Below are positions 1 to 64,000 of a DNA stretch of 64,000 nt, piece by piece. Every line of letters begins with the position of its first letter. The first letter of the stretch is position 1. The stretch spans positions 620,001 to 684,000 of the forward strand of contig NZ_BIXZ01000001.1 of assembly GCF_005406125.1 (NCBI RefSeq). Direction: 5' to 3'. The DNA is from Haloarcula mannanilytica (GTDB lineage Archaea; Halobacteriota; Halobacteria; Halobacteriales; Haloarculaceae). The notes under the pieces were generated by a model. The model was not told the origin of the DNA. It saw only the letters and a list, made by a program, of their open reading frames with translations, and did no database searches. A program made the translations under genes and the position numbers.

Positions 1-322
1 CACGCGCCAGTCCGCAGGTCGTCACTCGCGTGGACTCGGCGATGTCCCGAACTGCCTCGAACTCCGCGTCGGAGTTGACGGGGAACCCGGCCTCGATGAC
101 GTGGGTCCCCATCTCGTCGAGCAGCGCGGCTATCTCGCGTTTGTCCTCGTAGTTGAACGACGTGCGTGGTGACTGCTCACCATCGCGCAGCGTGGTGTCG
201 AAAATCCGTGCGTCTGTAATCTCAGACGTGGAATCCAGTGTGCCCTGGAAGAACTCGATCCGCCGGAGATCCCGACGTGCCCTCGTTGTTGGACATAAGC
301 ACCTGTATCTGGTCGCTTCCAC
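1..322 (-). CDS. leuA: 2-isopropylmalate synthase, N-terminal part (runs off left edge)
   Basis: The frame reads ARIFDTTLRDGEQSP and then THVIEAGFPVNSDAEFEAV, the hallmark start of 2-isopropylmalate synthase, which condenses acetyl-CoA with 2-oxoisovalerate in leucine synthesis. The DTTLRDGE loop carries the metal and substrate residues of HMGL-like TIM barrels. Citramalate synthase shares this loop and is not excluded. The start is unclear: the frame is open up to a GTG at 322, but the TATA box at 325-333 places transcription start near 301, and the only ATG there (296) is out of frame. Codons between 322 and 285 include AGA, AGG and TTA, which are rare in this genome, so the true start may lie further inside. 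Only about 100 codons are in the window. Confidence 0.85.
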   Translation of the reverse strand, partial: MEATRYRCLCPTTRARRDLRRIEFFQGTLDSTSEITDARIFDTTLRDGEQSPRTSFNYEDKREIAALLDEMGTHVIEAGFPVNSDAEFEAVRDIAESTRVTTCGLAR

Positions 323-324
323 TA

Positions 325-333
325 TTTATAATT
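325..333 (-). promoter_or_regulatory. TATA box of leuA
   Basis: On the minus strand the sequence is ATTATAAAT. It lies about 27 bases before position 301, giving a very short or no leader before the out-of-frame ATG at 296. Confidence 0.6.
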
Positions 334-465
334 GTCTATGAATCCAGTGGCACGTGGACACGACACATGGTCCGGCGCTGCCGAGCACGGCTATCGCCGC
401 CATCGCGGCTGCCGCGCGTCAGACAGGTGGGGAGGATTTTTGCTACTTCAGGCGTTGATATCGGC

Positions 466-768
466 ATGAGCGATTTCGAGGGGCTGGACCTGCAGGCCGT
501 GGAGGACCAGATGGACGACGACCGGGACGGCGCGGGCAGCAACCGGGTCGTGCTGGGTGTCCTCGACGGGTCGGAGCCGCCCGAGCAGTGGATATCCACC
601 ATCGAGAACGGCTCCGTGCTGGTCCTCAACGTCGAGGGCGACCTGAACGAACTCGCCGCCGGGTTCGCCCGCCCAGTCCGGGAGGCCGGCGGCGAACTGA
701 TGCATTTCCGTGGCTTTCTCGTCGTGACGCCGCCGGGCGTCAGCATCAACTCCGAACGGCTTGATTGA
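466..768 (+). CDS. Conserved haloarchaeal protein, about 100 residues (DUF5779-like)
   Basis: Acidic 100-residue protein starting MSDFEGLDLQ. It has no signal peptide or membrane segment and contains the stretch NRVVLGVLDGSEPPEQW and a hydrophobic GFLVVTPPGV segment near the end. From memory it matches a small uncharacterised family widespread in haloarchaea (annotated DUF5779). The start at 466 is preferred to the upstream ones because a T-rich segment (433-442) sits about 27 bases before it and the upstream residues lack the acidic composition. It is divergent from leuA across a 140-base spacer. Function unknown. Confidence 0.75.
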   Translation: MSDFEGLDLQAVEDQMDDDRDGAGSNRVVLGVLDGSEPPEQWISTIENGSVLVLNVEGDLNELAAGFARPVREAGGELMHFRGFLVVTPPGVSINSERLD

Positions 769-801
769 GTGGTGTTACAGGCTCCCTGGCGAGAGAGATG
801 C

Positions 802-1080
802 TTACGGCGAGAGCAATCGTTGCAGCAGTCCGTGCCACACGCGGACACCGTGGTCCCACGCGTGCCAGCAGTCGTCGAGAAAACGGGGGGAGCGCCCGTC
901 GGTGTGGCTCATTCTGGTCGTGATCTCGGTGTGACAGTCCGGACAGCGGTAATGGGTCCCGCGGCGGTTCTGAACAGTGATCCAGTCGCCGTCGTACCGA
1001 CTCTGGTGCCCACAGTCCGGACAGAACAAGGTTGCCTTCGGCGGGACATTGCGCTCAGTCCCGGCGTCAGTTGGGGCCAT
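802..1080 (-). CDS. Small zinc-finger protein (CPDCGH type)
   Basis: 92 residues. It has two zinc knuckles, CPDCGH at about residue 20 and CPDCHTE at about 46, separated by a short GDW-containing strand, then a tryptophan- and histidine-rich tail (DDCWHAWDHG). The core PPKATLFCPDCGH is nearly repeated in another small gene of this window (39434-39628, minus), so the two are paralogues. Such single-domain zinc micro-proteins are numerous in haloarchaea; their partners are mostly unknown. An inverted repeat (1132-1151) lies upstream. Confidence 0.75.
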   Translation of the reverse strand: MAPTDAGTERNVPPKATLFCPDCGHQSRYDGDWITVQNRRGTHYRCPDCHTEITTRMSHTDGRSPRFLDDCWHAWDHGVRVWHGLLQRLLSP

Positions 1081-1131
1081 CCTCAGTTACGGGGTGGCCG
1101 CCGACACGAAAAGAACCTGCCTATGAGGGGT

Positions 1132-1151
1132 CTATACGGCTACTAGTATAG
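1132..1151. promoter_or_regulatory. Inverted repeat CTATAC-8-GTATAG
   Basis: Perfect 6-base arms at 1132-1137 and 1146-1151. It sits 52-71 bases before the start of the minus-strand zinc-finger gene and resembles an operator or a bidirectional TATA element. No factor is known. Confidence 0.35.
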
Positions 1152-1202
1152 GGGAGGTCATTATATCCGAGCCCAGCGGCTTCGTCCCGACACCCGCGAC
1201 CG

Positions 1203-1889
1203 CTACTCGGACACCAGCGTCAAGTAGTGCCCGTCCGGGTCCCTGATGCGGACGCCTTCCTCGACAGAGGTGACGGCGAGTGCGTCGTCGGCAACCGCTC
1301 TGGCCGTCGATTTCGGGTCCTCGGCGACGACGCCGAAGTCGACGTGGACGCCGCCGCGGGCGTCAGCGATACCAAGTCGTGGCGACCACAGCTCCAGGTC
1401 GAGGTCGCCCGTCGACAGCCTGACCCGGCCTTCGTCGCGGCCGTCGTCGACCAGTTCGAACCCCAGCGCGGTGTAGAACTCCAACGCCGCCGGCAGGTCC
1501 TCGACTTCGAGGACGAGTTCGAACAGCCCCGTGACGCCGTCACCGTCGACCGCCCGCTCGCCGAGTTCGACGCAGTTGCCCTCGGTGTCATAGAAGTACA
1601 GCGACCGCGCGTCCCCGAAGGTGTGCTCGACCAGGTCAAAGCGCTCGTCCAGTCGGTCGTACCAGTGGTCGTACTCCCGCTCGGGAATCGTGAGCGCGTA
1701 GTGGGTGTGCAGGCCGCCGCGGGGAACCGTTCCCGGCGCGCGGAGCCGGAGTTCGGTGTCGCCGGCCGCGAGCACGGCTTCCTCCGGCGTCTCCGAGCGT
1801 ACGTCGAGTTCCAAGAAGGCCTCGTAGAACGCCGTCGCACGGTCCGGGTACTTCACCTCTAGCGTGACCCAGGCAGGCGAAGAGAGCAT
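1203..1889 (-). CDS. VOC (glyoxalase/dioxygenase) superfamily protein with two domains
   Basis: 228 residues forming two tandem vicinal-oxygen-chelate modules. The first runs from about 4 to 110 (WVTLEVKYPDRATAFYEAFL ... LYFYDTEGNCVELG) and the second from about 120 to 225 (LVLEVEDLPAALEFYTALGF ... VRIRDPDGHYLTL). The arrangement resembles catechol 2,3-dioxygenase-like and glyoxalase proteins; H and E residues near the module ends are candidate metal ligands. The substrate cannot be told. The start at 1889 (MLSSPAWVTLEV) is chosen because the domain begins there and the upstream residues are low-complexity. It is divergent from the gene at 2009. Confidence 0.85.
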   Translation of the reverse strand: MLSSPAWVTLEVKYPDRATAFYEAFLELDVRSETPEEAVLAAGDTELRLRAPGTVPRGGLHTHYALTIPEREYDHWYDRLDERFDLVEHTFGDARSLYFYDTEGNCVELGERAVDGDGVTGLFELVLEVEDLPAALEFYTALGFELVDDGRDEGRVRLSTGDLDLELWSPRLGIADARGGVHVDFGVVAEDPKSTARAVADDALAVTSVEEGVRIRDPDGHYLTLVSE

Positions 1890-1977
1890 ACTCGTCCTTC
1901 GACCGCCACCGACAAAGCCGCTGTGGACGCCGCCCGGCGGTGACACAACGCCGAGACTGTCTTGTCCTGTTCTCGAC

Positions 1978-1986
1978 CATTTATTC
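1978..1986 (+). promoter_or_regulatory. TATA box for gene at 2009
   Basis: CATTTATTC, centred 27 bases before the ATG at 2009, indicating a leaderless transcript. Confidence 0.6.
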
Positions 1987-2008
1987 CTGTCTGGCCCGTA
2001 CGACAGGT

Positions 2009-2689
2009 ATGCCAATCAACGGAGACGACTCGGCGACCAAGTGGGTGGAGACGAACCGCTGGGACCGCGGGGCAAGCTGGATTGCCTATCCCGACGAGAT
2101 GATGGTCCGTGCCAGCCACGTGCTCTCGACTGACACCGGCGTGTTCGTCGTCGACCCGGTCGATGTCGACGACATCGACGACCTGTTCGCCGACTTCGGC
2201 GAGGTCGCGGGGGTTGTTATCCTGCTGGACCGGCACAAGCGCGACAGCGCTGCCGTCGCGAACCGCCACGACGTGCCGGTGTATATCCCCGAGTGGATGT
2301 CCGGCGTCGAAGCCGACATTGACGCGCCGGTCGAACGCATCCATCGGCAACTGCCGGAGACGGATTACGGCGTCCACAAAATCATCGATAACTCGTTCTG
2401 GCAGGAGGCCGCGCTGTACGGCGACGAGGACGATACACTGGTGCTCCCCGAGGCGCTCGGGACGGCCGACTACTTCCTCGCCGGGGACGAGCGACTGGGT
2501 GTCCATCCGATGTTGCGCCTGTTCCCGCCGAAGAAACTCGCCCGGCTGGACCCCGAACGGGCGCTGGTCGGGCACGGCCACGGCGTGATGGAGGACGCCA
2601 CCGAGGCCATCGCGTACGCGCTCCGCGGGTCGCGCGGCCGGACACCGGGCCTGTACGCGAAGAACCTCAAGTCGCTCGTACTCGGCTAA
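2009..2689 (+). CDS. Conserved haloarchaeal protein, MBL-fold-like without metal ligands
   Basis: 226 residues. The order of segments (a WIAYPDEMMVRAS strand, then VVDPVDVDDIDDLFADFGEV, VVILLDRHKRDSAAVANRH, DVPVYIPEW, and a late VGHGHGV) resembles a metallo-beta-lactamase fold in which the HxHxDH metal site is replaced by LDRHKRD. That is an inference from layout only. A late HGHG could bind metal. Strong TATA box and leaderless start. No clear operon partner: the next gene starts 47 bases later with its own TATA-like box. The catalytic role is doubtful. Confidence 0.75.
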   Translation: MPINGDDSATKWVETNRWDRGASWIAYPDEMMVRASHVLSTDTGVFVVDPVDVDDIDDLFADFGEVAGVVILLDRHKRDSAAVANRHDVPVYIPEWMSGVEADIDAPVERIHRQLPETDYGVHKIIDNSFWQEAALYGDEDDTLVLPEALGTADYFLAGDERLGVHPMLRLFPPKKLARLDPERALVGHGHGVMEDATEAIAYALRGSRGRTPGLYAKNLKSLVLG

Positions 2690-2736
2690 ACTGACGCAAA
2701 CGACGCCGTTTTACCCGACCCGTGCGAAAAGATAGC

Positions 2737-3147
2737 GTGGTCTACGTCACACGCGGACTCGTCGAGACGCTGTTACGGCTCGCCAGCGAGGCCGAACCCG
2801 ACGACGTGACGATTTCGCTGGCCGTTACGCCGGCCGGGGAGCTCCCCGATGCGGACCTGCCCGAGGAGACGCCGGTGTTCACCGACTTCTATCTCCCCTC
2901 GGCCGGGGCCTCTGTCAATGCGGTGTTCGGTGTCGACCTGGGCACGCCGGCCGGCCAGACGCAGGGTCGGTTTGTCTCCCATCCCGACGGGTACATGGGC
3001 GTCAGCAAAACCGACGACCTCCACGAGGTGATCTTCGTCGGTATTCCCCCGTGGGACACCGACGCCCTCGGTGCCTTTGACAGAGCCGGACAAGAGCGGG
3101 AGGTCACGATTCTGGATATCGAACCGCCCGAGAAGTACCCGCAATAG
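2737..3147 (+). CDS. JAB1/MPN (JAMM)-like protein with a partial metal motif
   Basis: 136 residues. The segment SHPDGYMGVSKTDD followed by VIFVGIPPWD resembles the H-x-H-P-x(7)-S-x-x-D core and following strand of JAMM isopeptidases such as Rpn11, but the first histidine of the HxH pair is a valine or serine here. An acidic residue early in the chain could complete the site. Family membership is inferred. The GTG at 2737 is preferred over the GTG at 2722 because a GTTTTAC box (2708-2714) lies 26 bases before it. If it is a JAMM protein, a role with the archaeal ubiquitin-like SAMPs is possible but unproven. Confidence 0.7.
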   Translation: MVYVTRGLVETLLRLASEAEPDDVTISLAVTPAGELPDADLPEETPVFTDFYLPSAGASVNAVFGVDLGTPAGQTQGRFVSHPDGYMGVSKTDDLHEVIFVGIPPWDTDALGAFDRAGQEREVTILDIEPPEKYPQ

Positions 3148-3166
3148 CGCACCGTACCTCGGGCAG

Positions 3167-3376
3167 TTATTCCAAGTAGCCCAGGTCCCGCAACTGGTCG
3201 GTGATGTCCTGGAACTCCGCTTCGGTCAGTTCGCCTTCCCGCTGGTGCTGGACGACGATGCTCCGGAGCAGGAACCGAACGAGGTCCGAAGTGCTAGAGA
3301 AACTCGTCCCTTCTATCGTCTCCTCGACACGCTCCGCGAGGTCCTTCGGAATCGACACCGTAGTGTAATCGGACAT
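3167..3376 (-). CDS. Ribbon-helix-helix (CopG/Arc type) DNA-binding protein
   Basis: 69 residues. The N-terminal strand YTTVSIPKDLAERVEE followed by FSSTSDLVRFLLRSIV is the classical RHH pattern: one beta strand that pairs in a dimer and two helices. The C-terminal part, ELTEAEFQDITDQLRDLGYLE, is acidic. Such proteins usually bind DNA operators as dimers of dimers; the target is unknown. No toxin gene is adjacent. The gene is convergent with the 2737 gene, 19 bases away. Confidence 0.85.
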   Translation of the reverse strand: MSDYTTVSIPKDLAERVEETIEGTSFSSTSDLVRFLLRSIVVQHQREGELTEAEFQDITDQLRDLGYLE

Positions 3377-3788
3377 GTCGGGACGGAGGCGTGCCGGCGG
3401 GATATGCGTTGTGACCCAGTTCAGCGCGGGTCCGTGGCCTCAGTGTCGAACTGGCCCATCGTGGCGTGATTCGTCGGCGAGAACATCTTCGGCGCGCGGC
3501 GAGAACTGTCCGCGTCGTCGAAGGGCAGCGTGGTTGTCGGGTACGAGTCGTCGTTTCGGGGGGTCGTGATTCGTGTTGTCATCCTGGGGGTCGTGTGGGT
3601 CGAGGTCTGTGGTTCGTGGGCGGTGCGGTGGCGGGTCGGCGCGAAAGGCGTACGTCGGATACAAGCATAGGGTACCACCACCTTTCGACCCATCCATAAT
3701 AAATGTTCATGATGAAGAGGTGTAAGATACTGAAGTGTGGTAACAAGTGTTATGAAAAGAAATACCGTATTTTCAAACGGTGCCCAGA
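3377..3788. other. Intergenic region without a supported gene
   Basis: The left half is G+C-rich and has open frames on both strands (minus 3421-3697, plus 3466-3699) with Thr/Pro/Arg-rich translations that look non-coding. The right half (3690-3788) is AT-rich, with a TATA-like ATAATAAATG (3695-3704) and an inverted repeat ACCGT/ACGGT (3764-3768, 3777-3781) just before the small zinc protein. Confidence 0.5.
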
Positions 3789-3938
3789 ATGAAACTGCTA
3801 CCCCGACTGTCGGGACTACTCGACACGGACGGTGGCGACTCGACAGGCATGCGCTATGAATGTACGCTGTGTGGCACTCGGACCGAAGACGCCAAGGCGG
3901 CCTGTCCGTCCTGTGGCGGCCAGATGGAGCGGCTCTGA
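3789..3938 (+). CDS. 49-residue zinc-ribbon micro-protein
   Basis: Frame ATG to TGA of 50 codons. It reads MKLLPRLSGLLDTDGGDS, then MRYECTLCGTRTEDA and CPSCGGQMERL. Two CxxC knuckles 15 residues apart form one zinc ribbon; the N-terminus is a short amphipathic helix. Base composition and codon use match neighbouring genes. It ends 3 bases before the convergent M24 peptidase stop. It is too short for many gene finders. The promoter region holds an inverted repeat at 3764-3781. Function unknown. Confidence 0.75.
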   Translation: MKLLPRLSGLLDTDGGDSTGMRYECTLCGTRTEDAKAACPSCGGQMERL

Positions 3939-3941
3939 GGC

Positions 3942-5117
3942 TCAGACGGCTAACTGGATTTCGTATTCGGTCAGGTTTTCGTACCCGTCAGCAGTGACGA
4001 CGGCGATATCCTCGATTCTGACCCCGCCCACCTCGGGGTCGTAGAGGCCGGGCTCAATGGTGACGATGTGGCCCGGTTCGAGTTCGCCGCCGTTGGGCGA
4101 CAGCCGCGGGAGTTCGTGAACATCGAGTCCGACGCCGTGGCCCGTGCTGTGGATGAACCCCGTCTCCGTTCGCTCGTCGTCGCGCAGCGTCGGTTCGCCG
4201 GCGTCCTCGTACACGTCACAGACGGCGTCGTGTACGTCCGCGCCGGTCGCGCCGGGTTCCAGCGCGTCGAAGGCAGCCGTCATCGCGCGCTCTGTGAGGT
4301 CGTGCCACTCCCGTACCGCGTCGCTGGGCTCGCCTTTCACGAACGTCCGGGTCATGTCGGCGTGGTACTTCGTCGCCTTGTCCTGCGGGAAGATGTCGAT
4401 GATAATAGGCTCGTGTGCGACAAGCGGGCCGCTCCCACGGTCGTGGGGGTCCGCGGCGTCCGCCCCGCAGGCGACAATTGTCTCGTCGAGCGAGCAGCCG
4501 TTGCGAAGCAGCGTCACCTCGATTTCCTCTTTGACGCGTTCACTCGTCAGCGGTTCCCCGTCCAGTTCGAGCGTGTCGTCGGCCGCGATGTCCGCCGCTT
4601 CGAGCAGCGATTCGGCGGCCGCCATCGCCGCCTCGTTGGCCCGCTGTGCCGTCCGGATGTGGTCGACTTCAATCTCAGTTTTCGTTGCCCGGATCTCCGT
4701 GACGATGCCGTCGGTGTCCGCCGTCACGTCGACGCCGCGTGTGCGCAGGCCGTCCGCAGTTCGAAGCGGGAACCGCGGCGGCACGGCCACGCTATCAACG
4801 TCGTAGGCCGCGAGAAAATCCGCAAGGACGTGCGAGACAGCCTCGTCGGGACCGTACTCCTCGACCTTTTTCTGGTGGTCGAAGTCGACGTACCGCTGGA
4901 CGGTGTCGGCCCGCGACTCGCGCTTGGCGCGGCCGAACTCCAGACTCCGCGGGAAAAGGAGGTGCGTGTCGCCGTCGTACAGCGTGATGAACGGGTCCGG
5001 CGCGTCAAAGCCCGAGAGGTAGTACTGGTCGGAGACCTCGGAATCAGCGTCGAGGAGGTAGCCGTCAACGCCGGCCTCGTCGAGATATGCGTCCAGTGCC
5101 GAGAGATCGGGTTCCAT
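3942..5117 (-). CDS. pepQ: M24-family metallopeptidase (Xaa-Pro aminopeptidase-like)
   Basis: 391 residues with a creatinase-like N-domain (residues 1-150) and a pita-bread catalytic domain. Metal-site signatures are ADMTRTFVKG (Asp), HSTGHGVGLDVHE (His), TIEPGLYDP (Glu) and GGVRIEDIAVV (Glu), in the right order. Homologues remove residues preceding proline from peptides; metal is Mn or Co. The start MEPDLSALDAY at 5117 is preferred; ATGs at 5138 and 5144 are in frame, and the open frame to 5282 has no family character. The dipeptidase/aminopeptidase distinction is not decided by the sequence, so the symbol is tentative. Confidence 0.88.
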   Translation of the reverse strand: MEPDLSALDAYLDEAGVDGYLLDADSEVSDQYYLSGFDAPDPFITLYDGDTHLLFPRSLEFGRAKRESRADTVQRYVDFDHQKKVEEYGPDEAVSHVLADFLAAYDVDSVAVPPRFPLRTADGLRTRGVDVTADTDGIVTEIRATKTEIEVDHIRTAQRANEAAMAAAESLLEAADIAADDTLELDGEPLTSERVKEEIEVTLLRNGCSLDETIVACGADAADPHDRGSGPLVAHEPIIIDIFPQDKATKYHADMTRTFVKGEPSDAVREWHDLTERAMTAAFDALEPGATGADVHDAVCDVYEDAGEPTLRDDERTETGFIHSTGHGVGLDVHELPRLSPNGGELEPGHIVTIEPGLYDPEVGGVRIEDIAVVTADGYENLTEYEIQLAV

Positions 5118-5280
5118 GCCTGCCAGTCGGGTCCCCATCCCCATATACGTCTCCCACTCGGTCGACTCAGCGAACCGGTGATGGACAGTTCTCCTGTCGG
5201 GATGAAGCAACCGTGAGTGACCATGACATCGCACCCTGTTGTGTGGCCACGGGTGCCATACCGATGTAGTTTGGCCGCCC

Positions 5281-5287
5281 ATTTATT
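5281..5287 (+). promoter_or_regulatory. TATA box of the carotenoid operon
   Basis: ATTTATT, centred about 27-30 bases before the crtD ATG at 5314; leaderless start expected. Confidence 0.6.
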
Positions 5288-5313
5288 CACGCTCCAGCCC
5301 CTCTGTACTGGTA

Positions 5314-6801
5314 ATGAGTGACTTGTCCGGTGAGGATGTGACTGTCGTCGGTGGCGGCATCGGCGGCCTCTCCGCTGCCTGTTACCTGGCGGACGCGGGG
5401 GCCGACGTTTCGCTGCTGGAGAAAAACGAGCAACTCGGCGGCCGTGCCTCCCGGCTGGAGGCCGAGGGGTTCCGGTTCGACATGGGGCCGTCGTGGTATC
5501 TGATGCCCGACGTGTTCGAGCGCTTCTTCGCGTACTTCGGCAAGGAGCCACGCGACTACTACGACCTCCAGCGGCTCGACCCCCACTACCGGATTTTCTT
5601 CAAAGACGGCGACCGCATCGACGTGACCGGCGACAACGAGGAGATGGCCCGGAAGTTCGAGGCGTACGAGCCCGGCGCGGGCGAGGCATTCGAGGAGTAC
5701 CTCGCAACGAGTGAGCGCCATTACGAGACGGCGATGAACAAGTTCGTCTACGAGGACCGCTCGGAGCTGCGGGACTGGATTGATCTCGATGTGATGACCG
5801 CGGCCCCGGTCGGCCTCCAGCTCATCGGCTCGATGCAGGGCCACGTCGAGGACTACTTCGAGCATCCGAAGCTCCAGCAGATAATGCAGTACACGCTCGT
5901 CTTCCTCGGCGGCTCGCCCCGGACAACGCCCGCCCTCTACAACATGATGAGCCACGTCGATTTCAACCTCGGCGTCTACTACCCCGACGGCGGCGTCGGC
6001 GCGGTCGTCGACGGCCTCGTCGAACTCGGCGAGGAACTCGGCGTCACCTACGAGACCGACGCCGAGGTCGATGAAATCGCTCGCCGGAAGCAGGGCTTTC
6101 TCGTCGAGACGGTGCATGGCGAGACGACCCATCCCGACGAAGTGGTCGTCAACGCCGACTACGCCCACGCTGAACGGGAACTCCTGCCCGACCACGAGCG
6201 CCAATACGACGACGACTACTGGGACGACAAGACCTACGCGCCGTCTGCCTTCCTCATGTACATGGGCGTCGAGGGCGACGTGGAGCCCCTGGAGCATCAC
6301 ACGCTCGTCCTGCCGACGGACTGGGACCCCCACTTCGATGACATCTTTGAAGACCCCGCATGGCCCGACGATCCGGCCTACTACCTCTGTGTCCCCTCGA
6401 AGACCGACGACAGCGTCGCCCCCGACGGCCACTCGAACCTGTTCGTGCTGGTTCCCATCGCGCCGGGCCTGCACGACGGCGACGAAATCCGCCAAGAGTA
6501 CCGCGAGAAAGTCCTGGCCGACATCGCCGACAACACCGGCGTCGACCTGCGCGACCGCATCGTCTATGAAAAGCAGTTCGCCGTCTCCGACTTCGGCGAG
6601 CGATACAACGCTACCGAAGGAACGGCTCTCGGGCTGGCCCACACGCTCCGCCAGACGGCCCTGTTGCGGCCCAACAACCGCTCGTCGGCCGTCGACAGCC
6701 TCTACTTCACGGGGTCGTTCACGACGCCCGGCATCGGCGTGCCGATGTGTCTCATCAGCGGCGAACACACTGCGAAGGCGCTCATCGAGGATACCGCCTG
6801 A
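5314..6801 (+). CDS. crtD: Carotenoid 3,4-desaturase (phytoene desaturase family)
   Basis: 495-residue FAD oxidoreductase of the CrtI type. The N-terminal dinucleotide fold VVGGGIGGLSAACYLA is followed by LLEKNEQLGGRAS, and the C-terminal FAD signature TGSFTTPGIGVPMCLISG is intact. The gene order with lyeJ and cruF matches the Haloarcula japonica cluster in which this enzyme introduces the 3,4 double bonds during synthesis of the C50 carotenoid bacterioruberin. On sequence alone a phytoene desaturase is also possible; context decides. The start at 5314 fits the TATA box. The lyeJ start follows 3 bases after the stop, so the three genes form one operon. Confidence 0.9.
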   Translation: MSDLSGEDVTVVGGGIGGLSAACYLADAGADVSLLEKNEQLGGRASRLEAEGFRFDMGPSWYLMPDVFERFFAYFGKEPRDYYDLQRLDPHYRIFFKDGDRIDVTGDNEEMARKFEAYEPGAGEAFEEYLATSERHYETAMNKFVYEDRSELRDWIDLDVMTAAPVGLQLIGSMQGHVEDYFEHPKLQQIMQYTLVFLGGSPRTTPALYNMMSHVDFNLGVYYPDGGVGAVVDGLVELGEELGVTYETDAEVDEIARRKQGFLVETVHGETTHPDEVVVNADYAHAERELLPDHERQYDDDYWDDKTYAPSAFLMYMGVEGDVEPLEHHTLVLPTDWDPHFDDIFEDPAWPDDPAYYLCVPSKTDDSVAPDGHSNLFVLVPIAPGLHDGDEIRQEYREKVLADIADNTGVDLRDRIVYEKQFAVSDFGERYNATEGTALGLAHTLRQTALLRPNNRSSAVDSLYFTGSFTTPGIGVPMCLISGEHTAKALIEDTA

Positions 6802-6804
6802 GTA

Positions 6805-7689
6805 ATGCCCGAACTCCCGACCGACCGCATCGACGCCGTCATTCCGCCGGAGGAGACGCTGGTGGGGTATCTGTTGCGCCTCTCCAGACCCCGGTTCTGG
6901 CTGTACCTCGGCGGCCCGGTCATCGTCGGCGTCAGCTACGCGGCCGACGGGCCGGGGGAACTGTTTGCGCCGCTGGCAATCGCGCTGTTCCTGTATTTCA
7001 CCATCCCCGCGAACGTGTTCCTCTACGGCGTCAACGACATCTTCGACGCCGACATCGACGAGCACAATCCCAAAAAAGACGAGGGCCGGGAGGTGAGCTA
7101 CCGCGGGAACAGCGTCGTCACAGCCATCGTCGTCGCCAGCGGCGCACTCGCGCTCCCGTTCGTCCTTGGCCTGCCGATGCTTGGCGTCGTGGCCTTGCTC
7201 GCCTGGCTTGTGCTCTCTGTCGAGTACTCCGCGCCGCCGTTGCGGTTCAAGACGACGCCGTTTCTGGACTCTATCTCCAACGGCCTGTACATCCTGCCCG
7301 GCGTTATCGCCTACGCCGCTATCGAAGGCGTCGCCCCGCCAGCGCCGGCCGTCGCCGGCGCGTGGCTCTGGGCGATGGGAATGCACACCTTCTCGGCGAT
7401 TCCGGACATCGAACCCGACCGCGAGGCCGGCATCCAAACGACGGCGACGTTCCTGGGCGAGTCGAACACCTACTACTACTGCGTGATGTGCTGGCTCACG
7501 GCCGCGTTCGTGTTCACCTACACCCACTGGGTGTTCGGCCTGCTACTGCTCGTCTACCCCGGCCTCGTGTTCGGGATTCTGGGCATCGGCGTCGACATCG
7601 AGGAAGCCTACTGGTGGTACCCGGCAATCAACACCGTCGTCGGCACGGTGTTCACGCTCATCGCCCTGTGGGTGATGCTGTATGGCTGA
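6805..7689 (+). CDS. lyeJ: Lycopene elongase / 1,2-hydratase (UbiA-type prenyltransferase)
   Basis: 294 residues, multi-spanning membrane protein of the UbiA superfamily. The first Asp-rich motif is NDIFDADIDEHNPKKD (about residue 75) and the second is DIEPDREAGIQTTATFL (about 200); both bind Mg-diphosphate. Homologues add C5 dimethylallyl units to lycopene to build C45/C50 carotenoids and also hydrate the 1,2 double bond. It lies between crtD and cruF and overlaps cruF by 8 bases, indicating tight co-translation in the bacterioruberin operon. Confidence 0.92.
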   Translation: MPELPTDRIDAVIPPEETLVGYLLRLSRPRFWLYLGGPVIVGVSYAADGPGELFAPLAIALFLYFTIPANVFLYGVNDIFDADIDEHNPKKDEGREVSYRGNSVVTAIVVASGALALPFVLGLPMLGVVALLAWLVLSVEYSAPPLRFKTTPFLDSISNGLYILPGVIAYAAIEGVAPPAPAVAGAWLWAMGMHTFSAIPDIEPDREAGIQTTATFLGESNTYYYCVMCWLTAAFVFTYTHWVFGLLLLVYPGLVFGILGIGVDIEEAYWWYPAINTVVGTVFTLIALWVMLYG

Positions 7690-8563
7690 CGGCGAAGACT
7701 GGGAACTGGCGGGGTGGGCGCTGCCGGAGACGAGAGGCGACGCGACCGCGCGGTTCGACCGATTCGTCACCGAGAACCGCTTTACCATTGCCGTCGTGTT
7801 CCCGCTCGTCGGCGCGGTTACGCTGCTTGCCAGCGCCGAGGGCCTGCTCCCGGACCCGCTCGCGTTCAACCCCTACTTCGTCCTCTTTGGCACGTTCGTG
7901 ATGCGATTGCCCCTCGTGGCCGGCGTCTTCCCGCTCGTGGATCGCCGGGCCGGGCTAGCGCTGGTCGCGCTGACGCTGTACTCCTATGGCATCGAACTCG
8001 TCGGCGTCAGGACCGGCTGGCCCTACGGAGAGTTTACCTACGGCGTCGACCTCGGCCCGATGCTGCTGGGCGAGGTACCGTTCGGGCTCCCGGTGTTTTT
8101 CTTCCCGCTGGTCCTGAATGCCTACCTGCTCGTCCTGCTGTTGCTCGGTGACCGTGCGGCGTCGACCGCGGTGCGGCTGCTGGCGACGCTTTCGACGGTC
8201 ATGCTCGTCGACCTCGTGCTCGACCCCGGCGCGGTCGCTATCGGCTTCTGGACCTACGACGTGGCCCAGTTCTACGGCGTCCCGTGGCAGAACTACGCGG
8301 GGTGGCTCCTCTCGGGGTCTGTCGCCGTCCTGCTGTTCGACCTCGGGTTCGACCGCGCGGGCCTCCGACAGCGGCTCAAAGACTGTCCGTTCATGCTCGA
8401 TGATCTCGTGAGCTTCATCCTGCTGTGGGGCGGTATCAATCTCTTCTACGCGAACTGGGTGCCGGTCGGTCTGGCGGCGCTGCTGGGTGCCGGCCTGCTG
8501 TGGACGGACCGCTTCGACTTCGATCTCTCGGAGACGCGGCTCGGTCGGGCCGTCTGGCGGTAG
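7682..8563 (+). CDS. cruF: C50 carotenoid 2'',3''-hydratase (bisanhydrobacterioruberin hydratase)
   Basis: 293 residues, hydrophobic with about 7-8 membrane segments and the DUF422/CruF-type motif YGIELVGVRTGWPYGEF followed by Asp/Glu-containing loops. It catalyses the last step, adding water to bisanhydrobacterioruberin to give bacterioruberin, the red pigment that stiffens and protects haloarchaeal membranes. The ATG is inside the lyeJ coding end (8-base overlap). N-terminal residues before the first membrane segment are acidic. The assignment follows family and operon order. Confidence 0.9.
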   Translation: MADGEDWELAGWALPETRGDATARFDRFVTENRFTIAVVFPLVGAVTLLASAEGLLPDPLAFNPYFVLFGTFVMRLPLVAGVFPLVDRRAGLALVALTLYSYGIELVGVRTGWPYGEFTYGVDLGPMLLGEVPFGLPVFFFPLVLNAYLLVLLLLGDRAASTAVRLLATLSTVMLVDLVLDPGAVAIGFWTYDVAQFYGVPWQNYAGWLLSGSVAVLLFDLGFDRAGLRQRLKDCPFMLDDLVSFILLWGGINLFYANWVPVGLAALLGAGLLWTDRFDFDLSETRLGRAVWR

Positions 8564-8600
8564 CTCGCCGAAACCGCTGTCGTCTGTGGCAGGCCAAGCG

Positions 8601-8607
8601 TTTAAGC
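8601..8607 (+). promoter_or_regulatory. TATA box for gene at 8630
   Basis: TTTAAGC, centred 26 bases before the ATG at 8630. Confidence 0.55.
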
Positions 8608-8629
8608 GACCGCGTAGGTAGGTGGACGT

Positions 8630-9466
8630 ATGGAGCGAATCCCGTTCGGGGTCCGCCAGCTCGACTCCATCATCAACGGTGGGGCACCTGTCGGGAGCGT
8701 CGTCTTGCTCTCGGGCGAGGCCGGCGCCGGGTCCCGGGAGTTCATGCACACGAGCGCGCTCATCAACGGACTCCAGCAGGTCGACGAGGAGCGCCACGAC
8801 CTCTACTACGGCGACCTCTCGGCCGACGCCGTCGCCCCCGAGGAGGTCCACTACATCTCCTTTACCGCAAGCGAATCGCAACTGGTCGACGAGATGCGGT
8901 TGGCGATGAGCGACGAGGTGGTCGATAAGGGGAGCCAGGCCGTTGAGTTCCACGACCTCTCGGAGCGGTACTTCCACATCAGTCCAGTGCCGCGAGACTG
9001 GTACGCCAGCGAAACCGCCTCGATCACCGACCTCCGGGCGCGCCACGAGCGGGAGGACCTGCTCGGCACGCTCGGCATGGTCCTGAACGAGGTGGCGGCG
9101 AACAACCTCGTCGTCATCGACTCGCTGTCGGATCTGGTCAGCGCGATGGGCGAAGAAATCGACTGGTCGGACATCAGCTCGCTCGTCCAGGGCATCCAGA
9201 AGGCGGCCCACCAGTGGGGCGGTCTCATCCTCCTGCATATCAACCACGAGACGCTGTCGTCGGTTCGCCACGGCCAGCTCGTCGACGCCTCCCACGGCAC
9301 GATGGAGTTCGCATGGGAGTCGGGCGGCTCCTCCCGGGCGCGAACCCTCGTCGTCCGGCAGTTTCGCGGCGTCCTCTCACAGATCGAGGACGAGGACATC
9401 GTCCAGTTCGAGACGGAACTGGGCGAGGCCGGCTTCGACATCAGCGACGTGCGCAAGATTCGATAA
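8630..9466 (+). CDS. KaiC/RecA-fold protein with degenerate Walker A (HTR-like)
   Basis: 278 residues. It opens RIPFGVRQLDSIINGGAPVGSVVLLSG like archaeal KaiC/RadA-type ATPases. Where GxxxxGK(S/T) is expected it has GEAGAGSREF, so the P-loop lysine is a serine. A Walker B-like strand NLVVIDSLSDL (about residue 162) and a following GGLILLHINHETL strand are intact. Haloarchaeal homologues are annotated HTR-like protein or recombinase RecA. Loss of the lysine argues for weak or no ATP hydrolysis; a nucleotide-sensing or scaffolding role is an inference. The following gene starts 134 bases downstream with its own promoter. Confidence 0.8.
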   Translation: MERIPFGVRQLDSIINGGAPVGSVVLLSGEAGAGSREFMHTSALINGLQQVDEERHDLYYGDLSADAVAPEEVHYISFTASESQLVDEMRLAMSDEVVDKGSQAVEFHDLSERYFHISPVPRDWYASETASITDLRARHEREDLLGTLGMVLNEVAANNLVVIDSLSDLVSAMGEEIDWSDISSLVQGIQKAAHQWGGLILLHINHETLSSVRHGQLVDASHGTMEFAWESGGSSRARTLVVRQFRGVLSQIEDEDIVQFETELGEAGFDISDVRKIR

Positions 9467-9599
9467 CGATAGCGGGCGGTACGGCTGCCTGTAACCGTCG
9501 AGAAAGGACAATGAGCGGCGTGTCGACGGCTCGCTCCCGCTCTCGGTATCTGAAATCGGCGGTAAACCCTTATCAGGCTTGTTCCTCAATGGTGTCGTA

Positions 9600-10481
9600 A
9601 TGTCCTCCGAGTCGACCGAAGACGGGGGAGTCCACGTCGAGCTATCCACAGATTTAGACGAGTGGCTGACCGAGCAGGCCGAGACGCTTGACGTTCCGCG
9701 TGAGGTCGTCATGGAGCAACTACTGGCCGCATACAGGGCCTCGGCCGAGTTCGACGACGGGATCGATGACGTGGCCCACCCGCCAGCGGACGAACTCGAC
9801 GCCGTCGTCGCCGCGGCCGTCGACGAGCGGCTAGCGGAGTCAGTCGAAGCGGCGACCGAAAGCGCCGTAAGTTCCCGCCTCCCCGATATCGTCGACACGG
9901 TGGAACGCCAGCTCGCGGAGCGGTTCGACGCGCTCGAAGCCGACTTTCAGGCCAAAATCGACGACGTTCGCGAGCGCGTCGTGCAGGTCAAACGGGAGAC
10001 CGACGCGAAAGCGCCAGCCGACCACAGCCACGAGGAGTTCGACCGCATCGATGCGCTCAGTCAAGATATCGAGGGGTTGGAGACGGAAATCGACGCGCTT
10101 CGGGACGACGTGACCGAATCGCTCGACACACAGGACGACCAGCTCGACGACATCGGTGAGCTCGACGACCGCTTGGACGATGTCGAGGACAAACTCACCC
10201 GCGTCGCCTGGGTCGTCAGCGACCTCCGCGACGACCAGGGCGGGCGGGACCAGAACCAGAAAGCCGTCGATCGACTGAAACGCGCGGCAGCACAGGAAAA
10301 CATCTCGACGGCCCGGTGTTCGAACTGCAGCGAGCAGGTCGAAATCGGGCTGTTGACCGAACCCCAGTGTCCCCACTGCAACGCGACAGTGTCGGACGTG
10401 CGGCCCGAGGGCGGCATCATCCGTTCGAAGGCACGGCTGGTGGCCGCGGCACAGCTCGGCCCGGGAGAGAGCGATGAGTGA
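9600..10481 (+). CDS. Coiled-coil protein with RHH-like N-terminus and C-terminal zinc ribbon
   Basis: 293 residues. Residues 10-45 (VELSTDLDEWLTEQAETL ... EVVMEQLLAAY) resemble a CopG-like helix pair. Residues about 90-210 are heptad-rich acidic coiled coil, and residues about 235-265 hold CSNCSEQVEIG and CPHCNATV, a two-knuckle zinc ribbon. It overlaps the next gene by 8 bases, so the two products probably work together. Conserved in haloarchaea from memory, with no assigned function. The start at 9600 is preceded by a TTATC-type element at about -30. Possible DNA or chromatin-associated role (inference). Confidence 0.78.
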   Translation: MSSESTEDGGVHVELSTDLDEWLTEQAETLDVPREVVMEQLLAAYRASAEFDDGIDDVAHPPADELDAVVAAAVDERLAESVEAATESAVSSRLPDIVDTVERQLAERFDALEADFQAKIDDVRERVVQVKRETDAKAPADHSHEEFDRIDALSQDIEGLETEIDALRDDVTESLDTQDDQLDDIGELDDRLDDVEDKLTRVAWVVSDLRDDQGGRDQNQKAVDRLKRAAAQENISTARCSNCSEQVEIGLLTEPQCPHCNATVSDVRPEGGIIRSKARLVAAAQLGPGESDE

Positions 10482-11181
10482 CGACGAGCGAGATCCGTTC
10501 GAGGAGCTCGACCCTGGCGACGACCGCGAGGGCGACCCGTTCGAGCGCCTCGGAGAGGGGCCTGACAGCGAAGAAGCCCCGGAAACCGAGACGGATGCCG
10601 ACACGTCAGAGCCGCCGGAAGCGCCCCCGTTCGGGGACGATGCGGCCGACCTGACAGAGTCACACCAGTCAGCCGACGACGGCTGGTCGGGAAGCGAGTC
10701 ACGTGACACATCAGCGTCCGAGACGCCCGAAACGGATCCCGCTGGAGACGGTGCTGACGACCTCCTCTCGGCCGTCGATACCGAGGAGTTCCGTTCGGAC
10801 TCGGTAACCGAGACGGACGATGCCGGTTTGGGGTCGTCGACGGACCCGGAAGACCCCTTCTCGGGGATGGACGGCCCTGGCGAGGACCCGTTCGGAAGCG
10901 GCGAGAGCGCGTTCGAGCGGGTCGATGTCGACCATATCGACGCCGACAAGGTGTGGGCGGAAATCGCCGAGGACGGAGACAGTGAGGACCTGTCGGAGAG
11001 TCGCTATGCGGAGGTGTCGAAACACCGCTACTGCGAGCAGTGCGAGCACTTCTCCGAGCCACCCAACGCCCGCTGCACGAACGACGGGACCGAGATCATG
11101 GAGTTTCTCGACATGGAGACGGTCCGGCTTCTGAACTGTCCGGTCGTCGCCGAGCAACACGAGATCGAGCGCGAGCAGTAA
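10474..11181 (+). CDS. Acidic protein with C-terminal zinc-binding motif
   Basis: 235 residues. The first 150 are extremely Asp/Glu/Ser-rich, likely disordered, with repeats of the type DPFEELDPGDD and DPFERLGEG. The last 75 form a folded domain with cysteines CEQCEHFSEPPNARCTND and a later NCPVV, able to bind one zinc. It starts inside the preceding gene (8-base overlap) and ends 33 bases before the TFS gene. The repeated DPF motifs look like short linear docking sites (inference). No enzymatic signature. Confidence 0.78.
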   Translation: MSDDERDPFEELDPGDDREGDPFERLGEGPDSEEAPETETDADTSEPPEAPPFGDDAADLTESHQSADDGWSGSESRDTSASETPETDPAGDGADDLLSAVDTEEFRSDSVTETDDAGLGSSTDPEDPFSGMDGPGEDPFGSGESAFERVDVDHIDADKVWAEIAEDGDSEDLSESRYAEVSKHRYCEQCEHFSEPPNARCTNDGTEIMEFLDMETVRLLNCPVVAEQHEIEREQ

Positions 11182-11213
11182 CGGCTTTTTGCCTCGGTGT
11201 CCGACGGGCGTGT

Positions 11214-11537
11214 ATGCAGTTCTGCGACGACTGTGGCTCGATGATGCACGCTGACGGTGACGAGATGGTCTGTCAGTCCTGTGGCACGCGAGTTACCAAA
11301 GACGAGGACCGCGCGGAAGAGTTCGTCAGCACGGCCGAACAGAGCGGCGACGAACTGATCGAGACCGAAGAGGGCTCGAACTTCGAGGGGAAGCCGACGG
11401 CCGACGACGTGACCTGTGAGGAGTGCGGCCACGGGAAAGCGTGGTACACGATCAAACAGACGGGGTCAGCCGACGAACCGCCGACGCGGTTTTTCAAGTG
11501 TCAGGACTGTGGCCACCGATGGCGCGAGTACAACTAA
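11214..11537 (+). CDS. tfs: Transcript cleavage factor TFS (RPB9/TFIIS-like)
   Basis: 107 residues. The N-terminal zinc ribbon (CDDCGSMM ... CQSCGTRV) and C-terminal zinc ribbon (CEECGHGKA ... CQDCGHRW) are joined by an acidic linker. The tip loop SADEPPTRFFKC carries the Asp-Glu pair that stimulates RNA cleavage by backtracked RNA polymerase. Length and both ribbons match archaeal TFS. The chosen start MQFCDDCGS matches the family's start. The stop codon overlaps the convergent HTH gene by 3 bases. Confidence 0.93.
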   Translation: MQFCDDCGSMMHADGDEMVCQSCGTRVTKDEDRAEEFVSTAEQSGDELIETEEGSNFEGKPTADDVTCEECGHGKAWYTIKQTGSADEPPTRFFKCQDCGHRWREYN

Positions 11538-12352
11538 AGTAGCGAATCCAGTATCCTGAGTTCCTCTTCCTCGGAGATATTCTCGGAGTTCAGACACGCA
11601 TGGACGACTTTGTGGACGAGTTCCGGGTCCTGAAACGGCTGCGGGGAACCGCCGCCGTCCGCGACAGTTTCGACCTGGCCTTCGAGCTCGGCCAGTTGCT
11701 CGGAGAGGTCCTCTACGGTCGACTGGAACGTGGTGATGGTGGTGTTCACTTCGCCGGCCGCCGTCGCGGTCTCCGGCGGCGGGTAGTCGCCGTCGTCCGT
11801 CTTGGGCTCGGATTCTGACGCCCGTCTGTCTGCTCCGTCGGGGGACTCGGTCGGTTCGGAGTCTGACGACTGCGTTTCGGGTTCGTCCGGGCTCGCTGTC
11901 GACTCGGTCCCTTCGGGCTCTGTGTCGCCGAGCACAGCGTTGGCGAACGCCTCGCGGTTCGCCCAGTCGAACCCGGCGATCCCGTTGACGCGGTTGCTCA
12001 CTGTCGAGGCGGTCACGCCGAGTTTCTCGGCGAGATCCCGCTGGGACGCGGTCGGGTGTTTCCGAATCGCTTTGATCGTCTCGTACTCGGTCGACGAGAG
12101 CTCATCGGGGTCCGGAAGCGACTGGGGCGCTGACGATTGGTCGCCGGACGACTGCTCGGACGCGTTCGGTTCGTCGTCCTCTGCCGGATCGCCGTGTTCT
12201 TCGAGGACACGTTCGACGAGGTCCGTTGTCGCACTCGGAACTTCCGACGCAAGCTCGGCGATGGAGGCCTCGGGATTCTCGGCCGCAACGTCGAGTATTT
12301 GCTTGTGACGCATCGATTTGGGGACCGTTCGGCCCTTCGTTGATTTGCTCAT
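11534..12352 (-). CDS. Winged-helix/HTH regulator with disordered linker and coiled-coil tail
   Basis: 272 residues. Two HTH-like segments are visible: residues 10-55 (KQILDVAAENPEASIAELAS ... LVERVLEEHG) and residues about 90-135 (TEYETIKAIRKHPTASQRD, LAEKLGVTASTVSNRVNGI), the latter a MarR/Lrp-like recognition helix. A Ser/Glu/Asp-rich linker (145-195) leads to a C-terminal helical part (TTFQSTVEDLSEQLAELEG). The open frame starts at 12364 but MSKSTKG at 12352 begins the basic, conserved-looking N-terminus. Upstream lie two perfect palindromes (12437-12451, 12471-12494) that may be its operators. Confidence 0.85.
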   Translation of the reverse strand: MSKSTKGRTVPKSMRHKQILDVAAENPEASIAELASEVPSATTDLVERVLEEHGDPAEDDEPNASEQSSGDQSSAPQSLPDPDELSSTEYETIKAIRKHPTASQRDLAEKLGVTASTVSNRVNGIAGFDWANREAFANAVLGDTEPEGTESTASPDEPETQSSDSEPTESPDGADRRASESEPKTDDGDYPPPETATAAGEVNTTITTFQSTVEDLSEQLAELEGQVETVADGGGSPQPFQDPELVHKVVHACLNSENISEEEELRILDSLL

Positions 12353-12436
12353 TGGTATCACCACGTTGGGGAGACACTACTCAACCCCCTAACCTGATAC
12401 TCATCTGAACTGAACACCGGGATATGTCAAAAGCTT

Positions 12437-12494
12437 TTTGTTAGGAACAAACATTAATTATGATGTTATTTAGATGTATGTCCGGCTACATCTA
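12437..12494. promoter_or_regulatory. Two perfect palindromes in an AT-rich segment
   Basis: TTTGTT-3-AACAAA at 12437-12451 and TAGATGTA-8-TACATCTA at 12471-12494, both with no mismatch, inside an AT-rich stretch (12430-12480). They sit 85-142 bases before the HTH regulator and on the other side 147 bases past the stop of the 12641 gene. Consistent with operators or a terminator-like stem. Confidence 0.5.
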
Positions 12495-12640
12495 TCGATT
12501 GCGTGCTCGGCGGAACGCAACCACGCAACACCCGAATCAAGCCAGCCGGCGAGGAAACAGCAACCGAATCGGAGGAACCCGTCGCTCGTGAGAACTGTCT
12601 TTTCGTCGCAGAAAGCCACTCCGGTTCGCGTGAATCCGTA

Positions 12641-12913
12641 TCAGACCCCTTCGAGGTCGGACCGGTACTCGTTGATCTGGTCGTCGGCGTCCTCGATGGC
12701 ACCAGTCACGTCTCCGGCGTCGCCGCTACTGAGGTCGTTGAGCGCCGACTGGATGCGGGCGAGACGGCCGTGGTCGGGGCCGTGCTCGTCAGTCGCCAGG
12801 GTGTCGAGTTGCTCGGCGAGTTCGGTGAGACGCTCGCGTGCGTCATCACTGTCAGTGTCTTCAGCAGCCGATTCAAGCAGTTCGCTCGCGGATGCGAGTT
12901 CGTCGCGTGTCAT
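12641..12913 (-). CDS. Small helical acidic protein (haloarchaeal, DUF7553-like)
   Basis: 90 residues, almost entirely predicted helix (LASASELLESAAED, ARERLTELAEQLDTL, RLARIQSALNDL, EDADDQINEYRSDL), acidic, without Cys or membrane segments. From memory it resembles a small family common in haloarchaea. It has a TATA-like TTTTAGT about 28 bases before the start and is divergent from the ATP-grasp gene. Probably a soluble helical bundle; function unknown. Confidence 0.72.
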   Translation of the reverse strand: MTRDELASASELLESAAEDTDSDDARERLTELAEQLDTLATDEHGPDHGRLARIQSALNDLSSGDAGDVTGAIEDADDQINEYRSDLEGV

Positions 12914-12964
12914 ACGTGGAGATTCACAGATGGGGACTAAAACGATTCGGCTTACGGGAGCGGG

Positions 12965-12974
12965 TTTATTTAAC
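12965..12974 (+). promoter_or_regulatory. TATA box for the ATP-grasp gene
   Basis: TTTATTTAAC. It places transcription start near 12996, after the in-frame ATG at 12976 and before the ATG at 13036, which favours the latter as start. Confidence 0.5.
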
Positions 12975-13035
12975 TATGTCAGTGGGCATCGAGTGGACAA
13001 GCAACGCTTACCCCGCGTCCGCTCGCAGACGTACC

Positions 13036-14397
13036 ATGGCAAACTTCCTCTTTTGTTCGTTGGACGCGGCCCTCATCGGCGACATCGCCTGGCAGGTCTC
13101 GAAGGAAGGCCACGACGTTCGGTACTACATCGAAGCCGACAGTGATCAGGAGATCGCCGACGGGTTCGTCCAGAAAACCGACGACTGGCGGGGCGACCTT
13201 GACTGGGCCGATGTCATTATCCTTGACGACATCTGGGTTGGCAGCGATATCGGCACTGGTGAGATTGCACAGGACCTTCGAGCCGAGGGCCACGCTGTCG
13301 TCGGCGGGACGCCGAATACGGACACGCTCGAAGAAGACCGCGGCTACGCGATGGAAGTTCTCGAAGACAACGGTGTCACCACTGTCGAACACCATGTCTT
13401 CGAAGACTTCGACGCTGGCATCCAGCACGTCGAAGAGAACCCTGCACCGTACGTCATCAAACCACTCGGAGAGGTACAAAACGTCAAGCGACTCCTCTAC
13501 GTCGGCAACGAGGACGACGGGAGTGATGTTGTGGACGTGCTGAAGGCGTACAAAAAGGCGTGGGGCCACCGGATGAAGGGGTTTCAGCTCCAGCGTAAAG
13601 TCGAAGGCGTCGAGGTCGCCGTCTGTGGATTCTTCAACGGCGAGTCGTTCATTGAGCCGATCAACTTCAATTTCGAGCACAAGAAGCTGTTTCCGGGCAA
13701 CATCGGGCCATCGACCGGGGAGATGGGGACCTCGATGTTCTGGGCGGGCCGAAACGAACTGTTCACGGCGACGCTCGGGAAACTGGAGGGGTGGCTGGCC
13801 GATGAGGGGTACGTCGGCAGCATCGACCTCAACTGCATCGTCAACGACACCGGCATCTATCCGCTGGAGTTTACACCCCGGTTCGGGTATCCGACAATCA
13901 CGCTGCAAGAGGAGTCCTTTGAGTCAGAAACGGGGCAGTTCTTCCTCGATCTGGCGAACGGACGCGATCCGGGCCTGGAAGTCCACCGGGGGTATCAGAT
14001 CGCGGTTCGGGTCGTCCTGCCACCCTTCCCGTTCGACGACGAGCAAACGTACGACGAGAACTCCCGCAACGCCGCGGTCGTCTTTGCGTCCGACAGCCGC
14101 GAAGGTATCCACATCGAGGACGCGAAGCGCGTGCCCGTTGAGGGCACGGAACGCGCGACCGGCGAGGGAAGCGAGCCGGGAGCGGCGGTCGACGGCCAAT
14201 GGCGTGTAGCTGGCGAGAGCGGGATGCCACTGGTCGTCACGGGCAAGGGCGAGACGATGCAGGCGGCGCGCGAGCAGGCATACGGGCGCGTCGATGATAT
14301 CATTATCCCGAATCTGTACTACCGGGACGACATCGGAGAGCGGTGGATCGACGGTGACGGTGACCGGTTGCAGGCGTGGGGGTATCTCGGGCCGTAA
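13036..14397 (+). CDS. ATP-grasp enzyme related to phosphoribosylamine-glycine ligase
   Basis: 453 residues. Order of segments: N-terminal dinucleotide-like fold (MANFLFCSLDAALIGDIAWQ), an IILDDIW strand, VVGGTPNTDTLEEDRGYAMEVL, an ATP-grasp core with APYVIKPLG and QRKVEGVEVAVCGFFNG, and a late GSIDLNCIV plus LEFTPRFGYPT (metal-binding Glu, Asn-like positions). The layout follows PurD, but the sequence is divergent and the usual purine genes are not nearby, so the substrate may differ. It ends directly against the convergent ATPase gene with no spacer. A divergent small helical protein lies upstream. Confidence 0.78.
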   Translation: MANFLFCSLDAALIGDIAWQVSKEGHDVRYYIEADSDQEIADGFVQKTDDWRGDLDWADVIILDDIWVGSDIGTGEIAQDLRAEGHAVVGGTPNTDTLEEDRGYAMEVLEDNGVTTVEHHVFEDFDAGIQHVEENPAPYVIKPLGEVQNVKRLLYVGNEDDGSDVVDVLKAYKKAWGHRMKGFQLQRKVEGVEVAVCGFFNGESFIEPINFNFEHKKLFPGNIGPSTGEMGTSMFWAGRNELFTATLGKLEGWLADEGYVGSIDLNCIVNDTGIYPLEFTPRFGYPTITLQEESFESETGQFFLDLANGRDPGLEVHRGYQIAVRVVLPPFPFDDEQTYDENSRNAAVVFASDSREGIHIEDAKRVPVEGTERATGEGSEPGAAVDGQWRVAGESGMPLVVTGKGETMQAAREQAYGRVDDIIIPNLYYRDDIGERWIDGDGDRLQAWGYLGP

Positions 14398-15780
14398 TCA
14401 CGAGTCGCTATCAGTAGTGATGAGATCAGACAACTCGAAGAGGCGCACATCATCGCGCGTGTCAGCGGTGTTTTCAAGATCAGCAGTGTACCCGGAGCGA
14501 CTGAACAAGACGTACAGGGTTTTCCCGTCTGCTGGCTCTTCTGACCACCGTACCTCTGACGCCGTTCGTTCGAGGTCGGCGAGAACACCCTCGCTCACGG
14601 GTTGGGATGTGAACTTACACTCGCCTGCAACGAGCCCCTCGTCTGTGAGCCCGAGGGCATCCAACTCGTGTTCTTTGAACCACCACTGCCCGACATCCCG
14701 GAACTGTCGGTCAATGAGGGCCGGAAGCGCTTGCTGGCAGAGACGCTCGAACAGCGGGCTTACGTAATCAGCCAGGTCAGGTGCAACGAGTTCCTCGTAC
14801 GCGTCGTCGCCGAGCAATCGAATCTGGTCCTGGTTGCCATACACGAACCGGAACCAGAACCGGAACAGTGGTGCAGCGATGCGATACCGGCCCCGTTTCG
14901 ACGATGTCGGTGATTCGGTGACCGGTATATGGCGTTCGACGAGGCGGAGTCGCCGAAGCTTCTGGAGGTACGTGCTGAGCGAGCCCGAATCCACGCCGGC
15001 CATGCCCGCGATCTCGTTCGGAGTGCGACGCCCATGAGCGAGCGCACGGAGAATACTGAAGTACGTGTTCGGCTGTCGGAGTTCGGTCCGGAGCAAGAAC
15101 TCAGGCTCGGAGAACAGCAGACCGCGTTCTGACAGAATCGCCTGCGTGACGTTCGTTCCTAACGGCTGGTCGGGGTCGATAGTCTGGAGGTAGTACGGCG
15201 TGCCCCCGTAGATTGACCACGCAGTGATAGCAGTCTCGGGGTCATACTCCGGGAAGAACTGGCGTGCGTCGGCAACGGAGAGCGGCGTGAGGTCAATCGT
15301 CTCTGTCCGCCGACCATACAGCGGTGCGCTGCCGGAGAGGACCTTGTCTTCCATAACGCTGATCGAGGAGCCGACAAGCACGAGTGTCATCCCCGACTCC
15401 TGTAGTTCCATGTCCCAGACGCGTTGTATCCGGGATGGAAGCGATTCGTCCTCCTCGATGAGGAACGGGAACTCGTCGATGACGACGACAGCGTTCTCTT
15501 CCCCCAGTTCTTCGAGCAGTACCTCCCAGTCACGGCGAACGTTGCGCAACGACGGAAACTGCGCAGTGACTGTCTCGACGAACTGTTCGAGTTGATTCGG
15601 TGCCGTGGACTCAACTGCCTGGTAGTAGACGGCATCGTCCCGATCAGCGATGGACTGGCGAACGAGTTCGCTTTTCCCGAGTCGGTGGCGTCCATAAATG
15701 ACGACGAAGTCTGCCGTCTCGGACTCGTAGCAGCCTGTTAGTTGCTCAAGTTCGAGGGTCCGGTCAACGAATTGATCCAT
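14398..15780 (-). CDS. Archaeal ATPase with C-terminal DUF234 nuclease-like domain
   Basis: 460 residues. The STAND/AAA-type P-loop is YGRHRLGKSELV (about residue 30), with Walker B VVVIDEFPFLIEED (about 100) and a sensor strand MTLVLVGSSISVMED. A winged-helix part follows (RTPNEIAGMAGVDSGSLSTYLQKL). The last 110 residues match the DUF234 PD-(D/E)xK pattern, with ECKF as the lysine-bearing strand. Such single ATPases are frequent, patchily distributed and of unknown function, often near mobile or defence genes. The TATA box is about 25 bases upstream and a palindrome lies between it and the start. Confidence 0.85.
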   Translation of the reverse strand: MDQFVDRTLELEQLTGCYESETADFVVIYGRHRLGKSELVRQSIADRDDAVYYQAVESTAPNQLEQFVETVTAQFPSLRNVRRDWEVLLEELGEENAVVVIDEFPFLIEEDESLPSRIQRVWDMELQESGMTLVLVGSSISVMEDKVLSGSAPLYGRRTETIDLTPLSVADARQFFPEYDPETAITAWSIYGGTPYYLQTIDPDQPLGTNVTQAILSERGLLFSEPEFLLRTELRQPNTYFSILRALAHGRRTPNEIAGMAGVDSGSLSTYLQKLRRLRLVERHIPVTESPTSSKRGRYRIAAPLFRFWFRFVYGNQDQIRLLGDDAYEELVAPDLADYVSPLFERLCQQALPALIDRQFRDVGQWWFKEHELDALGLTDEGLVAGECKFTSQPVSEGVLADLERTASEVRWSEEPADGKTLYVLFSRSGYTADLENTADTRDDVRLFELSDLITTDSDS

Positions 15781-15781
15781 G

Positions 15782-15793
15782 CATCTAGATGTA
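15782..15793. promoter_or_regulatory. Palindrome CATCTAGATG next to the ATPase start
   Basis: CATCTAGATG (15782-15791) extended by TA to the half-site TAGATGTA (15786-15793). It lies between the minus-strand TATA-like CTATTTATG (15801-15809) and the ATG at 15780, a position where binding would block initiation. Confidence 0.45.
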
Positions 15794-16076
15794 CCGCCGC
15801 ATAAATAGAATTCCCGATTTTGGAAATTTCGATTTCAGAAATATAGATTTCATATTTGGGCCACTGGGACAGAATGACAGGACAGGTCAAAGACCAGGAT
15901 CACACAATACGGGTTTTTGGCCTCCTGAAGGCCTCTACTCAGACTTTGAGATAGATCTGCAGAAGTATCGGTCGGGTGGTGCTGGCAGTGACCGCAGCGA
16001 CGCCATTTCGCGGTGCAACCACACAGCCAGCGGGTTCCGAACTGTCAAACCACGGGAACCTGAATGTCCAGTACTG

Positions 16077-16967
16077 ATGCTGAGTTCTCTCGTGGGTGTC
16101 GGGTTCGCAGTGCTGGCGGCTGTCGGTCTCGCGGTTCAGAGCCTCGCCGTTCGGCTCGGGACCAAGACCCACTCGATTTCGGCGGTCATCGGGGTCATGT
16201 ACGCCGTGAATCTCCTCGTTCTGGTCCCCGTGGCAGGCATCAGCGAATATCCAGGGTACAACGTCACGATAGTCTCGCTCGGGGCCTTTGCCGTCTCGGG
16301 GCTGCTTGGTTCGCTGGTAGCTCGGTACTGTTATTTCATCGGCATCGCCCGCCTCGGGGCCAGCCGGACCGAACCGCTGAAAGCACTGCTCCCGCTGTTT
16401 GCCGTCGGCGCTGCCGTCCTCGTCCTCGACGAACAGGTGACAGCGACACTTCTGGGCGGCGTCGTCCTCCTCATCGCCGGCGGCGTCGCGGTCACCCTCG
16501 AATCGCGGGACAGCCCGACGGCCCCCACCGGACGACAGCTCTGGGTATCCCTGGCGTTTCCGCTCACCGCCGCACTGCTTCTCGGTATCGACCCGATATT
16601 CACGAAACTGGGGTTCGCAGAGGGGACATCGGCGCTGATGGGCGTGACCGTCCGCGTGGCCGCGGCGGCCGCGGGGTTCGGGCTGTATCTTCTCTGGCGA
16701 GCGGTGCGTGGTAGCCGACCGGACTCGCTTGATGTGAACCGCTGGCTCATCGTGGCGAGCGTCGCCAACACCGTGTATCTGCTGTCGTACTACGCAGCAC
16801 TCGTCCGGACGCCGGTCAGTGTCGTCACCCCCGTTCTGGGCACCAGCACGCTGTTCGTCGTCGGCGGCGCGGCGGTCTTTCTGCAGGACGATGAACACGT
16901 GACGGTGCGGCTGGTCGGAGCGACAGTGCTCGTCGTCGCCGGCGTCGTGTTGGTCGTGCAGGGCTGA
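16077..16967 (+). CDS. EamA/DMT-family transporter
   Basis: 296 residues with about 10 hydrophobic segments forming the two inverted repeats of drug/metabolite transporters, for example the N-terminal LSSLVGVGFAVLAAVGLAVQ, SRTEPLKALLPLFAVGAAV at the end of repeat one, and TPVSVVTPVLGTSTLFVVGGAAVFL at the end of repeat two. The substrate is unknown; relatives export amino acids, nucleotides or metabolites. The ATG at 16077 starts right at the first membrane helix; the long open frame upstream (from 15789) has a polar, non-halophilic composition and is rejected. The 296-base spacer before it is AT-rich. Confidence 0.87.
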   Translation: MLSSLVGVGFAVLAAVGLAVQSLAVRLGTKTHSISAVIGVMYAVNLLVLVPVAGISEYPGYNVTIVSLGAFAVSGLLGSLVARYCYFIGIARLGASRTEPLKALLPLFAVGAAVLVLDEQVTATLLGGVVLLIAGGVAVTLESRDSPTAPTGRQLWVSLAFPLTAALLLGIDPIFTKLGFAEGTSALMGVTVRVAAAAAGFGLYLLWRAVRGSRPDSLDVNRWLIVASVANTVYLLSYYAALVRTPVSVVTPVLGTSTLFVVGGAAVFLQDDEHVTVRLVGATVLVVAGVVLVVQG

Positions 16968-17007
16968 CGCTGCCGGCTATCGTCGACGGCCCCGGTCGGG
17001 CTTTCGC

Positions 17008-17124
17008 TCACAGAACGTACGGGAGCGCGAGCACTACCCCACCGAAGAGGAGCGCAATCTCGATGCGGCCCCATCCAAGGGCTCGTCCCGCGGAAAGGGA
17101 CTCTCTTAGGTACCTGCCCCGCAC
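17008..17124 (-). CDS. Possible tiny membrane protein (38 residues)
   Basis: A frame from GTG at 17124 to TGA at 17008 reads VRGRYLRESLSAGRALGWG and then RIEIALLFGGVVLALPYVL. That is a basic amphipathic start and one membrane span ending at the C-terminus. It overlaps the last 19 bases of the upstream lipoprotein gene, as translationally coupled genes do. Codon use fits. It falls below usual length cut-offs; coding status is not certain. Confidence 0.4.
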   Translation of the reverse strand: MRGRYLRESLSAGRALGWGRIEIALLFGGVVLALPYVL

Positions 17125-17636
17125 TGGACGAGCAGGGTTTCTTCGGATTCGGGTTCGGGTGTCGCAGGGTCGTTCGTCGATTCGTAGCGGTACACCGGGC
17201 CGGGGGAGACGAAGTAGTTAGCGACGTATTCGCGCTCGTTCGCCGACCCCGCCTCAGTGCTGTAGCTGACGCGGATACCGCTGGCGGCGAGGTAGCCGTC
17301 ACCGGTCTCGTCGGGCCAGAACCCGTTCAGATTGTCGACGCTCAAACTCGTCACGGTCTCTGAAGTCTGTAGCACGCGATTCCAGGCGAAGGCGGTCTCG
17401 AAGTCGTCCAGATACAACAGGATAGACTCGGTAGACAGCGTTTCGGGTTTCTGCGGGTAGGCTCGCCCCTCGATGTTGGTCCCCGTCGCCACTGGCGGTC
17501 GTGAAACATCAGCCGGGTCACATTGGGGAGTCTCACCGGGCTGTGTCGGTGTCTCTCCGTCGCCACCGGGTGCCGAACAGCCCGCCGAGAGTACCCCAGC
17601 TATGCCGACCAGCGCGGTCCGCCTCGACAGTGTCAT
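17106..17636 (-). CDS. Tat-exported lipoprotein, unknown function
   Basis: 176 residues. The signal LSRRTALVGIAGVLSAGCS has the twin-arginine motif, a hydrophobic core and a lipobox (LSAGC) with cysteine about residue 18. The mature part begins with a Gly/Thr/Pro-rich linker (GGDGETPTQPGETP) and a beta-rich domain with a late Cys (LVQCGAGT). The start MTLSRR at 17636 is required by the signal; the longer open frame to 17765 is not. Anchored on the outer face of the cell membrane. A head-to-head neighbour is another lipoprotein (17799). Confidence 0.82.
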   Translation of the reverse strand: MTLSRRTALVGIAGVLSAGCSAPGGDGETPTQPGETPQCDPADVSRPPVATGTNIEGRAYPQKPETLSTESILLYLDDFETAFAWNRVLQTSETVTSLSVDNLNGFWPDETGDGYLAASGIRVSYSTEAGSANEREYVANYFVSPGPVYRYESTNDPATPEPESEETLLVQCGAGT

Positions 17637-17768
17637 ACGCCCGGTAGCAGGCGGTTGTGGGTATTTTTTGGGATTGATACCTCGAAACACGTTCTGAGAG
17701 GCCGGGTCGCGGAGTCGTGTCGTCGTCAGCGGACAACTGACGTGGACCTGCTCGGGCCACCCCACCGA

Positions 17769-17774
17769 TTATAA
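17769..17774 (+). promoter_or_regulatory. TATA box deciding the start of the lipoprotein at 17799
   Basis: TTATAA centred 27 bases before the ATG at 17799. The ATG at 17784 would lie before the transcription start. Confidence 0.6.
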
Positions 17775-17798
17775 GCGCCCGACATGACAATCAAGACA

Positions 17799-18431
17799 AT
17801 GTTACGCCGTGATCTGCTCCGGGCTGGCGCAATGGCCGGTGCCGCGACTATTGCCGGGTGTACGGGCGGATCCACAGGGCCGGCGTTCGAGGAAGGGTTC
17901 GAGGACGGCCTCGGCGACTGGGAGAGCGGCGCGGCTATCGGCCCGGAGGTCGAACTCTCGGAGTTCGAGTGGGAGTTCGGCGTCTCGGAGGAAGAGGCGG
18001 CGTCCGGCGACCGGTCGCTCCGAATCTGGAACGAGGGCGATTACGACGACGGCGTGACGTGGGGCGTCCACCCCGTCTCGGTCGAGGCTGGACAGGCCTA
18101 CCAGATAACGGCCAGCGCCCAGTTCTGGAGCGAGTCGGAGTCGTTCAACACGCTGCGGGACGCAGTGATGCGGCTTGGACCCGAGCCGCCGGAGGTCGAG
18201 GAGGACTTCCCACAGCCCGGCGTGAACACCACGGACCTCGGCGAGACGCCGTACGGCGGGCTCCGGGAACCGCTGTGGCTCGCCGACGGCTGGCGGGAGT
18301 ACACCTTCGAGTGGACGACACCCGAACTCTCGACGGGGACGCTCTACATCGCGCTCGGAACGAGCGTCATCTGGGAGGGGGACGCGACCCACTACATCGA
18401 CGACATCACGGTCGAAGTCGAGACACAGTGA
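17799..18431 (+). CDS. Tat-exported lipoprotein with carbohydrate-binding-like domain
   Basis: 210 residues from the ATG at 17799. The signal LRRDLLRAGAMAGAATIAGC has RR, a hydrophobic stretch and lipobox cysteine. The mature part reads as a beta-sandwich: FEDGLGDWESG, LRIWNEGDYDDGVTWGV, YQITASAQFWSES, REYTFEWTTPEL, YIALGTSVIWEG, YIDDITVEVE. The final DDITVE strand is typical of CBM-like jelly-roll domains. Ligand unknown. The stop TGA overlaps the next start by one base (TGATG), so the two are co-translated. Confidence 0.83.
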   Translation: MLRRDLLRAGAMAGAATIAGCTGGSTGPAFEEGFEDGLGDWESGAAIGPEVELSEFEWEFGVSEEEAASGDRSLRIWNEGDYDDGVTWGVHPVSVEAGQAYQITASAQFWSESESFNTLRDAVMRLGPEPPEVEEDFPQPGVNTTDLGETPYGGLREPLWLADGWREYTFEWTTPELSTGTLYIALGTSVIWEGDATHYIDDITVEVETQ

Positions 18432-18910
18432 TGCCAGCCGCGGATAACGTGTCGGCTGTCGGTCGCCGCCGAGCGAAACTCGCCGGCGTCGTCATCGGTA
18501 GTCTCGGGTTCGTGCTGGCGCTCGCACAGGAACTGGCTGTCCTTGCATCCGGGCTCTGGTACCCGGTCATCTACGCCGGCGCGCCGGCCCTGGCGTCCGT
18601 GGCCGCCTTCGTTCACGAGCGCCCCACTGCGGGTCCGCTTCGCCTGGTCGGCGTCGGTAGCTGGGTGCTTGTGACCTCTGTTCTGGCGCTTGCTGTGCTA
18701 GTTGTCCTCGTCCTCGGGTTTCCGGCACAGCCTCGCTTTCCTGGGTTCGAGTTGCTGTTTGCCGGACTGCTGTACGCCGGGTTCTGTCTCGTGCCCGCCA
18801 GCCTCGCAGCTGTTGCCGCCAGACAGCGGGGCGTCCGAACGGTCGCCCTGCTGGCGCTCGTACCGCTCGGACAGACCGTCGTCGCCGCGGTCCTCGTGTT
18901 CGCCCGATGA
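18431..18910 (+). CDS. Four-helix membrane protein, unknown function
   Basis: 159 residues. A basic N-terminus (GRRRAKLA) is followed by four hydrophobic segments: VVIGSLGFVLALAQELAVLA, VIYAGAPALASVAAF, SWVLVTSVLALAVLVVLVLG and the C-terminal LLALVPLGQTVVAAVLVFAR, with a further LLFAGLLYAGFCLVPASLAA. Start ATG at 18431 overlaps the lipoprotein stop. It probably forms an operon with that lipoprotein and possibly with the membrane protein at 18971. No motif identifies its role. Confidence 0.78.
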   Translation: MPAADNVSAVGRRRAKLAGVVIGSLGFVLALAQELAVLASGLWYPVIYAGAPALASVAAFVHERPTAGPLRLVGVGSWVLVTSVLALAVLVVLVLGFPAQPRFPGFELLFAGLLYAGFCLVPASLAAVAARQRGVRTVALLALVPLGQTVVAAVLVFAR

Positions 18911-18970
18911 GTGCGGGGCAGGAACAGCGACACACCCTATCTATTTGCCCCTGTCATCCGGCATTTCTGT

Positions 18971-19459
18971 ATGACTGAACTCAGACATCGGACACAGTCA
19001 CGGATATCGCTGGTGCCCGCGGCGGTAGCTCTCGGCCTCGGACTCGTCGCTCATCTGGTCGACCAGTTCCTGTTCGTTCGCGCCGGCCCGGTTCCGATAC
19101 TCGTGACCGCACCCGTGGCCGCGACACTGCTGTATCTTCACCTCCGAGCGGCGACGTACCAGCGGATAGCCGCCCTCGCCGTCTGGGGGTTTCTCGGCTC
19201 AGGGGCCGCGATACTCGGGGTGTATCTCGGTGTGGTCAACTACTACCTCCCCCGGGCGTTGACCGGCACAGAGACGGGCGTCTATGACCTCGGGCTGTTC
19301 CTCTGGTTCGTGGCGTCGCTGACAGTGATGTACGGGGTGGCGGCACGTGCTGAGGGTCGACCAACCCGGGCAACGGCAGCGGTCCTCTTGGCCCCGGTCG
19401 TTCAGGTCACCTGGTTAGCGCTCGTCCGGCTCGTGGTAGAAACTGTTCTGTACGCATAA
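18971..19459 (+). CDS. Membrane protein with five predicted helices, unknown function
   Basis: 162 residues: basic N-terminus (RHRTQSR) then hydrophobic segments ISLVPAAVALGLGLVAHLV, PVPILVTAPVAATLLYL, IAALAVWGFLGSGAAILGVY, DLGLFLWFVASLTVMYGVA and TAAVLLAPVVQVTWLALVRL. It has a TATA-like TATCTATTTG about 27 bases upstream, so it may be transcribed alone. The size and topology resemble the preceding 18431 gene but no clear sequence repeat is visible. Confidence 0.75.
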   Translation: MTELRHRTQSRISLVPAAVALGLGLVAHLVDQFLFVRAGPVPILVTAPVAATLLYLHLRAATYQRIAALAVWGFLGSGAAILGVYLGVVNYYLPRALTGTETGVYDLGLFLWFVASLTVMYGVAARAEGRPTRATAAVLLAPVVQVTWLALVRLVVETVLYA

Positions 19460-19570
19460 TCTTGCCTGCTGTGATTGGCCTGCTGTATCAAGTGGTCCAC
19501 AGATTTAGGGTGAATTGGCACGCGCCGAACGTGGACATTTAAGTGTGTAACACGTACCCATGGGTGACGA

Positions 19571-19822
19571 ATGGACGCACAAACTGACCGGTCGCCGCTG
19601 CACGTTTCGCATACCGACCACGACGACGGCTGGACGGTCGCCGTCGACCTCGATTCCTTACAGGTCAGCGACGACCACGTGACAGTCGACGTTATCGGAA
19701 CGGAGGCAATCGTCGCTGTCGACGCCCCACACCTCCAGACGGAGTTCGATATCGACCTGCCGGCCGCCGGCGCGGCCCGGACACTCAGGAACGGCGTGCT
19801 CACGCTAGAGCATCGGAACTGA
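19571..19822 (+). CDS. Minimal Hsp20/alpha-crystallin-like protein
   Basis: 83 residues. The middle WTVAVDLDSLQVSDDHVTVD, then VDAPHLQTEFDIDLPA and the closing NGVLTLEHRN, follow the strand order of the alpha-crystallin domain; NGVLTLE is the typical last strand. It lacks the N-terminal arm and the I-x-I tail used for oligomers, so chaperone activity is doubtful. From memory similar short haloarchaeal proteins are common. TATA-like ACATTTAAG (19536-19544) lies about 29 bases before the ATG. An upstream ATG at 19560 is out of frame. Confidence 0.72.
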   Translation: MDAQTDRSPLHVSHTDHDDGWTVAVDLDSLQVSDDHVTVDVIGTEAIVAVDAPHLQTEFDIDLPAAGAARTLRNGVLTLEHRN

Positions 19823-19930
19823 GACGTTCGGAGCGGGATACGCTCGACCGCAGCCCTGTAGTACATGACAGGAAGGCATCACGACGGGACTCCACAAGGG
19901 ATTTCAGCGTGATGCTGGAAGCGTTCAGTG

Positions 19931-20941
19931 ATGACTCCCCCTCCCGACCGGGACCCGATCGACCAGCCAACGATTCGGGGCTCGGTGCCACCGCTTCGTG
20001 CGTGGATTCGAACGTTTCTCATCGGCCTCTGTATGGGCAGTGCGGACGGCGTCCCCGGCGTCTCCGGGGGCACAATCGCACTCATCGCCGGTATTTACGA
20101 GCGACTCATCGCCGCGATCACCGCCGTCACGCCGGGTCGGATAATCCGCTTCCTCCGCGCTCTTAGCCCGTTAGACGGCGGCGTTGACCTGCGTGGTGCG
20201 TTCGCGGAACTCATCGAGGTCGACATCTGGTTCCTCCTCTCGCTCGTTGCCGGCGTCGGCGTCGCCGTCGTTATCGTCACCCGCATCGTCCATATCGCGA
20301 GCCAGGAGACGCCAGCACTCCTGTTTGGCTTCTTTTTCGGGCTCATCGCGGCCTCAGCAGTCGTGCTACTGCGCAGTCTCACGGTCGATTCGCCGTTCCA
20401 GATCGGGACCGGGGTCGTTGGCTTCCTGCTTGCCTTTGTCGTCTCCGGCGTCTCGAACACCGCCGCCGACGGCGGTAGTCTCGTGCTCGTCTTCATCGCC
20501 GGTATGATCGGCGTCAGCGCGATGATTCTGCCCGGTATTTCGGGGTCGCTGTTGCTCATCATTCTCGGGCAGTACGACAGGATGTCGACGGCGCTCACCG
20601 AATTCGTGGACGCCCTCATCGCGCTCGCCACCGGCGGGACGGTCGAAGACGTGACCACCACCGCCATCCCGGTCGTGACGTTCATCCTCGGTGGCCTGGT
20701 CGGCCTGTTCACTATCGCCCGCGTCGTCCGTCGCGCGCTGGACTACAACCGCCGGGCGACGCTGGCCTTCCTCGTCGCGCTCGTCGTCGGTGCGCTCCGC
20801 GCCCCCGTCGTGGAAGTCCGGAGTGAAGTCGGCTTTTCGACCGACGTGCTCATCGCGTTCATCGCCGCCGCCGCCATCGGCGCGGCCTTCCTGCTGGTGC
20901 TCGACTGGTACGCCGTCGACCTCGACCTCGATAAGGTATAG
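19931..20941 (+). CDS. DUF368 membrane protein, candidate polyprenyl-phosphate translocase
   Basis: 336 residues with about nine membrane helices. The family signature GSADGVPGVSGGTIALIAGIYE near residue 40 and its inverted-repeat counterpart MIGVSAMILPGISGSLLLIILG near residue 200 are intact. Bacterial DUF368 proteins (PopT) recycle undecaprenyl phosphate across the membrane; here the substrate would be dolichyl phosphate used for S-layer and pilin glycosylation (inference). ATG at 19931 follows an in-frame GTG at 19928. The divergence of the two PGxSG loops is low, as required for function. Confidence 0.85.
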   Translation: MTPPPDRDPIDQPTIRGSVPPLRAWIRTFLIGLCMGSADGVPGVSGGTIALIAGIYERLIAAITAVTPGRIIRFLRALSPLDGGVDLRGAFAELIEVDIWFLLSLVAGVGVAVVIVTRIVHIASQETPALLFGFFFGLIAASAVVLLRSLTVDSPFQIGTGVVGFLLAFVVSGVSNTAADGGSLVLVFIAGMIGVSAMILPGISGSLLLIILGQYDRMSTALTEFVDALIALATGGTVEDVTTTAIPVVTFILGGLVGLFTIARVVRRALDYNRRATLAFLVALVVGALRAPVVEVRSEVGFSTDVLIAFIAAAAIGAAFLLVLDWYAVDLDLDKV

Positions 20942-20947
20942 GGCGGT

Positions 20948-22051
20948 TCAGAAACCCCAGGCGCGGCGGTACTGCGGCGGCCCCTCGATTTCGTCGGTCG
21001 CGTCGAGTTCCCTCGCGGCAGTCATCGTGAAGTACGGGTCCCGGAGGTGCTCGCGGCCGACGATTGCCATGTCAGCCCGGTCGTTGGCGATGACGGCTTC
21101 GGCCTGCTCGGGTGTCGTGATGCCGCCGACCGCGCCGACGGCGATGTCCGATTCGGTTTCCTCGCGGATGCGCTCGGCGTACCGGAGCTGGTAGTTCGGC
21201 CCGGCGTACTCCGGCCGGGACTCGGGGTGGATGCCGCCGCCGCTCACGTCGATGAGGTCTGCACCGACATCGGCCAGCCGGTCGGCTAGTCGCACTGAGT
21301 CGTCGACGGTCCAAGAGTCGCGGTCCGGAAGCCAGTCTGTCGCCGAGATTCGAACGAACACCGGCTTGTCGTCGGGCCAGACCTCGCGGACGGCGGCGGT
21401 GATCTCCCGGGTCAGCCGTGTGCGCCCCTCGAAGTCACCGCCGTAGTCGTCCTCGCGGTGGTTCGTCACCGGCGAGAGGAACTCATGCAGGAGGTAGCCG
21501 TGAGCGGCGTGGACCTCGGCGACCTCGAAGCCGGCGTCCAGCGAGCGCTCGGCGGCCGCGCGGAAGGAGTCGATGACTTCTTCGATGCCGTCCTGGTCGA
21601 GCCCCGTCGTCGGCGGGGCCTCGCCGTCCTCGTAGGGCCAGGGGTCGTCGCTCGGTCCGATGACTTCCCAGCCGCCCTCGTCGGGCTGGAGCGGGTCGTG
21701 GCCCTCCCACGGCCGCGAGGTGGCGGCCTTCCGGCCGGCGTGGGCCAGCTGGATGGCCGGCACGCTGCCCTGGTCGCTGATGAAGTCGGTGATCGGTTCC
21801 AGCGCCGCGGCGTGTTCGTCGCTCCAGATGCCCAGGTCCTCCGGGGAAATGCGGCCACGGGCTTCGACAGCCGTCGCTTCGGTCATGACCAGCCCCGCGC
21901 CGCCGACGGCGCGGGAGCCGAGGTGGGTGCGGTGCCAGTCAGTGGCGAGGCCGTCGCGGGCCTCACAGGAGTACTGGCACATCGGGGACACCATGACGCG
22001 GTTCGGGACGGTCGTCTCACGGAGTTCCAGCGGTGAGAACAGTGCAGTCAT
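20948..22051 (-). CDS. NADH:flavin oxidoreductase, Old Yellow Enzyme family (YqjM type)
   Basis: 367 residues, TIM-barrel FMN enzyme. It starts LFSPLELRETTVPNRVMVSPMCQYSC, with the Cys that tunes FMN in YqjM-type enzymes. AIQLAHAGRKA (FMN/substrate His pair) and HAAHGYLLHEFLSPVTNHR follow, and DDYGGDFEGRTRL is the conserved loop. These enzymes reduce activated C=C bonds with NAD(P)H. Length and ends fit the family. The gene stops 7 bases from the DUF368 gene stop (convergent). Confidence 0.93.
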   Translation of the reverse strand: MTALFSPLELRETTVPNRVMVSPMCQYSCEARDGLATDWHRTHLGSRAVGGAGLVMTEATAVEARGRISPEDLGIWSDEHAAALEPITDFISDQGSVPAIQLAHAGRKAATSRPWEGHDPLQPDEGGWEVIGPSDDPWPYEDGEAPPTTGLDQDGIEEVIDSFRAAAERSLDAGFEVAEVHAAHGYLLHEFLSPVTNHREDDYGGDFEGRTRLTREITAAVREVWPDDKPVFVRISATDWLPDRDSWTVDDSVRLADRLADVGADLIDVSGGGIHPESRPEYAGPNYQLRYAERIREETESDIAVGAVGGITTPEQAEAVIANDRADMAIVGREHLRDPYFTMTAARELDATDEIEGPPQYRRAWGF

Positions 22052-22150
22052 CGGCGGGGGTTTGCCGTCGAGACGGATAACCGCACTGGCGGCTGCAAGA
22101 GTCGTGGTTAGTTTTGGCGGTGCGAATCGAAAGACCGCGCGTCCGACCCG

Positions 22151-23116
22151 TTATTCAGTCAGCGAGGCCCCGGTGTTCCGGGGCGCAACGACGCGGACCG
22201 TTCCCTCGACGCCGGCTTCATCGAGTGCTAACACCCCGGCTTCGCGGGCCTCCGGTTCGTGGTCCGCCGTCGTCAGCCCCCAGACCGTCGGTCCCCAGGA
22301 GCTCTGGCCGGCCCCGGAGATGACCGGGACGCTCGACAGCGAATCGACGAGCGAGCCCGCTGGCGGACGGTAGACGCCGCCCTGTTCGTCGGCGTACCAC
22401 GCGCCGTTGAGCCGGCCCAGCCGCGCCGCGGCGTGGCCGAAGTCGCTGTGGTCTCTCGTCGCAATTGCAGGAAGGAGCCGCCGGGTCAGCAGCGTCGATA
22501 TCTCGTCGGCGATGCCGGGGTCCGCGCGCTCGACGGCCTGCCGCATGCTCTGGTCCTCCTCGGTTCCGCTCTGTCCGGGGTCGGTGTCCGGCACGACGAC
22601 GACGAACCGCCAGTGGGAGGGAACGTCGTGGTGGGCGAGTACCGGCGGTACGTCCCAGTCGCCCTCGGCCGGCGGCTCGGCGGTGAACCGCTCAGTCGGG
22701 TGGCCGCCATCGACGACGAAGCCGCCTGTTTCGAACGCCGCCACGCCGATGCCGCTCCGACCGCCCCGGCCCAGCTGCGGCGCGAGTGTCCGTGCATCGG
22801 CCGTCCGGTCGTAGGCTCTGACGACGGCGATGAGCGTCGCCAGCGAGAGCTGTGTCCCGCTTCCGAGGCCGACGTGTCGCGGGAAGCGCTCCTCGACGGA
22901 GACGGCTGCACCGGGAACATCGAGCGCGTCGACGACACGCCGGACGTACGGTTCGGCCGCCGCGTCGTCACACTGGATCGTCTCGGCACGCTGTGCATCG
23001 ACGATCAGCCGCGGCTCGTCGAGCGCGAGCCCGACGCCGCCGTAGAGGCGCTCGTGGGCGAGCGAGAGGTTCTGAAACCCGAAGTGGAGTCGCGCGGCGG
23101 TCGTGACCGTCGGCAT
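22151..23116 (-). CDS. GHMP-family protein, beta-ribofuranosylaminobenzene 5'-phosphate synthase-like
   Basis: 321 residues. The N-terminus TAARLHFGFQNLS, the GHMP loop FPRHVGLGSGTQLSLAT (about residue 80) and the late VISGAGQSSWGPTVWGL match archaeal beta-RFAP synthases, which make the first committed intermediate of methanopterin from 4-hydroxybenzoate or pABA and PRPP. Haloarchaea are generally thought to use folate-type cofactors, so the product here may differ. Divergent from ilvD. No other methanopterin gene is in the window. Confidence 0.83.
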   Translation of the reverse strand: MPTVTTAARLHFGFQNLSLAHERLYGGVGLALDEPRLIVDAQRAETIQCDDAAAEPYVRRVVDALDVPGAAVSVEERFPRHVGLGSGTQLSLATLIAVVRAYDRTADARTLAPQLGRGGRSGIGVAAFETGGFVVDGGHPTERFTAEPPAEGDWDVPPVLAHHDVPSHWRFVVVVPDTDPGQSGTEEDQSMRQAVERADPGIADEISTLLTRRLLPAIATRDHSDFGHAAARLGRLNGAWYADEQGGVYRPPAGSLVDSLSSVPVISGAGQSSWGPTVWGLTTADHEPEAREAGVLALDEAGVEGTVRVVAPRNTGASLTE

Positions 23117-23204
23117 ACGGCGGCGGAGGTCCCCAACGGAAAAGAAGCTACTGTCACCGGTCGGTTTCGCCGCGCTCCACGTGGGACGTTACCGCGAGTA
23201 CAAG

Positions 23205-23212
23205 TTATTTAA
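23205..23212 (+). promoter_or_regulatory. TATA box of ilvD
   Basis: TTATTTAA centred 28 bases before the ATG at 23237; leaderless transcript expected. Confidence 0.65.
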
Positions 23213-23236
23213 GGTTGCTCACGGCGACGCTCAAAT

Positions 23237-24964
23237 ATGAGCAAGCAGGAACGGCACGAGCGTCCGGAGAAGGACCCGGAACTCCGGAGTACCGAGGTGA
23301 CGGAGGGATACGATAAAGCCCCGCACCGCGCGATGTTCCGCGCGATGGGCTACGACGACGAGGACCTGTCCTCGCCGATGATTGGTGTGGCGAACCCGGC
23401 CGCCGACATCACGCCGTGTAACGTCCATCTGGACGACGTGGCGGATGCTGCCTACGACGGTATCGACGACACCGAGGGAATGCCAATCGAGTTCGGGACC
23501 ATCACAATCTCCGACGCCATCTCGATGGGGACGGAGGGAATGAAGGCGTCGCTCATCTCCCGCGAGATAATCGCCGACTCGGTCGAACTCGTCACCTTCG
23601 GCGAGCGCATGGACGGCATCGTCACCATTGGCGGTTGCGACAAGAACATGCCCGGGATGATGATGGCTTCCATCCGGACAGACCTGCCCAGCGTCTTCCT
23701 CTACGGCGGGTCGATCATGCCCGGCGAACACGACGGCCGCGAGGTCACCATCCAGAACGTCTTCGAGGGCGTCGGCGCGGTCGCCGACGGCGAGATGAGC
23801 GAGGGCGAACTCGACGAGATGGAACGCCACGCCTGCCCCGGTGCCGGCTCCTGTGGCGGGATGTTCACCGCGAACACGATGGCCTCCATCTCCGAAGCGC
23901 TCGGCTTCGCCCCGCTGGGGTCAGCCTCCCCGCCAGCCGAACACGAGTCCCGCTACGAGGAGGCCCGCCGGGCCGGCGAACTCGCCGTCGAAGTGGTTCA
24001 GGAACGCCGTCGTCCCTCCGATTTCCTCACCCGCGAATCTTTCGAGAACGCCATCGCCCTGCAGGTCGCGGTCGGCGGGTCGACCAACGCCGTCCTCCAC
24101 CTGCTCGCGCTCGCGGCGGAGGCGGGCATCGACCTCGACATCGAGACGTTCAACGAGATCAGCGCCCGGACGCCCAAGATCGCCGACCTCCAGCCCGGCG
24201 GCGAGAAGGTGATGAACGACCTCCATGAGGTCGGCGGCGTCCCGGTCGTCCTGCAGGCGCTGAACGACGCCGGCCTGCTCCACGGCGACGAACTCACGGT
24301 CACGGGCAATACAATCGAGGAAGAACTCGACCGCATCGACCCGCCGGCAATCGAAGACCTCGATGTGGACTTCCTCCACACGGTCGAAGACCCGATCCAC
24401 GAGCGCGGCGCGATCCGCATCCTCTCGGGTAACCTCGCGCCCGACGGTTCGGTCATCAAGATCACCGGTGAGGACCATCTCCACCACGAGGGCCCGGTCC
24501 GCGTCTTCGAGCAGGAAGAGGGGGCTATGGAGTACGTGCAGGAAGGCCACGTCGAGTCCGGCGACGTGATCTGTATCCGCAACGAGGGTCCCCAGGGCGG
24601 CCCCGGCATGCGCGAGATGCTGGGCGTGACCTCGGCCGTCGCCGGTCAGGGCCACGCCGAGGATGTGGCGCTGTTTACCGACGGCCGCTTCTCCGGCGCG
24701 ACCCGTGGCTTCTCCATCGGCCACGTCGCACCTGAGGCGTTCGTCGGCGGCCCAATCGCCGCGCTGGAGGACGGCGACACCGTCACTATCGACATCGACA
24801 ACCACGAACTGTCGGTCGACCTCAGTGACGAGGAGATCGAACGGCGACTCGAAGACTGGGACCCCGAACCCAACTACGAGAGCGGCGTGCTTGCGAAGTA
24901 CCACAACGACTTCGGCTCCGCCGCAAACGGTGCAGTGACGAACCCCGGCGCGAAGTGGGACTGA
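23237..24964 (+). CDS. ilvD: Dihydroxy-acid dehydratase
   Basis: 575 residues, full length. Iron-sulfur ligands are seen in [24 protein letters not shown] and [17 protein letters not shown]; further family blocks are [22 protein letters not shown] and [21 protein letters not shown]. It dehydrates 2,3-dihydroxyisovalerate and its C6 homologue to the 2-oxo acids in valine/isoleucine synthesis, feeding the leucine pathway of leuA at the left edge. Strong TATA box and leaderless ATG. Transcribed alone. Confidence 0.97.
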
Positions 24965-25057
24965 GAAGCCAGTAGCATTCGGCGAGCGCGAGCGGCTCGG
25001 CACACGTGCCGGGCCGCCGTCAGAACTGGACGGACTCGCCACAGCGGCAGCGCGGAC

Positions 25058-25348
25058 TCACTTCCGTGTAATCGTGATGAGCCCTTCTTTGAGCGCCGCT
25101 TCGAACCGCTCGTCCAGTGTCATCTGCTCCCAGCCCTCCGGTCGGTTCTCCGTGGCGATTTCGGAGAGGGATTCGACCAGCGCCTTGTGGAGAAAGCGAC
25201 CGTTCTCGCCGCACTCGTCGCAGGTCCTGATGATCGACCGAACCTCGAAGTCCCGCTCGACGGCGGCCTGGCATCGGGCACACACGTACGTTTCGGACAC
25301 ATCCGCCCGTACGGCGTCCGGATACTCGGGTGTTATGACTCGTTTCAA
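25058..25348 (-). CDS. Small zinc-binding protein, unknown function
   Basis: Up to 96 residues. CARCQAAVE and, 21 residues later, CDECGENGRFLHKALVESL form a zinc ribbon; the C-terminal half is helical (MTLDERFEAALKEGLI). The drawn start is a TTG at 25348, the longest open form. A GTG at 25300 (VSETYVCARC) is likelier because a CATAAC element lies about 35 bases before it and the residues before it are not conserved-looking. Seen in haloarchaea as a small conserved protein (from memory). Confidence 0.7.
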   Translation of the reverse strand: MKRVITPEYPDAVRADVSETYVCARCQAAVERDFEVRSIIRTCDECGENGRFLHKALVESLSEIATENRPEGWEQMTLDERFEAALKEGLITITRK

Positions 25349-25430
25349 TCACACATCACGACGACACACCGATGACAGACAGTCACAGCGCAGACGCTAA
25401 TACGTAATACGTCCGACAAATGCTGTGTGG

Positions 25431-25439
25431 TTTTATAAC
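25431..25439 (+). promoter_or_regulatory. TATA box with no annotated gene
   Basis: TTTTATAAC, centred 24-26 bases before 25459-25461. It points at an unannotated transcript starting there. Confidence 0.5.
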
Positions 25440-25458
25440 ATATCAATTCGTTGTCCCT

Positions 25459-25623
25459 ATGTGGGGTGAGGAACGTCCCACTGCAGCACTGACGGGACCC
25501 CTTCCACGGGGTGTCACCGCTCCACTTTTGATTCGGCCGTCACCTGTTTGCGGTCGGCGTTCGGTATTGACGACCGGGCCGTCCCGGATTTGCTGTCCGT
25601 TCCACCTGCATCATGACTGCTAA
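25459..25623 (+). other. Candidate structured RNA or leaderless 54-codon gene
   Basis: Transcription is predicted to start at 25459-25461. From 25461 to 25529 the RNA can fold: outer stem GTGG/CCAC (25461-25464 with 25522-25525) and GTGA/TCAC (25466-25469 with 25514-25517), hairpin GTCCC/GGGAC (25475-25479, 25494-25498), hairpin ACCCC/GGGGT (25497-25501, 25508-25512), then TTTT. The two hairpins share two bases, so they compete. Alternatively an ATG at 25459 opens a frame to 25623, reading MWGEERPTAALTGPLPRG and ending CCPFHLHHDC. The remainder of this 300-base gap shows no other gene. Confidence 0.35.
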
Positions 25624-25625
25624 AC

Positions 25626-25633
25626 CTATTTAT
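25626..25633 (+). promoter_or_regulatory. TATA box of the histidine kinase gene
   Basis: CTATTTAT. The predicted transcription start near 25656 excludes the ATG at 25650 and favours the ATG at 25662. Confidence 0.55.
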
Positions 25634-25661
25634 CATCGCAATGTAAACGATGGGCGTGTTG

Positions 25662-27014
25662 ATGGCCCTGCCGACTGTCCTCCTCGTCGCTTCTGATGGT
25701 GCCGCCGGTGAGCAGCTACAAGCGGCCCTCGAACAGGCGGAAATCGACGCGACGGTCCAGACGACCGAACCCGAGTGTGTCGATACGACACTGCTGCGCA
25801 CGGCGACTGACTGTCTCGTCGTCCCGGTGACGTGTGGGGCAATGGCGGGCGGACATCTGGCGGAGGCGGCCACCGGCCTCTACCCGGACCTTCCCGTGAT
25901 TATGTACGGCACTGAAGCGGATCGAGGCGATCACATTCGAACGGTTGCCGACGACGCTCTCGGATCGCCGGCGCTGGCGGCCGCGGTCGGTGAAGCACTC
26001 GACAGCAGCGAGACGCTGGCCGCACGCCCGGCCTCTCGCCCAGAAACTATTCTCGCCACGATGTTTGAACGGTACTCCGAACATCTGTACGTGAAAGATT
26101 CAGACAGACATTACCTGCTGCTCAACGATTCGTCGTACGCACCCCCGGAACTGCTCGGCCGGCGCGACGAAGACGGGCTTCCCGCCGGGGCCACGTATCT
26201 GGATGCGGCACGGGGTGATGACCTGCAGGTCATCAACGACGGAACCGACGTACTGGACATCCACGAGTTCTCGCCGTCGATGGGGAAACACCTCCGGACC
26301 TCGAAAGTCCCCTGGTACGACGAGACCGGTGAGCTGGCCGGCCTCATCGGCATCACGCAGGACATCACCGACCAGCGGGAACGAGAGCGCCTCCTCCGAC
26401 AGCAAAACGAACGCCTCCGGAAGGTGGCGCTTCTGGCCGCACACGAACTCCGAAACGAACTCCAGGTGTCGACCGGCCATCTCTCGCAGATCGATGTCGA
26501 TGACGAGCACATCGACGCCGTCGAGGACTCTATTGACCAGCTCTCCGGTATCGTCGACAAGGTCGTCTCACTCGCTTCGAGTGACTCCCTGGAGTTCGAA
26601 CTCGAACAGCTGTGGCTGTCGACGGTCGTCTGGGACGTGTGGAGTTCGCTGTCGCTCGAAACGGCGTCGCTCGAAGTCACGTCCGAGCGTCAGTTGCTGG
26701 CGGACGCGGAATCGCTGCGGCTGTTTTTGGAAATCCTGCTTTCAAACGCCGTCGAACACGGCGGCCCCGACGTTGCGATTCGCGTCGGGGCCACGTCGTC
26801 GGGCTTTTTCGTCGCGGACGACGGCCCCGGTGTCGACGCGTCGCCGCCGGACCGGGTGTTCGAGGCGGGCTATGCATCGGAGAAACAGAACAGCGGGTTC
26901 GGGCTCTACATCGCCAACCGGATCGCGAAAGAACACGGCTGGTCGCTGTCCGTGGGTGAAAGCGAGGACGGCGGCGCTCGGTTCACCGTCACCGACGTGG
27001 AAGGACCGGACTAG
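25662..27014 (+). CDS. Sensor histidine kinase with receiver-like and PAS domains
   Basis: 450 residues. Residues 1-115 resemble a response-regulator fold ([19 protein letters not shown] ... LPVIMYG) but the strand where the phospho-acceptor Asp should be reads DCLVVPVTC, so it may not be phosphorylated. A PAS domain follows ([19 protein letters not shown] ... [16 protein letters not shown]), then a HisKA helix with [10 protein letters not shown] (His near 260), and an HATPase domain with LSNAVEHGG (N box), VADDGPGVD (G1) and [13 protein letters not shown] (G2). No membrane segment, so cytoplasmic. No response regulator is adjacent. The stop overlaps the convergent hydrolase gene by 2 bases. 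Confidence 0.9.
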
Positions 27015-27730
27015 AGTTCGAACGTCTCGTCGCCGTCGAGGATGTGGACCTCGGCGTTGCTACCGGTGCCTTTGACCTCGTTGACGAAGTCCTGTGTGTC
27101 GATCTCGATTGGTGGGAACGTGTCGTAGTGCATCGGGAACGCGTGGTCGACATCCAGCCAGTCGACGGCGACGGCGGCCTGCATCGGCCCCATGGTGAAG
27201 TGGTCGCCGGCCGGGACTGCGGCGGCGTCCGGTTCGAGGAACGGCCCGATGACATCGCGCATCTCCGTCATGAGGCCGGTGTCGCCGGCGTGGTAGAACG
27301 TCGTCGACTCCTCGTCGCTGACCTGTGTCGGCTTCGTGTCCGAGATGATGAACCCGGCCGGCATCCCGCCGCTCGTGCCGTAGCTGGTGTCCATGCCGTT
27401 CGTGTGGTCGGCCCGGTGCATCGTGACGAAGGCGTCACCGATTTCGACGGTCCCGCCGAGGTTCATCCCCATGCCGCCGACAGCGTCGAACTCGCCGAAG
27501 TTGTCCTCGCAGTACTCGACGATTTCCGGCGTCGCCACGAGCCCGCAGCCCTCGTAGCGGTCCACGTCGCCGATGTGGTCGGCGTGGCCGTGTGTCAACA
27601 ACACGTAGTCGGGGTCAAGTTCCTCCGGGTCGGTGTCCGTCTTGGGGTTGTCAAAGAACGGGTCGATGAGTAACTCGGTGTCGTCGACTGTCACGTGCCA
27701 CGTCGAATGGCCGTACCATGTGAGTTCCAT
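27011..27730 (-). CDS. Metal-dependent hydrolase, MBL fold (UPF0173 type)
   Basis: 239 residues, metallo-beta-lactamase fold. It opens [13 protein letters not shown], and the metal motif is [13 protein letters not shown]. Later ligands are in [18 protein letters not shown] and a final [10 protein letters not shown]. This matches the UPF0173/YtkL-like metal-dependent hydrolases found in archaea and bacteria, whose natural substrate is not established. All metal residues are present. TATA-like GGTATTAAG about 30 bases before the start. Confidence 0.9.
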
Positions 27731-27751
27731 ACCGGATACTGGCTACTCGCG

Positions 27752-27778
27752 GGTCCCACTTAATACCTCAGTGGGGCC
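27752..27778. terminator. Inverted repeat downstream of the P-type ATPase gene
   Basis: GGTCCCAC (27752-27759) and GTGGGGCC (27771-27778) pair over 8 bases with one G-T pair and an 11-base loop. It lies past the stop of the minus-strand ATPase gene and overlaps the promoter region of the hydrolase gene; it could end the ATPase transcript or act as an operator. Confidence 0.35.
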
Positions 27779-27805
27779 GGGGCGGACGACAGCGACAGAA
27801 CCGCC

Positions 27806-30388
27806 CTACGCCTCGTTGCCGTTCTCCGGCCGGACCCGCGAGAGCCGCATCGCGTTGCCGGTCACGGCGGTCGTCATCCCGGCGTCGCCCGCGAGCACGG
27901 CCGCCCAGATGGGGACGAGGCCGAACGGAACGGCGACGGCGAGGCCGGCCTTGACTGCCAGGCTGGCCCAGATGTTCTGCCGGATGACACCGTTGGCGTC
28001 ATTCGCCAGTTCGTACAGATACGGGAGCTTCGACAGGTCGTCGCTCATGAGCGCGATGTCCGCTGTTTCGAGGGCCGTGTCCGTGCCGGCGGCCCCCATG
28101 GCGACGCCGACGGTCGCACTCGCCAGCGCCGGCGCGTCGTTGATACCGTCGCCGACCATGGCGACGCCATCATAATCCTCTACGAGGCTATCGATAGCGG
28201 CGACCTTCTCGTCGGGCAGGAGTTCGGCCCGGTAGTCGTCGACGCCGACCTCCCGGGCGATAGCTCCGGCCGTGCGCTCGTTGTCGCCGGTGAGCATCAC
28301 CGTCCGCTCGACACCCAGTTCTCGGAGGCGAGCGACGGCGGCTTTCGCCTCCGGGCGCACCTCGTCGGCGACGGCGATGACGCCCTCTATCTCCTCGTCC
28401 GTGCCGACGAGAATGACCGTCTTCCCCTCGGCCTGGAGTTCGGGAACAGTGTCCGCGAGCAGGTCCAGGCAGTTGTTGCGCTCACAGAGCTGCTGGGCCG
28501 TTTGCGTGACGACGCCGCCGTCGGTGGTCGCGTGGACGTGCGAGAGGTCGAACCCGAGGTCGTCGAACAGGCCCGGCTTCCCGGCGTAGTGGGGCGTCCC
28601 GTCGAGGTCCGCCCGGACGCCCTTGCCGGTGATGCTCTCGAAGTCGTCGATGTCGGCGCTCTCGACGCCGGCGGCCCCCGCCTCCGCAACGATAGCCTCG
28701 CCGATGGGGTGTTCGCTCCGCTGTTCGAGGCCGCGGGCACACTGCAGGACCTCCTCCTCGGTGTTCCCGTTCAGCGGAAGCACGTCGGTGACGGTCAGTT
28801 CGCCCTTCGTCAGCGTGCCCGTCTTGTCGAAGGCCACCACGTCGACCGCCCCCATCGCTTCGAGGTGGTTCCCGCCCTTGATGAGCACGCCGTTTTTTGC
28901 GGCGCTGGTGATGCCCGAGACGACGGAGACCGGCGTCGAGATGACGAACGCGCAGGGACAGGCAAGCACCAGCAGGGTCAGCCCGTGCACGACGGCGGTC
29001 GACCACGCCACCCCGAGTACGGCGGGGGACGCCAGCGTCACGAGGACGGCGAAGGCCACGACGACCGGCGTGTAGTACGACGAGAAGCGCTCGACGAACT
29101 GCTCGCGCTCGGTCTTGTTCGACTGGGCGTCCTCGACCATCTGGACGATGCGCGAGAGCGTGTTGTCGCTTGCTGCCGCGGTGACCTGCACTTCCAGATA
29201 CCCCTCTTCGTTGATGGTCCCGGCGTACACCTCGTCGCCCTCAGTCTTATCGACCGGGACGCTCTCGCCGGTGATCGGTGCCTGATTGACCGCGCTGGTC
29301 CCGTCGATGACCTCGCCGTCCATCGGAATCTTCTCGCCGGGTCTGATGACGACCACATCACCGACCTGCACGTCGTCGACTGGCAGGACCTGCTCGGCCC
29401 CGTCGCGCTTGACCGTCGCCTCGTCGGGCGAGAGGTCCATCAGCTCCTCCAGAGAGTTCCGCGCGCGGTCCATCGAGTACCGTTCCAGTAGCTCCGCCAC
29501 GCTGAACAGGAACGCCAGCGTCGCGGCCTCGAAGTACAGCGCCTCGCCGAAGGCCAGGCTCGCGGTGAGCGCGCCGAGGATGGCAATGGACATCAACAGG
29601 TCGATGTCCAGGTTCCGGTTCCGCAGGGAGTAGTAGCCGCCACGAAGGATTTCCTGGCCGCCCGTCGCCACGGCGATGAGGAACAGAATATCGTCGACGT
29701 ACAGCGGCGATCCGAGAACGCTGCCGACCTGTGCATTCGCGCCGGGGAGCAAAAACTCCAGGAAGAAAACGAGGCCCAAGGCGACGAACACGCCGCTGAC
29801 CCACGTCTTCAGCGCCCGCGGACTGGTCCAGATCGAGCCGTTCTCGTCCGGCTGGCCGGTCGTCTCGCCCTCGCCAGTCGTCTCCGTGACCTCGTAGCCG
29901 GCGCTCTCGATGGCCGCCACGATATCGCTCTCCGTCGTCGCGTTCCGGTCGTACGTCACGACGGCCGTCCCGGTGGTCGGGTGCGTCTCGACGGCTCTGA
30001 GCCCGGCAACGTCCCCCAGCGCGCTCTCGACTTTGCCGGCACACGAGGCACAGTCCATCTCCGGGACGCTGAACCGCACGGTCTCGCTGCCGTCGTCCGC
30101 GACGGTGTAGCCCGCTGCTTCGACACGCTCCGTAATCGCGGCCGCGTTCGTCTCCTCTTCGTCGTACTCGACGGTGAGCCGACCCGTCGTTATCTGTGGG
30201 TCCACGGCTTCGATGCCCGCCAGCTCGCGGACGCTCGATTCCACTTTTCCCGCACAGGAGGGACAGTCCATCTCCGGGACGGACAACTGTGCGACGCCCA
30301 CCCCGTCACGTGAGTCCGTCGCCGTCGGGGGACCGTCGGCACTCGCGCCGTCACATCCGCCATCCGAACAGCCATCGGACTCGGTCAT
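27806..30388 (-). CDS. zntA: P1B-type heavy-metal ATPase, Zn2+/Cd2+ subgroup
   Basis: 860 residues. The Cys/Asp/Gly-rich start (CSDGGCDG) is followed by two heavy-metal-associated domains with EMDCPSCAGKVE and EMDCASCAGKVE. Then come eight membrane segments, the actuator loop APITGESVPVDKTEGD, the transport motif CPCAFVISTPVS, the phosphorylation site AFDKTGTLTKGEL, SEHPIGEAI, TGDNERTA and MVGDGINDAPALA. CPC followed by SxP and the last-helix pattern LAGDAGMTTAVTGNAMRLSR match the P1B-2 (ZntA) group rather than CopA, which has NYN-type motifs there. It exports divalent metals from the cell. Leaderless promoter. The subgroup is an inference from motifs. Confidence 0.9.
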   Translation of the reverse strand: MTESDGCSDGGCDGASADGPPTATDSRDGVGVAQLSVPEMDCPSCAGKVESSVRELAGIEAVDPQITTGRLTVEYDEEETNAAAITERVEAAGYTVADDGSETVRFSVPEMDCASCAGKVESALGDVAGLRAVETHPTTGTAVVTYDRNATTESDIVAAIESAGYEVTETTGEGETTGQPDENGSIWTSPRALKTWVSGVFVALGLVFFLEFLLPGANAQVGSVLGSPLYVDDILFLIAVATGGQEILRGGYYSLRNRNLDIDLLMSIAILGALTASLAFGEALYFEAATLAFLFSVAELLERYSMDRARNSLEELMDLSPDEATVKRDGAEQVLPVDDVQVGDVVVIRPGEKIPMDGEVIDGTSAVNQAPITGESVPVDKTEGDEVYAGTINEEGYLEVQVTAAASDNTLSRIVQMVEDAQSNKTEREQFVERFSSYYTPVVVAFAVLVTLASPAVLGVAWSTAVVHGLTLLVLACPCAFVISTPVSVVSGITSAAKNGVLIKGGNHLEAMGAVDVVAFDKTGTLTKGELTVTDVLPLNGNTEEEVLQCARGLEQRSEHPIGEAIVAEAGAAGVESADIDDFESITGKGVRADLDGTPHYAGKPGLFDDLGFDLSHVHATTDGGVVTQTAQQLCERNNCLDLLADTVPELQAEGKTVILVGTDEEIEGVIAVADEVRPEAKAAVARLRELGVERTVMLTGDNERTAGAIAREVGVDDYRAELLPDEKVAAIDSLVEDYDGVAMVGDGINDAPALASATVGVAMGAAGTDTALETADIALMSDDLSKLPYLYELANDANGVIRQNIWASLAVKAGLAVAVPFGLVPIWAAVLAGDAGMTTAVTGNAMRLSRVRPENGNEA

Positions 30389-30411
30389 TACCGGATCTAG
30401 GCTACCCTGTC

Positions 30412-30461
30412 TTATTAATTCAACTGCTAAAATAACGGCCTACAGTGGGATTAGTTAATAA
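30412..30461 (-). promoter_or_regulatory. TATA box and inverted repeat of the metal ATPase gene
   Basis: TTATTAA (30412-30418) doubles as the minus-strand TATA box, 27 bases before the start at 30388, and is repeated inverted as TTAATAA at 30455-30461. A metal-responsive repressor could bind here (inference). Confidence 0.45.
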
Positions 30462-30533
30462 AACGCCCCAGATCTATTATTAAATCAGCCGGGATAGATT
30501 GATCTGCAGTCCGGCCTGGGTCAGACGCTACGC

Positions 30534-30797
30534 TCAGTCGAACGGCGTGTTCCGCGTCGGCTTCCCCTGCGCGTAGCGAATCCAGCGACGCACGTGCCGG
30601 CCGACCGCCCAGAACAGTACGACGGTCATCGCCAGCAGCGCCGACAGCAACACGATTCCGAGCCGTATCGGCTCCTCCGTCGGCAGCCCGATGAGCAACA
30701 CGATTGTGCCGACGAGCGCCATCTCTACGCCACAGCGCAGGCCGGGCAACACGAACCCCGGTGTCGGCGTGGTCGTTCCCGATGAATCCTCTGCCAT
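30534..30797 (-). CDS. Small membrane protein with two helices
   Basis: 87 residues from MAEDSSGTTTPTPG. Two membrane helices are seen: MALVGTIVLLIGLPTEEPI and LGIVLLSALLAMTVVLFWAVG, followed by a basic C-terminus (RHVRRWIRYAQGK). The start at 30797 is preferred to 30845 since the extra 16 residues are basic and lie between this gene and its divergent neighbour's promoter. It is upstream of and in the same direction as the P-type ATPase gene, but 145 bases apart with a separate promoter. Function unknown. Confidence 0.72.
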   Translation of the reverse strand: MAEDSSGTTTPTPGFVLPGLRCGVEMALVGTIVLLIGLPTEEPIRLGIVLLSALLAMTVVLFWAVGRHVRRWIRYAQGKPTRNTPFD

Positions 30798-30970
30798 GGC
30801 CCCCCGTATGATACCGGGACGATTGTAGTTTGTGCCCGAAACCACTGCCAGCTGTCAGATTGAACAACGCAGTTGGACGGCCCCGACAGACGCTTCTCAG
30901 GACCTGTCGACTCCGCTCTCAGGTCGAGTGGCAACCGTGGCTTTTTCGCGGCTCAGTCCTACGGAGGGGT

Positions 30971-32053
30971 ATGGAGCAGTCTCTCTCACGCCGAGCGATG
31001 CTCGGCGCACTGGGCACGGCCGTCGCCGCCACGGCCGGCTGCCAGACTCCCGGGATGGGAAGCGAGTCGTCCGAAGACTCCGCCGACCAGTCGTCACAGG
31101 CCGCCACCGACCAGTCCGACAGCGTCTACACGGACGTGTACCAGGAGGTCGCTGACGCCGTCGTCTCGATCAGGGTGTACGCCGAGACCACTGCCGGTGG
31201 GCAAGGGAGTGGCTTCCTCATCGACGACGAGCACATCGTGACGAACGAACACGTCGTCGCCGGCGGGAGCGAGTATTACGTCCGCTTTGCTGACACCGGC
31301 TGGCGCTCGGCCACTGTCGTCGGTACGGACGTGTACAGTGATCTGGCTGTCCTGCGAATCGGTTCGACGCCGGACGTGACGCCGCTGTCGTTCGTCGCCA
31401 GCGAGCCGACAGTTGGGACGGAAGTCGTCGCCATCGGGAACCCGTTCGGACTGTCCGGCTCTGTGTCGGCGGGCATCGTCAGCGGCGTCGACCGCACGCT
31501 CCAGAGCGCGAACAACTTCTCCATCGCGGACGCGGTCCAGACCGACGCGCCGGTCAATCCGGGCAACAGCGGCGGCCCGCTGGTCTCGCTGGAGGGTGAC
31601 GTAGTCGGCGTCATCAACTCCGGCGGCGGCGACAACGTCGCGTTCGCCATCTCGGCCCCGCTCACCCAGCGCGTCGTCCCGTCGCTCATCCAGACCGGCG
31701 ACTACGACCATCCGTACATGGGTGTTGGACTCCAGAGCGTCTCCCCGCGGATCGCCGAGGCGAACGATCTGGATCCCGGATCCGGGGTGTACATCACCCG
31801 TGTGGTCGATAACGGCCCATCGGCGGGCGTCCTGCAGGGGAGCGACGGCGACACGACGATCTCCGGGACTGAGATCCCCACCGGCGGTGACGTAGTCCGG
31901 CAGATGGACGACACGCCGACACCGACGCGGCAGGCGCTTGGAAGCTTCCTCGCGCTTGAGACCAGCCCCGGCGAGACGGTCGATGTGCTGGTCGAACGTG
32001 ACGGAACGCAGGAGACGGTCGAACTCACGCTCGGGACCAGACCGGAGCCGTAG
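30971..32053 (+). CDS. HtrA/DegP-type serine protease, Tat lipoprotein
   Basis: 360 residues. The signal SLSRRAMLGALGTAVAATAGC has RR and a lipobox (TAGC), so the enzyme is anchored outside. A Ser/Gln-rich linker is followed by a trypsin-like domain with the triad in IVTNEHVVAGG (His near 94), DVYSDLAVLRI (Asp) and PVNPGNSGGPLV (Ser near 200). A C-terminal PDZ domain (YMGVGLQSVSPRIAEANDL ... GGDVVRQMDDTP) completes the DegP layout. It degrades or refolds damaged extracytoplasmic proteins. ATG at 30971 starts the signal; the long upstream frame does not fit. Confidence 0.93.
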   Translation: MEQSLSRRAMLGALGTAVAATAGCQTPGMGSESSEDSADQSSQAATDQSDSVYTDVYQEVADAVVSIRVYAETTAGGQGSGFLIDDEHIVTNEHVVAGGSEYYVRFADTGWRSATVVGTDVYSDLAVLRIGSTPDVTPLSFVASEPTVGTEVVAIGNPFGLSGSVSAGIVSGVDRTLQSANNFSIADAVQTDAPVNPGNSGGPLVSLEGDVVGVINSGGGDNVAFAISAPLTQRVVPSLIQTGDYDHPYMGVGLQSVSPRIAEANDLDPGSGVYITRVVDNGPSAGVLQGSDGDTTISGTEIPTGGDVVRQMDDTPTPTRQALGSFLALETSPGETVDVLVERDGTQETVELTLGTRPEP

Positions 32054-32092
32054 GAGATTCTCTGTCGGACCTGACCGCTTGCGTGCTGCGGA

Positions 32093-32524
32093 TTACTGCG
32101 TCCGGGGCCCGGCCTGTTCGCTTCGGTCGCGGTCGACCACCAGATAGCCGACCCCGGCGGCGAGCACCAATGTTACTGGGAGCCCTGCGACCAACAGGCC
32201 GATGCCGATACTCGCATCTGCGAACGCGTAGAGCCCGACCCCGACCGCCGTGACGACGACGAAGTCCGCGACGGCCGCCAGTGCAGCCAGTCGAAGGCGG
32301 ACCGCCCGCTTGGAGACCGTCCCCAGCGCGGCTTGGTCACGGTGCAACAGCAGGACGTACCCCGCAAACAGCGCGGTCAGGCCGGCCGATACGCCCATCG
32401 GGAGGCCGATGAGTAGCGAGAACTCTATCTGGGGCTCGAAGCCGGCGGTCACCGCGACAGTCGTCACGGCGAACGCGAACGCGCCAAGCAGCAGGGCGAC
32501 GACGATGCGGACGTACGTGTTCAT
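32093..32524 (-). CDS. Membrane protein with four helices, unknown function
   Basis: 143 residues. Hydrophobic segments: YVRIVVALLLGAFAFAVTTV, FSLLIGLPMGVSAGLTALFA, LAALAAVADFVVVTAVGVGL and LLVAGLPVTLVLAAGVGYLV. A basic loop HRDQAALGTVSKRAVRLR lies between helices two and three and the tail is DRDRSEQAGPRTQ. Topology with cytoplasmic ends. Transcribed towards the htrA gene (convergent, 39 bases). No recognised domain. Confidence 0.75.
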   Translation of the reverse strand: MNTYVRIVVALLLGAFAFAVTTVAVTAGFEPQIEFSLLIGLPMGVSAGLTALFAGYVLLLHRDQAALGTVSKRAVRLRLAALAAVADFVVVTAVGVGLYAFADASIGIGLLVAGLPVTLVLAAGVGYLVVDRDRSEQAGPRTQ

Positions 32525-32585
32525 GCGTGTCAGCTAGGCGACTGGATATAAATACACCGACGACAAACCGTCTGCAACGCGGTGT

Positions 32586-33755
32586 TCAGCGTGCGAGGCT
32601 CGTCGAGAACAGTTCCCCGCCGTCCGGTGCGCGAACGGTGACAGTAACGACCGGTCCCAGTTCGCGGGCAGCGTCCGAACTGGGGCGCTCGCTCGTCATC
32701 CGAAGCGTGTCGTCCGCGTCGATCCAAAGGGACAGCGTTCCGTCCCGGAACGGCTCGTCCAACGTGGCCTCGTACAGCGTCCCGTTCGAGACGACCGTGA
32801 CGATTGAGCCAGCGGGCGCGGCGTCCCCGTGGGTGTGGACCAGCTCGGCGCTGGTCTCGTCGAAGCGGAACACGTCCATTTCCAGGGACGCACTCGGCGG
32901 GACGGCGTCCAACCAGGCGGGCCGCGCCGGCGGCTCCGAGCCGACCCGCTCGACTGCGTAGTCCGTGTGATAGACGTTTCCGGTCCCGTAGTTCACCTCC
33001 GTCTCCGCGTCCCTGATGACGCCGTTTTCGTCGATTTGGAGCGTCGAGGTCGTGTCGTCGATGTCGTCGTCATCGACGCGATCGATTGCCGCCTCCAGCG
33101 TGACGACGCGGACGCCGTCTCGCTGGTCGACGCTCGTCACCTCGTAGTCGTCGGCGGCGAACTGGATGTCGCGCTGGAGTCCGCTGTACCAGATGAGCGA
33201 TTCCGGCGGGTACAGGCGCGGCTGGACGCGGTAGGTCGTGCTCCCGGCCTCGACGTGTCTGGTGACCATCGCCGTCGCGTTCAGCCACATGGCGTTCCCC
33301 GTGACGGTCTCGTTGCCGTCGGCGTCGTAGCCGGAGGACGTGCCGTTCTGGTAGGCTATCTCCCCACCCGGACCGGCGGTGGTGTGGACGACGAGCCGGT
33401 TGCTGACCGATCCGTTGTACGTGCTTACAACAGTCTGGTTGATTTCGTAGCCCGCGGCGAGCAGCTCGCGCTGGTGGGCGCTCATCAGTTCGACGGGATT
33501 GACGATGCCCTCTCGCGTGACCCCGGGCGCGAGCTGTTGCTCGCCGTCGGGCGGTTCCGTCTCTGTGGCGGTCGGAGTCGGAGGCGGCGTCTGGCTCGGC
33601 GTTGCTGTTTCCGTCACAGCTGCAGTTTCCGTCGGTGGGACACCCCCCGACGCCGTCTCTGTCGGTGTCGTCGTTTCGGGCGCGTCTCCGAAAAACCCGG
33701 AACAGCCCGCGAGCACCACGACGGCTGCGAAGGTAACAGCGAAGGCCCCTCTCAT
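32586..33755 (-). CDS. Exported lipoprotein, DUF7537-like
   Basis: 389 residues. Signal RGAFAVTFAAVVVLAGCSG with lipobox LAGC and no twin arginine, so Sec-type. A Thr/Pro-rich linker (residues 25-70, with TPSQTPPPTPTATE) is a likely O-glycosylated stalk. The rest is beta-rich with many YNGS, NGT and NATA sites for N-glycosylation and segments such as YRVQPRLYPPESLIWYSG and LVHTHGDAAPAG. From memory this layout matches a haloarchaeal lipoprotein family (DUF7537) that resembles LolA/LppX-like folds. The upstream region is very AT-rich (TATTAATATAAATATGG). Confidence 0.8.
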   Translation of the reverse strand: MRGAFAVTFAAVVVLAGCSGFFGDAPETTTPTETASGGVPPTETAAVTETATPSQTPPPTPTATETEPPDGEQQLAPGVTREGIVNPVELMSAHQRELLAAGYEINQTVVSTYNGSVSNRLVVHTTAGPGGEIAYQNGTSSGYDADGNETVTGNAMWLNATAMVTRHVEAGSTTYRVQPRLYPPESLIWYSGLQRDIQFAADDYEVTSVDQRDGVRVVTLEAAIDRVDDDDIDDTTSTLQIDENGVIRDAETEVNYGTGNVYHTDYAVERVGSEPPARPAWLDAVPPSASLEMDVFRFDETSAELVHTHGDAAPAGSIVTVVSNGTLYEATLDEPFRDGTLSLWIDADDTLRMTSERPSSDAARELGPVVTVTVRAPDGGELFSTSLAR

Positions 33756-33857
33756 GATGATGTATTAATATAAATATGGTATCATAAGTGTTGCTGGCGG
33801 TGCTGTCTCTGTAGGAGGCTACGGGAGAGAGCGCAAATCTGAGTGCTCGCCGAAGCG

Positions 33858-34823
33858 CTATTCGAGCGGCTCGGCGGCGTCCTGTTCGACCAGCGGGTCG
33901 GCGTTGTCGGCCGGCAGCGTCACCACGTCGTCCGTCGAGAGGTCGTACTCGCGCTGGTCGACGCCGAATATCTCGCCCACGTCGTCCGTGATGCGGACCG
34001 TCCGCCGGTCCACGTCGGCGGTTTCCGGCGCATCACGTTCGGCTGCTCCACTTGTCGGCGGCTGCTGGCCGCCATCGGTATGTGTCGGGTCGCCTGCCGG
34101 TCCAGTGTCGGAACCGGCTTCAGCCGGTGGTACAGGAACGTCGTCGCCACCCGGCGCGTCCGCCGGGTCTGCCTGGCCGCCGGCAGCGGAATTGCCCTCC
34201 GTTCCCATGTCGGCTGGTGGCGTCGGCTCGTCACTTTCCGCGGGTGGCGCTGGCGGCGACTGGTCGCCGCCGCTGCCCATCATGTCGGCCGCGTCGACGC
34301 CCGGTTCGGGGGCTGCTGTCGAGTCAGACTCGTCGGCCGATACCGTGTCCGGCGTGCCTGTTTCCTGGTGGGGTTCCGGGTCTGGGACTTCCCGGTCGTC
34401 CGAGTCCGGTTCGTCGCCGACCGTCCCGGTCGGGGCCTCGCCCGCAATCACGTCGAGGACGTGACCTCGGTTGGACTCGATGGCCTCGACCATCGTCTCG
34501 AACAGGTCCCGCTCTTCCCGCGTGAGGCCGTCGTCCTCGGTGGGCATGTCCGCTGCAGCCAGCGACGCCATCTTGACGATCTTGCCGACTCGCCGTTCGT
34601 AGACGGCTTCGACGGTCTGTTCGGCGGTCTTGATGTCGTCGGTCAGGCGGTTGACCTCGGGCGAGTCGAACGGGTCCTTGGCGCGCTCGGCCGCGCGGTC
34701 GCGCTCCTCCCGGAGCTGTTGGATGAACTGGCCGGCATCCTCGTAGAACGTCTCGCGCAGCTGCTGGAGCTGGTCGGTCTGGCGCTCGCGCGATTGGACG
34801 GACTGTAGCTCGTCTACGTTCAT
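33858..34823 (-). CDS. gins51: GINS complex subunit (Gins51 type)
   Basis: 321 residues. The helical A domain covers about residues 1-120 (NVDELQSVQSRERQTDQLQQL ... LTREERDLFETMVEAIESN). A long disordered Asp/Pro/Gly-rich linker follows (about 125-270). The small B domain at the C-terminus reads RTVRITDDVGEIFGVDQREY, then DLSTDDVVTLPADNADPLV. This A-then-B order is that of Gins51/Sld5. GINS links Mcm helicase and GAN/Cdc45-like factor in the archaeal replisome. The gene overlaps priS by four bases (ATGA), which supports co-expression. The linker is unusually long compared with non-halophilic archaea. Confidence 0.85.
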   Translation of the reverse strand: MNVDELQSVQSRERQTDQLQQLRETFYEDAGQFIQQLREERDRAAERAKDPFDSPEVNRLTDDIKTAEQTVEAVYERRVGKIVKMASLAAADMPTEDDGLTREERDLFETMVEAIESNRGHVLDVIAGEAPTGTVGDEPDSDDREVPDPEPHQETGTPDTVSADESDSTAAPEPGVDAADMMGSGGDQSPPAPPAESDEPTPPADMGTEGNSAAGGQADPADAPGGDDVPVPPAEAGSDTGPAGDPTHTDGGQQPPTSGAAERDAPETADVDRRTVRITDDVGEIFGVDQREYDLSTDDVVTLPADNADPLVEQDAAEPLE

Positions 34824-35998
34824 TCTTTCCCCTTCTCAGCGCGGCCACGGGCCATGAGAAACACGCCCACGTGCTCTGGTACAGTTTGATTACCCGCCTC
34901 CAGTGTAAAGCTATCGCCATCTAGCTCCACGAGGCCGCCGTCGGTCACCTCGACAGTGATGTCGTGGCCCCGGAAGGTGTCGGGCACGGGGTCGACCAGC
35001 GGGTCGAACGCATCGAGGTCCTCGCGGTCGATACGCTGGACTTCCAGCCCGCTGCCGCCGTGTAGCGAGCCGGGCAGGCGGATGAGCCGGTTCGTGTCCG
35101 TCGTCACCGGTTCGTCAATCGGCGCGTTGTCCGCCGCGACGACCTCGTGAAGCAAAATCTTCGCCAGCTGGTAGAACGCCGGATGCACGTCGATGTTGCC
35201 GGCCTCCAGTTGCTCGTAGTTCGACCGGGCGGCGTTCAGCGCCGCCGTCGCCTTCCCCTCGCCGATACCGTCGTACTCCTGCAGTCGGTCGAGTGCGTCC
35301 GCTTCCTCCATCGCGAGCAGTTCGTCGACGACAGCGAGCATGTGGCGGTGCGCGCGAGCGCTCCAGCCGCCTTCTGTCGAGAGCGTCCGTTTCTGTGCCG
35401 GACTGGACCGGCCGGCCGTGCCAGCGACGGACTCCTCGTCGACGAGTTCGTCGAACTCAAGGCCGATGCCACGAACGTAATCGACGATCTCCCGGCGCGC
35501 GTCCCGTTCGAGGTGACGGATGCGCTCGTCGCGGACGTGGACGTGGTAGCCGCGGCCGCCGGAGAAGACAACCGTCAGGTCCTCGAAGCCGAAGTCGTCT
35601 TCGAGGAAATCAAGTAGTCGCAGGAGCGCGTCCTTGCACTTTTCGAGCATTTCTGCGTAGCTGTCCTCGCCCAGCACGACGCTCGGCAGGTGGTCGGCGT
35701 CGAGGTCGAACACGAGGTCGGAGTTGCGCCAGCCCTTGTCCGACATGGTAGAGGCGCTCGGTTCGTCGTAGCGGCCCGCAGAGAAGTAGACGTGGCGGGG
35801 CTTCCGGCGGCCGAGGAAGTCCTCTATTTCACCGAGGTCGAGCAGCGAGCGATGGCGGACCATCGTCTCGCCGGGTCCCTCAGTCCACGGAATGAATCCC
35901 CATTCGCGTTCGTTGGCGGCCGGCGGCGGCGTTACGGACGCCTGTCGGTAGTGGTCGCCGAACCGGCCACGGAGGTACGCGCGGGTCCGCTCTTCCAT
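34820..35998 (-). CDS. priS: DNA primase small (catalytic) subunit
   Basis: 392 residues. The catalytic carboxylates are in SDLVFDLDADHLP (about residue 95-105), the nucleotide-binding motif is VVFSGGRGYHVHVRDERI (about 145), and a later RLPGSLHGGSGL carries the conserved loop. N-terminal YLRGRFGDHYRQ and the WGFIPWTEG block match archaeal PriS. It makes RNA/DNA primers with PriL, which is not in the window. The stop overlaps gins51. The upstream region to the acetyltransferase is 39 bases. Confidence 0.95.
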   Translation of the reverse strand: MEERTRAYLRGRFGDHYRQASVTPPPAANEREWGFIPWTEGPGETMVRHRSLLDLGEIEDFLGRRKPRHVYFSAGRYDEPSASTMSDKGWRNSDLVFDLDADHLPSVVLGEDSYAEMLEKCKDALLRLLDFLEDDFGFEDLTVVFSGGRGYHVHVRDERIRHLERDARREIVDYVRGIGLEFDELVDEESVAGTAGRSSPAQKRTLSTEGGWSARAHRHMLAVVDELLAMEEADALDRLQEYDGIGEGKATAALNAARSNYEQLEAGNIDVHPAFYQLAKILLHEVVAADNAPIDEPVTTDTNRLIRLPGSLHGGSGLEVQRIDREDLDAFDPLVDPVPDTFRGHDITVEVTDGGLVELDGDSFTLEAGNQTVPEHVGVFLMARGRAEKGKE

Positions 35999-36037
35999 CG
36001 GCTACCTCGTTGGGGAGGTCCCTTGAAAAGCGTTCGC

Positions 36038-36517
36038 TTAACTGCGCAGGAACTTCGACAGTTTGTCCGTAATCGTGTCCTCGCCGAGTTTGAGGTAGTA
36101 GGCATCGCCGCCGTCCTCGTAGTAGTTGTCGATGCGCCGCCGGATCTCGAAGCCGATGTGTTTGTAGAAGCCGATTGCCTCCCGGTTCGTCGCCCGGGCG
36201 TGACAGGTCACGCTGCCGTAGTCCTCGGCGACGCGGGCGACGAGCCGTTTGCCGAAGCCGTGGCCCCTGTACTCGTCGTCGACTGCGAGAAAGAGAATGT
36301 AGCCGTCCCGCCGAACCGCGGCAAACCCGATGAGGCGGTCCTCCGACCGGTCGATGTAGAGATAGGTGGTCGACCGCCGGTAGGCGTCGCGGAAGAACCC
36401 CCGTCGCTGTCGGAGTACCCCGTCGGACTCGCGGATGTCCTCCTTGAGCCGCCACGCCGCGTTGACGTGTTCGTCGTCCCCGCGTTCGACGATCTGTGTT
36501 TCGATGTTGACGCTCAC
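36038..36517 (-). CDS. GNAT-family N-acetyltransferase
   Basis: 159 residues starting with GTG at 36517 (VSVNIETQIVERG). GNAT signature: YILFLAVDDEYRGHGFGKRLVAR (acetyl-CoA loop RGHGFGK), followed by VTCHARATNREAIGFYKHIGF with the C-terminal Asn/Tyr typical of RimI-like enzymes. The acetyl acceptor is unknown. The GTG start is supported by GGAATTATATCC (36537-36548) about 26 bases upstream; the longer open frame to 36700 runs into the divergent gene's region and lacks family character. Confidence 0.87.
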   Translation of the reverse strand: MSVNIETQIVERGDDEHVNAAWRLKEDIRESDGVLRQRRGFFRDAYRRSTTYLYIDRSEDRLIGFAAVRRDGYILFLAVDDEYRGHGFGKRLVARVAEDYGSVTCHARATNREAIGFYKHIGFEIRRRIDNYYEDGGDAYYLKLGEDTITDKLSKFLRS

Positions 36518-36650
36518 TGCCGTATAAGTAGTGGAGGCGTGGATATAATTCCACCGCCTACAGAGATGGGTTCTGGGAGCCCCGTCGAACGGTCCAAACA
36601 GTACTAAACGGACAAACAGTGTTAGGTATCCGGCCCACGAATTCTCAGGC

Positions 36651-37745
36651 ATGGACACGCGCATACCGAGTACAGCCGGGACGATCGCGCTCGCGCTCAC
36701 GCTCCTTCCACGACCCGCGGCAGGACACGTCGATTACGTGACTGAGGGGCCGGGAGACGCGCTAGATGCGCTCAACTTCGCGCTGTCCGTCCTTTCCGAT
36801 CCGCTGAATGCGACTATTTTCGGCGTCTCAGGACTAGCCGTGACCGTCGGCCTCGCGGCGTATCTCTGGGTCCGGCCGACCGTCAAAGACATCGTTGTCC
36901 TGCGAAACCTCCTCGCCAGCTACGCGGACCTCGTGCCGTGGATGCTCCGACTGAGCGTGGGACTGCCCCTCGTCGGCGCTGGGTTCCAGGGATATCTGTT
37001 CGCCCCGACGGTGACGTTCGACCCGACCACGAGCCCGTTCGTTCGGGCGCTGTTTATCGGGCTGGGGTTTACTATCCTGTTCGGGCTGGCGACCCGCATC
37101 GTCACCACAATCGGGTTGGTGACCTACGGCTGGGCGCTGAGCGTCGATGGTGGCGTGATTCTCGCCATGGAGTACGTGCCGGCGTTTCTGGCCCTGCTCC
37201 TCCTGGGTGGGGGCCGCCCGAGCGCGGACCACATGCTCCAGCAGGTCGCTAGCACCGACGGGACCTACTACGGCCGCGTCGATCCGGTGCATCACCTCAA
37301 GGGGTTCCTCGACTCGGTGACGGCCCCCTACCGCGAGTACGTCCCGGTCATCGTCCGGGTCGGCATGGGCGTGACCTTCGTCTATCTGGGGCTGATTCAG
37401 AAGCTCGCCGAGCCCGGCCAGGCGCTGCTGGTCGTCGAAAAGTACGACCTCACCGCCGTCGTGCCCGTCGACCCCGGCATGTGGGTGCTCGGCGCTGGCC
37501 TGACCGAAGTGGCGGTCGGCCTGGTGTTGATCTTCGGCTTCATGACCCGCGGGGCGGCGGCCGTCTCCTTCGTCCTGTTTACGACGACGCTGTTTGGCCT
37601 GCCGGACGACCCGGTGCTCGCTCACATCACGCTGTTCGGGATGGCCTCGGCGGTGTTCACGATGGGCGCGGGACCGCTCTCCTTTGATGACTGGTTCGGT
37701 CGGCCGGCCGAGACCGACCGGGAGACCGTCGTTTCGGCGGATTGA
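36651..37745 (+). CDS. DoxX-like membrane protein
   Basis: 364 residues. It begins with a cleavable-looking hydrophobic segment (GTIALALTLLPRPAAGHVDY) followed by about eight membrane helices. The C-terminal half carries the DoxX pattern: VPVIVRVGMGVTFVYLGLIQKL, then VGLVLIFGFMTRGAAAVSFVLFTTT. DoxX proteins are subunits or relatives of terminal quinol oxidase/thiosulfate:quinone oxidoreductase and thiol stress systems; the exact role here is unknown. Two DoxX-like halves suggest an internal duplication. Confidence 0.83.
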   Translation: MDTRIPSTAGTIALALTLLPRPAAGHVDYVTEGPGDALDALNFALSVLSDPLNATIFGVSGLAVTVGLAAYLWVRPTVKDIVVLRNLLASYADLVPWMLRLSVGLPLVGAGFQGYLFAPTVTFDPTTSPFVRALFIGLGFTILFGLATRIVTTIGLVTYGWALSVDGGVILAMEYVPAFLALLLLGGGRPSADHMLQQVASTDGTYYGRVDPVHHLKGFLDSVTAPYREYVPVIVRVGMGVTFVYLGLIQKLAEPGQALLVVEKYDLTAVVPVDPGMWVLGAGLTEVAVGLVLIFGFMTRGAAAVSFVLFTTTLFGLPDDPVLAHITLFGMASAVFTMGAGPLSFDDWFGRPAETDRETVVSAD

Positions 37746-37781
37746 GACGGTCCGCGGCATCGACTGCTGCGATGCGCGCTC

Positions 37782-38210
37782 TCAGTTCGCGCCGTTCCAC
37801 TGGTCCAGCTGGGTCCGGTTCCCGCTCGCGTTGTGGTAGATCGTGATCGTGTCCCGTGCGCTCACCCGCCGCTCGTAGGCGCTGCCGCTGCTCAACTGGG
37901 CAATGTCGCCGGGACCGATTGTCGCGTCGGGGTCCCGGTTGGCCAGCTTCGCCCAGGTGACCGTCTTACTCGGCCCCTCGAATTCGATGTTCCCGGCTTC
38001 GAACTCGTCACCGCGTTCGTGTGTCACGATGAGCAGTTCGTTGTCCTCGACGTAGTCATAGGAGAAGTTCGCCTGCGGGCCGCCGTCGTCGTCCTCGATG
38101 ACGAGGACGTTCAGCCCGACAATCGCTGTGACGAGCAGCGTCAGTCCGACCAGAACGGCGACGCCGATCCCCTCAGTCATTCCGACCGTGTCAGTGCTGA
38201 ACCGTCCCAT
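37782..38210 (-). CDS. Type IV pilin-like protein (archaeal class III signal)
   Basis: 142 residues. The N-terminus MGRFSTDTVGMTEGIGVAVLVGLTLLVTAIVGLNVL carries a short polar leader and a single hydrophobic helix, as in the archaeal pilin/DUF1628 family processed by the PibD peptidase; the likely cleavage is near the GIGVAVLVG junction. The remainder is beta-rich (NFSYDYVEDNELLIVTHERG ... ARDTITIYHNAS). Probably a minor pilin of an adhesion pilus. ATTTAAC (38239-38245) about 30 bases upstream fits a TATA box. Confidence 0.8.
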   Translation of the reverse strand: MGRFSTDTVGMTEGIGVAVLVGLTLLVTAIVGLNVLVIEDDDGGPQANFSYDYVEDNELLIVTHERGDEFEAGNIEFEGPSKTVTWAKLANRDPDATIGPGDIAQLSSGSAYERRVSARDTITIYHNASGNRTQLDQWNGAN

Positions 38211-38300
38211 AGCCGTCTACCCCACCTAATGTGAGACGGCGTTAAATGCTGTTCGGCAGCGAGGGGAAGACACATATCGGCGCAACTCACAGCCACCCGT

Positions 38301-39152
38301 ATGATAGACGAGACTGTCGAGGAGATCTCGGAGATGCAGACACACAGTTCCTCTGTGGTCGCAGTCAAAGCCGCCCAGGCGCTCCGAGTCTTGACTGACA
38401 GGGAGTATCCGACGGTCGAGGACTACCTCCGCTCGCTCAACCGGAACAGCAGCGCCCTCCGGCGGGCAAACCCTTCGCACGCGTCCCTCCATACGACCCA
38501 ACACCGGATCGTCAACGCCGTCTCGGACGCAGAGCCCGAGAACGTGGCGACAGCCAAGGAACTGACTATCGAGGCTATCGACGACGTTATCGACTCGGTG
38601 GAGTCGGCCAAAGACCGGGCCGCTGCGCGCGCGGTGTCGGAAATCGCCGACGACGACGTGCTGTTGACGCATGACTTCTCCTCGACAGTCCTCGCTGCCA
38701 TCGACGACGCCATCGAGGCCGGTCACAGCTTCGAGGTGTACGTCACCGAGTCCCGGCCCCGCTTCATCGGCCGGAAGATGGCTCGCCACCTCTCCGAACG
38801 GGACGGGATCGACGTGACACTCATCGTCGACAGCGCCGCCGGCCACTTCATGCCACAGATCGACCGCGTGCTCGTCGGGATGGACTGTATCGTCGACGAC
38901 ACGCTGTACAACCGCATCGGCACCTACCCGATTGCGACGGCCGCAGCCGATAACGACGTGCCGGTAACGGTCGTCGGGTCCGCCGCGAAGTACGTCGACG
39001 GGGCCTTCGCCTTCGAAAACGAGATCCGGTCACCGTCTGAGGTGCTCCGAGAACCCGCAGACGGCTTCGAGGTGGCGAACCCGGCCTACGACGCCACGCC
39101 GACGCACCTGCTGGATACGGTCGTCACCGACGACGGGATTCACGAGTACTGA
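38301..39152 (+). CDS. eIF2B alpha/beta/delta-like protein
   Basis: 283 residues. It has the helical N-domain (DETVEEISEMQTHSSSVVAVK) and the Rossmann-like C-domain of eIF2B/MtnA/R15P-isomerase proteins, with VLLTHDFSSTVLAAI, YVTESRPRFIGRKMA, VGMDCIVDD and YNRIGTYPIATAA. In ribose-1,5-bisphosphate isomerases the first of these reads THC..., giving the catalytic Cys; here it is THD, so isomerase activity is unlikely and a regulatory or uncharacterised role is more plausible. TATA-like ACATATC lies 27 bases upstream. Confidence 0.85.
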   Translation: MIDETVEEISEMQTHSSSVVAVKAAQALRVLTDREYPTVEDYLRSLNRNSSALRRANPSHASLHTTQHRIVNAVSDAEPENVATAKELTIEAIDDVIDSVESAKDRAAARAVSEIADDDVLLTHDFSSTVLAAIDDAIEAGHSFEVYVTESRPRFIGRKMARHLSERDGIDVTLIVDSAAGHFMPQIDRVLVGMDCIVDDTLYNRIGTYPIATAAADNDVPVTVVGSAAKYVDGAFAFENEIRSPSEVLREPADGFEVANPAYDATPTHLLDTVVTDDGIHEY

Positions 39153-39198
39153 CACGGACTGTTGCACTTTCTTGTTGCTGGCAGTGAACAATCCAGGT

Positions 39199-39420
39199 AT
39201 GGATGACACTGCCCTCCTCCGTCAGACGATTCGTCGGTGTACTGCCGTACTCGTTGCAACCATTGCCACTGTCGGAGTGAGTCTGCAGAGTCCTTCAGAA
39301 GCGAGCTACTTGCTCATACTGGCCATCGTCTCAATGGTGTATCTCGTCGTTGAGTTCATCAAAGTGAATCCGCCTGCTGAGAACCCTGAAAATTCCTCGT
39401 CGACAACCGATGAGACGTAA
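39199..39420 (+). CDS. Small membrane protein with two helices
   Basis: 73 residues from MDDTALLRQTIRRC. Helices: TAVLVATIATVGVSLQ and SYLLILAIVSMVYLVVEFIKV; a polar Ser/Thr/Asn/Glu-rich tail follows. In-frame alternative starts TTG (39172) and GTG (39184) exist; the ATG is preferred because it starts the charged segment before the first helix. Base composition is lower in G+C than its neighbours. Unknown function. Confidence 0.65.
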   Translation: MDDTALLRQTIRRCTAVLVATIATVGVSLQSPSEASYLLILAIVSMVYLVVEFIKVNPPAENPENSSSTTDET

Positions 39421-39433
39421 TTACGTAGTGGTC

Positions 39434-39628
39434 CTACCGTTGCTGAACGACGGTGTCACAGTCCGGACACCGAAGTCGCAAGCGGTTCTCGGTTCCTTCG
39501 ACTGTCCAGTCGCCCGTCACTGCACTCTCGTGACCGCAGTCGGGACAGAACAGCGCAGTCTTCGTCCGCGTCTGCGGTGGCGGGTCGGAATCGACCGTAC
39601 AGGTCGTATAGATTTCGGTGGAGGTCAT
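39434..39628 (-). CDS. Small zinc-finger protein (paralogue of the gene at 802-1080)
   Basis: 64 residues: KTALFCPDCGHESAVTGDWTV and LRLRCPDCDTVVQQR. It shares the same two CPDC knuckles, the G/DGDW strand between them and the spacing with the 92-residue protein at 802-1080 but lacks its tail. It would bind one zinc. Function unknown. An AT-rich, 125-base spacer separates it from the PAC2 gene. Confidence 0.75.
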   Translation of the reverse strand: MTSTEIYTTCTVDSDPPPQTRTKTALFCPDCGHESAVTGDWTVEGTENRLRLRCPDCDTVVQQR

Positions 39629-39753
39629 CAGAGAAAAGAACGCGCTGTACGGTGAAAAACTTGTCGGCTAACTGTTTGATTATTCACCCACAATGCAGAG
39701 ATAGTGTTGTTTTCTGAGTTATAAATACTAACGTTTGTTGCTATATTAGATTA

Positions 39754-40488
39754 TTACATATACATTCGGTCATCTGATGGCTGGTCAGTATTGGCTGCCT
39801 CCATCCGCTCTGCGAGTGCCTGGTAGTGGGCCTCGATGTTCGCGGCGAAGGCCTCCAGTGGGCCGGTGTCGATATCGATTGCGTGCGTCTCTTTGAGCGC
39901 GGTGAGCAGTCGTATCGCGGCCGCGGCGTCGGGCGCTTGCGGGTGAGTCGGCGTCGTGAACACGCCCGTTGGAACGGCGTCGTCGATGCCTTGGGTGACC
40001 AGTTCCGCACTCAGCCCTTCGAGGAACCCGTTCCCCATCGGCCTGATGTCGGTGTCGTCGAGATACGCCGCCTGATACGCTGGTGTTGCGATGTAGAAGG
40101 GGGCGTGGTCGTCCGGCCCGTGTGCGATTGGAACGCCGGTGAGCATCGTAATGTTCGAAACGTCCAGTTTTCGCCCGGCGGTCACGACAGCCTCGGCGAG
40201 TGCCCCGGCCTGGGCCGGCGGGACGAACCGCTCGCCCACCAAGACGGCAAACGACGCCTCCTCGTCGGCGTACAGCCGCGTGTGGTGTCTCGGGGTCCCG
40301 TTCTCGAAGGGGGTGATAAACGGCGGCCCCGGCGTCCGGAGGTGGCCGACCTCCTGCATCGAGTGCTGGTCGGTCAGATAATCGACGGCCGTGAGCCCAG
40401 CAAGGCCGTACTCCGAGACACCGACCGCCAGCGTGTCGACCGGCGGTCGGTCGTCTGAGAGAACCACAGAAATATCATCTGGAGACAT
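39754..40488 (-). CDS. PAC2-family protein (proteasome assembly chaperone-like)
   Basis: 244 residues. The family pattern is seen in DTLAVGVSEYGLAGLTAVDYL (first strand and helix), ASFAVLVGERFVPPAQAGAL, NITMLTGVPIAHGPD and PTGVFTTPTHPQAPDAAAAIRLLTAL. These archaeal proteins resemble eukaryotic Pba1/PAC2 assembly chaperones; archaeal members may bind the proteasome alpha ring (established for PbaA/PbaB-type proteins), not shown for this one. The ATG at 40488 is preferred to 40500 by position of the first strand. Confidence 0.85.
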   Translation of the reverse strand: MSPDDISVVLSDDRPPVDTLAVGVSEYGLAGLTAVDYLTDQHSMQEVGHLRTPGPPFITPFENGTPRHHTRLYADEEASFAVLVGERFVPPAQAGALAEAVVTAGRKLDVSNITMLTGVPIAHGPDDHAPFYIATPAYQAAYLDDTDIRPMGNGFLEGLSAELVTQGIDDAVPTGVFTTPTHPQAPDAAAAIRLLTALKETHAIDIDTGPLEAFAANIEAHYQALAERMEAANTDQPSDDRMYM

Positions 40489-40565
40489 ATCGTAGTACAC
40501 GGGCGGCGGGGGCTAAGTAGTTCGGGAGGGGAACCCTTTTCTCGTGGCGGCGTCGAATCCCGGTC

Positions 40566-41639
40566 ATGCGTTTTGGCCCTGTCTGGCCGTTGCAGGAGGC
40601 CACTCCAATGCCGACCGAAACCGCAACCGGAGTGGCGACCGAAACCGCGACGGACGTAGCCACTGACATCGGTGGGTTGCTGCCCTTCGAGATCCCGATG
40701 TGGGTAGCGAACATCGGGGAGTCCCTGATCGTCATCGCGCTGGCAGTTGTCGCCTCTAGACTTCTCGTCCGTCTGCTCGGTCGCCGCGTCGCCCAGCAGT
40801 TCCGGCGACCGAGTCTCACTCGCACAGCGCTGCGTGGCATCCGCGTCACCGTGTACGTCCTCGCGTTGCTGACAATCCTGAACATCTACGGCCTGCAACT
40901 GACCGATATCGGCCTGTCCGTCGCTATCTTTTCGGCCGTGGTCGGTGTGGTGCTGGCGCCGATCCTCGGGAGCTTTATCTCCGGAATCTTCCTGCTGGCC
41001 GACCAGCCCTTCGAGATCGGTGACATGATCGAACTCGTCGACAGCGGCCAGCAGGGGTTCGTCGAGGATATCACGCTCCGGCACACGAAGATGTTCACGC
41101 TCGACAACACGTTTCTCGTCATCCCCAACGGTGAGATACGACAGCGCGACGTGGTCAACTACTCGGCGGAGGACTCGCGGACGCGGCTTCGACTCAACGT
41201 GTTAGTCACCTACGAGAGCGACATTACCGTCGCGCGAAGCCTCATCGAGGAGGCCGCCAGAGAGGTGGACAACGTCATCTCCGGCGGGCCAAACATCCGC
41301 GTCGGCGCGGCCCGGTACCCCGCATCGCCAACGGCGTACATCAACGAGTTCGCCGATCACGGCGTGTTGCTGACGCTGCGGTACTGGGTCACTGAGCCGT
41401 ACAAACTGCTCGCTGCCCGCTCACGCGTCCAGACGAACATCTGGCGGCGACTGGAGGACGCAAACGTCGAAATCGCCTACCCGCACTCGCATCTGTACTT
41501 CGACGACACCAGCGGGGAAATGAACGTCTCGCTCAACAACGGGCTGGAGGGGCTGGACGGCATCGACCGGCCCTCCACGACGACCGGCGACTCGCCCGTA
41601 CCGCCCGGTCAGGACCCCGACGAGTTCGCCGATGAGTGA
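40566..41639 (+). CDS. MscS-family mechanosensitive channel
   Basis: 357 residues. An N-terminal acidic/Thr-rich segment (TPMPTETATGVATETATD) precedes membrane helices WVANIGESLIVIALAVVASRLLV, VYVLALLTILNIYG and the pore helix LSVAIFSAVVGVVLAPILGSFISGIFLL. The beta domain has ADQPFEIGDMIELVDSGQQGFVEDITLRHT, followed by NTFLVIPNGEI. The alpha/beta tail ends in an acidic Pro-rich stretch. It releases solutes on osmotic downshock. Its 3' end overlaps the convergent UspA gene by 31 bases. Confidence 0.92.
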   Translation: MRFGPVWPLQEATPMPTETATGVATETATDVATDIGGLLPFEIPMWVANIGESLIVIALAVVASRLLVRLLGRRVAQQFRRPSLTRTALRGIRVTVYVLALLTILNIYGLQLTDIGLSVAIFSAVVGVVLAPILGSFISGIFLLADQPFEIGDMIELVDSGQQGFVEDITLRHTKMFTLDNTFLVIPNGEIRQRDVVNYSAEDSRTRLRLNVLVTYESDITVARSLIEEAAREVDNVISGGPNIRVGAARYPASPTAYINEFADHGVLLTLRYWVTEPYKLLAARSRVQTNIWRRLEDANVEIAYPHSHLYFDDTSGEMNVSLNNGLEGLDGIDRPSTTTGDSPVPPGQDPDEFADE

Positions 41640-42055
41640 CGGGTCGACTGGGCGTCCGGCTCGACCGTGACGATCTCACAATCGAGTTCCTCGCGGAGGA
41701 ACTGTTCGACATCGGGGTCGTCGACCAGCCGCCGGATCATCTGTCGCCAGCGGCTCGCCTGCTTGCTCCCGATGACGACGATATCGGCGTCCTGTGCGGC
41801 GACCTCGTCGAGAATCGTCTCCTCGACCAGCATCCCCGACCGGACGACGTACCGCGTCCGCGGGACGTGACCGAACGACTGTTCGACGGCGCGTTTGAGT
41901 TCCGTCCGGTCGACCCGGTGGCTGTTCTGATAGAGATTGACGTGTAACACGGTGAGGTCCGCGTCTTCCTCGTCGGCGATCTGGATGGCCTCAGCGAGCG
42001 TGGCTCGGGAGTTCTCCGAGAGTGGGTATCTGACCGGGACGACGACCTGTGGCAT
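41609..42055 (-). CDS. Universal stress protein (UspA family)
   Basis: 148 residues. Rossmann-like fold with VVVPVRYPLSENSRATLAEAI at the start, ADLTVLHVNLY, ILDEVAAQDADIVVIGS and a final DCEIVTVEP strand. The ATP-binding loop G-2x-G-9x-G(S/T) is not present; the region reads GSKQASRWRQMIRR, so it belongs to the non-ATP-binding type. Convergent with mscS, with overlapping 3' ends. Confidence 0.87.
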   Translation of the reverse strand: MPQVVVPVRYPLSENSRATLAEAIQIADEEDADLTVLHVNLYQNSHRVDRTELKRAVEQSFGHVPRTRYVVRSGMLVEETILDEVAAQDADIVVIGSKQASRWRQMIRRLVDDPDVEQFLREELDCEIVTVEPDAQSTRHSSANSSGS

Positions 42056-42087
42056 CGGCGAAAGGTACCGTGCCGAGGTTTAAATCG

Positions 42088-43452
42088 CTAGCGGCGAGTG
42101 AGCCGCCCGTCGACGGTCGGTCCGATATCCGCCTCCCGAACGTAGTCGGCCAGCGCCTCGTACTGCACCGCAGCGACGCTGACCCGGTGGGATTCGGTCA
42201 ACACCGGGAACTCGAGTTCCGTGTAGTAGAGGTAGTTGCTCGTCGCGAGCGTGTACGTCTCGGTGTCACGGACCGGTCGCCCGTCCACCTGCAGTCGCTC
42301 GATAGTCTGCGTGTCGTCGTTCCAGACCAGTTCGACGCCGCTGAAGTGGGCGTGCCACCAGTCCGGTTCGCCGAACTCGACCTGTTGCCCGCTTGCCTGC
42401 CGACACAGCGTCCGGAGTTCCGAGCCCGTCAGTTCGGCGACGGTCAGGGGCTCCTCAAAGGGAACGACCGACATCAGGTCAGCGACCGTCAGCGCCCCAG
42501 TCAGCGGGACCGTGTCGTTCCGAAGCCCGCCGCTGTTCTGGAGCCCCACGTCCGCGCCGGTCGCCCACCGGTACGCGTCCGCGACGAGGTTGCCGAGCCG
42601 ACACTCACCGCCGTAGGTTGTCGCCTGACTGCGGTCCAGTGGCTCCGCGACGTGGCCGACGACCTCGTCCAGCCCCGCCTCGGAGAGCCTGTCCTCGATA
42701 GCCGCCGCGACGCGGTCGTCGACCGGCCCGTCTGCCGTCTCGTGAAATCGCGCGGTCGGTTCGGTTCCTCCAAGGTCGATATCGACGACAGCCCGGCCGT
42801 TGGCTCCCGGTCTAGTGAGCAGCGTCCCGTCTATGCGGTCGATGCGGCGCTGGTGGACGTGCCCGCCGAGAATCACGTCCACATCACAGGCGCGGGCCAG
42901 TTGCTCGTCGGTGCGTCCCAGGTGCGACAGCACGACAATCATATCTGCCCCGTCCGCTCGAAGCGCCGCGGCCGCTTCGGCGACGGCTTCGAGAGGGTCC
43001 GTGAACGTCAGCGTGTTCGCCTGTGGATTGGCCGACGCCGTGTCGGGGTCGGTGACGCCGACGAAGCCGACCTGCTGCCCGTCGACGGTCCGACTTGCCC
43101 ACGGCCGGGTCAATCGACGGGCGAAGCGGTCGCCGTCCTGCTGGACGTTCGCGGTCAGCCACGTCTGGGGCGATTTGGCGATGATGTCACGTGTCGCGTC
43201 GAGGCCGTGGTCGAAGTCGTGATTGCCCAGCGTCTCGAAGGCGGGGGTCAGCGCGGTAAAGAGGTCGAGCGACTGCTCACCGTCGGTGACCAGCGACAGC
43301 ACCCCTGGACCGGTGTTGTCTCCAGTACCGACCACCAGCGTGTCCGGGCCGTCGGCGGCGGCCACTGTCCCCGCAAACCGCCCGATCCGCTCGGGTGTGT
43401 CGTAGGCCTTCTCCACGTCGGAGTAGTGAATGATCCGGGGACTCACACCCAC
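42088..43452 (-). CDS. 5'-nucleotidase/UshA-type metallophosphoesterase
   Basis: 454 residues. Two-metal domain: RIIHYSDVEKAY (Asp-x-x-Glu variant of DxH), VVGTGDNTGPG, TLGNHDFDHGLD, VLSHLGRTDEQ and ILGGHVHQ. The C-terminal 5'-nucleotidase domain has YGGECRLGNLVADAYRW and LQNSGGLRNDTVPL. The first metal motif is SDVE rather than the usual DxHG, which may affect one site. No signal peptide is seen, so it probably acts in the cytoplasm, unlike UshA. Confidence 0.9.
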   Translation of the reverse strand: MGVSPRIIHYSDVEKAYDTPERIGRFAGTVAAADGPDTLVVGTGDNTGPGVLSLVTDGEQSLDLFTALTPAFETLGNHDFDHGLDATRDIIAKSPQTWLTANVQQDGDRFARRLTRPWASRTVDGQQVGFVGVTDPDTASANPQANTLTFTDPLEAVAEAAAALRADGADMIVVLSHLGRTDEQLARACDVDVILGGHVHQRRIDRIDGTLLTRPGANGRAVVDIDLGGTEPTARFHETADGPVDDRVAAAIEDRLSEAGLDEVVGHVAEPLDRSQATTYGGECRLGNLVADAYRWATGADVGLQNSGGLRNDTVPLTGALTVADLMSVVPFEEPLTVAELTGSELRTLCRQASGQQVEFGEPDWWHAHFSGVELVWNDDTQTIERLQVDGRPVRDTETYTLATSNYLYYTELEFPVLTESHRVSVAAVQYEALADYVREADIGPTVDGRLTRR

Positions 43453-43518
43453 ACTACAGGGGTACCAGCCACAAATGGCTTCCGCAGTGATTTAGCCGCT
43501 GGCCTGTCATGACTACGT

Positions 43519-43758
43519 ATGGACGCACTCGAAGGTCCCGACGGCGAGACGCTGTACGTCGACAGGAGCGACGGCGACATCGGCACGAAAGGCGCGTTTC
43601 ACGTCGTTTACCGGGATGCGAACCGCGAGCACCGCTGGGGCTACTTCTGTAGCAACTGCGAGACGTTCAATAACGCTATGGACTCAATGGGACGCATCCG
43701 CTGTAACGACTGTTCGAACCTCCGCAAGGCTGAGGAGTGGGACGCCGCCCACGAGTAA
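43519..43758 (+). CDS. Small zinc-binding protein (DUF5816-like)
   Basis: 79 residues. It has YFCSNCETFNNAMDSMGRI and CNDCSNLRKAEEWDAAHE, two CxxC knuckles 18 residues apart that would bind one zinc, preceded by beta strands (ETLYVDRSDGDIGTKGAFHVVY). Leaderless ATG with GATTTAGCC about 26 bases before it. Conserved in haloarchaea from memory (DUF5816); function unknown. Divergent from the nucleotidase gene. Confidence 0.78.
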   Translation: MDALEGPDGETLYVDRSDGDIGTKGAFHVVYRDANREHRWGYFCSNCETFNNAMDSMGRIRCNDCSNLRKAEEWDAAHE

Positions 43759-43848
43759 CGCTCGGTTCGAGCGTCGCCGCTGACAATACTTGTCAAACTA
43801 TTGGTTAGTGGGAACGTTTATGAGACAGCCAGTGGTACTGGTTCTCAG

Positions 43849-44181
43849 ATGGGGGCCGTTACCACATCACTCGACGAGCAGGCTCGGTCGATATTCGACG
43901 ATCTCGGATACACCGTGTCGCGCACTGGTACTGAACTGCGAGCGGAACGCGACTGGCGCGTCGTCACTGTCTCAGTGCTCGACTCGCAGGACCCGATACC
44001 CGACGGCGGTGAGTTGCGCTGTTTCGTCACACGCACGGGCGAGGCGACGCATCTCAGCCGCCGTCTCGACCGGCGGGACGTATCGTACGACTGGGCCGTT
44101 ATCGGCGTTACCGAAGACGGCACCTACGAGGTGGTCCGGTATCCCGGCGACACAGCCGTACCGGCTGACACCAACACTTAG
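43849..44181 (+). CDS. Conserved haloarchaeal protein, unknown function
   Basis: 110 residues. It is an alpha/beta protein: SLDEQARSIFDDLGYTV, ELRAERDWRVVTVSVLDSQ, ELRCFVTRTGEATHLSRRL, YDWAVIGVTEDGTYEVVRY. The layout resembles a restriction-fold or GIY-like core, but no catalytic motif is clear. A GTTTATG box (43816-43822) places transcription start at the ATG at 43849, excluding the open frame from 43801. It ends 24 bases before the MscS-like gene and may be in the same transcript. Confidence 0.72.
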   Translation: MGAVTTSLDEQARSIFDDLGYTVSRTGTELRAERDWRVVTVSVLDSQDPIPDGGELRCFVTRTGEATHLSRRLDRRDVSYDWAVIGVTEDGTYEVVRYPGDTAVPADTNT

Positions 44182-44205
44182 GGAGCTCTCCGCCCACCAT
44201 CCGGC

Positions 44206-44739
44206 GTGCAAGTCGGTGTCATCAATCGAGCGCTCGAACAGCTAGTCTCGAACATCGTCGACGCGCTCCCGCGTCTGATAACCGGATTCGTCTTTCTCGC
44301 CGTCGCGGCGGTGGGTATCAAACTCATCATGTACGGTGTGCGGGCCGTGCTACAGCGGTCGCTACCTGGCGAGTCGCCCGTGTACCGACAGTTCCTCGGG
44401 GTCCTCGTACTCGTGTTCCTGTGGTTCGGCGTGGCGCTGTCTTTCCTCTCTATCGTCGGCCTGACCGCCATCGCCGCGTCGCTGGGCACGGCGACGGGGT
44501 TCCTCGCCCTCGGCGTCTCCTATGCGCTCTCTGAGATGATCAAAGACGCCGTCGCGGGCGTGTACCTCCTCCGTGATCCGGACTTCAATCCCGGCGACAC
44601 GATCAAAGCCGGCGATACCACCGGTGAGGTGGCCGCCATCGAACTCCGGAAGACGCGGTTTCGAGTCGATGGCGATACCGTCGTCAGAGCTAATGCTGCC
44701 ATCGAAGAACGCTGGACGAAAGTCGATTCTGGGTCCTGA
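44206..44739 (+). CDS. Short MscS-like channel protein
   Basis: 177 residues, GTG start. Membrane helices LITGFVFLAVAAVGIKLIMY and FLGVLVLVFLWFGVALSFLSIVG are followed by the pore-like helix AIAASLGTATGFLALGVSYALSEMI. The beta domain reads LRDPDFNPGDTIKAGDTTGEVAAIEL and ends VVRANAAIEERWTKV. It lacks the C-terminal alpha/beta cage domain of MscS, so its pore would have no cytoplasmic vestibule. A second, full-length MscS is at 40566-41639. Confidence 0.83.
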   Translation: MQVGVINRALEQLVSNIVDALPRLITGFVFLAVAAVGIKLIMYGVRAVLQRSLPGESPVYRQFLGVLVLVFLWFGVALSFLSIVGLTAIAASLGTATGFLALGVSYALSEMIKDAVAGVYLLRDPDFNPGDTIKAGDTTGEVAAIELRKTRFRVDGDTVVRANAAIEERWTKVDSGS

Positions 44740-44776
44740 GCGGGGCCGAGCGCCGCGCTACCCGTTCACACGCGAT

Positions 44777-44783
44777 ACTTAAG
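44777..44783 (+). promoter_or_regulatory. TATA box for gene at 44807
   Basis: ACTTAAG, centred 27 bases before the ATG at 44807; leaderless start. Confidence 0.5.
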
Positions 44784-44806
44784 CCTATCGCTATCGTACG
44801 TAGCGT

Positions 44807-45721
44807 ATGTTCGTCGGGCACGCGCTGTTCGCGTTCGCCCTCGGAGCCCTCGCCGCCTGGTGGCTGGGGCTCTCCCGCGAGCGGGCGGTCCAGTTGGGCG
44901 TCGTCGCCGGTCTGTTCGCCGCAGCGCCCGACGTTGACATCGTCTACGCTCCGTTCGGGTTGCTCGTCGGAGCCGCCGAGAACCTGACGGCGGACGGCTT
45001 CTGGGAGACTGCGAACGTCGTCCACCGCGGACCGACGCACTCGCTCCTGCTGGGGACCGCACTCGCCGTCGCAGCCGGGCTCTGGGCGACCGAATCGCGG
45101 CCAGCCAGAACCGCGTCGGTGGCTATCGGCGCGGCACTCGTCGCGCTCACAGGCGCACTCAGCGGCCCCGTCGCGGCACTCGTAACGGTCGTGTTCGTCG
45201 CAGCCGCGCTCGCCGTCGCCACGTTCGCAACGTCCCGTGATATCAGCCCCCGGACGGTGACCGGGCTGGCGCTACTGGGGCTGCTCACCCACCCGTTCGG
45301 TGACCTCTTTACCGGCGGCCCGCCGCCGTTTTTCTACCCCTTCGACGTGACGCTCGTCGCCGAACGGGTGCTACTCCACCCCGACCCGACCACGCACCTC
45401 CTGGCGGCGTTCGCCATCGAACTCGCGACGGTCTGGCTCGCGGTGTGGACCTACGTCCACCTCCGCGGATACACGCTGACCGAACTCGTCCGCCCGCGGG
45501 CGGCGCTGGGGATTGGCTACGCGGCGGCCGTCCTGTTCCTGCCCGCCCCGACGCTCGAACGGTCGGCGCACTTCGTGTTCAGCGTCCTCGCGCTGGGGGC
45601 CATCGGGGCTCCGGTCCGACCGTTCAGCCACGGCGTCGACTGGCTGGAGACGCTCGTGACGGGCCTTGCGGCAGTGACTATCGCCGCGGTCGCATACGCG
45701 ATGGCCTACGGCGCTATCTGA
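44807..45721 (+). CDS. YdjM-type membrane-bound metal-dependent hydrolase
   Basis: 304 residues, about eight membrane helices. The family signature is GHALFAFALGALAAW at the start, AAPDVDIVY (metal Asp pair), VVHRGPTHSLLLG (His cluster) and LLTHPFGDLFTGGPP (late His/Asp). This is the DUF457/YdjM family of inner-membrane hydrolases; substrates are unknown, and the E. coli member is LexA-regulated. All metal residues appear intact. Transcribed singly with a leaderless start. Confidence 0.85.
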   Translation: MFVGHALFAFALGALAAWWLGLSRERAVQLGVVAGLFAAAPDVDIVYAPFGLLVGAAENLTADGFWETANVVHRGPTHSLLLGTALAVAAGLWATESRPARTASVAIGAALVALTGALSGPVAALVTVVFVAAALAVATFATSRDISPRTVTGLALLGLLTHPFGDLFTGGPPPFFYPFDVTLVAERVLLHPDPTTHLLAAFAIELATVWLAVWTYVHLRGYTLTELVRPRAALGIGYAAAVLFLPAPTLERSAHFVFSVLALGAIGAPVRPFSHGVDWLETLVTGLAAVTIAAVAYAMAYGAI

Positions 45722-45780
45722 CGGGGCCGCGTCACACTGGCGGTCGATAGGGTTTTTTGAATCGCGTCACTCCACGTGGT

Positions 45781-46401
45781 ATGAGCCGAGACGTAACGCA
45801 GTTGGTCCGGGACAGGCGCGTCAACGCGCTTGCGGCGTGGTGTATCGTCGTCATGCTGGCCGCCGTCTCGGTGACGAGTGCTGTCCAAGGTGACCTGCTG
45901 TGGGCCGGGTTCGCAGCCGTGGTAGCGGCACTGGCGCTGCTCCCGCCGGTCCTGCTACTCAACCGGTACGCGATGCTCCCGTGGGAGGTTCTCCTGTTGG
46001 CGGCGTTACCCGTCGTCGGCCGCGTCTTCGCGACGCTCTCGGTGACCGGAAACCTCGCGACCTATCTCTCGGTCGCCGCCATCGCGCTCATCCTCGCCGT
46101 CGAACTCCAACTGTTTACGCCCGTCCGGATGACCCCTCGGTTCGCCGTCGTCTTCGTCGCTATCACCACGATGGCCGCCGCCGGTGTCTGGGCGGTCGTC
46201 CGCTGGGTGGTCGACCAGTTCCTCGGAACCACCTTCATCCTCGACCCGACGGTGTCCGAACACGTCATCGAGGAGGCGCTGATGTGGGAGTTCGTCGCAT
46301 CGACCATCGCCGGCGTCGGGGCCGGCGTGGTCTTCGCGTACTACGTGCGCCAGCAGGTCGGGACCAACCGCGTCCCCGAGGAGGTCCGGCCGGACGCATG
46401 A
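45781..46401 (+). CDS. Membrane protein, unknown function
   Basis: 206 residues with six hydrophobic segments (ALAAWCIVVMLAAVSVTSAV, LLWAGFAAVVAALALLPPVLLL, YLSVAAIALILAVELQLFT, FAVVFVAITTMAAAGVWAVV, FVASTIAGVGAGVVFAYYV). The EHVIEEALMWEF segment contains Glu and His in an amphipathic context. The stop overlaps the next gene (ATGA), so both form an operon of paired membrane proteins. The start at 45781 lies 24 bases after a T-run (45753-45758). Confidence 0.77.
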   Translation: MSRDVTQLVRDRRVNALAAWCIVVMLAAVSVTSAVQGDLLWAGFAAVVAALALLPPVLLLNRYAMLPWEVLLLAALPVVGRVFATLSVTGNLATYLSVAAIALILAVELQLFTPVRMTPRFAVVFVAITTMAAAGVWAVVRWVVDQFLGTTFILDPTVSEHVIEEALMWEFVASTIAGVGAGVVFAYYVRQQVGTNRVPEEVRPDA

Positions 46402-47057
46402 GAGTACGTGACCGCCTCAGCGTCAGCACGTCGACACAGCAGCTCCTCTCGCGGGTGCTGTCGTTGGCACTCGTCGGCCTGCTCGCGGTCGGTATCGAGC
46501 GGGGCAACGTTGGCATCATCGTCAACTCCGCCGTCGCTATCGCGGTAACGCAACTCCCGGCGCTGCTGGAACGGGACTACGACATCGTCCTCGACCCGGC
46601 ACTGACGCTGTGGATTACGGCGGCCGCGTTCTTCCACGCGCTCGGGACCGTCGGACTCCCGGGGGCCGAGGAGAACTTCTACGTCACTATCTGGTGGTGG
46701 GACCACTTCACCCACGCGCTCTCGTCGTCAGTCGTCGCAGCGGTCGGCTACACGACCGTCCGCGCGCTTGATGAACACACCGACGAGATCTCGATTCCCC
46801 CGCGGTTCATGTTCGTGTTCCTGCTGCTGTTCGTGATGGCATTTGGCGTGTTCTGGGAGGTCATCGAGTTCTCCATTACGCTGGCCGCAACAGCGACCGG
46901 GAACGACACGATTCTGACACAGTTCGGGCTCAGCGATACGATGCTCGATCTGGTGTTCGACGCTATCGGCGCGATCATCGTGGCTATCTGGGGGACCGCC
47001 CACCTCACCAACGTAGTCGGGCACGTCGGGACGTGGCTCGAACGGCAGTCGCAGTGA
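46398..47057 (+). CDS. DUF2238-like membrane protein
   Basis: 219 residues, about six membrane helices. It contains YVTIWWWDHFTHALSSSVVAA with Asp, His and His near the membrane face, and FVMAFGVFWEVIEFSIT followed by DTMLDLVFDAIGAIIVA. The WDxFTH...WExxE...DTxxDLxxDxxGA pattern recalls DUF2238/VanZ-like families, a set of membrane proteins with acidic and histidine residues that could bind metal (inference). It is translationally coupled to the preceding gene. Confidence 0.78.
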   Translation: MRVRDRLSVSTSTQQLLSRVLSLALVGLLAVGIERGNVGIIVNSAVAIAVTQLPALLERDYDIVLDPALTLWITAAAFFHALGTVGLPGAEENFYVTIWWWDHFTHALSSSVVAAVGYTTVRALDEHTDEISIPPRFMFVFLLLFVMAFGVFWEVIEFSITLAATATGNDTILTQFGLSDTMLDLVFDAIGAIIVAIWGTAHLTNVVGHVGTWLERQSQ

Positions 47058-47068
47058 CCTGTCCGTAC

Positions 47069-47077
47069 TTTTATATC
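47069..47077 (+). promoter_or_regulatory. TATA box of dodecin
   Basis: TTTTATATC, centred about 32 bases before the ATG at 47105; a short leader is expected. Confidence 0.55.
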
Positions 47078-47104
47078 ATTCCCATGTGAACAATTGGCAC
47101 GCAT

Positions 47105-47305
47105 ATGGTTTTCAAGAAAATCACACTCATCGGGACCAGTTCGGAAAGCTTCGACAAAGCCGCTGACGACGCCATCGAGCGCGCGGAGGCGACACTGGAC
47201 AATCTCAAATGGGTCGAAGTGGAGGAACTCGGCGTCGAAATCGCCAGTGTCGAGGGCCGCGAGTACCAGGCCGAGGTTGTCGTGGCGTTCGAACTCGAAG
47301 AGTAG
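47105..47305 (+). CDS. Dodecin (flavin-binding dodecamer)
   Basis: 66 residues: [41 protein letters not shown] and [22 protein letters not shown]. This is very close to the known haloarchaeal dodecin, including the Trp (about residue 36) that stacks on two flavins. Dodecin stores riboflavin/lumichrome as a 12-mer and quenches light-damaged flavin. It ends with no spacer against the convergent IscA-type gene. Confidence 0.95.
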
Positions 47306-47680
47306 CTACGTCCGGAAAGACTCGCCACAGCCACATTCGCTGACTACGTTCGGGTTCTGGACGTGGAACCCGGCCCCCTGCAGGCCGCCCTCGTAGTCCA
47401 GTACCGACCCCTCGATGTAGTCGATGCTGGCGTCGTCGACGAAGACGCGCAGTCCGTTGCGCTCGAACACTTCGTCGTCGTCTTCGGGTGCGTGCTCGAA
47501 CCGCATCCCGTAGGAGAGGCCGGCACAGCCGCCCTGCTGGACGTATAAGCGAAGCCCGGACTCCTCGACATCCATTCCCTCGCTTTCGAGGAGATCCAGT
47601 GCCTCCGCCGCTGCCTGCTCGGTGACGGCCACGTCCTCGCCCCCGAGTTCAGGGTCGCCGTCCTCCGCTGTGCTGCTCAT
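47306..47680 (-). CDS. HesB/IscA-type iron-sulfur carrier
   Basis: 124 residues. An acidic N-terminus precedes VTEQAAAEALDLLESEG, then LRLYVQQGGCAGLSYGMRFE with the first cysteine, and VVSECGCGESF with the CGC pair. All three A-type Cys are present, so it can carry Fe-S clusters to apo-proteins (ErpA/IscA-like). Its distinction from ErpA cannot be made by eye. Immediately convergent with dodecin. Confidence 0.9.
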   Translation of the reverse strand: MSSTAEDGDPELGGEDVAVTEQAAAEALDLLESEGMDVEESGLRLYVQQGGCAGLSYGMRFEHAPEDDDEVFERNGLRVFVDDASIDYIEGSVLDYEGGLQGAGFHVQNPNVVSECGCGESFRT

Positions 47681-47739
47681 ACACTTACGTGGACGCCCGA
47701 ACGTGTTAACAGTGACGCCGGCGGCGAGGTCGTCCGCGC

Positions 47740-49011
47740 TTAGTCCTCGAACCGCTTGCGGACGCTCTCGGCGTGGGCTTCCAGCCCCTCGGCCTTGGCG
47801 AGGGTCGTAATCGTGTCCGCGATATCGTCCAGCGAATCCTCGGAGAGCCGCTGAACCGTCGTCGACCGGACGAACGTGTCCACGGAGAGGCCGCCGGTGA
47901 CCCGTGCGCTGCCGCCGGTCGGCAGGACGTGGTTCGTGCCGGTTGCGTAGTCGCCGGCGGCGACGGGACTGTACGGGCCGAGGAACACGGACCCTGCGGA
48001 GGGGATTCGTTCGAGGAGCGATTCGTCGTCGTCGGCCTGAATCGAGAGGTGTTCGGCAGCGTACTCCTCGGCGAAGAGGACCGCTTCGCTCATCGAGCGA
48101 GCGAGCAAGACGCCGGAGGCGTCGTTGTCGAGCGCGGCGCGGATGACCGCCTCGCGCTCTCGGCCATCGACCTGCTCGTCGACAGCGGCCGTGACCTGCT
48201 CGGCCAGTTCCTCGTCGTCAGTCACGGCGACGACTGAGGCGTTTTCGTCGTGTTCGGCCTGGGCGACGAGGTCCGCCGCGACCAGGTCCGGGCCCGCGTC
48301 GCCGTCGGCGACGACCATAATCTCGGAGGGGCCGGCCAGGAAGTCGATGGCGACATCGCCGCGGACCTCCGCCTTCGCCGCCGTGACCCAGCGGTTACCG
48401 GGACCGACGACAATGTCTGTCGCGCTCACGGTTTCAGTTCCGTAGGCCAGCGCCGCGATGGCCTGTGCGCCGCCGACCTGGTAGACCGCGTCGGCTCCGG
48501 CGACGTGGATGGCGGCCAGCGTCACTGGGTTGACTTCCTCGGCCGGCGGGGTGGCGACGGCGACGTGCTCGACGCCTGCGACCTTGGCCGGGATGACGCC
48601 CATCAGCGCGCTGGAGGGGTACGCTGCGGTCCCACCGGGCGCGTACACGCCAGCGCTGTCCAGCGGGCGGTACCGACGGCCCAGTTCTCTCCCCTCGAAG
48701 TCGTCGCGCCAGTCCTCGGGGACCTGCCGCTCGTGGAACGCGCGGATGTTCGCCGCGGCGTCCTCAATGGCCTCGCGCACGTCGTCGTCGATTTCCTCGT
48801 AGGCCCGCTCGGCGGCGTCCGTGATGTCGATATTACCCACCGACACGTCGTCGAACTCCTCGGCGAAGCGCCGGAGCGCCACGTCGCCCTCCTCGTGGAC
48901 CTGCGAGACGATATCTCGTACGTCGTCTCTGACGGCGTCGACGCCGGCGTCACGGTCGAAGAAAGCGGCCCGCTCGTCGGGACCCAGGTCGGCTATCGTC
49001 CGTACGTTCAT
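47740..49011 (-). CDS. hisD: Histidinol dehydrogenase
   Basis: 423 residues, full length. Family blocks: VYAPGGTAAYPSSALMGVIPA, GPGNRWVTAAKAEV, FLAGPSEIMVVAD (Glu catalytic region), AEHDENASVVAVT, AEHLSIQ and GTNHVLPTGGSARVTGGLS. It performs the last two steps of histidine synthesis, oxidising L-histidinol to histidine with NAD and zinc. The start at 49011 (MNVRTIADLGP) matches the family; the extra upstream frame does not. The rest of the his pathway is not in the window. Confidence 0.95.
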   Translation of the reverse strand: MNVRTIADLGPDERAAFFDRDAGVDAVRDDVRDIVSQVHEEGDVALRRFAEEFDDVSVGNIDITDAAERAYEEIDDDVREAIEDAAANIRAFHERQVPEDWRDDFEGRELGRRYRPLDSAGVYAPGGTAAYPSSALMGVIPAKVAGVEHVAVATPPAEEVNPVTLAAIHVAGADAVYQVGGAQAIAALAYGTETVSATDIVVGPGNRWVTAAKAEVRGDVAIDFLAGPSEIMVVADGDAGPDLVAADLVAQAEHDENASVVAVTDDEELAEQVTAAVDEQVDGREREAVIRAALDNDASGVLLARSMSEAVLFAEEYAAEHLSIQADDDESLLERIPSAGSVFLGPYSPVAAGDYATGTNHVLPTGGSARVTGGLSVDTFVRSTTVQRLSEDSLDDIADTITTLAKAEGLEAHAESVRKRFED

Positions 49012-49088
49012 ACACCGGGTTCGAGGCGGGGCAAAAAACGGGTTTCCCTTCTCGTCAGCGTTTTCCGACACTCGGGCCTACACCGCCT

Positions 49089-50018
49089 ATGGCCTCACCC
49101 GACGACCATCGTCGCCGGACGACCGACCTCCCTCCGGCGACGACCGAGTATTTCGCGCCCGAACTGGAGACGATCGAGAGCTACCTGGAGACAGTGCCGG
49201 CAACTATCGACCCGGCGGCCGGCGACGCCGCAGTCGGCCCGATACACAGCCTTCCGTGGTTCTACGTGGCCGACCTGACCGGCTGGCGCGGCAGCACGCT
49301 CGCCCGGTTGCTGGCCGCAGAAAAAGGCGCTGCCTGCTACGAACTCTCTGCCGGTGCTGCGGATGCACTCCCGGATCTGTGGTCTCTCATCGACGAGAGC
49401 GGTGACGGCCCCGTCGTCCTTCACCTGGAACTGCAGGGCGAAGGCGGACGGATTCCGCGAACGCTACGGGAAGCACTCCGGCGCGGCTACACGCACACCC
49501 CCGACGGGTGGGACGAACCGGTGCGTGGCGACCCGGCGAACCTGCACGTCGTCTTCACCGACACGAACCCCTCGAAGCGGCTGTCCGTGCCACTCCCCGC
49601 CGCGACCACGCCCACCACCGGCGCTGTCCTCTCGTACGCGCCCCGCCGGAGCATGCTTCCGGAACGGCCCGATGGGACGACGATGCTCTCGGACCCGCCA
49701 GCGCTCCACGACCGCGAAGCCGAACTGGAGCGGTTCTTGCTGGCTGCCCTCGCCGAATACGGCGGCGACGACGACGCGAGACAGCAGTACGTCGACCGGG
49801 CCGTGGAAGTCCTGTCGATAACCCACTCACTCATCGGCAAGCGCGACCTGCTGTTCGACGTGTCGCCGCGGCTGGCGCTGAAGTACGGGAGTCTGTTGGA
49901 CGAGCTTTCGGTCCCAGCGGCGACGGACCGACTCGGCCGGGACGTGCTCGGGCAGGTGCCACAGAGTCCCGGCAGTGAAGATATTCGGACGACGTTGCGG
50001 GACTTGCTGCCGGAATAA
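49089..50018 (+). CDS. Conserved haloarchaeal protein, unknown function
   Basis: 309 residues. A first part (TEYFAPELETIESYLETVPA) leads to an alpha/beta region: WFYVADLTGWRGSTLARLLAAEKGAACYELS, then DGPVVLHLELQGEGGRIPRTL and LHVVFTDTNPSKRLSVPLPA. The order looks like a P-loop/AAA fold without the Walker A lysine. The C-terminal half is helical (HDREAELERFLLAALAEYG ... DVLGQVPQSPG). No recognised motif; divergent from hisD and convergent with ychF, so it gives no pathway hint. Coding is supported by length and acidic composition. Confidence 0.72.
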   Translation: MASPDDHRRRTTDLPPATTEYFAPELETIESYLETVPATIDPAAGDAAVGPIHSLPWFYVADLTGWRGSTLARLLAAEKGAACYELSAGAADALPDLWSLIDESGDGPVVLHLELQGEGGRIPRTLREALRRGYTHTPDGWDEPVRGDPANLHVVFTDTNPSKRLSVPLPAATTPTTGAVLSYAPRRSMLPERPDGTTMLSDPPALHDREAELERFLLAALAEYGGDDDARQQYVDRAVEVLSITHSLIGKRDLLFDVSPRLALKYGSLLDELSVPAATDRLGRDVLGQVPQSPGSEDIRTTLRDLLPE

Positions 50019-50048
50019 GAACGAGAGAGCAGTCGTGGGCCAGACCCC

Positions 50049-51230
50049 TCAGTTCGCGTCGCTGACGATCTTGATGACTGCCCCTTCTTCGAGTTCCGTT
50101 TCGTCGCTGATACGGCGGTTCTCGCGGGCGTCGACGGCGTGGATGTAACCGTCGCCGATGTCCGAGTGGACGGCGTAGGCGAGGTCCTTGGGTGTTGCCC
50201 CGCGGCGCAGGAGGAACGCGTCGGGGAGGACGTTTTCCTGGCCGTCGGTCCAGTGGGTCTCGTTTTGGACGGGATAGGCCGTCAGGTGATCCAGCAGGTC
50301 GTAGACGGCGGTGTCCATCGCGCCCTGAACGCCGGTGCCGCCCCACTGGTCCATGACCTCGCGGATGCGGTTCAGCCCCTCGCGTTGCTGGTCACTCACG
50401 TCGCCGACGATGTCGAAGTCCGGGTCCCCCGGGTCGTAGTCGATGACGCCGGCCTGGGCGGCGTTGCGCAGCGCGAGTTCGCCGTCGGCCGTCGCGGGCA
50501 CGACCACGTCGGCAGCTTCCTGCAGGGCCTCGATGTTCCCCTCGGGGGCGATGTCGGCCTTGTTCGCGACGACGACGAGTGGCTTCGTCCGCTGTCGTAT
50601 CTCCGTCGCCAGCGCCTCGCGGTGCTCGTCGGTCCAGGCGATGGGGTCTTCGGGATACTCCAGGTCCCGCAGCGTCCGCGCCACGTCGAGTTCGGAGGCC
50701 CCGACGCCGGCCAGCATGTCCACCAGCGCCTCGTCGAGTTTGAAGTCCGGCGAGCGGGACTGCCGTTCGATGGACTCCCAGTTGCGTTCGACGATGCTGG
50801 CGAGCCAGAGGTCCATCTCCGCCTCGATGAAGTGAACGTCCTCGACGGGATCGTGGTCGCCGACCTCGACGGGTTCGCCCTCGGCGTCGGTCCCGCCGGA
50901 GGCGTCGACGACGTTGAGAATTACGTCTGCGGTCGATAGTTCGTCGAGGAACTGGTTCCCGAGGCCGCGGCCCTCGTGTGCGCCGGGCACGAGGCCGGCC
51001 ACGTCGATGAGTTCCACCGGGACGTAGCGCTTGCCGTCCCGGCAGTTGTCGTCACCACAGCGTTCCTCGCGGTCGAGACAGGGGCACTCCGTTCGGACGT
51101 GGCTGACCCCGCGGTTGGCGTCGATGGTCGTGAAGGGGTAGTTCCCCACATCCACGTCGGCCATCGTCGCCGCCGTGTAGAAAGTAGACTTGCCGGCGTT
51201 CGGTTTGCCGGCCAGCGCGATAGAGAGCAT
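50049..51230 (-). CDS. ychF: YchF-type GTP/ATP-binding protein (OBG/DRG family)
   Basis: 393 residues. G1 [17 protein letters not shown]3 [18 protein letters not shown] with [10 protein letters not shown]4 VVVANKAD and a C-terminal TGS domain ([20 protein letters not shown] ... [19 protein letters not shown]). NKAD and the insert [15 protein letters not shown] follow archaeal YchF/Ola1-like proteins, whose bacterial members hydrolyse ATP and bind ribosomes. The Cys insert could bind zinc. Confidence 0.93.
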
Positions 51231-51275
51231 GCCAGCACCTACCAGTGGCCGCCGAAAGGGGGTTTCGGTTCGACC

Positions 51276-52385
51276 CTAGAGGCTGACCCACTCGCCGCGC
51301 TCGTCGCTTTGCTCGATAGCATCGAGGACCCGCTGTGCGGCGAGTCCGTCGGCGAAGGACGGCTCCTGGTCGCCGCCCTCGGCCACGGCCGAAAGGAACT
51401 CGTAGTTCTCGTGGACGAACGTGTGCTCCCAGCCGATGACGTGGCCGGGGGGCCACCAGTGGTCGACGTACGGGTCGTCCGCGTCGGTGACGAGCACCTG
51501 CTGGAAGCCGCGGTCGCCCTCGGTGAGCACCTCCAGTTCGTTCAGGCGTTCGAGGTCGAACTTGACTGCACCTTTCGACCCCTCGATTTCGATGGTGTGG
51601 GCGTTCTTGTGGCCGTTGGCGACGCGAGAGGCCTCCAGCGTCCCCATTGCGCCGCTCTCGAACTCGACCTGTGCACTGTAGGCATCGTCGACGGTCACCG
51701 GGCGCGTCTCGTCGCTGCCCTCCACGGGGCGTTCCTCGGTGAACGTCCGGAGGTGGCCGCTCACGTCGGTTATCTCGCCGGCGGCGTCGCCGAGCAGGAA
51801 CCGGGCCAGGTCGACCGTGTGCGAACCCAAATCCCCGAGCGCCCCGCTGCCGGCCACCTCCTCGTCGTTGCGCCAGGACCACGGCGCGTCGGGGTCGACC
51901 AGCCAGTCCTGGAGATACTGCCCGCGGAAGTGGTGAATCTCGCCCAGTTCCCCGTCGTCGATGAGTCCCTTCGCGTACTGAATTGCCGGGACGAAGCGGT
52001 AGTTGAACGCCGCGCCCGCGGGCACGTCGGCATCGGCAGCGGTCTGGGCCATGTCCTCCGCTGTATCCAGCGTCGGCGCGAGCGGTTTCTCGCAGAATGT
52101 CGGCGTCCCAGCCTCAAGCGCCGCGATTGACGGCTCGGCGTGGACGTGGTTCGGGCCGAGGTTGTAGAACACGTCCACCTCGTCGACGATGTCCTGCCAG
52201 TCCGTCGCAATCCGGTCGAACCCGAGGCGGTCGGCCGCCTCGGCCAGCGCGTCCTCGTCGCGGCCGACGAGAACGTCCTTGTTTACCGCCGGTGCTTCGG
52301 GGAAGAACATGGGGAGGCGGTCCAGCGCGTTCGCGTGGGCCTTGCCCATAAAGCGATAGCCGAGCATTCCGACATCGAGTGTCAT
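51276..52385 (-). CDS. Gfo/Idh/MocA-family oxidoreductase
   Basis: 369 residues. The dinucleotide fold LDVGMLGYRFMGKAHANAL is followed by VLVGRDEDALAEAADRLG, the catalytic EKP motif FCEKPLAPT (Lys) and a C-domain with LGDLGSHTVDLARFLLG (His). Family members oxidise or isomerise sugars and inositols using NAD(P). The substrate is not determined, but the sugar isomerase/epimerase at 53701-54669, also on the minus strand, is a common partner in inositol-like breakdown. ATG at 52385 is the start of the fold. Confidence 0.9.
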   Translation of the reverse strand: MTLDVGMLGYRFMGKAHANALDRLPMFFPEAPAVNKDVLVGRDEDALAEAADRLGFDRIATDWQDIVDEVDVFYNLGPNHVHAEPSIAALEAGTPTFCEKPLAPTLDTAEDMAQTAADADVPAGAAFNYRFVPAIQYAKGLIDDGELGEIHHFRGQYLQDWLVDPDAPWSWRNDEEVAGSGALGDLGSHTVDLARFLLGDAAGEITDVSGHLRTFTEERPVEGSDETRPVTVDDAYSAQVEFESGAMGTLEASRVANGHKNAHTIEIEGSKGAVKFDLERLNELEVLTEGDRGFQQVLVTDADDPYVDHWWPPGHVIGWEHTFVHENYEFLSAVAEGGDQEPSFADGLAAQRVLDAIEQSDERGEWVSL

Positions 52386-52487
52386 ACCCGGCTGTTCACC
52401 CGGGGCCGAAATAACGCTCGGGGTGACGGCAGGGCAGCGGGCCGGGCCGAGGGAAAAGACAAAACCGGATGCCTGCGTTGACACCCC

Positions 52488-52868
52488 ATGGCAACTGAAA
52501 CGTCCGTCCGTATCGAGGACATCATGTCGACGCCGTTAGAGACGATCTCCGCCGACGAAACCGTGAAATCAGCAGCGACGCAGATGCGGGAGCAGAACAT
52601 CAACGGCATCTTCGTTCCGGGGGCACAGGCGGGCATCATCACGACCACCGACATCGTCGACGCTGTCGCGGCCGGAAAGGACCTCTCGACGGCGACCGTG
52701 GGCGACGTAATGACCTCGCCGGTCGAGCGCGTGACGACCTCGCTTGAACTGGGCGAGGCCGCCGCGATGATGACGACCTACGACATCAAGCACCTCCCGG
52801 TCATTGACGAACATCAGGACTACGTCGGTATGGTGTCATCGACGGACATCACGCAGGCGCTGTCCTGA
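52488..52868 (+). CDS. CBS-domain protein (two CBS repeats)
   Basis: 126 residues. Two CBS modules: VRIEDIMSTPLETISADETVK to TDIVDAVAAGKDL (first) and TVGDVMTSPVERVTTSLELGEA to DYVGMVSSTDITQALS (second). Ligand is likely an adenine nucleotide or SAM (inference); no other domain is present. Such stand-alone CBS pairs act as energy or ion-strength sensors for partner enzymes. Partner unknown. Confidence 0.88.
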   Translation: MATETSVRIEDIMSTPLETISADETVKSAATQMREQNINGIFVPGAQAGIITTTDIVDAVAAGKDLSTATVGDVMTSPVERVTTSLELGEAAAMMTTYDIKHLPVIDEHQDYVGMVSSTDITQALS

Positions 52869-52893
52869 AGCGGACCCGGGCGACGCTCGCCAG

Positions 52894-53607
52894 CTAGATG
52901 AAGTCGTCCAGCCCGGACGCATCGTTGTCGTTGTCACCCGTTCCGGGCAATGCGTCGGCGATGGCCGAGGTGAACGAGTCGAGGCCCCGCGTCTGGTACC
53001 AGACTGTTCCGGGGCCGGTGAAATCCATTACAAGCCCTTCGCCGCTGAGCAGCGTCGACTTCAGTCCGCCGACGCGGTGGGCGTCAAACGTGACCGATTC
53101 CTCCCAGGCGACGACGTGGTCGTTGTCGATGGTGTAGGACTCGCCGGCGTCGAGTTCGACAGTCTCCAGGCCGCCGAAGGCCTCGATGAGGACGTTTCCG
53201 GTCCCTTTCAGCGCCAGGGGCGTGATGCTCGCGCCGGCCAGCATCGACTTGATACCGCCGAACTCCGAGTCGATGTCGATGTTTGGGTCGGACGCCAGAA
53301 ACGCCCCGTCAACGGCGTACAGCGTCTCGCCGGTGAGTTCGTGATGATGAACGTCGCCGGGCGTCGGCGGCGCGAGGGTTATGATGCCGGAGCCGCCCTC
53401 GGCGGTGAACTCGTTTGCGAGCAGCGACTCGCCGCCCAGCATCGACTTCGCGGAACTGAGGAGGCCGTCCCGGCTCGTCGTGGTTTCGATTGAGATTGTC
53501 GGCGAGTGGCTGACCATCGCGCCCGGCTCGGCGAGGATAGATTCCCCGCTGTCGAGGTCGACGCGGACGTGCGTGTACGAGGGCTTGTGCGTGAGTTCGA
53601 TATCCAT
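52894..53607 (-). CDS. AIM24-family protein (TIGR00266)
   Basis: 237 residues with the all-beta layout of the AIM24 family: VRVDLDSGESILAEPGAMVSHSP at the start, then GLLSSAKSMLGGESLLANEF, GGIKSMLAGASI, GLKSTLLSGEGLVMDFTGPGTVWYQTR near the end. The repeated SGESxLA, SMLxGxSx motif occurs three times, as in these trimeric or repeat proteins. Role in cells is unknown; the yeast relative is mitochondrial. The stop is followed by 25 bases to the convergent CBS gene. Confidence 0.87.
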   Translation of the reverse strand: MDIELTHKPSYTHVRVDLDSGESILAEPGAMVSHSPTISIETTTSRDGLLSSAKSMLGGESLLANEFTAEGGSGIITLAPPTPGDVHHHELTGETLYAVDGAFLASDPNIDIDSEFGGIKSMLAGASITPLALKGTGNVLIEAFGGLETVELDAGESYTIDNDHVVAWEESVTFDAHRVGGLKSTLLSGEGLVMDFTGPGTVWYQTRGLDSFTSAIADALPGTGDNDNDASGLDDFI

Positions 53608-53700
53608 AACGTGTCACTGGATACGGTAGTCCAGTTGGCGTATCTCACAGACGCCATATAAGCCTACGTGCCGAAAAAGCCGCGTTGATAGTGCTATTGC

Positions 53701-54669
53701 TTACTCAGCCCAATAGGCGTCGCCGGGCTGGGTCTCGAAGACGGCGCGATCGAGTACGTCGACGGCCTTCTCCAGTCCCTCGCGTGCGCTGGTGAGCGAG
53801 TCCTCGTGTTCGATGGAGAGCGCGCCGTCGTAGCCGACCATCCGCAGCGTCGACACCACGTCCTTCCAGTGGGACTCGTCGTGACCGTAGCCGATAGAGC
53901 GGAACAGCCACGACCGGTCCGGCTCGTCCGTGTACGGTGCGGTGTCGAGCACGCCCTTCTCCTGGGCGTTCGACTCGTACACTTTCGTGTCCTTGGCGTG
54001 GAAGTGGTGGATGGCGTCGTGCTCGCCGAGCAGGCGGATGGCCTCGGTCACGTCGATGCCCTGCCAGTACAGATGCGACGGGTCGAAGTTCGCGCCGATG
54101 CGGTCGTTCGTCCGCTCGCGGAGTTCGAGCAGGCCGCGGGGTTCGTACACCAGCATGTTCGGGTGCATCTCGATGCCCACATCCACGTCGTGTGCGCCCG
54201 CGTGGGCCGCGAGGTCCGACCAGTACTCGTCGGCGACGCGCCACTGATACTCGTGGGCGTCGGCGTGTTCGGTGGGCCACGGCGCGGTGATCCAGTTCGG
54301 CACCTTGTCGTCGGGACCGCCGGCGGGCAGGCCCGAAAAGCCCGTGACCGTGTTCACGTCGAGCTGGTCGGCCAGCCGAATCGCTTCCCGAAGTTCCGTA
54401 TCCGCTTCGGCGGCGCGCTCGTCGTCGGGATGCAGCGGATTGTTATGAGTCGCCAACGCGCTCACCCGGAGGTCGTGGTCGTCGAGCAGCGCCTGCAGTT
54501 CGGCCTGCTTCTCCTCGTTGTCGAGGTATGCCTGCCGGTCGAGGTGGTCGTCGCCGGGGAAGCCGCCACACCCCAGTTCGACCGCATCTACACCCAGGTC
54601 GCTGAGATACGCCAGTGCTTCATCGAGCGACTGTCCGCCTAGGGGAACTGTCAGTACACCGATGTCCAT
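53701..54669 (-). CDS. Sugar phosphate isomerase/epimerase (AP endonuclease 2-like TIM barrel)
   Basis: 322 residues from MDIGVLTVPLGGQSLDEAL. Metal ligands of the family appear in DAVELGCGG (Glu), VGIEMHPNMLVYEP (Glu, His), ANFDPSHLYWQG (Asp, His), HHFHAKDTKVY (His, Asp) and the final ALSIEHEDSL (Glu). It isomerises or epimerises a sugar or keto-inositol. The drawn start is the first residue of the barrel; the large open frame up to 55704 is antisense to two other genes and rejected. Likely linked with the oxidoreductase at 51276. Confidence 0.88.
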   Translation of the reverse strand: MDIGVLTVPLGGQSLDEALAYLSDLGVDAVELGCGGFPGDDHLDRQAYLDNEEKQAELQALLDDHDLRVSALATHNNPLHPDDERAAEADTELREAIRLADQLDVNTVTGFSGLPAGGPDDKVPNWITAPWPTEHADAHEYQWRVADEYWSDLAAHAGAHDVDVGIEMHPNMLVYEPRGLLELRERTNDRIGANFDPSHLYWQGIDVTEAIRLLGEHDAIHHFHAKDTKVYESNAQEKGVLDTAPYTDEPDRSWLFRSIGYGHDESHWKDVVSTLRMVGYDGALSIEHEDSLTSAREGLEKAVDVLDRAVFETQPGDAYWAE

Positions 54670-54813
54670 GGCTGGTGATACAGACGGTATGGAAAAAAGC
54701 GTACTGCCGATACCGATATCGGTCCGGATCAGGAGCGGCATCCGGCGGCCAGGAGAGAGCGACCGACAGTAGCCGGCGTAAATGATTAGCCCTGGGAGCG
54801 CGGTGGTACTGTC

Positions 54814-55686
54814 ATGACTGTGGCCGTACTCGGGACCGGACAGCGGGGGCGGGATATCGCGCAGCGCTGTATCCGTGCAGGCCACGCGGTGCGCCTTCGC
54901 GGGACGGACGCGACCGACGTGATGGACCGCGTCGACGAGATCAGACACGCCCTCGGCGGAGACACATCGGCGGGTATCGACGGGACGACCGGACTCGAAA
55001 GCGCCGTCAGCGGGGTTAATATTGTTATCGACGCGACTAATGGCGATACGGACAGCCACCGGGAACTGGTCGCCGAGACGGAGACGATGGTCGAGGACGA
55101 AACGCTGATCGCCGTCAGCGACACGTCGTTGAGGGTAACTGCCGTCGCCGCCGGCCTGCGGAGTCCGGACCGAGCGGTCGGCCTCAATCTCGTTGACCCG
55201 CCCGATGGCGATGTTGTCGAAGTCGTTATCGCTGAGCAGACGACGGCAGCGACCCGCGACCGAACCGTGGACTTCGTGGAGGGGGTGGACGCGACGCCGG
55301 TCGTCGTCCGCGACACGCCGGGCTTTGCCGCGTTGCGGCTCGAACTCGCCACCATCGCCGAAGCGATTCGGATGGTCGAAGACAGCGTCGCCACCGTTCG
55401 GGACATCGACCGGACATTCGAGCGCGGCAGGCCGGATCGCGACGGGCCGCTCGTCCGTGCTGACAAACACGGGCTGGAGACGGTGCTGGCGGCGCTTGCG
55501 GACCTCGCCGAACGGCTCGACGAGCGGTTCGAACCGCCGGCGCTGCTCCGACAGAAGGTCGAAGACGGTCAGCTTGGCGCTGTCACCGGCGAGGGGTTCT
55601 ACGTCTGGGAGGACGGCGAGCCGGTGACCGGAGCCGACCCGGACCCGGCGGTACCGACGCGGGACAGCGAACCTGAGCACCGATGA
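54814..55686 (+). CDS. 3-hydroxyacyl-CoA dehydrogenase-like protein
   Basis: 290 residues. The N-terminus VAVLGTGQRGRDIAQRCIRAGHAVRLR is a GxGxxG NAD-binding fold. It has VIDATNGDTDSHRELVAE in place of the usual catalytic Ser/His motif and LNLVDPPDGDVVEVVIAEQT in the region where the family has HFFNPV. The C-terminal helical domain reads VVVRDTPGFAALRLELATIAEAIRM. The altered catalytic loops suggest a paralogue with different substrate. The four-base overlap with DUF2391 suggests a common transcript. TATA-like GTAAATGATTA (54778-54788). Confidence 0.82.
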   Translation: MTVAVLGTGQRGRDIAQRCIRAGHAVRLRGTDATDVMDRVDEIRHALGGDTSAGIDGTTGLESAVSGVNIVIDATNGDTDSHRELVAETETMVEDETLIAVSDTSLRVTAVAAGLRSPDRAVGLNLVDPPDGDVVEVVIAEQTTAATRDRTVDFVEGVDATPVVVRDTPGFAALRLELATIAEAIRMVEDSVATVRDIDRTFERGRPDRDGPLVRADKHGLETVLAALADLAERLDERFEPPALLRQKVEDGQLGAVTGEGFYVWEDGEPVTGADPDPAVPTRDSEPEHR

Positions 55687-56282
55687 GCAAGCAGAACGCA
55701 CCACCGGCCGAGTTTGACGACGAAGACGACGAGTTCGCGGCCCTGTTCAACGAGCTCCAGGAGCTGGAACAGCTCGTCGACTCCGAGGACGAGCGACAGC
55801 AGGTCCGTGACGCGATGCGCGCGGCTGCGGACTCCCAGGACCACGAGCCCGCGACCTTCGGTCGGGTCGTCTGGGGGTTCGGTCGGTCCGACCTCGCGGA
55901 GGCGCTGCTTGGCTCGCTGCTGTTCGGGATTCCCATGGCCGTCGAGGGCGGGACCGTCGACTCAGGGCTGCACATCGCTCAGCACCCGCTCTATCTCGCC
56001 GCGACGCTCATCATCGCCGTCGGACTGGTCATCTCGATTCTGTACGTCGCCGACTTCCAGGACGTGCGCGTCGCCAATCCGATTCTCGGAATCATCCCGC
56101 GGCGGCTCGTCGGCGTCACCGGGACTGCAATGGTCGTCTCCGTCGCGTTGCTGACCGGCTGGGGAATGGTCGAGTGGTCGTCGGACCCCGCCGTCATCTA
56201 CGAGTCGGCCTGTATCTGTGCCGTGGCGTTCGTTCCGATGGCTATCGGCGCTGCGCTGGGGGACATCCTGCCCGGGAACTAG
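55683..56282 (+). CDS. DUF2391 membrane protein
   Basis: 199 residues. An acidic coiled segment ([22 protein letters not shown]) precedes about four membrane helices: [60 protein letters not shown] and [21 protein letters not shown]. The IGAALGDIL end is typical of TIGR02587/DUF2391. Function unknown. It overlaps the dehydrogenase gene by four bases. Confidence 0.83.
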
Positions 56283-56356
56283 GACCATGCCACCCCTTCT
56301 CGCGGTGGCGGCCGCGTTTGGCAATCGTTAAAAGCCGCGGTCGGATACGGGGTGGT

Positions 56357-56536
56357 ATGAGCGAGAGCCAACAGAAACGGGCGCGCAAGTGCGTCTCGTG
56401 TGGCATCAACATCGCCGGCACGAACGCCGCCGCGTTCAAGTGCCCGGACTGTGGCCAGCAGATCTACCGCTGTGCCACCTGCCGGAAGCAGAGCAACCTC
56501 TACAAATGCCCTGACTGCGGCTTCATGGGACCATAA
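56357..56536 (+). CDS. HVO_2753-type zinc-finger micro-protein
   Basis: 59 residues with four CPxCG-like motifs: [28 protein letters not shown] and CPDCGFMGP. Its Haloferax homologue HVO_2753 has been studied structurally and affects biofilm and swarming. The full set of cysteines is present. Start at 56357 ([11 protein letters not shown]). It ends 2 bases before the elongation factor gene, so both are co-transcribed, a context that points to translation. Confidence 0.9.
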
Positions 56537-56538
56537 CA

Positions 56539-56805
56539 ATGGGGAAAGTAGCAGCCAAGATCAAGGTCATGCCGGAAAGCCCCGAAGTCGACCTCGACGA
56601 CTTGCAGGAGCGTCTCGAGGGCGTGCTTCCGGAAGGTACGAAGATCAACGGGTTCGAGCGCGAGGACGTTGCGTTCGGCCTCGTCGCGCTGACGCCGACG
56701 GTCATCGTTCCCGACGACACCGGCGGCACGGAAGCCGTCGAAGAGGCCTTCGCGAACGTCGAGGATGTCGAGTCGGTCTCCGTCGAGAGCACCGGTCGCC
56801 TGTAA
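56539..56805 (+). CDS. ef1b: Elongation factor 1-beta (aEF-1beta)
   Basis: 88 residues: [21 protein letters not shown], then [21 protein letters not shown]. This is the archaeal nucleotide exchange factor for EF-1alpha, a short ferredoxin-like fold corresponding to the C-terminal domain of eukaryotic EF-1B. All strands are in order and length is typical. Co-transcribed with the zinc micro-protein. Confidence 0.94.
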
Positions 56806-56883
56806 TCGACTCGTCGCTGTAGTTTTCCAACCGCGCCTGTAGCGACTGCAAGAGCGTGACCAGCGACGGCCACGGAACGCACG

Positions 56884-56891
56884 TTTTATTA
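56884..56891 (+). promoter_or_regulatory. TATA box of the L21e-Rpb4 operon
   Basis: TTTTATTA about 31 bases before the L21e start at 56919; a short leader is expected. Confidence 0.55.
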
Positions 56892-56918
56892 GGGCGACCG
56901 GATTAGCGGGGAGCAAGA

Positions 56919-57209
56919 ATGCCTAGTTCAAACGGACCCCTCGAAGGAACGCGAGACAAGCTCAAGAACAAGCCCCGCGACCGCGGCACCTCGCCGCCAC
57001 AGCGTGCCGTCGAAGAGTTCGACACCGGCGAGAAAGTCCACCTCAAGATCGACCCGTCCGTGCCGAACGGACGCTTCCACCCGCGGTTCGACGGCCAGAC
57101 CGGAACCGTCGAAGGGGAGCAGGGTGACGCGTACAAGGTCGACATCGTCGACGGTGGCAAGGCAAAGACAATCATCGTCACCGCTGCGCACCTGCGCCGG
57201 CAAGAATGA
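56919..57209 (+). CDS. rpl21e: Ribosomal protein L21e
   Basis: 96 residues: [20 protein letters not shown] and [42 protein letters not shown]. Full-length archaeal L21e of the large subunit. Overlaps the Rpb4 gene by four bases and shares its transcript. Start at the first ATG after the TATA box. Confidence 0.96.
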
Positions 57210-57562
57210 CGATATTTAAAGAAAAAGTCAGTGAGGAGTTCCTGACGGTTGCGGAGACCAAGGAGATACTCGAAGACCTCGAAATGGAGCGCGCGGCCGA
57301 GGAGGACCGCGAGATGCGCTACGAGCTCAAGCGGGCCATCGAGCACGTCAACCGCTTTGCCGTTCTCGACCCTGAGGAGTCGCTACAGCTGGTCGAGGAC
57401 CTCGAAGAACTCGAGAAGGTCGATACGCCGACGGCCTACAAGATCGCGAACCTGCGGCCACTTGACCGGGACGAGCTCCGTGCCGTGTTCGCCCAGGAGC
57501 GCTACACGCTCGACGGCGACGAACTCGACGAAATTCTCAATATCGTCAAGCAGTACGCGTAA
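57206..57562 (+). CDS. rpoF: RNA polymerase subunit Rpb4/RpoF
   Basis: 118 residues. Helical protein [41 protein letters not shown], then [38 protein letters not shown], matching archaeal subunit F. It forms the stalk with subunit E (Rpb7), which assists open-complex formation and termination. A T-run terminator follows. Confidence 0.95.
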
Positions 57563-57595
57563 CGACCGACAGCCCTCGGTTCGGCTGTGTACCGG

Positions 57596-57606
57596 TTTTT
57601 TTCTTT
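57596..57606 (+). terminator. T-run terminator of the L21e-Rpb4 operon
   Basis: TTTTTTTCTTT directly after a G+C-rich segment (accgg), 34 bases past the rpoF stop; typical intrinsic archaeal termination signal. Confidence 0.6.
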
Positions 57607-57735
57607 CCATCGACGGCGACCCAGCAGTGGTCAGTGTCGCGCACTCCGATGCGTTTCGACCGACGGCGGCGCCATCCCGTGAATCGGTCCCAGCCATCCA
57701 CCGCCATTAAGTGTGCTCTGCTCGTACTGCCTGAC

Positions 57736-58308
57736 ATGACTGAATCGGAGAGCGGCGGCGACACTATGACGGCGGCTGTCCTCGATGTCCTTCCGCACGG
57801 GCGGCCCGGGGACGACCGGCCACAACACCAGAAGGAGCCGCTTGCGTACGCCCTCGATGTCGAGGAGTTCTACATTTACGAACTCGAACTCGACGACGGG
57901 ACCGAAGACATCGCCTTTGGCGACCGCGTGGACCTGACGGAGTTCGGCCGCGTGACGGAAGTCGAGTTCGAGGACATTCCCAGCGGGGCGCGCTCGGAAC
58001 TCGACTACGCCGTCGAAGAGATCGTCGAGGCGAACGAACAGCGGTTCGTCGACTTCTACAACGACGCCCAGCCCATCACGCTGCGCCTCCACCAGCTGAA
58101 CCTCCTGCCGGGCATCGGGAAGAAGCTCCGGAACACGATCCTCGACGAGCGCAAGCGAAAGCCCTTCGAGAGCTTCGAAGACCTCGAAGAGCGCGTCAGC
58201 GGCCTCCACAGCCCCAAAGAGACGCTTGTCGAGCGGATACTCGAAGAGCTACAGGACGACGACCTCAAATACCGGCTGTTCGTCCGGCGCGAGGAACAGT
58301 CCTCGTAA
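57736..58308 (+). CDS. DUF655 protein with helix-hairpin-helix
   Basis: 190 residues. N-terminal beta domain (MTAAVLDVLPHGRPGDDRP ... YIYELELDDGTEDIAFGDRVDL) followed by a helix-hairpin-helix LNLLPGIGKKLRNTILDERKRKPFES. DUF655 proteins occur in nearly all archaea between Rpb4 and KsgA genes, as here, and are thought to bind RNA or DNA; the precise role is unsettled. ATG at 57736 fits the CATTAAG box about 28 bases upstream. The ATG at 57634 is rejected. Confidence 0.92.
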   Translation: MTESESGGDTMTAAVLDVLPHGRPGDDRPQHQKEPLAYALDVEEFYIYELELDDGTEDIAFGDRVDLTEFGRVTEVEFEDIPSGARSELDYAVEEIVEANEQRFVDFYNDAQPITLRLHQLNLLPGIGKKLRNTILDERKRKPFESFEDLEERVSGLHSPKETLVERILEELQDDDLKYRLFVRREEQSS

Positions 58309-58346
58309 GGCGACCCTTTTCTACCGCGACCCGCTACGGCTCGCTA

Positions 58347-59204
58347 ATGACTACGACCGAGACAGGGACTCGGGACCCCGACGCACTCGTCCGGCGGGCC
58401 GGCAAACGGGCCGATACCCGGAAGGACCAGCACTTCCTCGTCGACGACCGGGTCCTAGACCGTATTCCGGAGTACGCGACAGACGCGGACGTTGACCTCT
58501 CGCATGTACTGGAAATCGGTGCTGGTCCGGGCGCGCTGACGGACCGTTTGCTCGCGGCGGCTGAGAGGGTAACCGCAATCGAACGTGACCCGGAGTTCGC
58601 GGCCCACCTCCGCGAGGAGTTCGCCGATGAGATAGCGGCCGACCACCTCACCGTCATCGAGGGGGACGCACTCGACATCGACCTGCCGGAATTCACCGCC
58701 AGCATCTCGAATCTACCCTATGGCGCGTCCTCGGAGATCGCCTTTCGACTCCTGCCGGAGCAGCGCCCGCTCCTGTTGATGTTCCAGCAGGAGTTCGCCG
58801 AGCGGATGGCCGCCGAGCCCGCGACAGACGATTACGGCCGGCTGTCGGTCACGGCGGGCCACTACGCCGACGTGGAGGTCGTCGAGACGGTGCCGCCGGA
58901 GGCGTTCGACCCGCAGCCGCGCGTCACGAGCGCGCTCGTCCGAACGACGCCGCGACAACCCGACTACACCGTTCCCAGCGACGACTTCTTCATGGATTTC
59001 CTGAAGGCGGTGTTCACCCAGCGCCGGAAGACGATGCGAAACGCCGTCCGCAACACGGCCCACATCTCCGGGCTGGGCGACCCCGACGCAGTTGTCGAGG
59101 CCGCCGATGAAGACCTCATGAGCGCCCGAGCCGGGAAGCTTACCCCTGCGGACTTCGCCACGCTGGCGACGCTCGCCTACGAAGTCGGCCAGCCGGAGGC
59201 CTGA
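58347..59204 (+). CDS. ksgA: 16S rRNA dimethyladenosine transferase
   Basis: 285 residues. SAM-binding motif VLEIGAGPGALTDRLLA, acidic VTAIERDPEFA, catalytic SNLPYGASSEIAF (NLPY) and C-terminal VFTQRRKTMRNAVRNT helical domain. It dimethylates the two adjacent adenines at the 3' end of 16S rRNA and checks small-subunit assembly. Preceded by DUF655 and followed one base later by the HemK2 gene, a conserved archaeal order. Confidence 0.96.
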   Translation: MTTTETGTRDPDALVRRAGKRADTRKDQHFLVDDRVLDRIPEYATDADVDLSHVLEIGAGPGALTDRLLAAAERVTAIERDPEFAAHLREEFADEIAADHLTVIEGDALDIDLPEFTASISNLPYGASSEIAFRLLPEQRPLLLMFQQEFAERMAAEPATDDYGRLSVTAGHYADVEVVETVPPEAFDPQPRVTSALVRTTPRQPDYTVPSDDFFMDFLKAVFTQRRKTMRNAVRNTAHISGLGDPDAVVEAADEDLMSARAGKLTPADFATLATLAYEVGQPEA

Positions 59205-59205
59205 G

Positions 59206-59841
59206 ATGGGCGAGGAATCCGACGCCGGAGGAGAGGGAGATGCGGCCGAGGAGCAGGGCGACACCGAACGCCCCACGCTGGCCGACCAGCGCGGCGTGGA
59301 ATCGGTGTACCAGCCCGCGGAGGACTCGGACTTGCTGGCCCGAACGGCCCGCGAGCGAGTGGACGCGGGCGATACCGTTCTCGATGTGGGGACTGGCTCC
59401 GGCTACGTCGCCGCGACGCTCGCAGAAGCCGGTGCGCGGGCGGTCGGCGTTGACGTGAGTCCGCTGGCGTGCCGGCAAGCGGCCGACAACGGCGTCCCGG
59501 TCGTTCGCGGAGACCTCGTCGAGCCGTTCCAAGCGGACGTGTTCGACCTCGTGGCGTTCAATCCGCCCTATCTGCCGACGCCGCCCGAACAGGAGTGGGA
59601 CGACTGGATGGAACACGCGCTGTCGGGCGGCGATGACGGCCGCCGGCTCGTCGATCCGTTTCTCGAAACTGTCGAGCGCGTGCTGGCCCCAGGCGGCGAG
59701 GCGCTCATGCTCGTCAGCAGCCTCACTGACCCGGACGCAGTGCGAGCGTACGCGAGCGAATACGGCCTGGCGAGCGAGAAGCTTGCGAGTGAAAAACACC
59801 CATACGAAGCACTCGTCGTCTTGCGGTTCTACCGATCTTGA
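59206..59841 (+). CDS. HemK2/MTQ2-family N5-glutamine methyltransferase
   Basis: 211 residues. SAM fold VLDVGTGSGYVAATLAEAGA, then catalytic NPPYLPTPPEQEWDDW. The acidic N-terminus is haloarchaeal. Archaeal and eukaryotic members methylate the GGQ glutamine of release factor aRF1/eRF1 together with a Trm112-like zinc partner. Directly downstream of ksgA, so functionally part of the translation block. An AT-rich spacer follows. Confidence 0.9.
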   Translation: MGEESDAGGEGDAAEEQGDTERPTLADQRGVESVYQPAEDSDLLARTARERVDAGDTVLDVGTGSGYVAATLAEAGARAVGVDVSPLACRQAADNGVPVVRGDLVEPFQADVFDLVAFNPPYLPTPPEQEWDDWMEHALSGGDDGRRLVDPFLETVERVLAPGGEALMLVSSLTDPDAVRAYASEYGLASEKLASEKHPYEALVVLRFYRS

Positions 59842-59870
59842 TTACTGTCAAGCATTATATTGAATAGGAA

Positions 59871-59877
59871 ATATTAA
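59871..59877 (+). promoter_or_regulatory. TATA box of the methionine synthase operon
   Basis: ATATTAA, centred about 30 bases before the ATG at 59904. Confidence 0.6.
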
Positions 59878-59903
59878 AGCCCGTCATTTCCTACTCCACA
59901 GCA

Positions 59904-60902
59904 ATGACACAGGTAATCGCCACGACGCCTGGGCTCTTTCCGCTCCCGGACTGGGCCAAGGACGAACTGGCAGATCTGAAGGGCCACCAGAAGACCGACC
60001 TCATCTCGGGCGACGAGTCCGACGAAATCGTCGCGGCCTACGACGAAGCGCGCGAAGAAGTCATCTCGATTCAACAGGACGCCGGTCTCGACCGCGTCGT
60101 CGAGGGCCAGCTCCGCTGGGACGATATGCTCGCGCACCCGCTCGCGGTCCACGACAGCGTGGAGACGAAAGGCATCGTCCGCTACTACGACAACAACAAC
60201 TTCTACCGAGAGCCGGTCGTGCAGGGCGATCTCGGTGCTGACGGCGGCGATGTGGCCGCTGACCTCGGTGCCGCAGCCGACCACGTCGACTCGGGACTGC
60301 AGGCCGTCCTCCCCGGCCCGTACTCGCTGGCCGACCTCGCGACCGACGAGTACTACGGCGACGACGCCGAGTTCCTCGACGCCATCGCCGACTTCCTCGT
60401 TGAGGAAGTGAAGTCCTTCCCCGACGTGGAGACGCTGTTCCTGCTTGAGCCGTCGCTGGTCGAGAACGCGCCGGCCGACGGCGAGGACGAACGCGCCGCC
60501 GACGCCATCGACGCCGTCGCCTCGGCCGCCGACGCCGAGGTCGTCGCCCACACGTACTGGGGCGCAATCGAGGAGAAGGCCTACGCGCACCTGATGGACG
60601 CCGGCGTCGACGCCATCGGCTTCGACCTCGTCGCCAACCACGACCAGACCGTCTACAACGTTCAGGAGTACGGCACGAAAGACGACGTGGCGCTTGGCGT
60701 CGTCGACGGCCAGAACACGCTCGTCGAGTCCCCCGAAACGATTCGGGACCGCATCGACTGGTTCGAACAGCAGACCAACACCGCCTACGACACCGTGTAC
60801 GCGACGGCGAACACGGAAACGTTCTATCTCCCGGTGAACAAGTTCGAAGACAAGCTCAAAGCACTCGCAAACGCCGCGGACCTGGAGGCGGCGGAGGCAT
60901 AA
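59904..60902 (+). CDS. MetE-like methyltransferase, N-terminal-type half
   Basis: 332 residues. TIM-barrel related to the N-terminal half of cobalamin-independent methionine synthase: ATTPGLFPLPDWAKDELADLKG at the start, LPGPYSLADLA, VETLFLLEPSLVENAP and AHTYWGAIEEKAY. It lacks the zinc ligands found in the downstream protein, so it probably supports folate or substrate binding, or acts as partner. Followed two bases later by the zinc half: together they make the split archaeal MetE. Confidence 0.88.
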   Translation: MTQVIATTPGLFPLPDWAKDELADLKGHQKTDLISGDESDEIVAAYDEAREEVISIQQDAGLDRVVEGQLRWDDMLAHPLAVHDSVETKGIVRYYDNNNFYREPVVQGDLGADGGDVAADLGAAADHVDSGLQAVLPGPYSLADLATDEYYGDDAEFLDAIADFLVEEVKSFPDVETLFLLEPSLVENAPADGEDERAADAIDAVASAADAEVVAHTYWGAIEEKAYAHLMDAGVDAIGFDLVANHDQTVYNVQEYGTKDDVALGVVDGQNTLVESPETIRDRIDWFEQQTNTAYDTVYATANTETFYLPVNKFEDKLKALANAADLEAAEA

Positions 60903-60904
60903 CA

Positions 60905-61978
60905 ATGACAGGACCACGAGACCAGTTCAAACCGGCGGACCACCCGAACGACCACTTCCTGCTGACGACCGTCGTCGGCTCCTATCCCAAGCCCAAGTGG
61001 CACGACCGTGCCCGGGAGCTGTTCGAGGACGAGGACGCCGACTTCGGCGAAGACGAGTGGGAAGAATCGAAAGACGACGCCTCGCGTCTCATCACCCACG
61101 AACACGAGCGCGCGGGCCTCGATGTCATTTGTGACGGCGAGATGCGCCGCAACGAGATGGTGGAGTACTTCGCCCACCGCATCGACGGCTACGAATTCAA
61201 CGGCCGCGTGAAGGTGTGGGGCCACAACTACTTCGACAAGCCGAGCGTCGCCGACGAGGTCGAGTACGGCGAGCAGTGGCTCGTCGAAGAGTTCGAGTTC
61301 ACCGACGAGGTCGCCGAGCGCCCGGTCAAGGTCCCGATTACGGGCCCCTACACGCTAGCGAACTGGTCGTTCAACGAAGTGTACGACAGCGAGGAACAGC
61401 TAGCCTACGAGCTGGCCGACCTCGTCAACGAGGAGATCGAGGCGCTGGTCGAGGCCGGCGCTCGCTACATCCAGATCGACGAGCCGGCCCTCGCCACGAC
61501 GCCGGACGACCACGCTATCGTCGGCGAGTGTCTGGAGCGTATCGTCGACGAGATTCCCGACGACGTGCGCCTCGGCCTGCACGTCTGTTACGGCGACTAC
61601 TCGCGCATCTACCCCGAGATTCTGGACTACCCGGTCCACGAGTACGACCTCGAACTCGCTAACGGCGACTACGACCAGCTCGACGTGTTCAAAGAGCACG
61701 AGTTCACGAAGGACTTCGCCATGGGCGTGCTGGACGCACACACGGCAGAGGTCGAATCCGTCGAGGAAATCAAGGAGAACATCAAGAAGGGGCTGGAGGT
61801 CGTCCCGCCGGAACGGCTCACCGTTTCGCCGGACTGTGGCGTGAAGCTCCTGCCGCGTGAGGTCGCCTACGGCAAGATGGAGAACATGGTGCAGGCGGCC
61901 CGCGAAATTGAAGAAGAACTGGACGCCGGCGAAATTGACGTTGTTGCGAGTGGTGCAGAAGCGAGCGCGGACGACTAG
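60905..61978 (+). CDS. metE: Methionine synthase, cobalamin-independent (zinc half)
   Basis: 357 residues. LLTTVVGSYPKP is the homocysteine/folate loop. Zinc ligands are in LGLHVCYGDYS (His, Cys) and SPDCGVKLLPREVAYGKM (Cys), plus a conserved Glu in VICDGEMRRNEMV. It transfers a methyl group from a methyl-tetrahydrofolate-type donor to homocysteine. Archaeal core MetE has this length without the N-terminal barrel. After the stop comes a repeat-bearing gap. Confidence 0.9.
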   Translation: MTGPRDQFKPADHPNDHFLLTTVVGSYPKPKWHDRARELFEDEDADFGEDEWEESKDDASRLITHEHERAGLDVICDGEMRRNEMVEYFAHRIDGYEFNGRVKVWGHNYFDKPSVADEVEYGEQWLVEEFEFTDEVAERPVKVPITGPYTLANWSFNEVYDSEEQLAYELADLVNEEIEALVEAGARYIQIDEPALATTPDDHAIVGECLERIVDEIPDDVRLGLHVCYGDYSRIYPEILDYPVHEYDLELANGDYDQLDVFKEHEFTKDFAMGVLDAHTAEVESVEEIKENIKKGLEVVPPERLTVSPDCGVKLLPREVAYGKMENMVQAAREIEEELDAGEIDVVASGAEASADD

Positions 61979-62680
61979 CGAGAGCCCGAACGTAGTGAGG
62001 GGTCTCGGAGAGTCGAGCGGTGAACGGAGTGAGCCGCGAGACAACGAATCGGTGAGCGGTCCCGGCCGCGAACAGCGAGGGGCGCGAACGTAGTGAGCGG
62101 CACTCGGAAAAGCAAGCGGTGGAACCGCGAGCAACGTTGTTTTAACGAAGTGCACGGTTTGAGCGACCATCGGGAGCGAGAACCCGTCCCGAGTACGTCT
62201 ATTTTCGACGCAAGCGAGTCACGACTTCGGCAGCTATCGAAGATTCTCGGGCGCGGCGGGGCCTGAACCGGCAAAAGTAACAGCGACACGCGACGCCCGA
62301 GACCGGAACAGTCTCTGGCGGTTCTTTCAGAACCCCGTTGGGCGAGAGCCAAAGGTGTTCGTAACGGGGCTGCTTGAACAGCAAGGCCCCGATCCGCTAA
62401 ACATACAGAATCTTATAATTCTACGAAGTAACCGCCTAAACAGAAGGAAACAGAAACCAGATTTATTCGACAGATATCGAACTACCCATCGACTCGGGCA
62501 GAAAACATCTGTTGAAATACCAATAATATAAGGGGCTTCCGTATTCAGGTAAATTCTCTATATTATGGGTACAGAGAGCTTGATACCCCATTTTCCCGCA
62601 ACAAAATTCATGCCAATTGCTAGCAGGTATATCTGGGAAAGAGTTTTGAGGGATTCCGGAGAAGCTAGCGACGAGAACCT
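61979..62680. other. Gene-poor gap with short repeats and AT-rich half
   Basis: The first 200 bases contain degenerate direct repeats (see the repeat entry). The middle (62199-62384, minus) holds a TTG-started frame of 61 codons with CRCYFCRF whose coding status is doubtful. The right part (62400-62680) has far lower G+C than the rest of the window, as in remnants of foreign DNA. No tRNA or full gene seen. Confidence 0.5.
61988..62097. repeat. Degenerate direct repeats GAACG(T/G)AGTGAG
   Basis: GAACGTAGTGAG at 61988-61999 and 62086-62097 and GAACGGAGTGAG at 62022-62033, with related weaker copies GAATCGGTGAGCGG (62046-62059) and GAACAGCGAGGGG (62070-62082). Such sequences are scattered in haloarchaeal intergenic regions. 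Confidence 0.65.
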
Positions 62681-63193
62681 ATGACAGAGGACACACACCT
62701 TCGGGCGGAACTGTATCTTCGGGGCGATACCTACGGCACGTTCGACGCACAGCAGCAGGTGCTCAATCGGGTCAAGCGACTGGAGGCAAACGGTGTGTTC
62801 AGCGAGTCGATGGTCGCCGGGGAATGGCAGCGGATCAGGACGATGGCGGAGGACAAGCGCTCGGAAGCCATCCAGACCTACGAGGAGTTCCAGGACTGGG
62901 CGGACCGGAACGGCCACTCGCTCAAGCCGGCGTTCGAGCGACGGAATCGGAGCTACGTCGGGATGGACCGCGTCGACGACGTGGTCGTGTTCCCGGTCGT
63001 CTCGCTGGCGATCTACGACGGCGACGACCTGGAGGGCGTGTTCCCGTGTTCGGACGACGAACGGACCTACACCGTCGGTGACGCGCTGGAGGCCTTCGAG
63101 CGCGGTGACGAGAACTGGCTCGCACAGTTCGATTCGCTGTCGGTTGACCGAACCGAACCGCTGCTAGAACCGGGCGTCGACGCGATAGTCTAA
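62681..63193 (+). CDS. Haloarchaeal protein with an N-terminal HTH-like segment
   Basis: 170 residues. The first 60 (FDAQQQVLNRVKRLEANGVFS, ESMVAGEWQRIRTMAEDKR) read like a helical DNA-binding-type segment. The C-terminal half is alpha/beta: DDVVVFPVVSLAIYDGDDLEGVFPC, then TYTVGDALEAFERGDENW. A single Cys and no membrane segment. The stop overlaps the convergent ABC permease gene by two bases. No confident family; the upstream region is AT-rich with no clear TATA box. Confidence 0.72.
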   Translation: MTEDTHLRAELYLRGDTYGTFDAQQQVLNRVKRLEANGVFSESMVAGEWQRIRTMAEDKRSEAIQTYEEFQDWADRNGHSLKPAFERRNRSYVGMDRVDDVVVFPVVSLAIYDGDDLEGVFPCSDDERTYTVGDALEAFERGDENWLAQFDSLSVDRTEPLLEPGVDAIV

Positions 63194-64000
63194 CCGCGCA
63201 AGGCGTCGACCGGTTCTTCGCTCGCTGCTTTCCAGGCCGGATACAGCCCGCTGACGATGCTCGTCAGCACCCCAAAGGTGAACGCCGCGCCGACGTACCA
63301 GGCGTTTGGCAGCCTGAAGACGGCCATCGCGTCACCGACGGCGTAGTGATTGATGGCGAGTCCAGCACCGATACTCAAAACGACACCAGCGATGCCGCCG
63401 AGGACGCCAAGCAGCGTCGCTTCCATCAACATCACTTTGAGGACATCCCGCTTCTGGTAGCCGACCGCTCTGAGGACGCCGATCTCTTCCCGGCGCTCAA
63501 CGGTGGACATCAACATCACGTTGAGAATGGAGATGCCGGCCACGAGCAGCGAGATCGACGCAATGCCGGCGAGGACGGTGTTGATGATCTGGAACTGCTG
63601 TTCGATGGTGTCGACGATAGAGCCCAGTTCCTGAACGAACACCCGTTCCTCGCGCTCGTTGAGCGATTCGCGTATCCCCATGGCCGTTTCGTTGGCCGCT
63701 GTCCCGGTGGACTCGATGACGTACACCTCCGAGTAGCCGCGCTGGCTGAAGGAGTTCGTCGACATGATGACCCGGTTGTCGGGGTTCGTCGAGGAGAACG
63801 GTTCGCCTTCTTCGAGGACGGCCTGAACACGAACGTTAGTGCCGTTGACAGTAATCTGGCTCCCCGGGTGGAGATCGTGTTCATCCGCGACACTCGACCC
63901 GACGAGTGCACCGGTCCGGAACGGGGAGACCCGCCCCTCCTGGGCCTCGTACAACTCAGCCGGATTCTCGACGCCATAGATGGTTTCCCGGACCGGATCA
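63190..64000 (-). CDS. ABC transporter permease, MacB/FtsX type (C-terminal part, runs off right edge)
   Basis: About 270 residues of the C-terminal part, still open at the window edge. The extracytoplasmic MacB-type domain reads SVADEHDLHPGSQITVNGTNV and VIMSTNSFSQRG. Helices follow: INTVLAGIASISLLVAGISILNVMLM, then STVERREEIGVLRAVGYQKRDVLKVML (the coupling signature) and VFRLPNAWYVGAAFTFGVLTSIVSGLYPAWKA. It works with an ATPase not in the window, exporting lipoproteins or peptides (family knowledge). The gene stop is shared with its convergent neighbour. Confidence 0.9.
   Translation of the reverse strand, partial: DPVRETIYGVENPAELYEAQEGRVSPFRTGALVGSSVADEHDLHPGSQITVNGTNVRVQAVLEEGEPFSSTNPDNRVIMSTNSFSQRGYSEVYVIESTGTAANETAMGIRESLNEREERVFVQELGSIVDTIEQQFQIINTVLAGIASISLLVAGISILNVMLMSTVERREEIGVLRAVGYQKRDVLKVMLMEATLLGVLGGIAGVVLSIGAGLAINHYAVGDAMAVFRLPNAWYVGAAFTFGVLTSIVSGLYPAWKAASEEPVDALRG

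Follow-up and report, generated by a model that had tools for sequence, protein, structure and literature searches.

What does a KaiC-like protein do once the motifs for ATP use have been lost, and with which proteins does it work? This question is raised by a locus in a 64,000-nucleotide stretch of the Haloarcula mannanilytica genome (contig NZ_BIXZ01000001.1, positions 620,001 to 684,000; the window). A gene for a degenerate KaiC-like protein is followed there by two overlapping genes, one for an RHH-like/coiled-coil/zinc-ribbon protein (termed CCzn) and one for an acidic protein with DPF motifs and a zinc site (the DPF protein), and these three genes are referred to as the module (Table 1). 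KaiC-like proteins have been proposed as main signalling hubs of archaea. The comparison of haloarchaeal genomes suggests a four-part regulatory system, which comprises the dead KaiC, CCzn, the DPF protein and one working KaiC encoded at an unlinked locus.

Table 1. Features of the module and its neighbour, in coordinates of the window.
Feature	Position	Strand	Basis
KaiC-like gene, pseudo-ATPase (278 aa)	8630..9466	+	ORF, PF06745, AF2 model, fold match
Degenerate Walker A GEAGAGSREF (residues 29-38)	8714..8743	+	Aligned with GTSGTGKTVF of KaiC; orthologue alignment
TA (residues 79-80) replacing the KaiC catalytic Glu pair	8864..8869	+	hhalign; orthologue alignment
Walker B Asp164	9119..9121	+	Orthologue alignment
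Highly conserved C-terminal stretch RARTLVV..FRGVLS..E.E.IV.FET...GFDISDVRKIR	9341..9463	+	Orthologue comparison
CCzn gene (293 aa), RHH-like/coiled-coil/zinc-ribbon	9600..10481	+	ORF from ATG; sequence; AF2 model
RHH-like N-terminus (about residues 8-52)	9621..9755	+	AF2 helices; weak Foldseek rows
HxH (His142, His144), loop between two long helices	10023..10031	+	AF2 model; alignment
Zinc-ribbon CxxC...CPHC (Cys240, 243, 257, 260)	10317..10379	+	Sequence, AF2 model, alignment
Acidic DPF/zinc gene (235 aa)	10474..11181	+	ORF; 8 bp start overlap with CCzn gene
DPF-motif part, acidic and probably disordered	10474..11031	+	Motif counts versus shuffles
Zinc motif CxxC...C...CP (Cys187, 190, 201, 222)	11032..11139	+	Sequence; alignment
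TFS gene, neighbour; not counted in module	11214..11537	+	TIGR01384 above its cut-off

The open reading frames were located where the first-pass annotation had placed them, with the KaiC-like gene first, the overlapping pair second and TFS next. The KaiC-like and CCzn genes are separated by 133 bp, and the DPF gene and TFS by 32 bp. By eye, a TATA-like TTTAAG is observed 29 bp 5´ of the KaiC-like ATG and a TTATCA 30 bp 5´ of the CCzn ATG, which suggests that the KaiC-like gene and the CCzn-DPF pair may have separate promoters. The gene upstream of the module in most genera is one that we take, from its sequence read by eye, to be beta-RFAP synthase, a metabolic and unrelated gene. The carotenoid genes crtI, ubiA and cruF were rejected as parts of the module, since they lie directly upstream only in Haloarcula loci among those read. 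At the other end, an HTH gene on the minus strand (11537-12349), with a coiled-coil-like C-terminal part and a weak DUF7310 match, adjoins TFS in Haloarcula.

The replacement of GK(S/T) by GEAGAGSREF, pointed out in the first-pass annotation, is borne out as a fixed trait. The Walker A Lys is found in 0 of 109 distinct orthologues, as is the Ser or Thr that should follow it, and Arg occupies the Ser/Thr position in 107; the two exceptions carry Pro (genome G134) and Glu. GK(S/T) is also missing from all 80 named loci examined (the best 80 of 207 relatives). The segment YISFTASES was aligned by hhalign with YLSFEEDES of the intact KaiC L198, and the first catalytic Glu is present in none of the 109 orthologues, nearly all of which have Thr at this position. 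The Walker B Asp is retained in 109/109, and together with this residue the glycines of the P-loop are nearly invariant. The fold appears to be preserved. The protein matches PF06745 at 35.9 bits (cut-off 26.6), and its single-chain AF2 model has a pLDDT of 87.3 and a pTM of 0.87. KaiC and FlaH chains lead the VIA ranking of this model, which covers Foldseek's own matches only (Z 20-22, with FlaH chains at Z 21), and the KaiC chain 8dba_B superimposes with a Z of 22.2 and 2.6 Å over 215 residues at 22% identity. Because the motifs are lost and the predicted fold is matched over the full length, the protein is, as judged from alignment and model, a KaiC in its descent and its fold but has lost the chemistry of one.

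CCzn was described in the first pass as an RHH-like/coiled-coil/zinc-ribbon protein, and an RHH-like N-terminus, a coiled coil and a CxxC...CPHC motif are all seen in the sequence and the AF2 model. Two predicted helices at the N-terminus (17-30 and 34-52) precede a long helix pair (63-137 and 145-232). The two His of the HxH motif are kept in 44/47 and 45/47 sequences, and the four Cys of the putative zinc ribbon are invariant in 47/47. Foldseek returned CopG, StnY, CdbA, PutA, NikA and Arc among weak rows for the N-terminus; the best of the RHH matches is CopG 1b01, a weak one (1.6 Å over 38 columns, E 1.5). The RHH strand is unformed in the monomer model, and no RHH sequence match was found in the PDB. 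Family profile searches assigned CCzn to no named family and gave only sub-cut-off coiled-coil and zinc noise. Second, weaker CCzn-like matches lie away from the module in nine genomes, mostly of family f4 (G130, G139, G151, G165, G172, G181, G196, G206 and G217), and may be paralogues.

In the DPF protein, the four Cys of the candidate zinc motif are invariant in 40/40 members. DPF motifs are strongly enriched over composition shuffles within Haloarculaceae (80 observed versus 2.7 expected in 27 sequences) and far less frequent elsewhere (12 versus 0.8 in 25 sequences from other families), where a PL(S/G)(D/E)L motif is found (14 observed versus 0.0 expected). The initial description of an acidic DPF-repeat protein thus needs one correction, since the gene pair extends across the class, whereas the DPF motif is mostly a feature of Haloarculaceae. 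Pfam matched 0/40 members, and the search for a solved structural relative gave none (best E 2).

The three-gene order, for which conservation across haloarchaea had been named as a check, holds across the class Halobacteria. KaiC-like gene, CCzn gene and DPF gene follow one another on one strand in 32 of 36 stretches within Haloarculaceae, in 31 of 40 stretches from other families and in 71 named loci among the best 80 of 207 relatives; a strict overlap rule gave 28/36, 22/40 and 59/80, and the remainder, re-admitted by hand, are cases with an overlap of more than 50 bp between profile envelopes. The named loci among these 80 include Haloarcula, Halorhabdus, Halosimplex, Natronomonas, Halorubrum, Halobellus, Natrinema and Halostella. 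Unlinking of the genes, which the first-pass annotation regarded as evidence against a complex, does occur. The KaiC-like gene is separated from the CCzn-DPF pair in 14 of 145 genomes (G130, G137, G143, G152, G158, G165, G177, G188, G191, G193, G196, G214, G217 and G230), yet CCzn and DPF are still paired and all three genes are kept in each, which suggests that the link within the module is independent of position.

The neighbouring TFS gene provides the basis for an alternative reading, in which the module would serve transcription elongation together with TFS, its degenerate KaiC ring, RHH and zinc proteins would bind RNA polymerase, and the relation to the working KaiC would be indirect. 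By the rule of the script, TFS lies less than 400 bp after the module in 17/36 Haloarculaceae stretches, in 16/40 stretches of other families and in 41 named loci among the best 80 of 207 relatives, but it lies away from the module in many genomes. The zinc ribbon of CCzn weakly resembles RNA polymerase subunit P (E 0.034 by profile; 9bct_P, E 0.47 by Foldseek), although likeness between zinc ribbons arises by chance. In bacteria, BcsE, one of whose domains is a dead KaiC-like one, is reported to bind components of Nus antitermination (PMC7439463). However, TFS is retained in 24/24 of the searched genomes that miss all or part of the module. Because TFS survives where the module is absent or partial, the RNA polymerase role that had been proposed from its position is weak, and we regard the elongation reading as doubtful. 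The undescribed complex proposed along with it fares better, as one conserved three-gene unit with plausible subunits.

The presence of the three genes was compared across 145 genomes, in which the KaiC-like gene was found in 122, the DPF gene in 122 and the CCzn gene in 123. KaiC-like and DPF genes are both present in 121 genomes and both absent in 22 (phi 0.95), the exceptions being G134 and G212; the latter may be an assembly gap, since its DPF gene reaches the contig end. KaiC-like and CCzn genes are both present in 121 and both absent in 21 (phi 0.92). Genomes G128 and G210 have weak CCzn matches without the other module genes, and the relic in G210 covers 102 profile positions beside TFS. 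In 16 of 20 module-free stretches, beta-RFAP synthase (identified by eye) is followed by TFS on the same strand at a distance of 0-1.9 kb; of the other four, L244, L245 and L256 are without beta-RFAP synthase and L251 is at a contig end. G170 encodes a divergent KaiC-like protein in a single frame (L191, 5001-6077, minus strand), with an acidic insert of about 70 residues that contains a DPF motif, and its DPF gene is reduced to a remnant that encodes a shortened protein.

The fourth component lies outside the window in the same genome (G000:C1:1003180-1004385). It is an intact KaiC with the normal P-loop GSAGTGKTTF, and its acidic N-terminal tail contains many PF, FE and FG motifs. Haloferax volcanii cirB is flanked by NADH oxidase and ATP-NAD kinase genes (PMC3941300). 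In L285 an NAD kinase-like gene, and in L291 a nitroreductase-like gene, was identified by eye next to the intact KaiC. The published cirB primers, translated by eye, fit the intact KaiC, and the cirD primers fit L199. On the basis of these flanking genes and primer translations, the protein is called an apparent CirB orthologue; the CirB of H. volcanii was reported as 30 kDa, which is smaller than the 402 aa of the intact KaiC here. Loss of any cir gene in H. volcanii is reported to render the light-dependent expression of the other cir genes arrhythmic (PMC3941300). In CirB-like KaiCs (L282-L293), a DWFE(R/S/Q)A motif is conserved at the very start, and the acidic repeats after it (FG, FE or PF) vary from genus to genus.

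The distribution of this apparent CirB closely follows that of the module. Of the 59 genomes compared first, 49 have it and 10 lack it, the ten being those without the KaiC-like gene. Across the 145 genomes, CirB and the KaiC-like gene agree in 142 (both in 120, neither in 22; phi 0.92). The KaiC-like gene occurs without CirB in G170 and in G232, in which the module is intact, and CirB occurs without the KaiC-like gene in G212. The corresponding values for control genes in the same genomes are 0.36 for ArlH, 0.34 for a CirD-like KaiC and 0.20 for rhodopsin. Motility and light were rejected as roles of the module, since the distributions of ArlH and rhodopsin differ from its own. In G134, which belongs to a distant lineage, a divergent dead KaiC is followed, directly and after only 9 bp, by the intact KaiC (an orthologue with 48-53% identity). 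The two genes are found at 5095-5982 and 5992-6855 of L162, both on the minus strand. This genome is without CCzn and DPF genes, which indicates that these two proteins are not strictly needed.

The Fisher p value for CirB and the KaiC-like gene is 1.1e-22, a figure that ignores ancestry. Independent pairs were therefore counted on a tree of two genes, beta-RFAP synthase and TFS, with 46 rows. The module state changed at least 7 times on this tree, and CirB agrees in 6/6 supported independent pairs (p 0.03); when one odd long row was left out, 8 changes were found and CirB agrees in 4/4 supported pairs (p 0.125). Mean agreement of the controls on the four-pair tree was 2.3 of 4 for ArlH, 1.4 for rhodopsin and 1.0 for CirD. 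The direction of the co-change of module and CirB is consistent and its statistical power is modest. A common pattern of loss would also be expected if the module and CirB had no direct link and both belonged to a wider set of genes that was lost in certain lineages for a shared ecological reason. The losses do cluster in family f3 plus a few others, and several other genes differ too, with ArlH, for example, being rarer in genomes without the module. Nevertheless, retention and loss of the other KaiCs, of ArlH and of rhodopsins are far more independent, the two KaiCs lie side by side in G134, and the module is cleanly missing between beta-RFAP synthase and TFS in most module-free stretches, so that this explanation appears unlikely.

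Given the lost motifs, the predicted KaiC fold, the gene order, the co-occurrence of four genes and the adjacency in G134, the best reading is a regulatory module that is built around a protein of KaiC fold unable to bind ATP and hydrolyse it normally and that works with the apparent CirB; we assign this reading a probability of roughly 0.55. The partnership of the module with CirB is well supported, whereas contact between the proteins, a mixed ring, binding of DNA or RNA and the direction of the signal are parts of the mechanism that we infer. The dead KaiC would sense whether CirB carries ATP or is phosphorylated, either as a non-hydrolysing ring subunit or as a docking partner. CCzn would provide the output, probably with its RHH and zinc parts bound to nucleic acid, and the acidic zinc protein could act as a flexible adaptor or tether. 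A precedent from bacteria is BcsE, whose dead KaiC-like domain is reported to form oligomers and to bind partners (PMC7439463). In its most specific form, which we put forward tentatively, CirB has the dead KaiC as its obligate partner, perhaps within a mixed ring, and the dead KaiC hands its state on to the RHH/zinc protein on DNA, so that the four proteins constitute an archaeal signalling or timing device. If this is true, a pseudoenzyme with a gene of its own makes up half of the ring, unlike in cyanobacterial KaiC.

The dead P-loop might bind another ligand. The near-invariant glycine-rich loop and Walker B Asp suggest a kept pocket, and the KaiC-like protein could be an independent sensor whose altered, Arg-containing P-loop binds another small molecule, with the CirB pattern reflecting a common pathway and no ring. 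The conservation of the glycines may, however, be structural only, and the Arg is replaced by Pro in G134 and by Glu in one other orthologue; we consider such a sensor improbable. That the KaiC-like protein is instead a RadA/RadB-type recombination mediator, binding DNA without ATP hydrolysis and with CCzn as its partner, is highly improbable, since the weak matches of RadA, Rad51 and RadB profiles are confined to its N-terminal 50 residues, the generic start of the fold, and although a RAD51 paralogue complex is the top Foldseek row, most of the high structural ranks are taken by KaiC and FlaH chains, and linkage and co-occurrence favour KaiC.

Compared with known systems, the dead KaiC shares with KaiC and CirA-D the full-length fold, the Walker B Asp and a PF06745 match above cut-off. 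It differs from them in having no Walker A Lys, Ser/Thr or Glu pair, in its greater length and in its own C-terminal motif; CirA-D were reported with Walker A, Walker B and the Glu pair (PMC3941300). The best NCBIfam profile is that of ArlH (FlaH; NF052589), but the score of 41.9 bits is far below the ArlH cut-off of 215 bits, and the distribution of ArlH is not followed. Inactivated KaiC (iKaiC) domains of archaea, also with HalOD1 in haloarchaea, are already in print (PMC5847659, citing Makarova 2017); these are likewise dead KaiCs, which are presented in that source as domain fusions and arCOGs, whereas a stand-alone gene is found here. The N-terminal domain of BcsE is described in PMC7439463 as having a KaiC-like fold and a lost Walker A, as forming oligomers and as being regulatory and binding partners; it differs in being fused to REC and GGDEF-like domains and in its role in cellulose secretion. 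The CCzn and DPF proteins belong to no named family found, and no account of this module or of a connection with CirB was found in the literature searched, which excluded the Makarova 2017 survey. The pattern of co-occurrence points to three candidate partners for CirB, two of them from unnamed families, and related genomes in which the whole set was either retained or lost provide natural controls.

There are two further dead KaiC families in haloarchaea. A profile of the KaiC-like protein scores 105 bits on L002/L076 (P-loop GASDAGGD), 118 bits on L073 (GAPDAGTD) and 143 bits on L075 (GPFGTGYQ), whereas the canonical KaiCs of the window's genome reach only about 13-21 bits, so that the degenerate KaiC proteins make up a separate group. 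No zinc gene lies beside the second dead KaiC of the window's genome (L076, G000:C5:159830-174663, positions 6926-7852); by eye, its neighbours are ppsA-like and decarboxylase-like.
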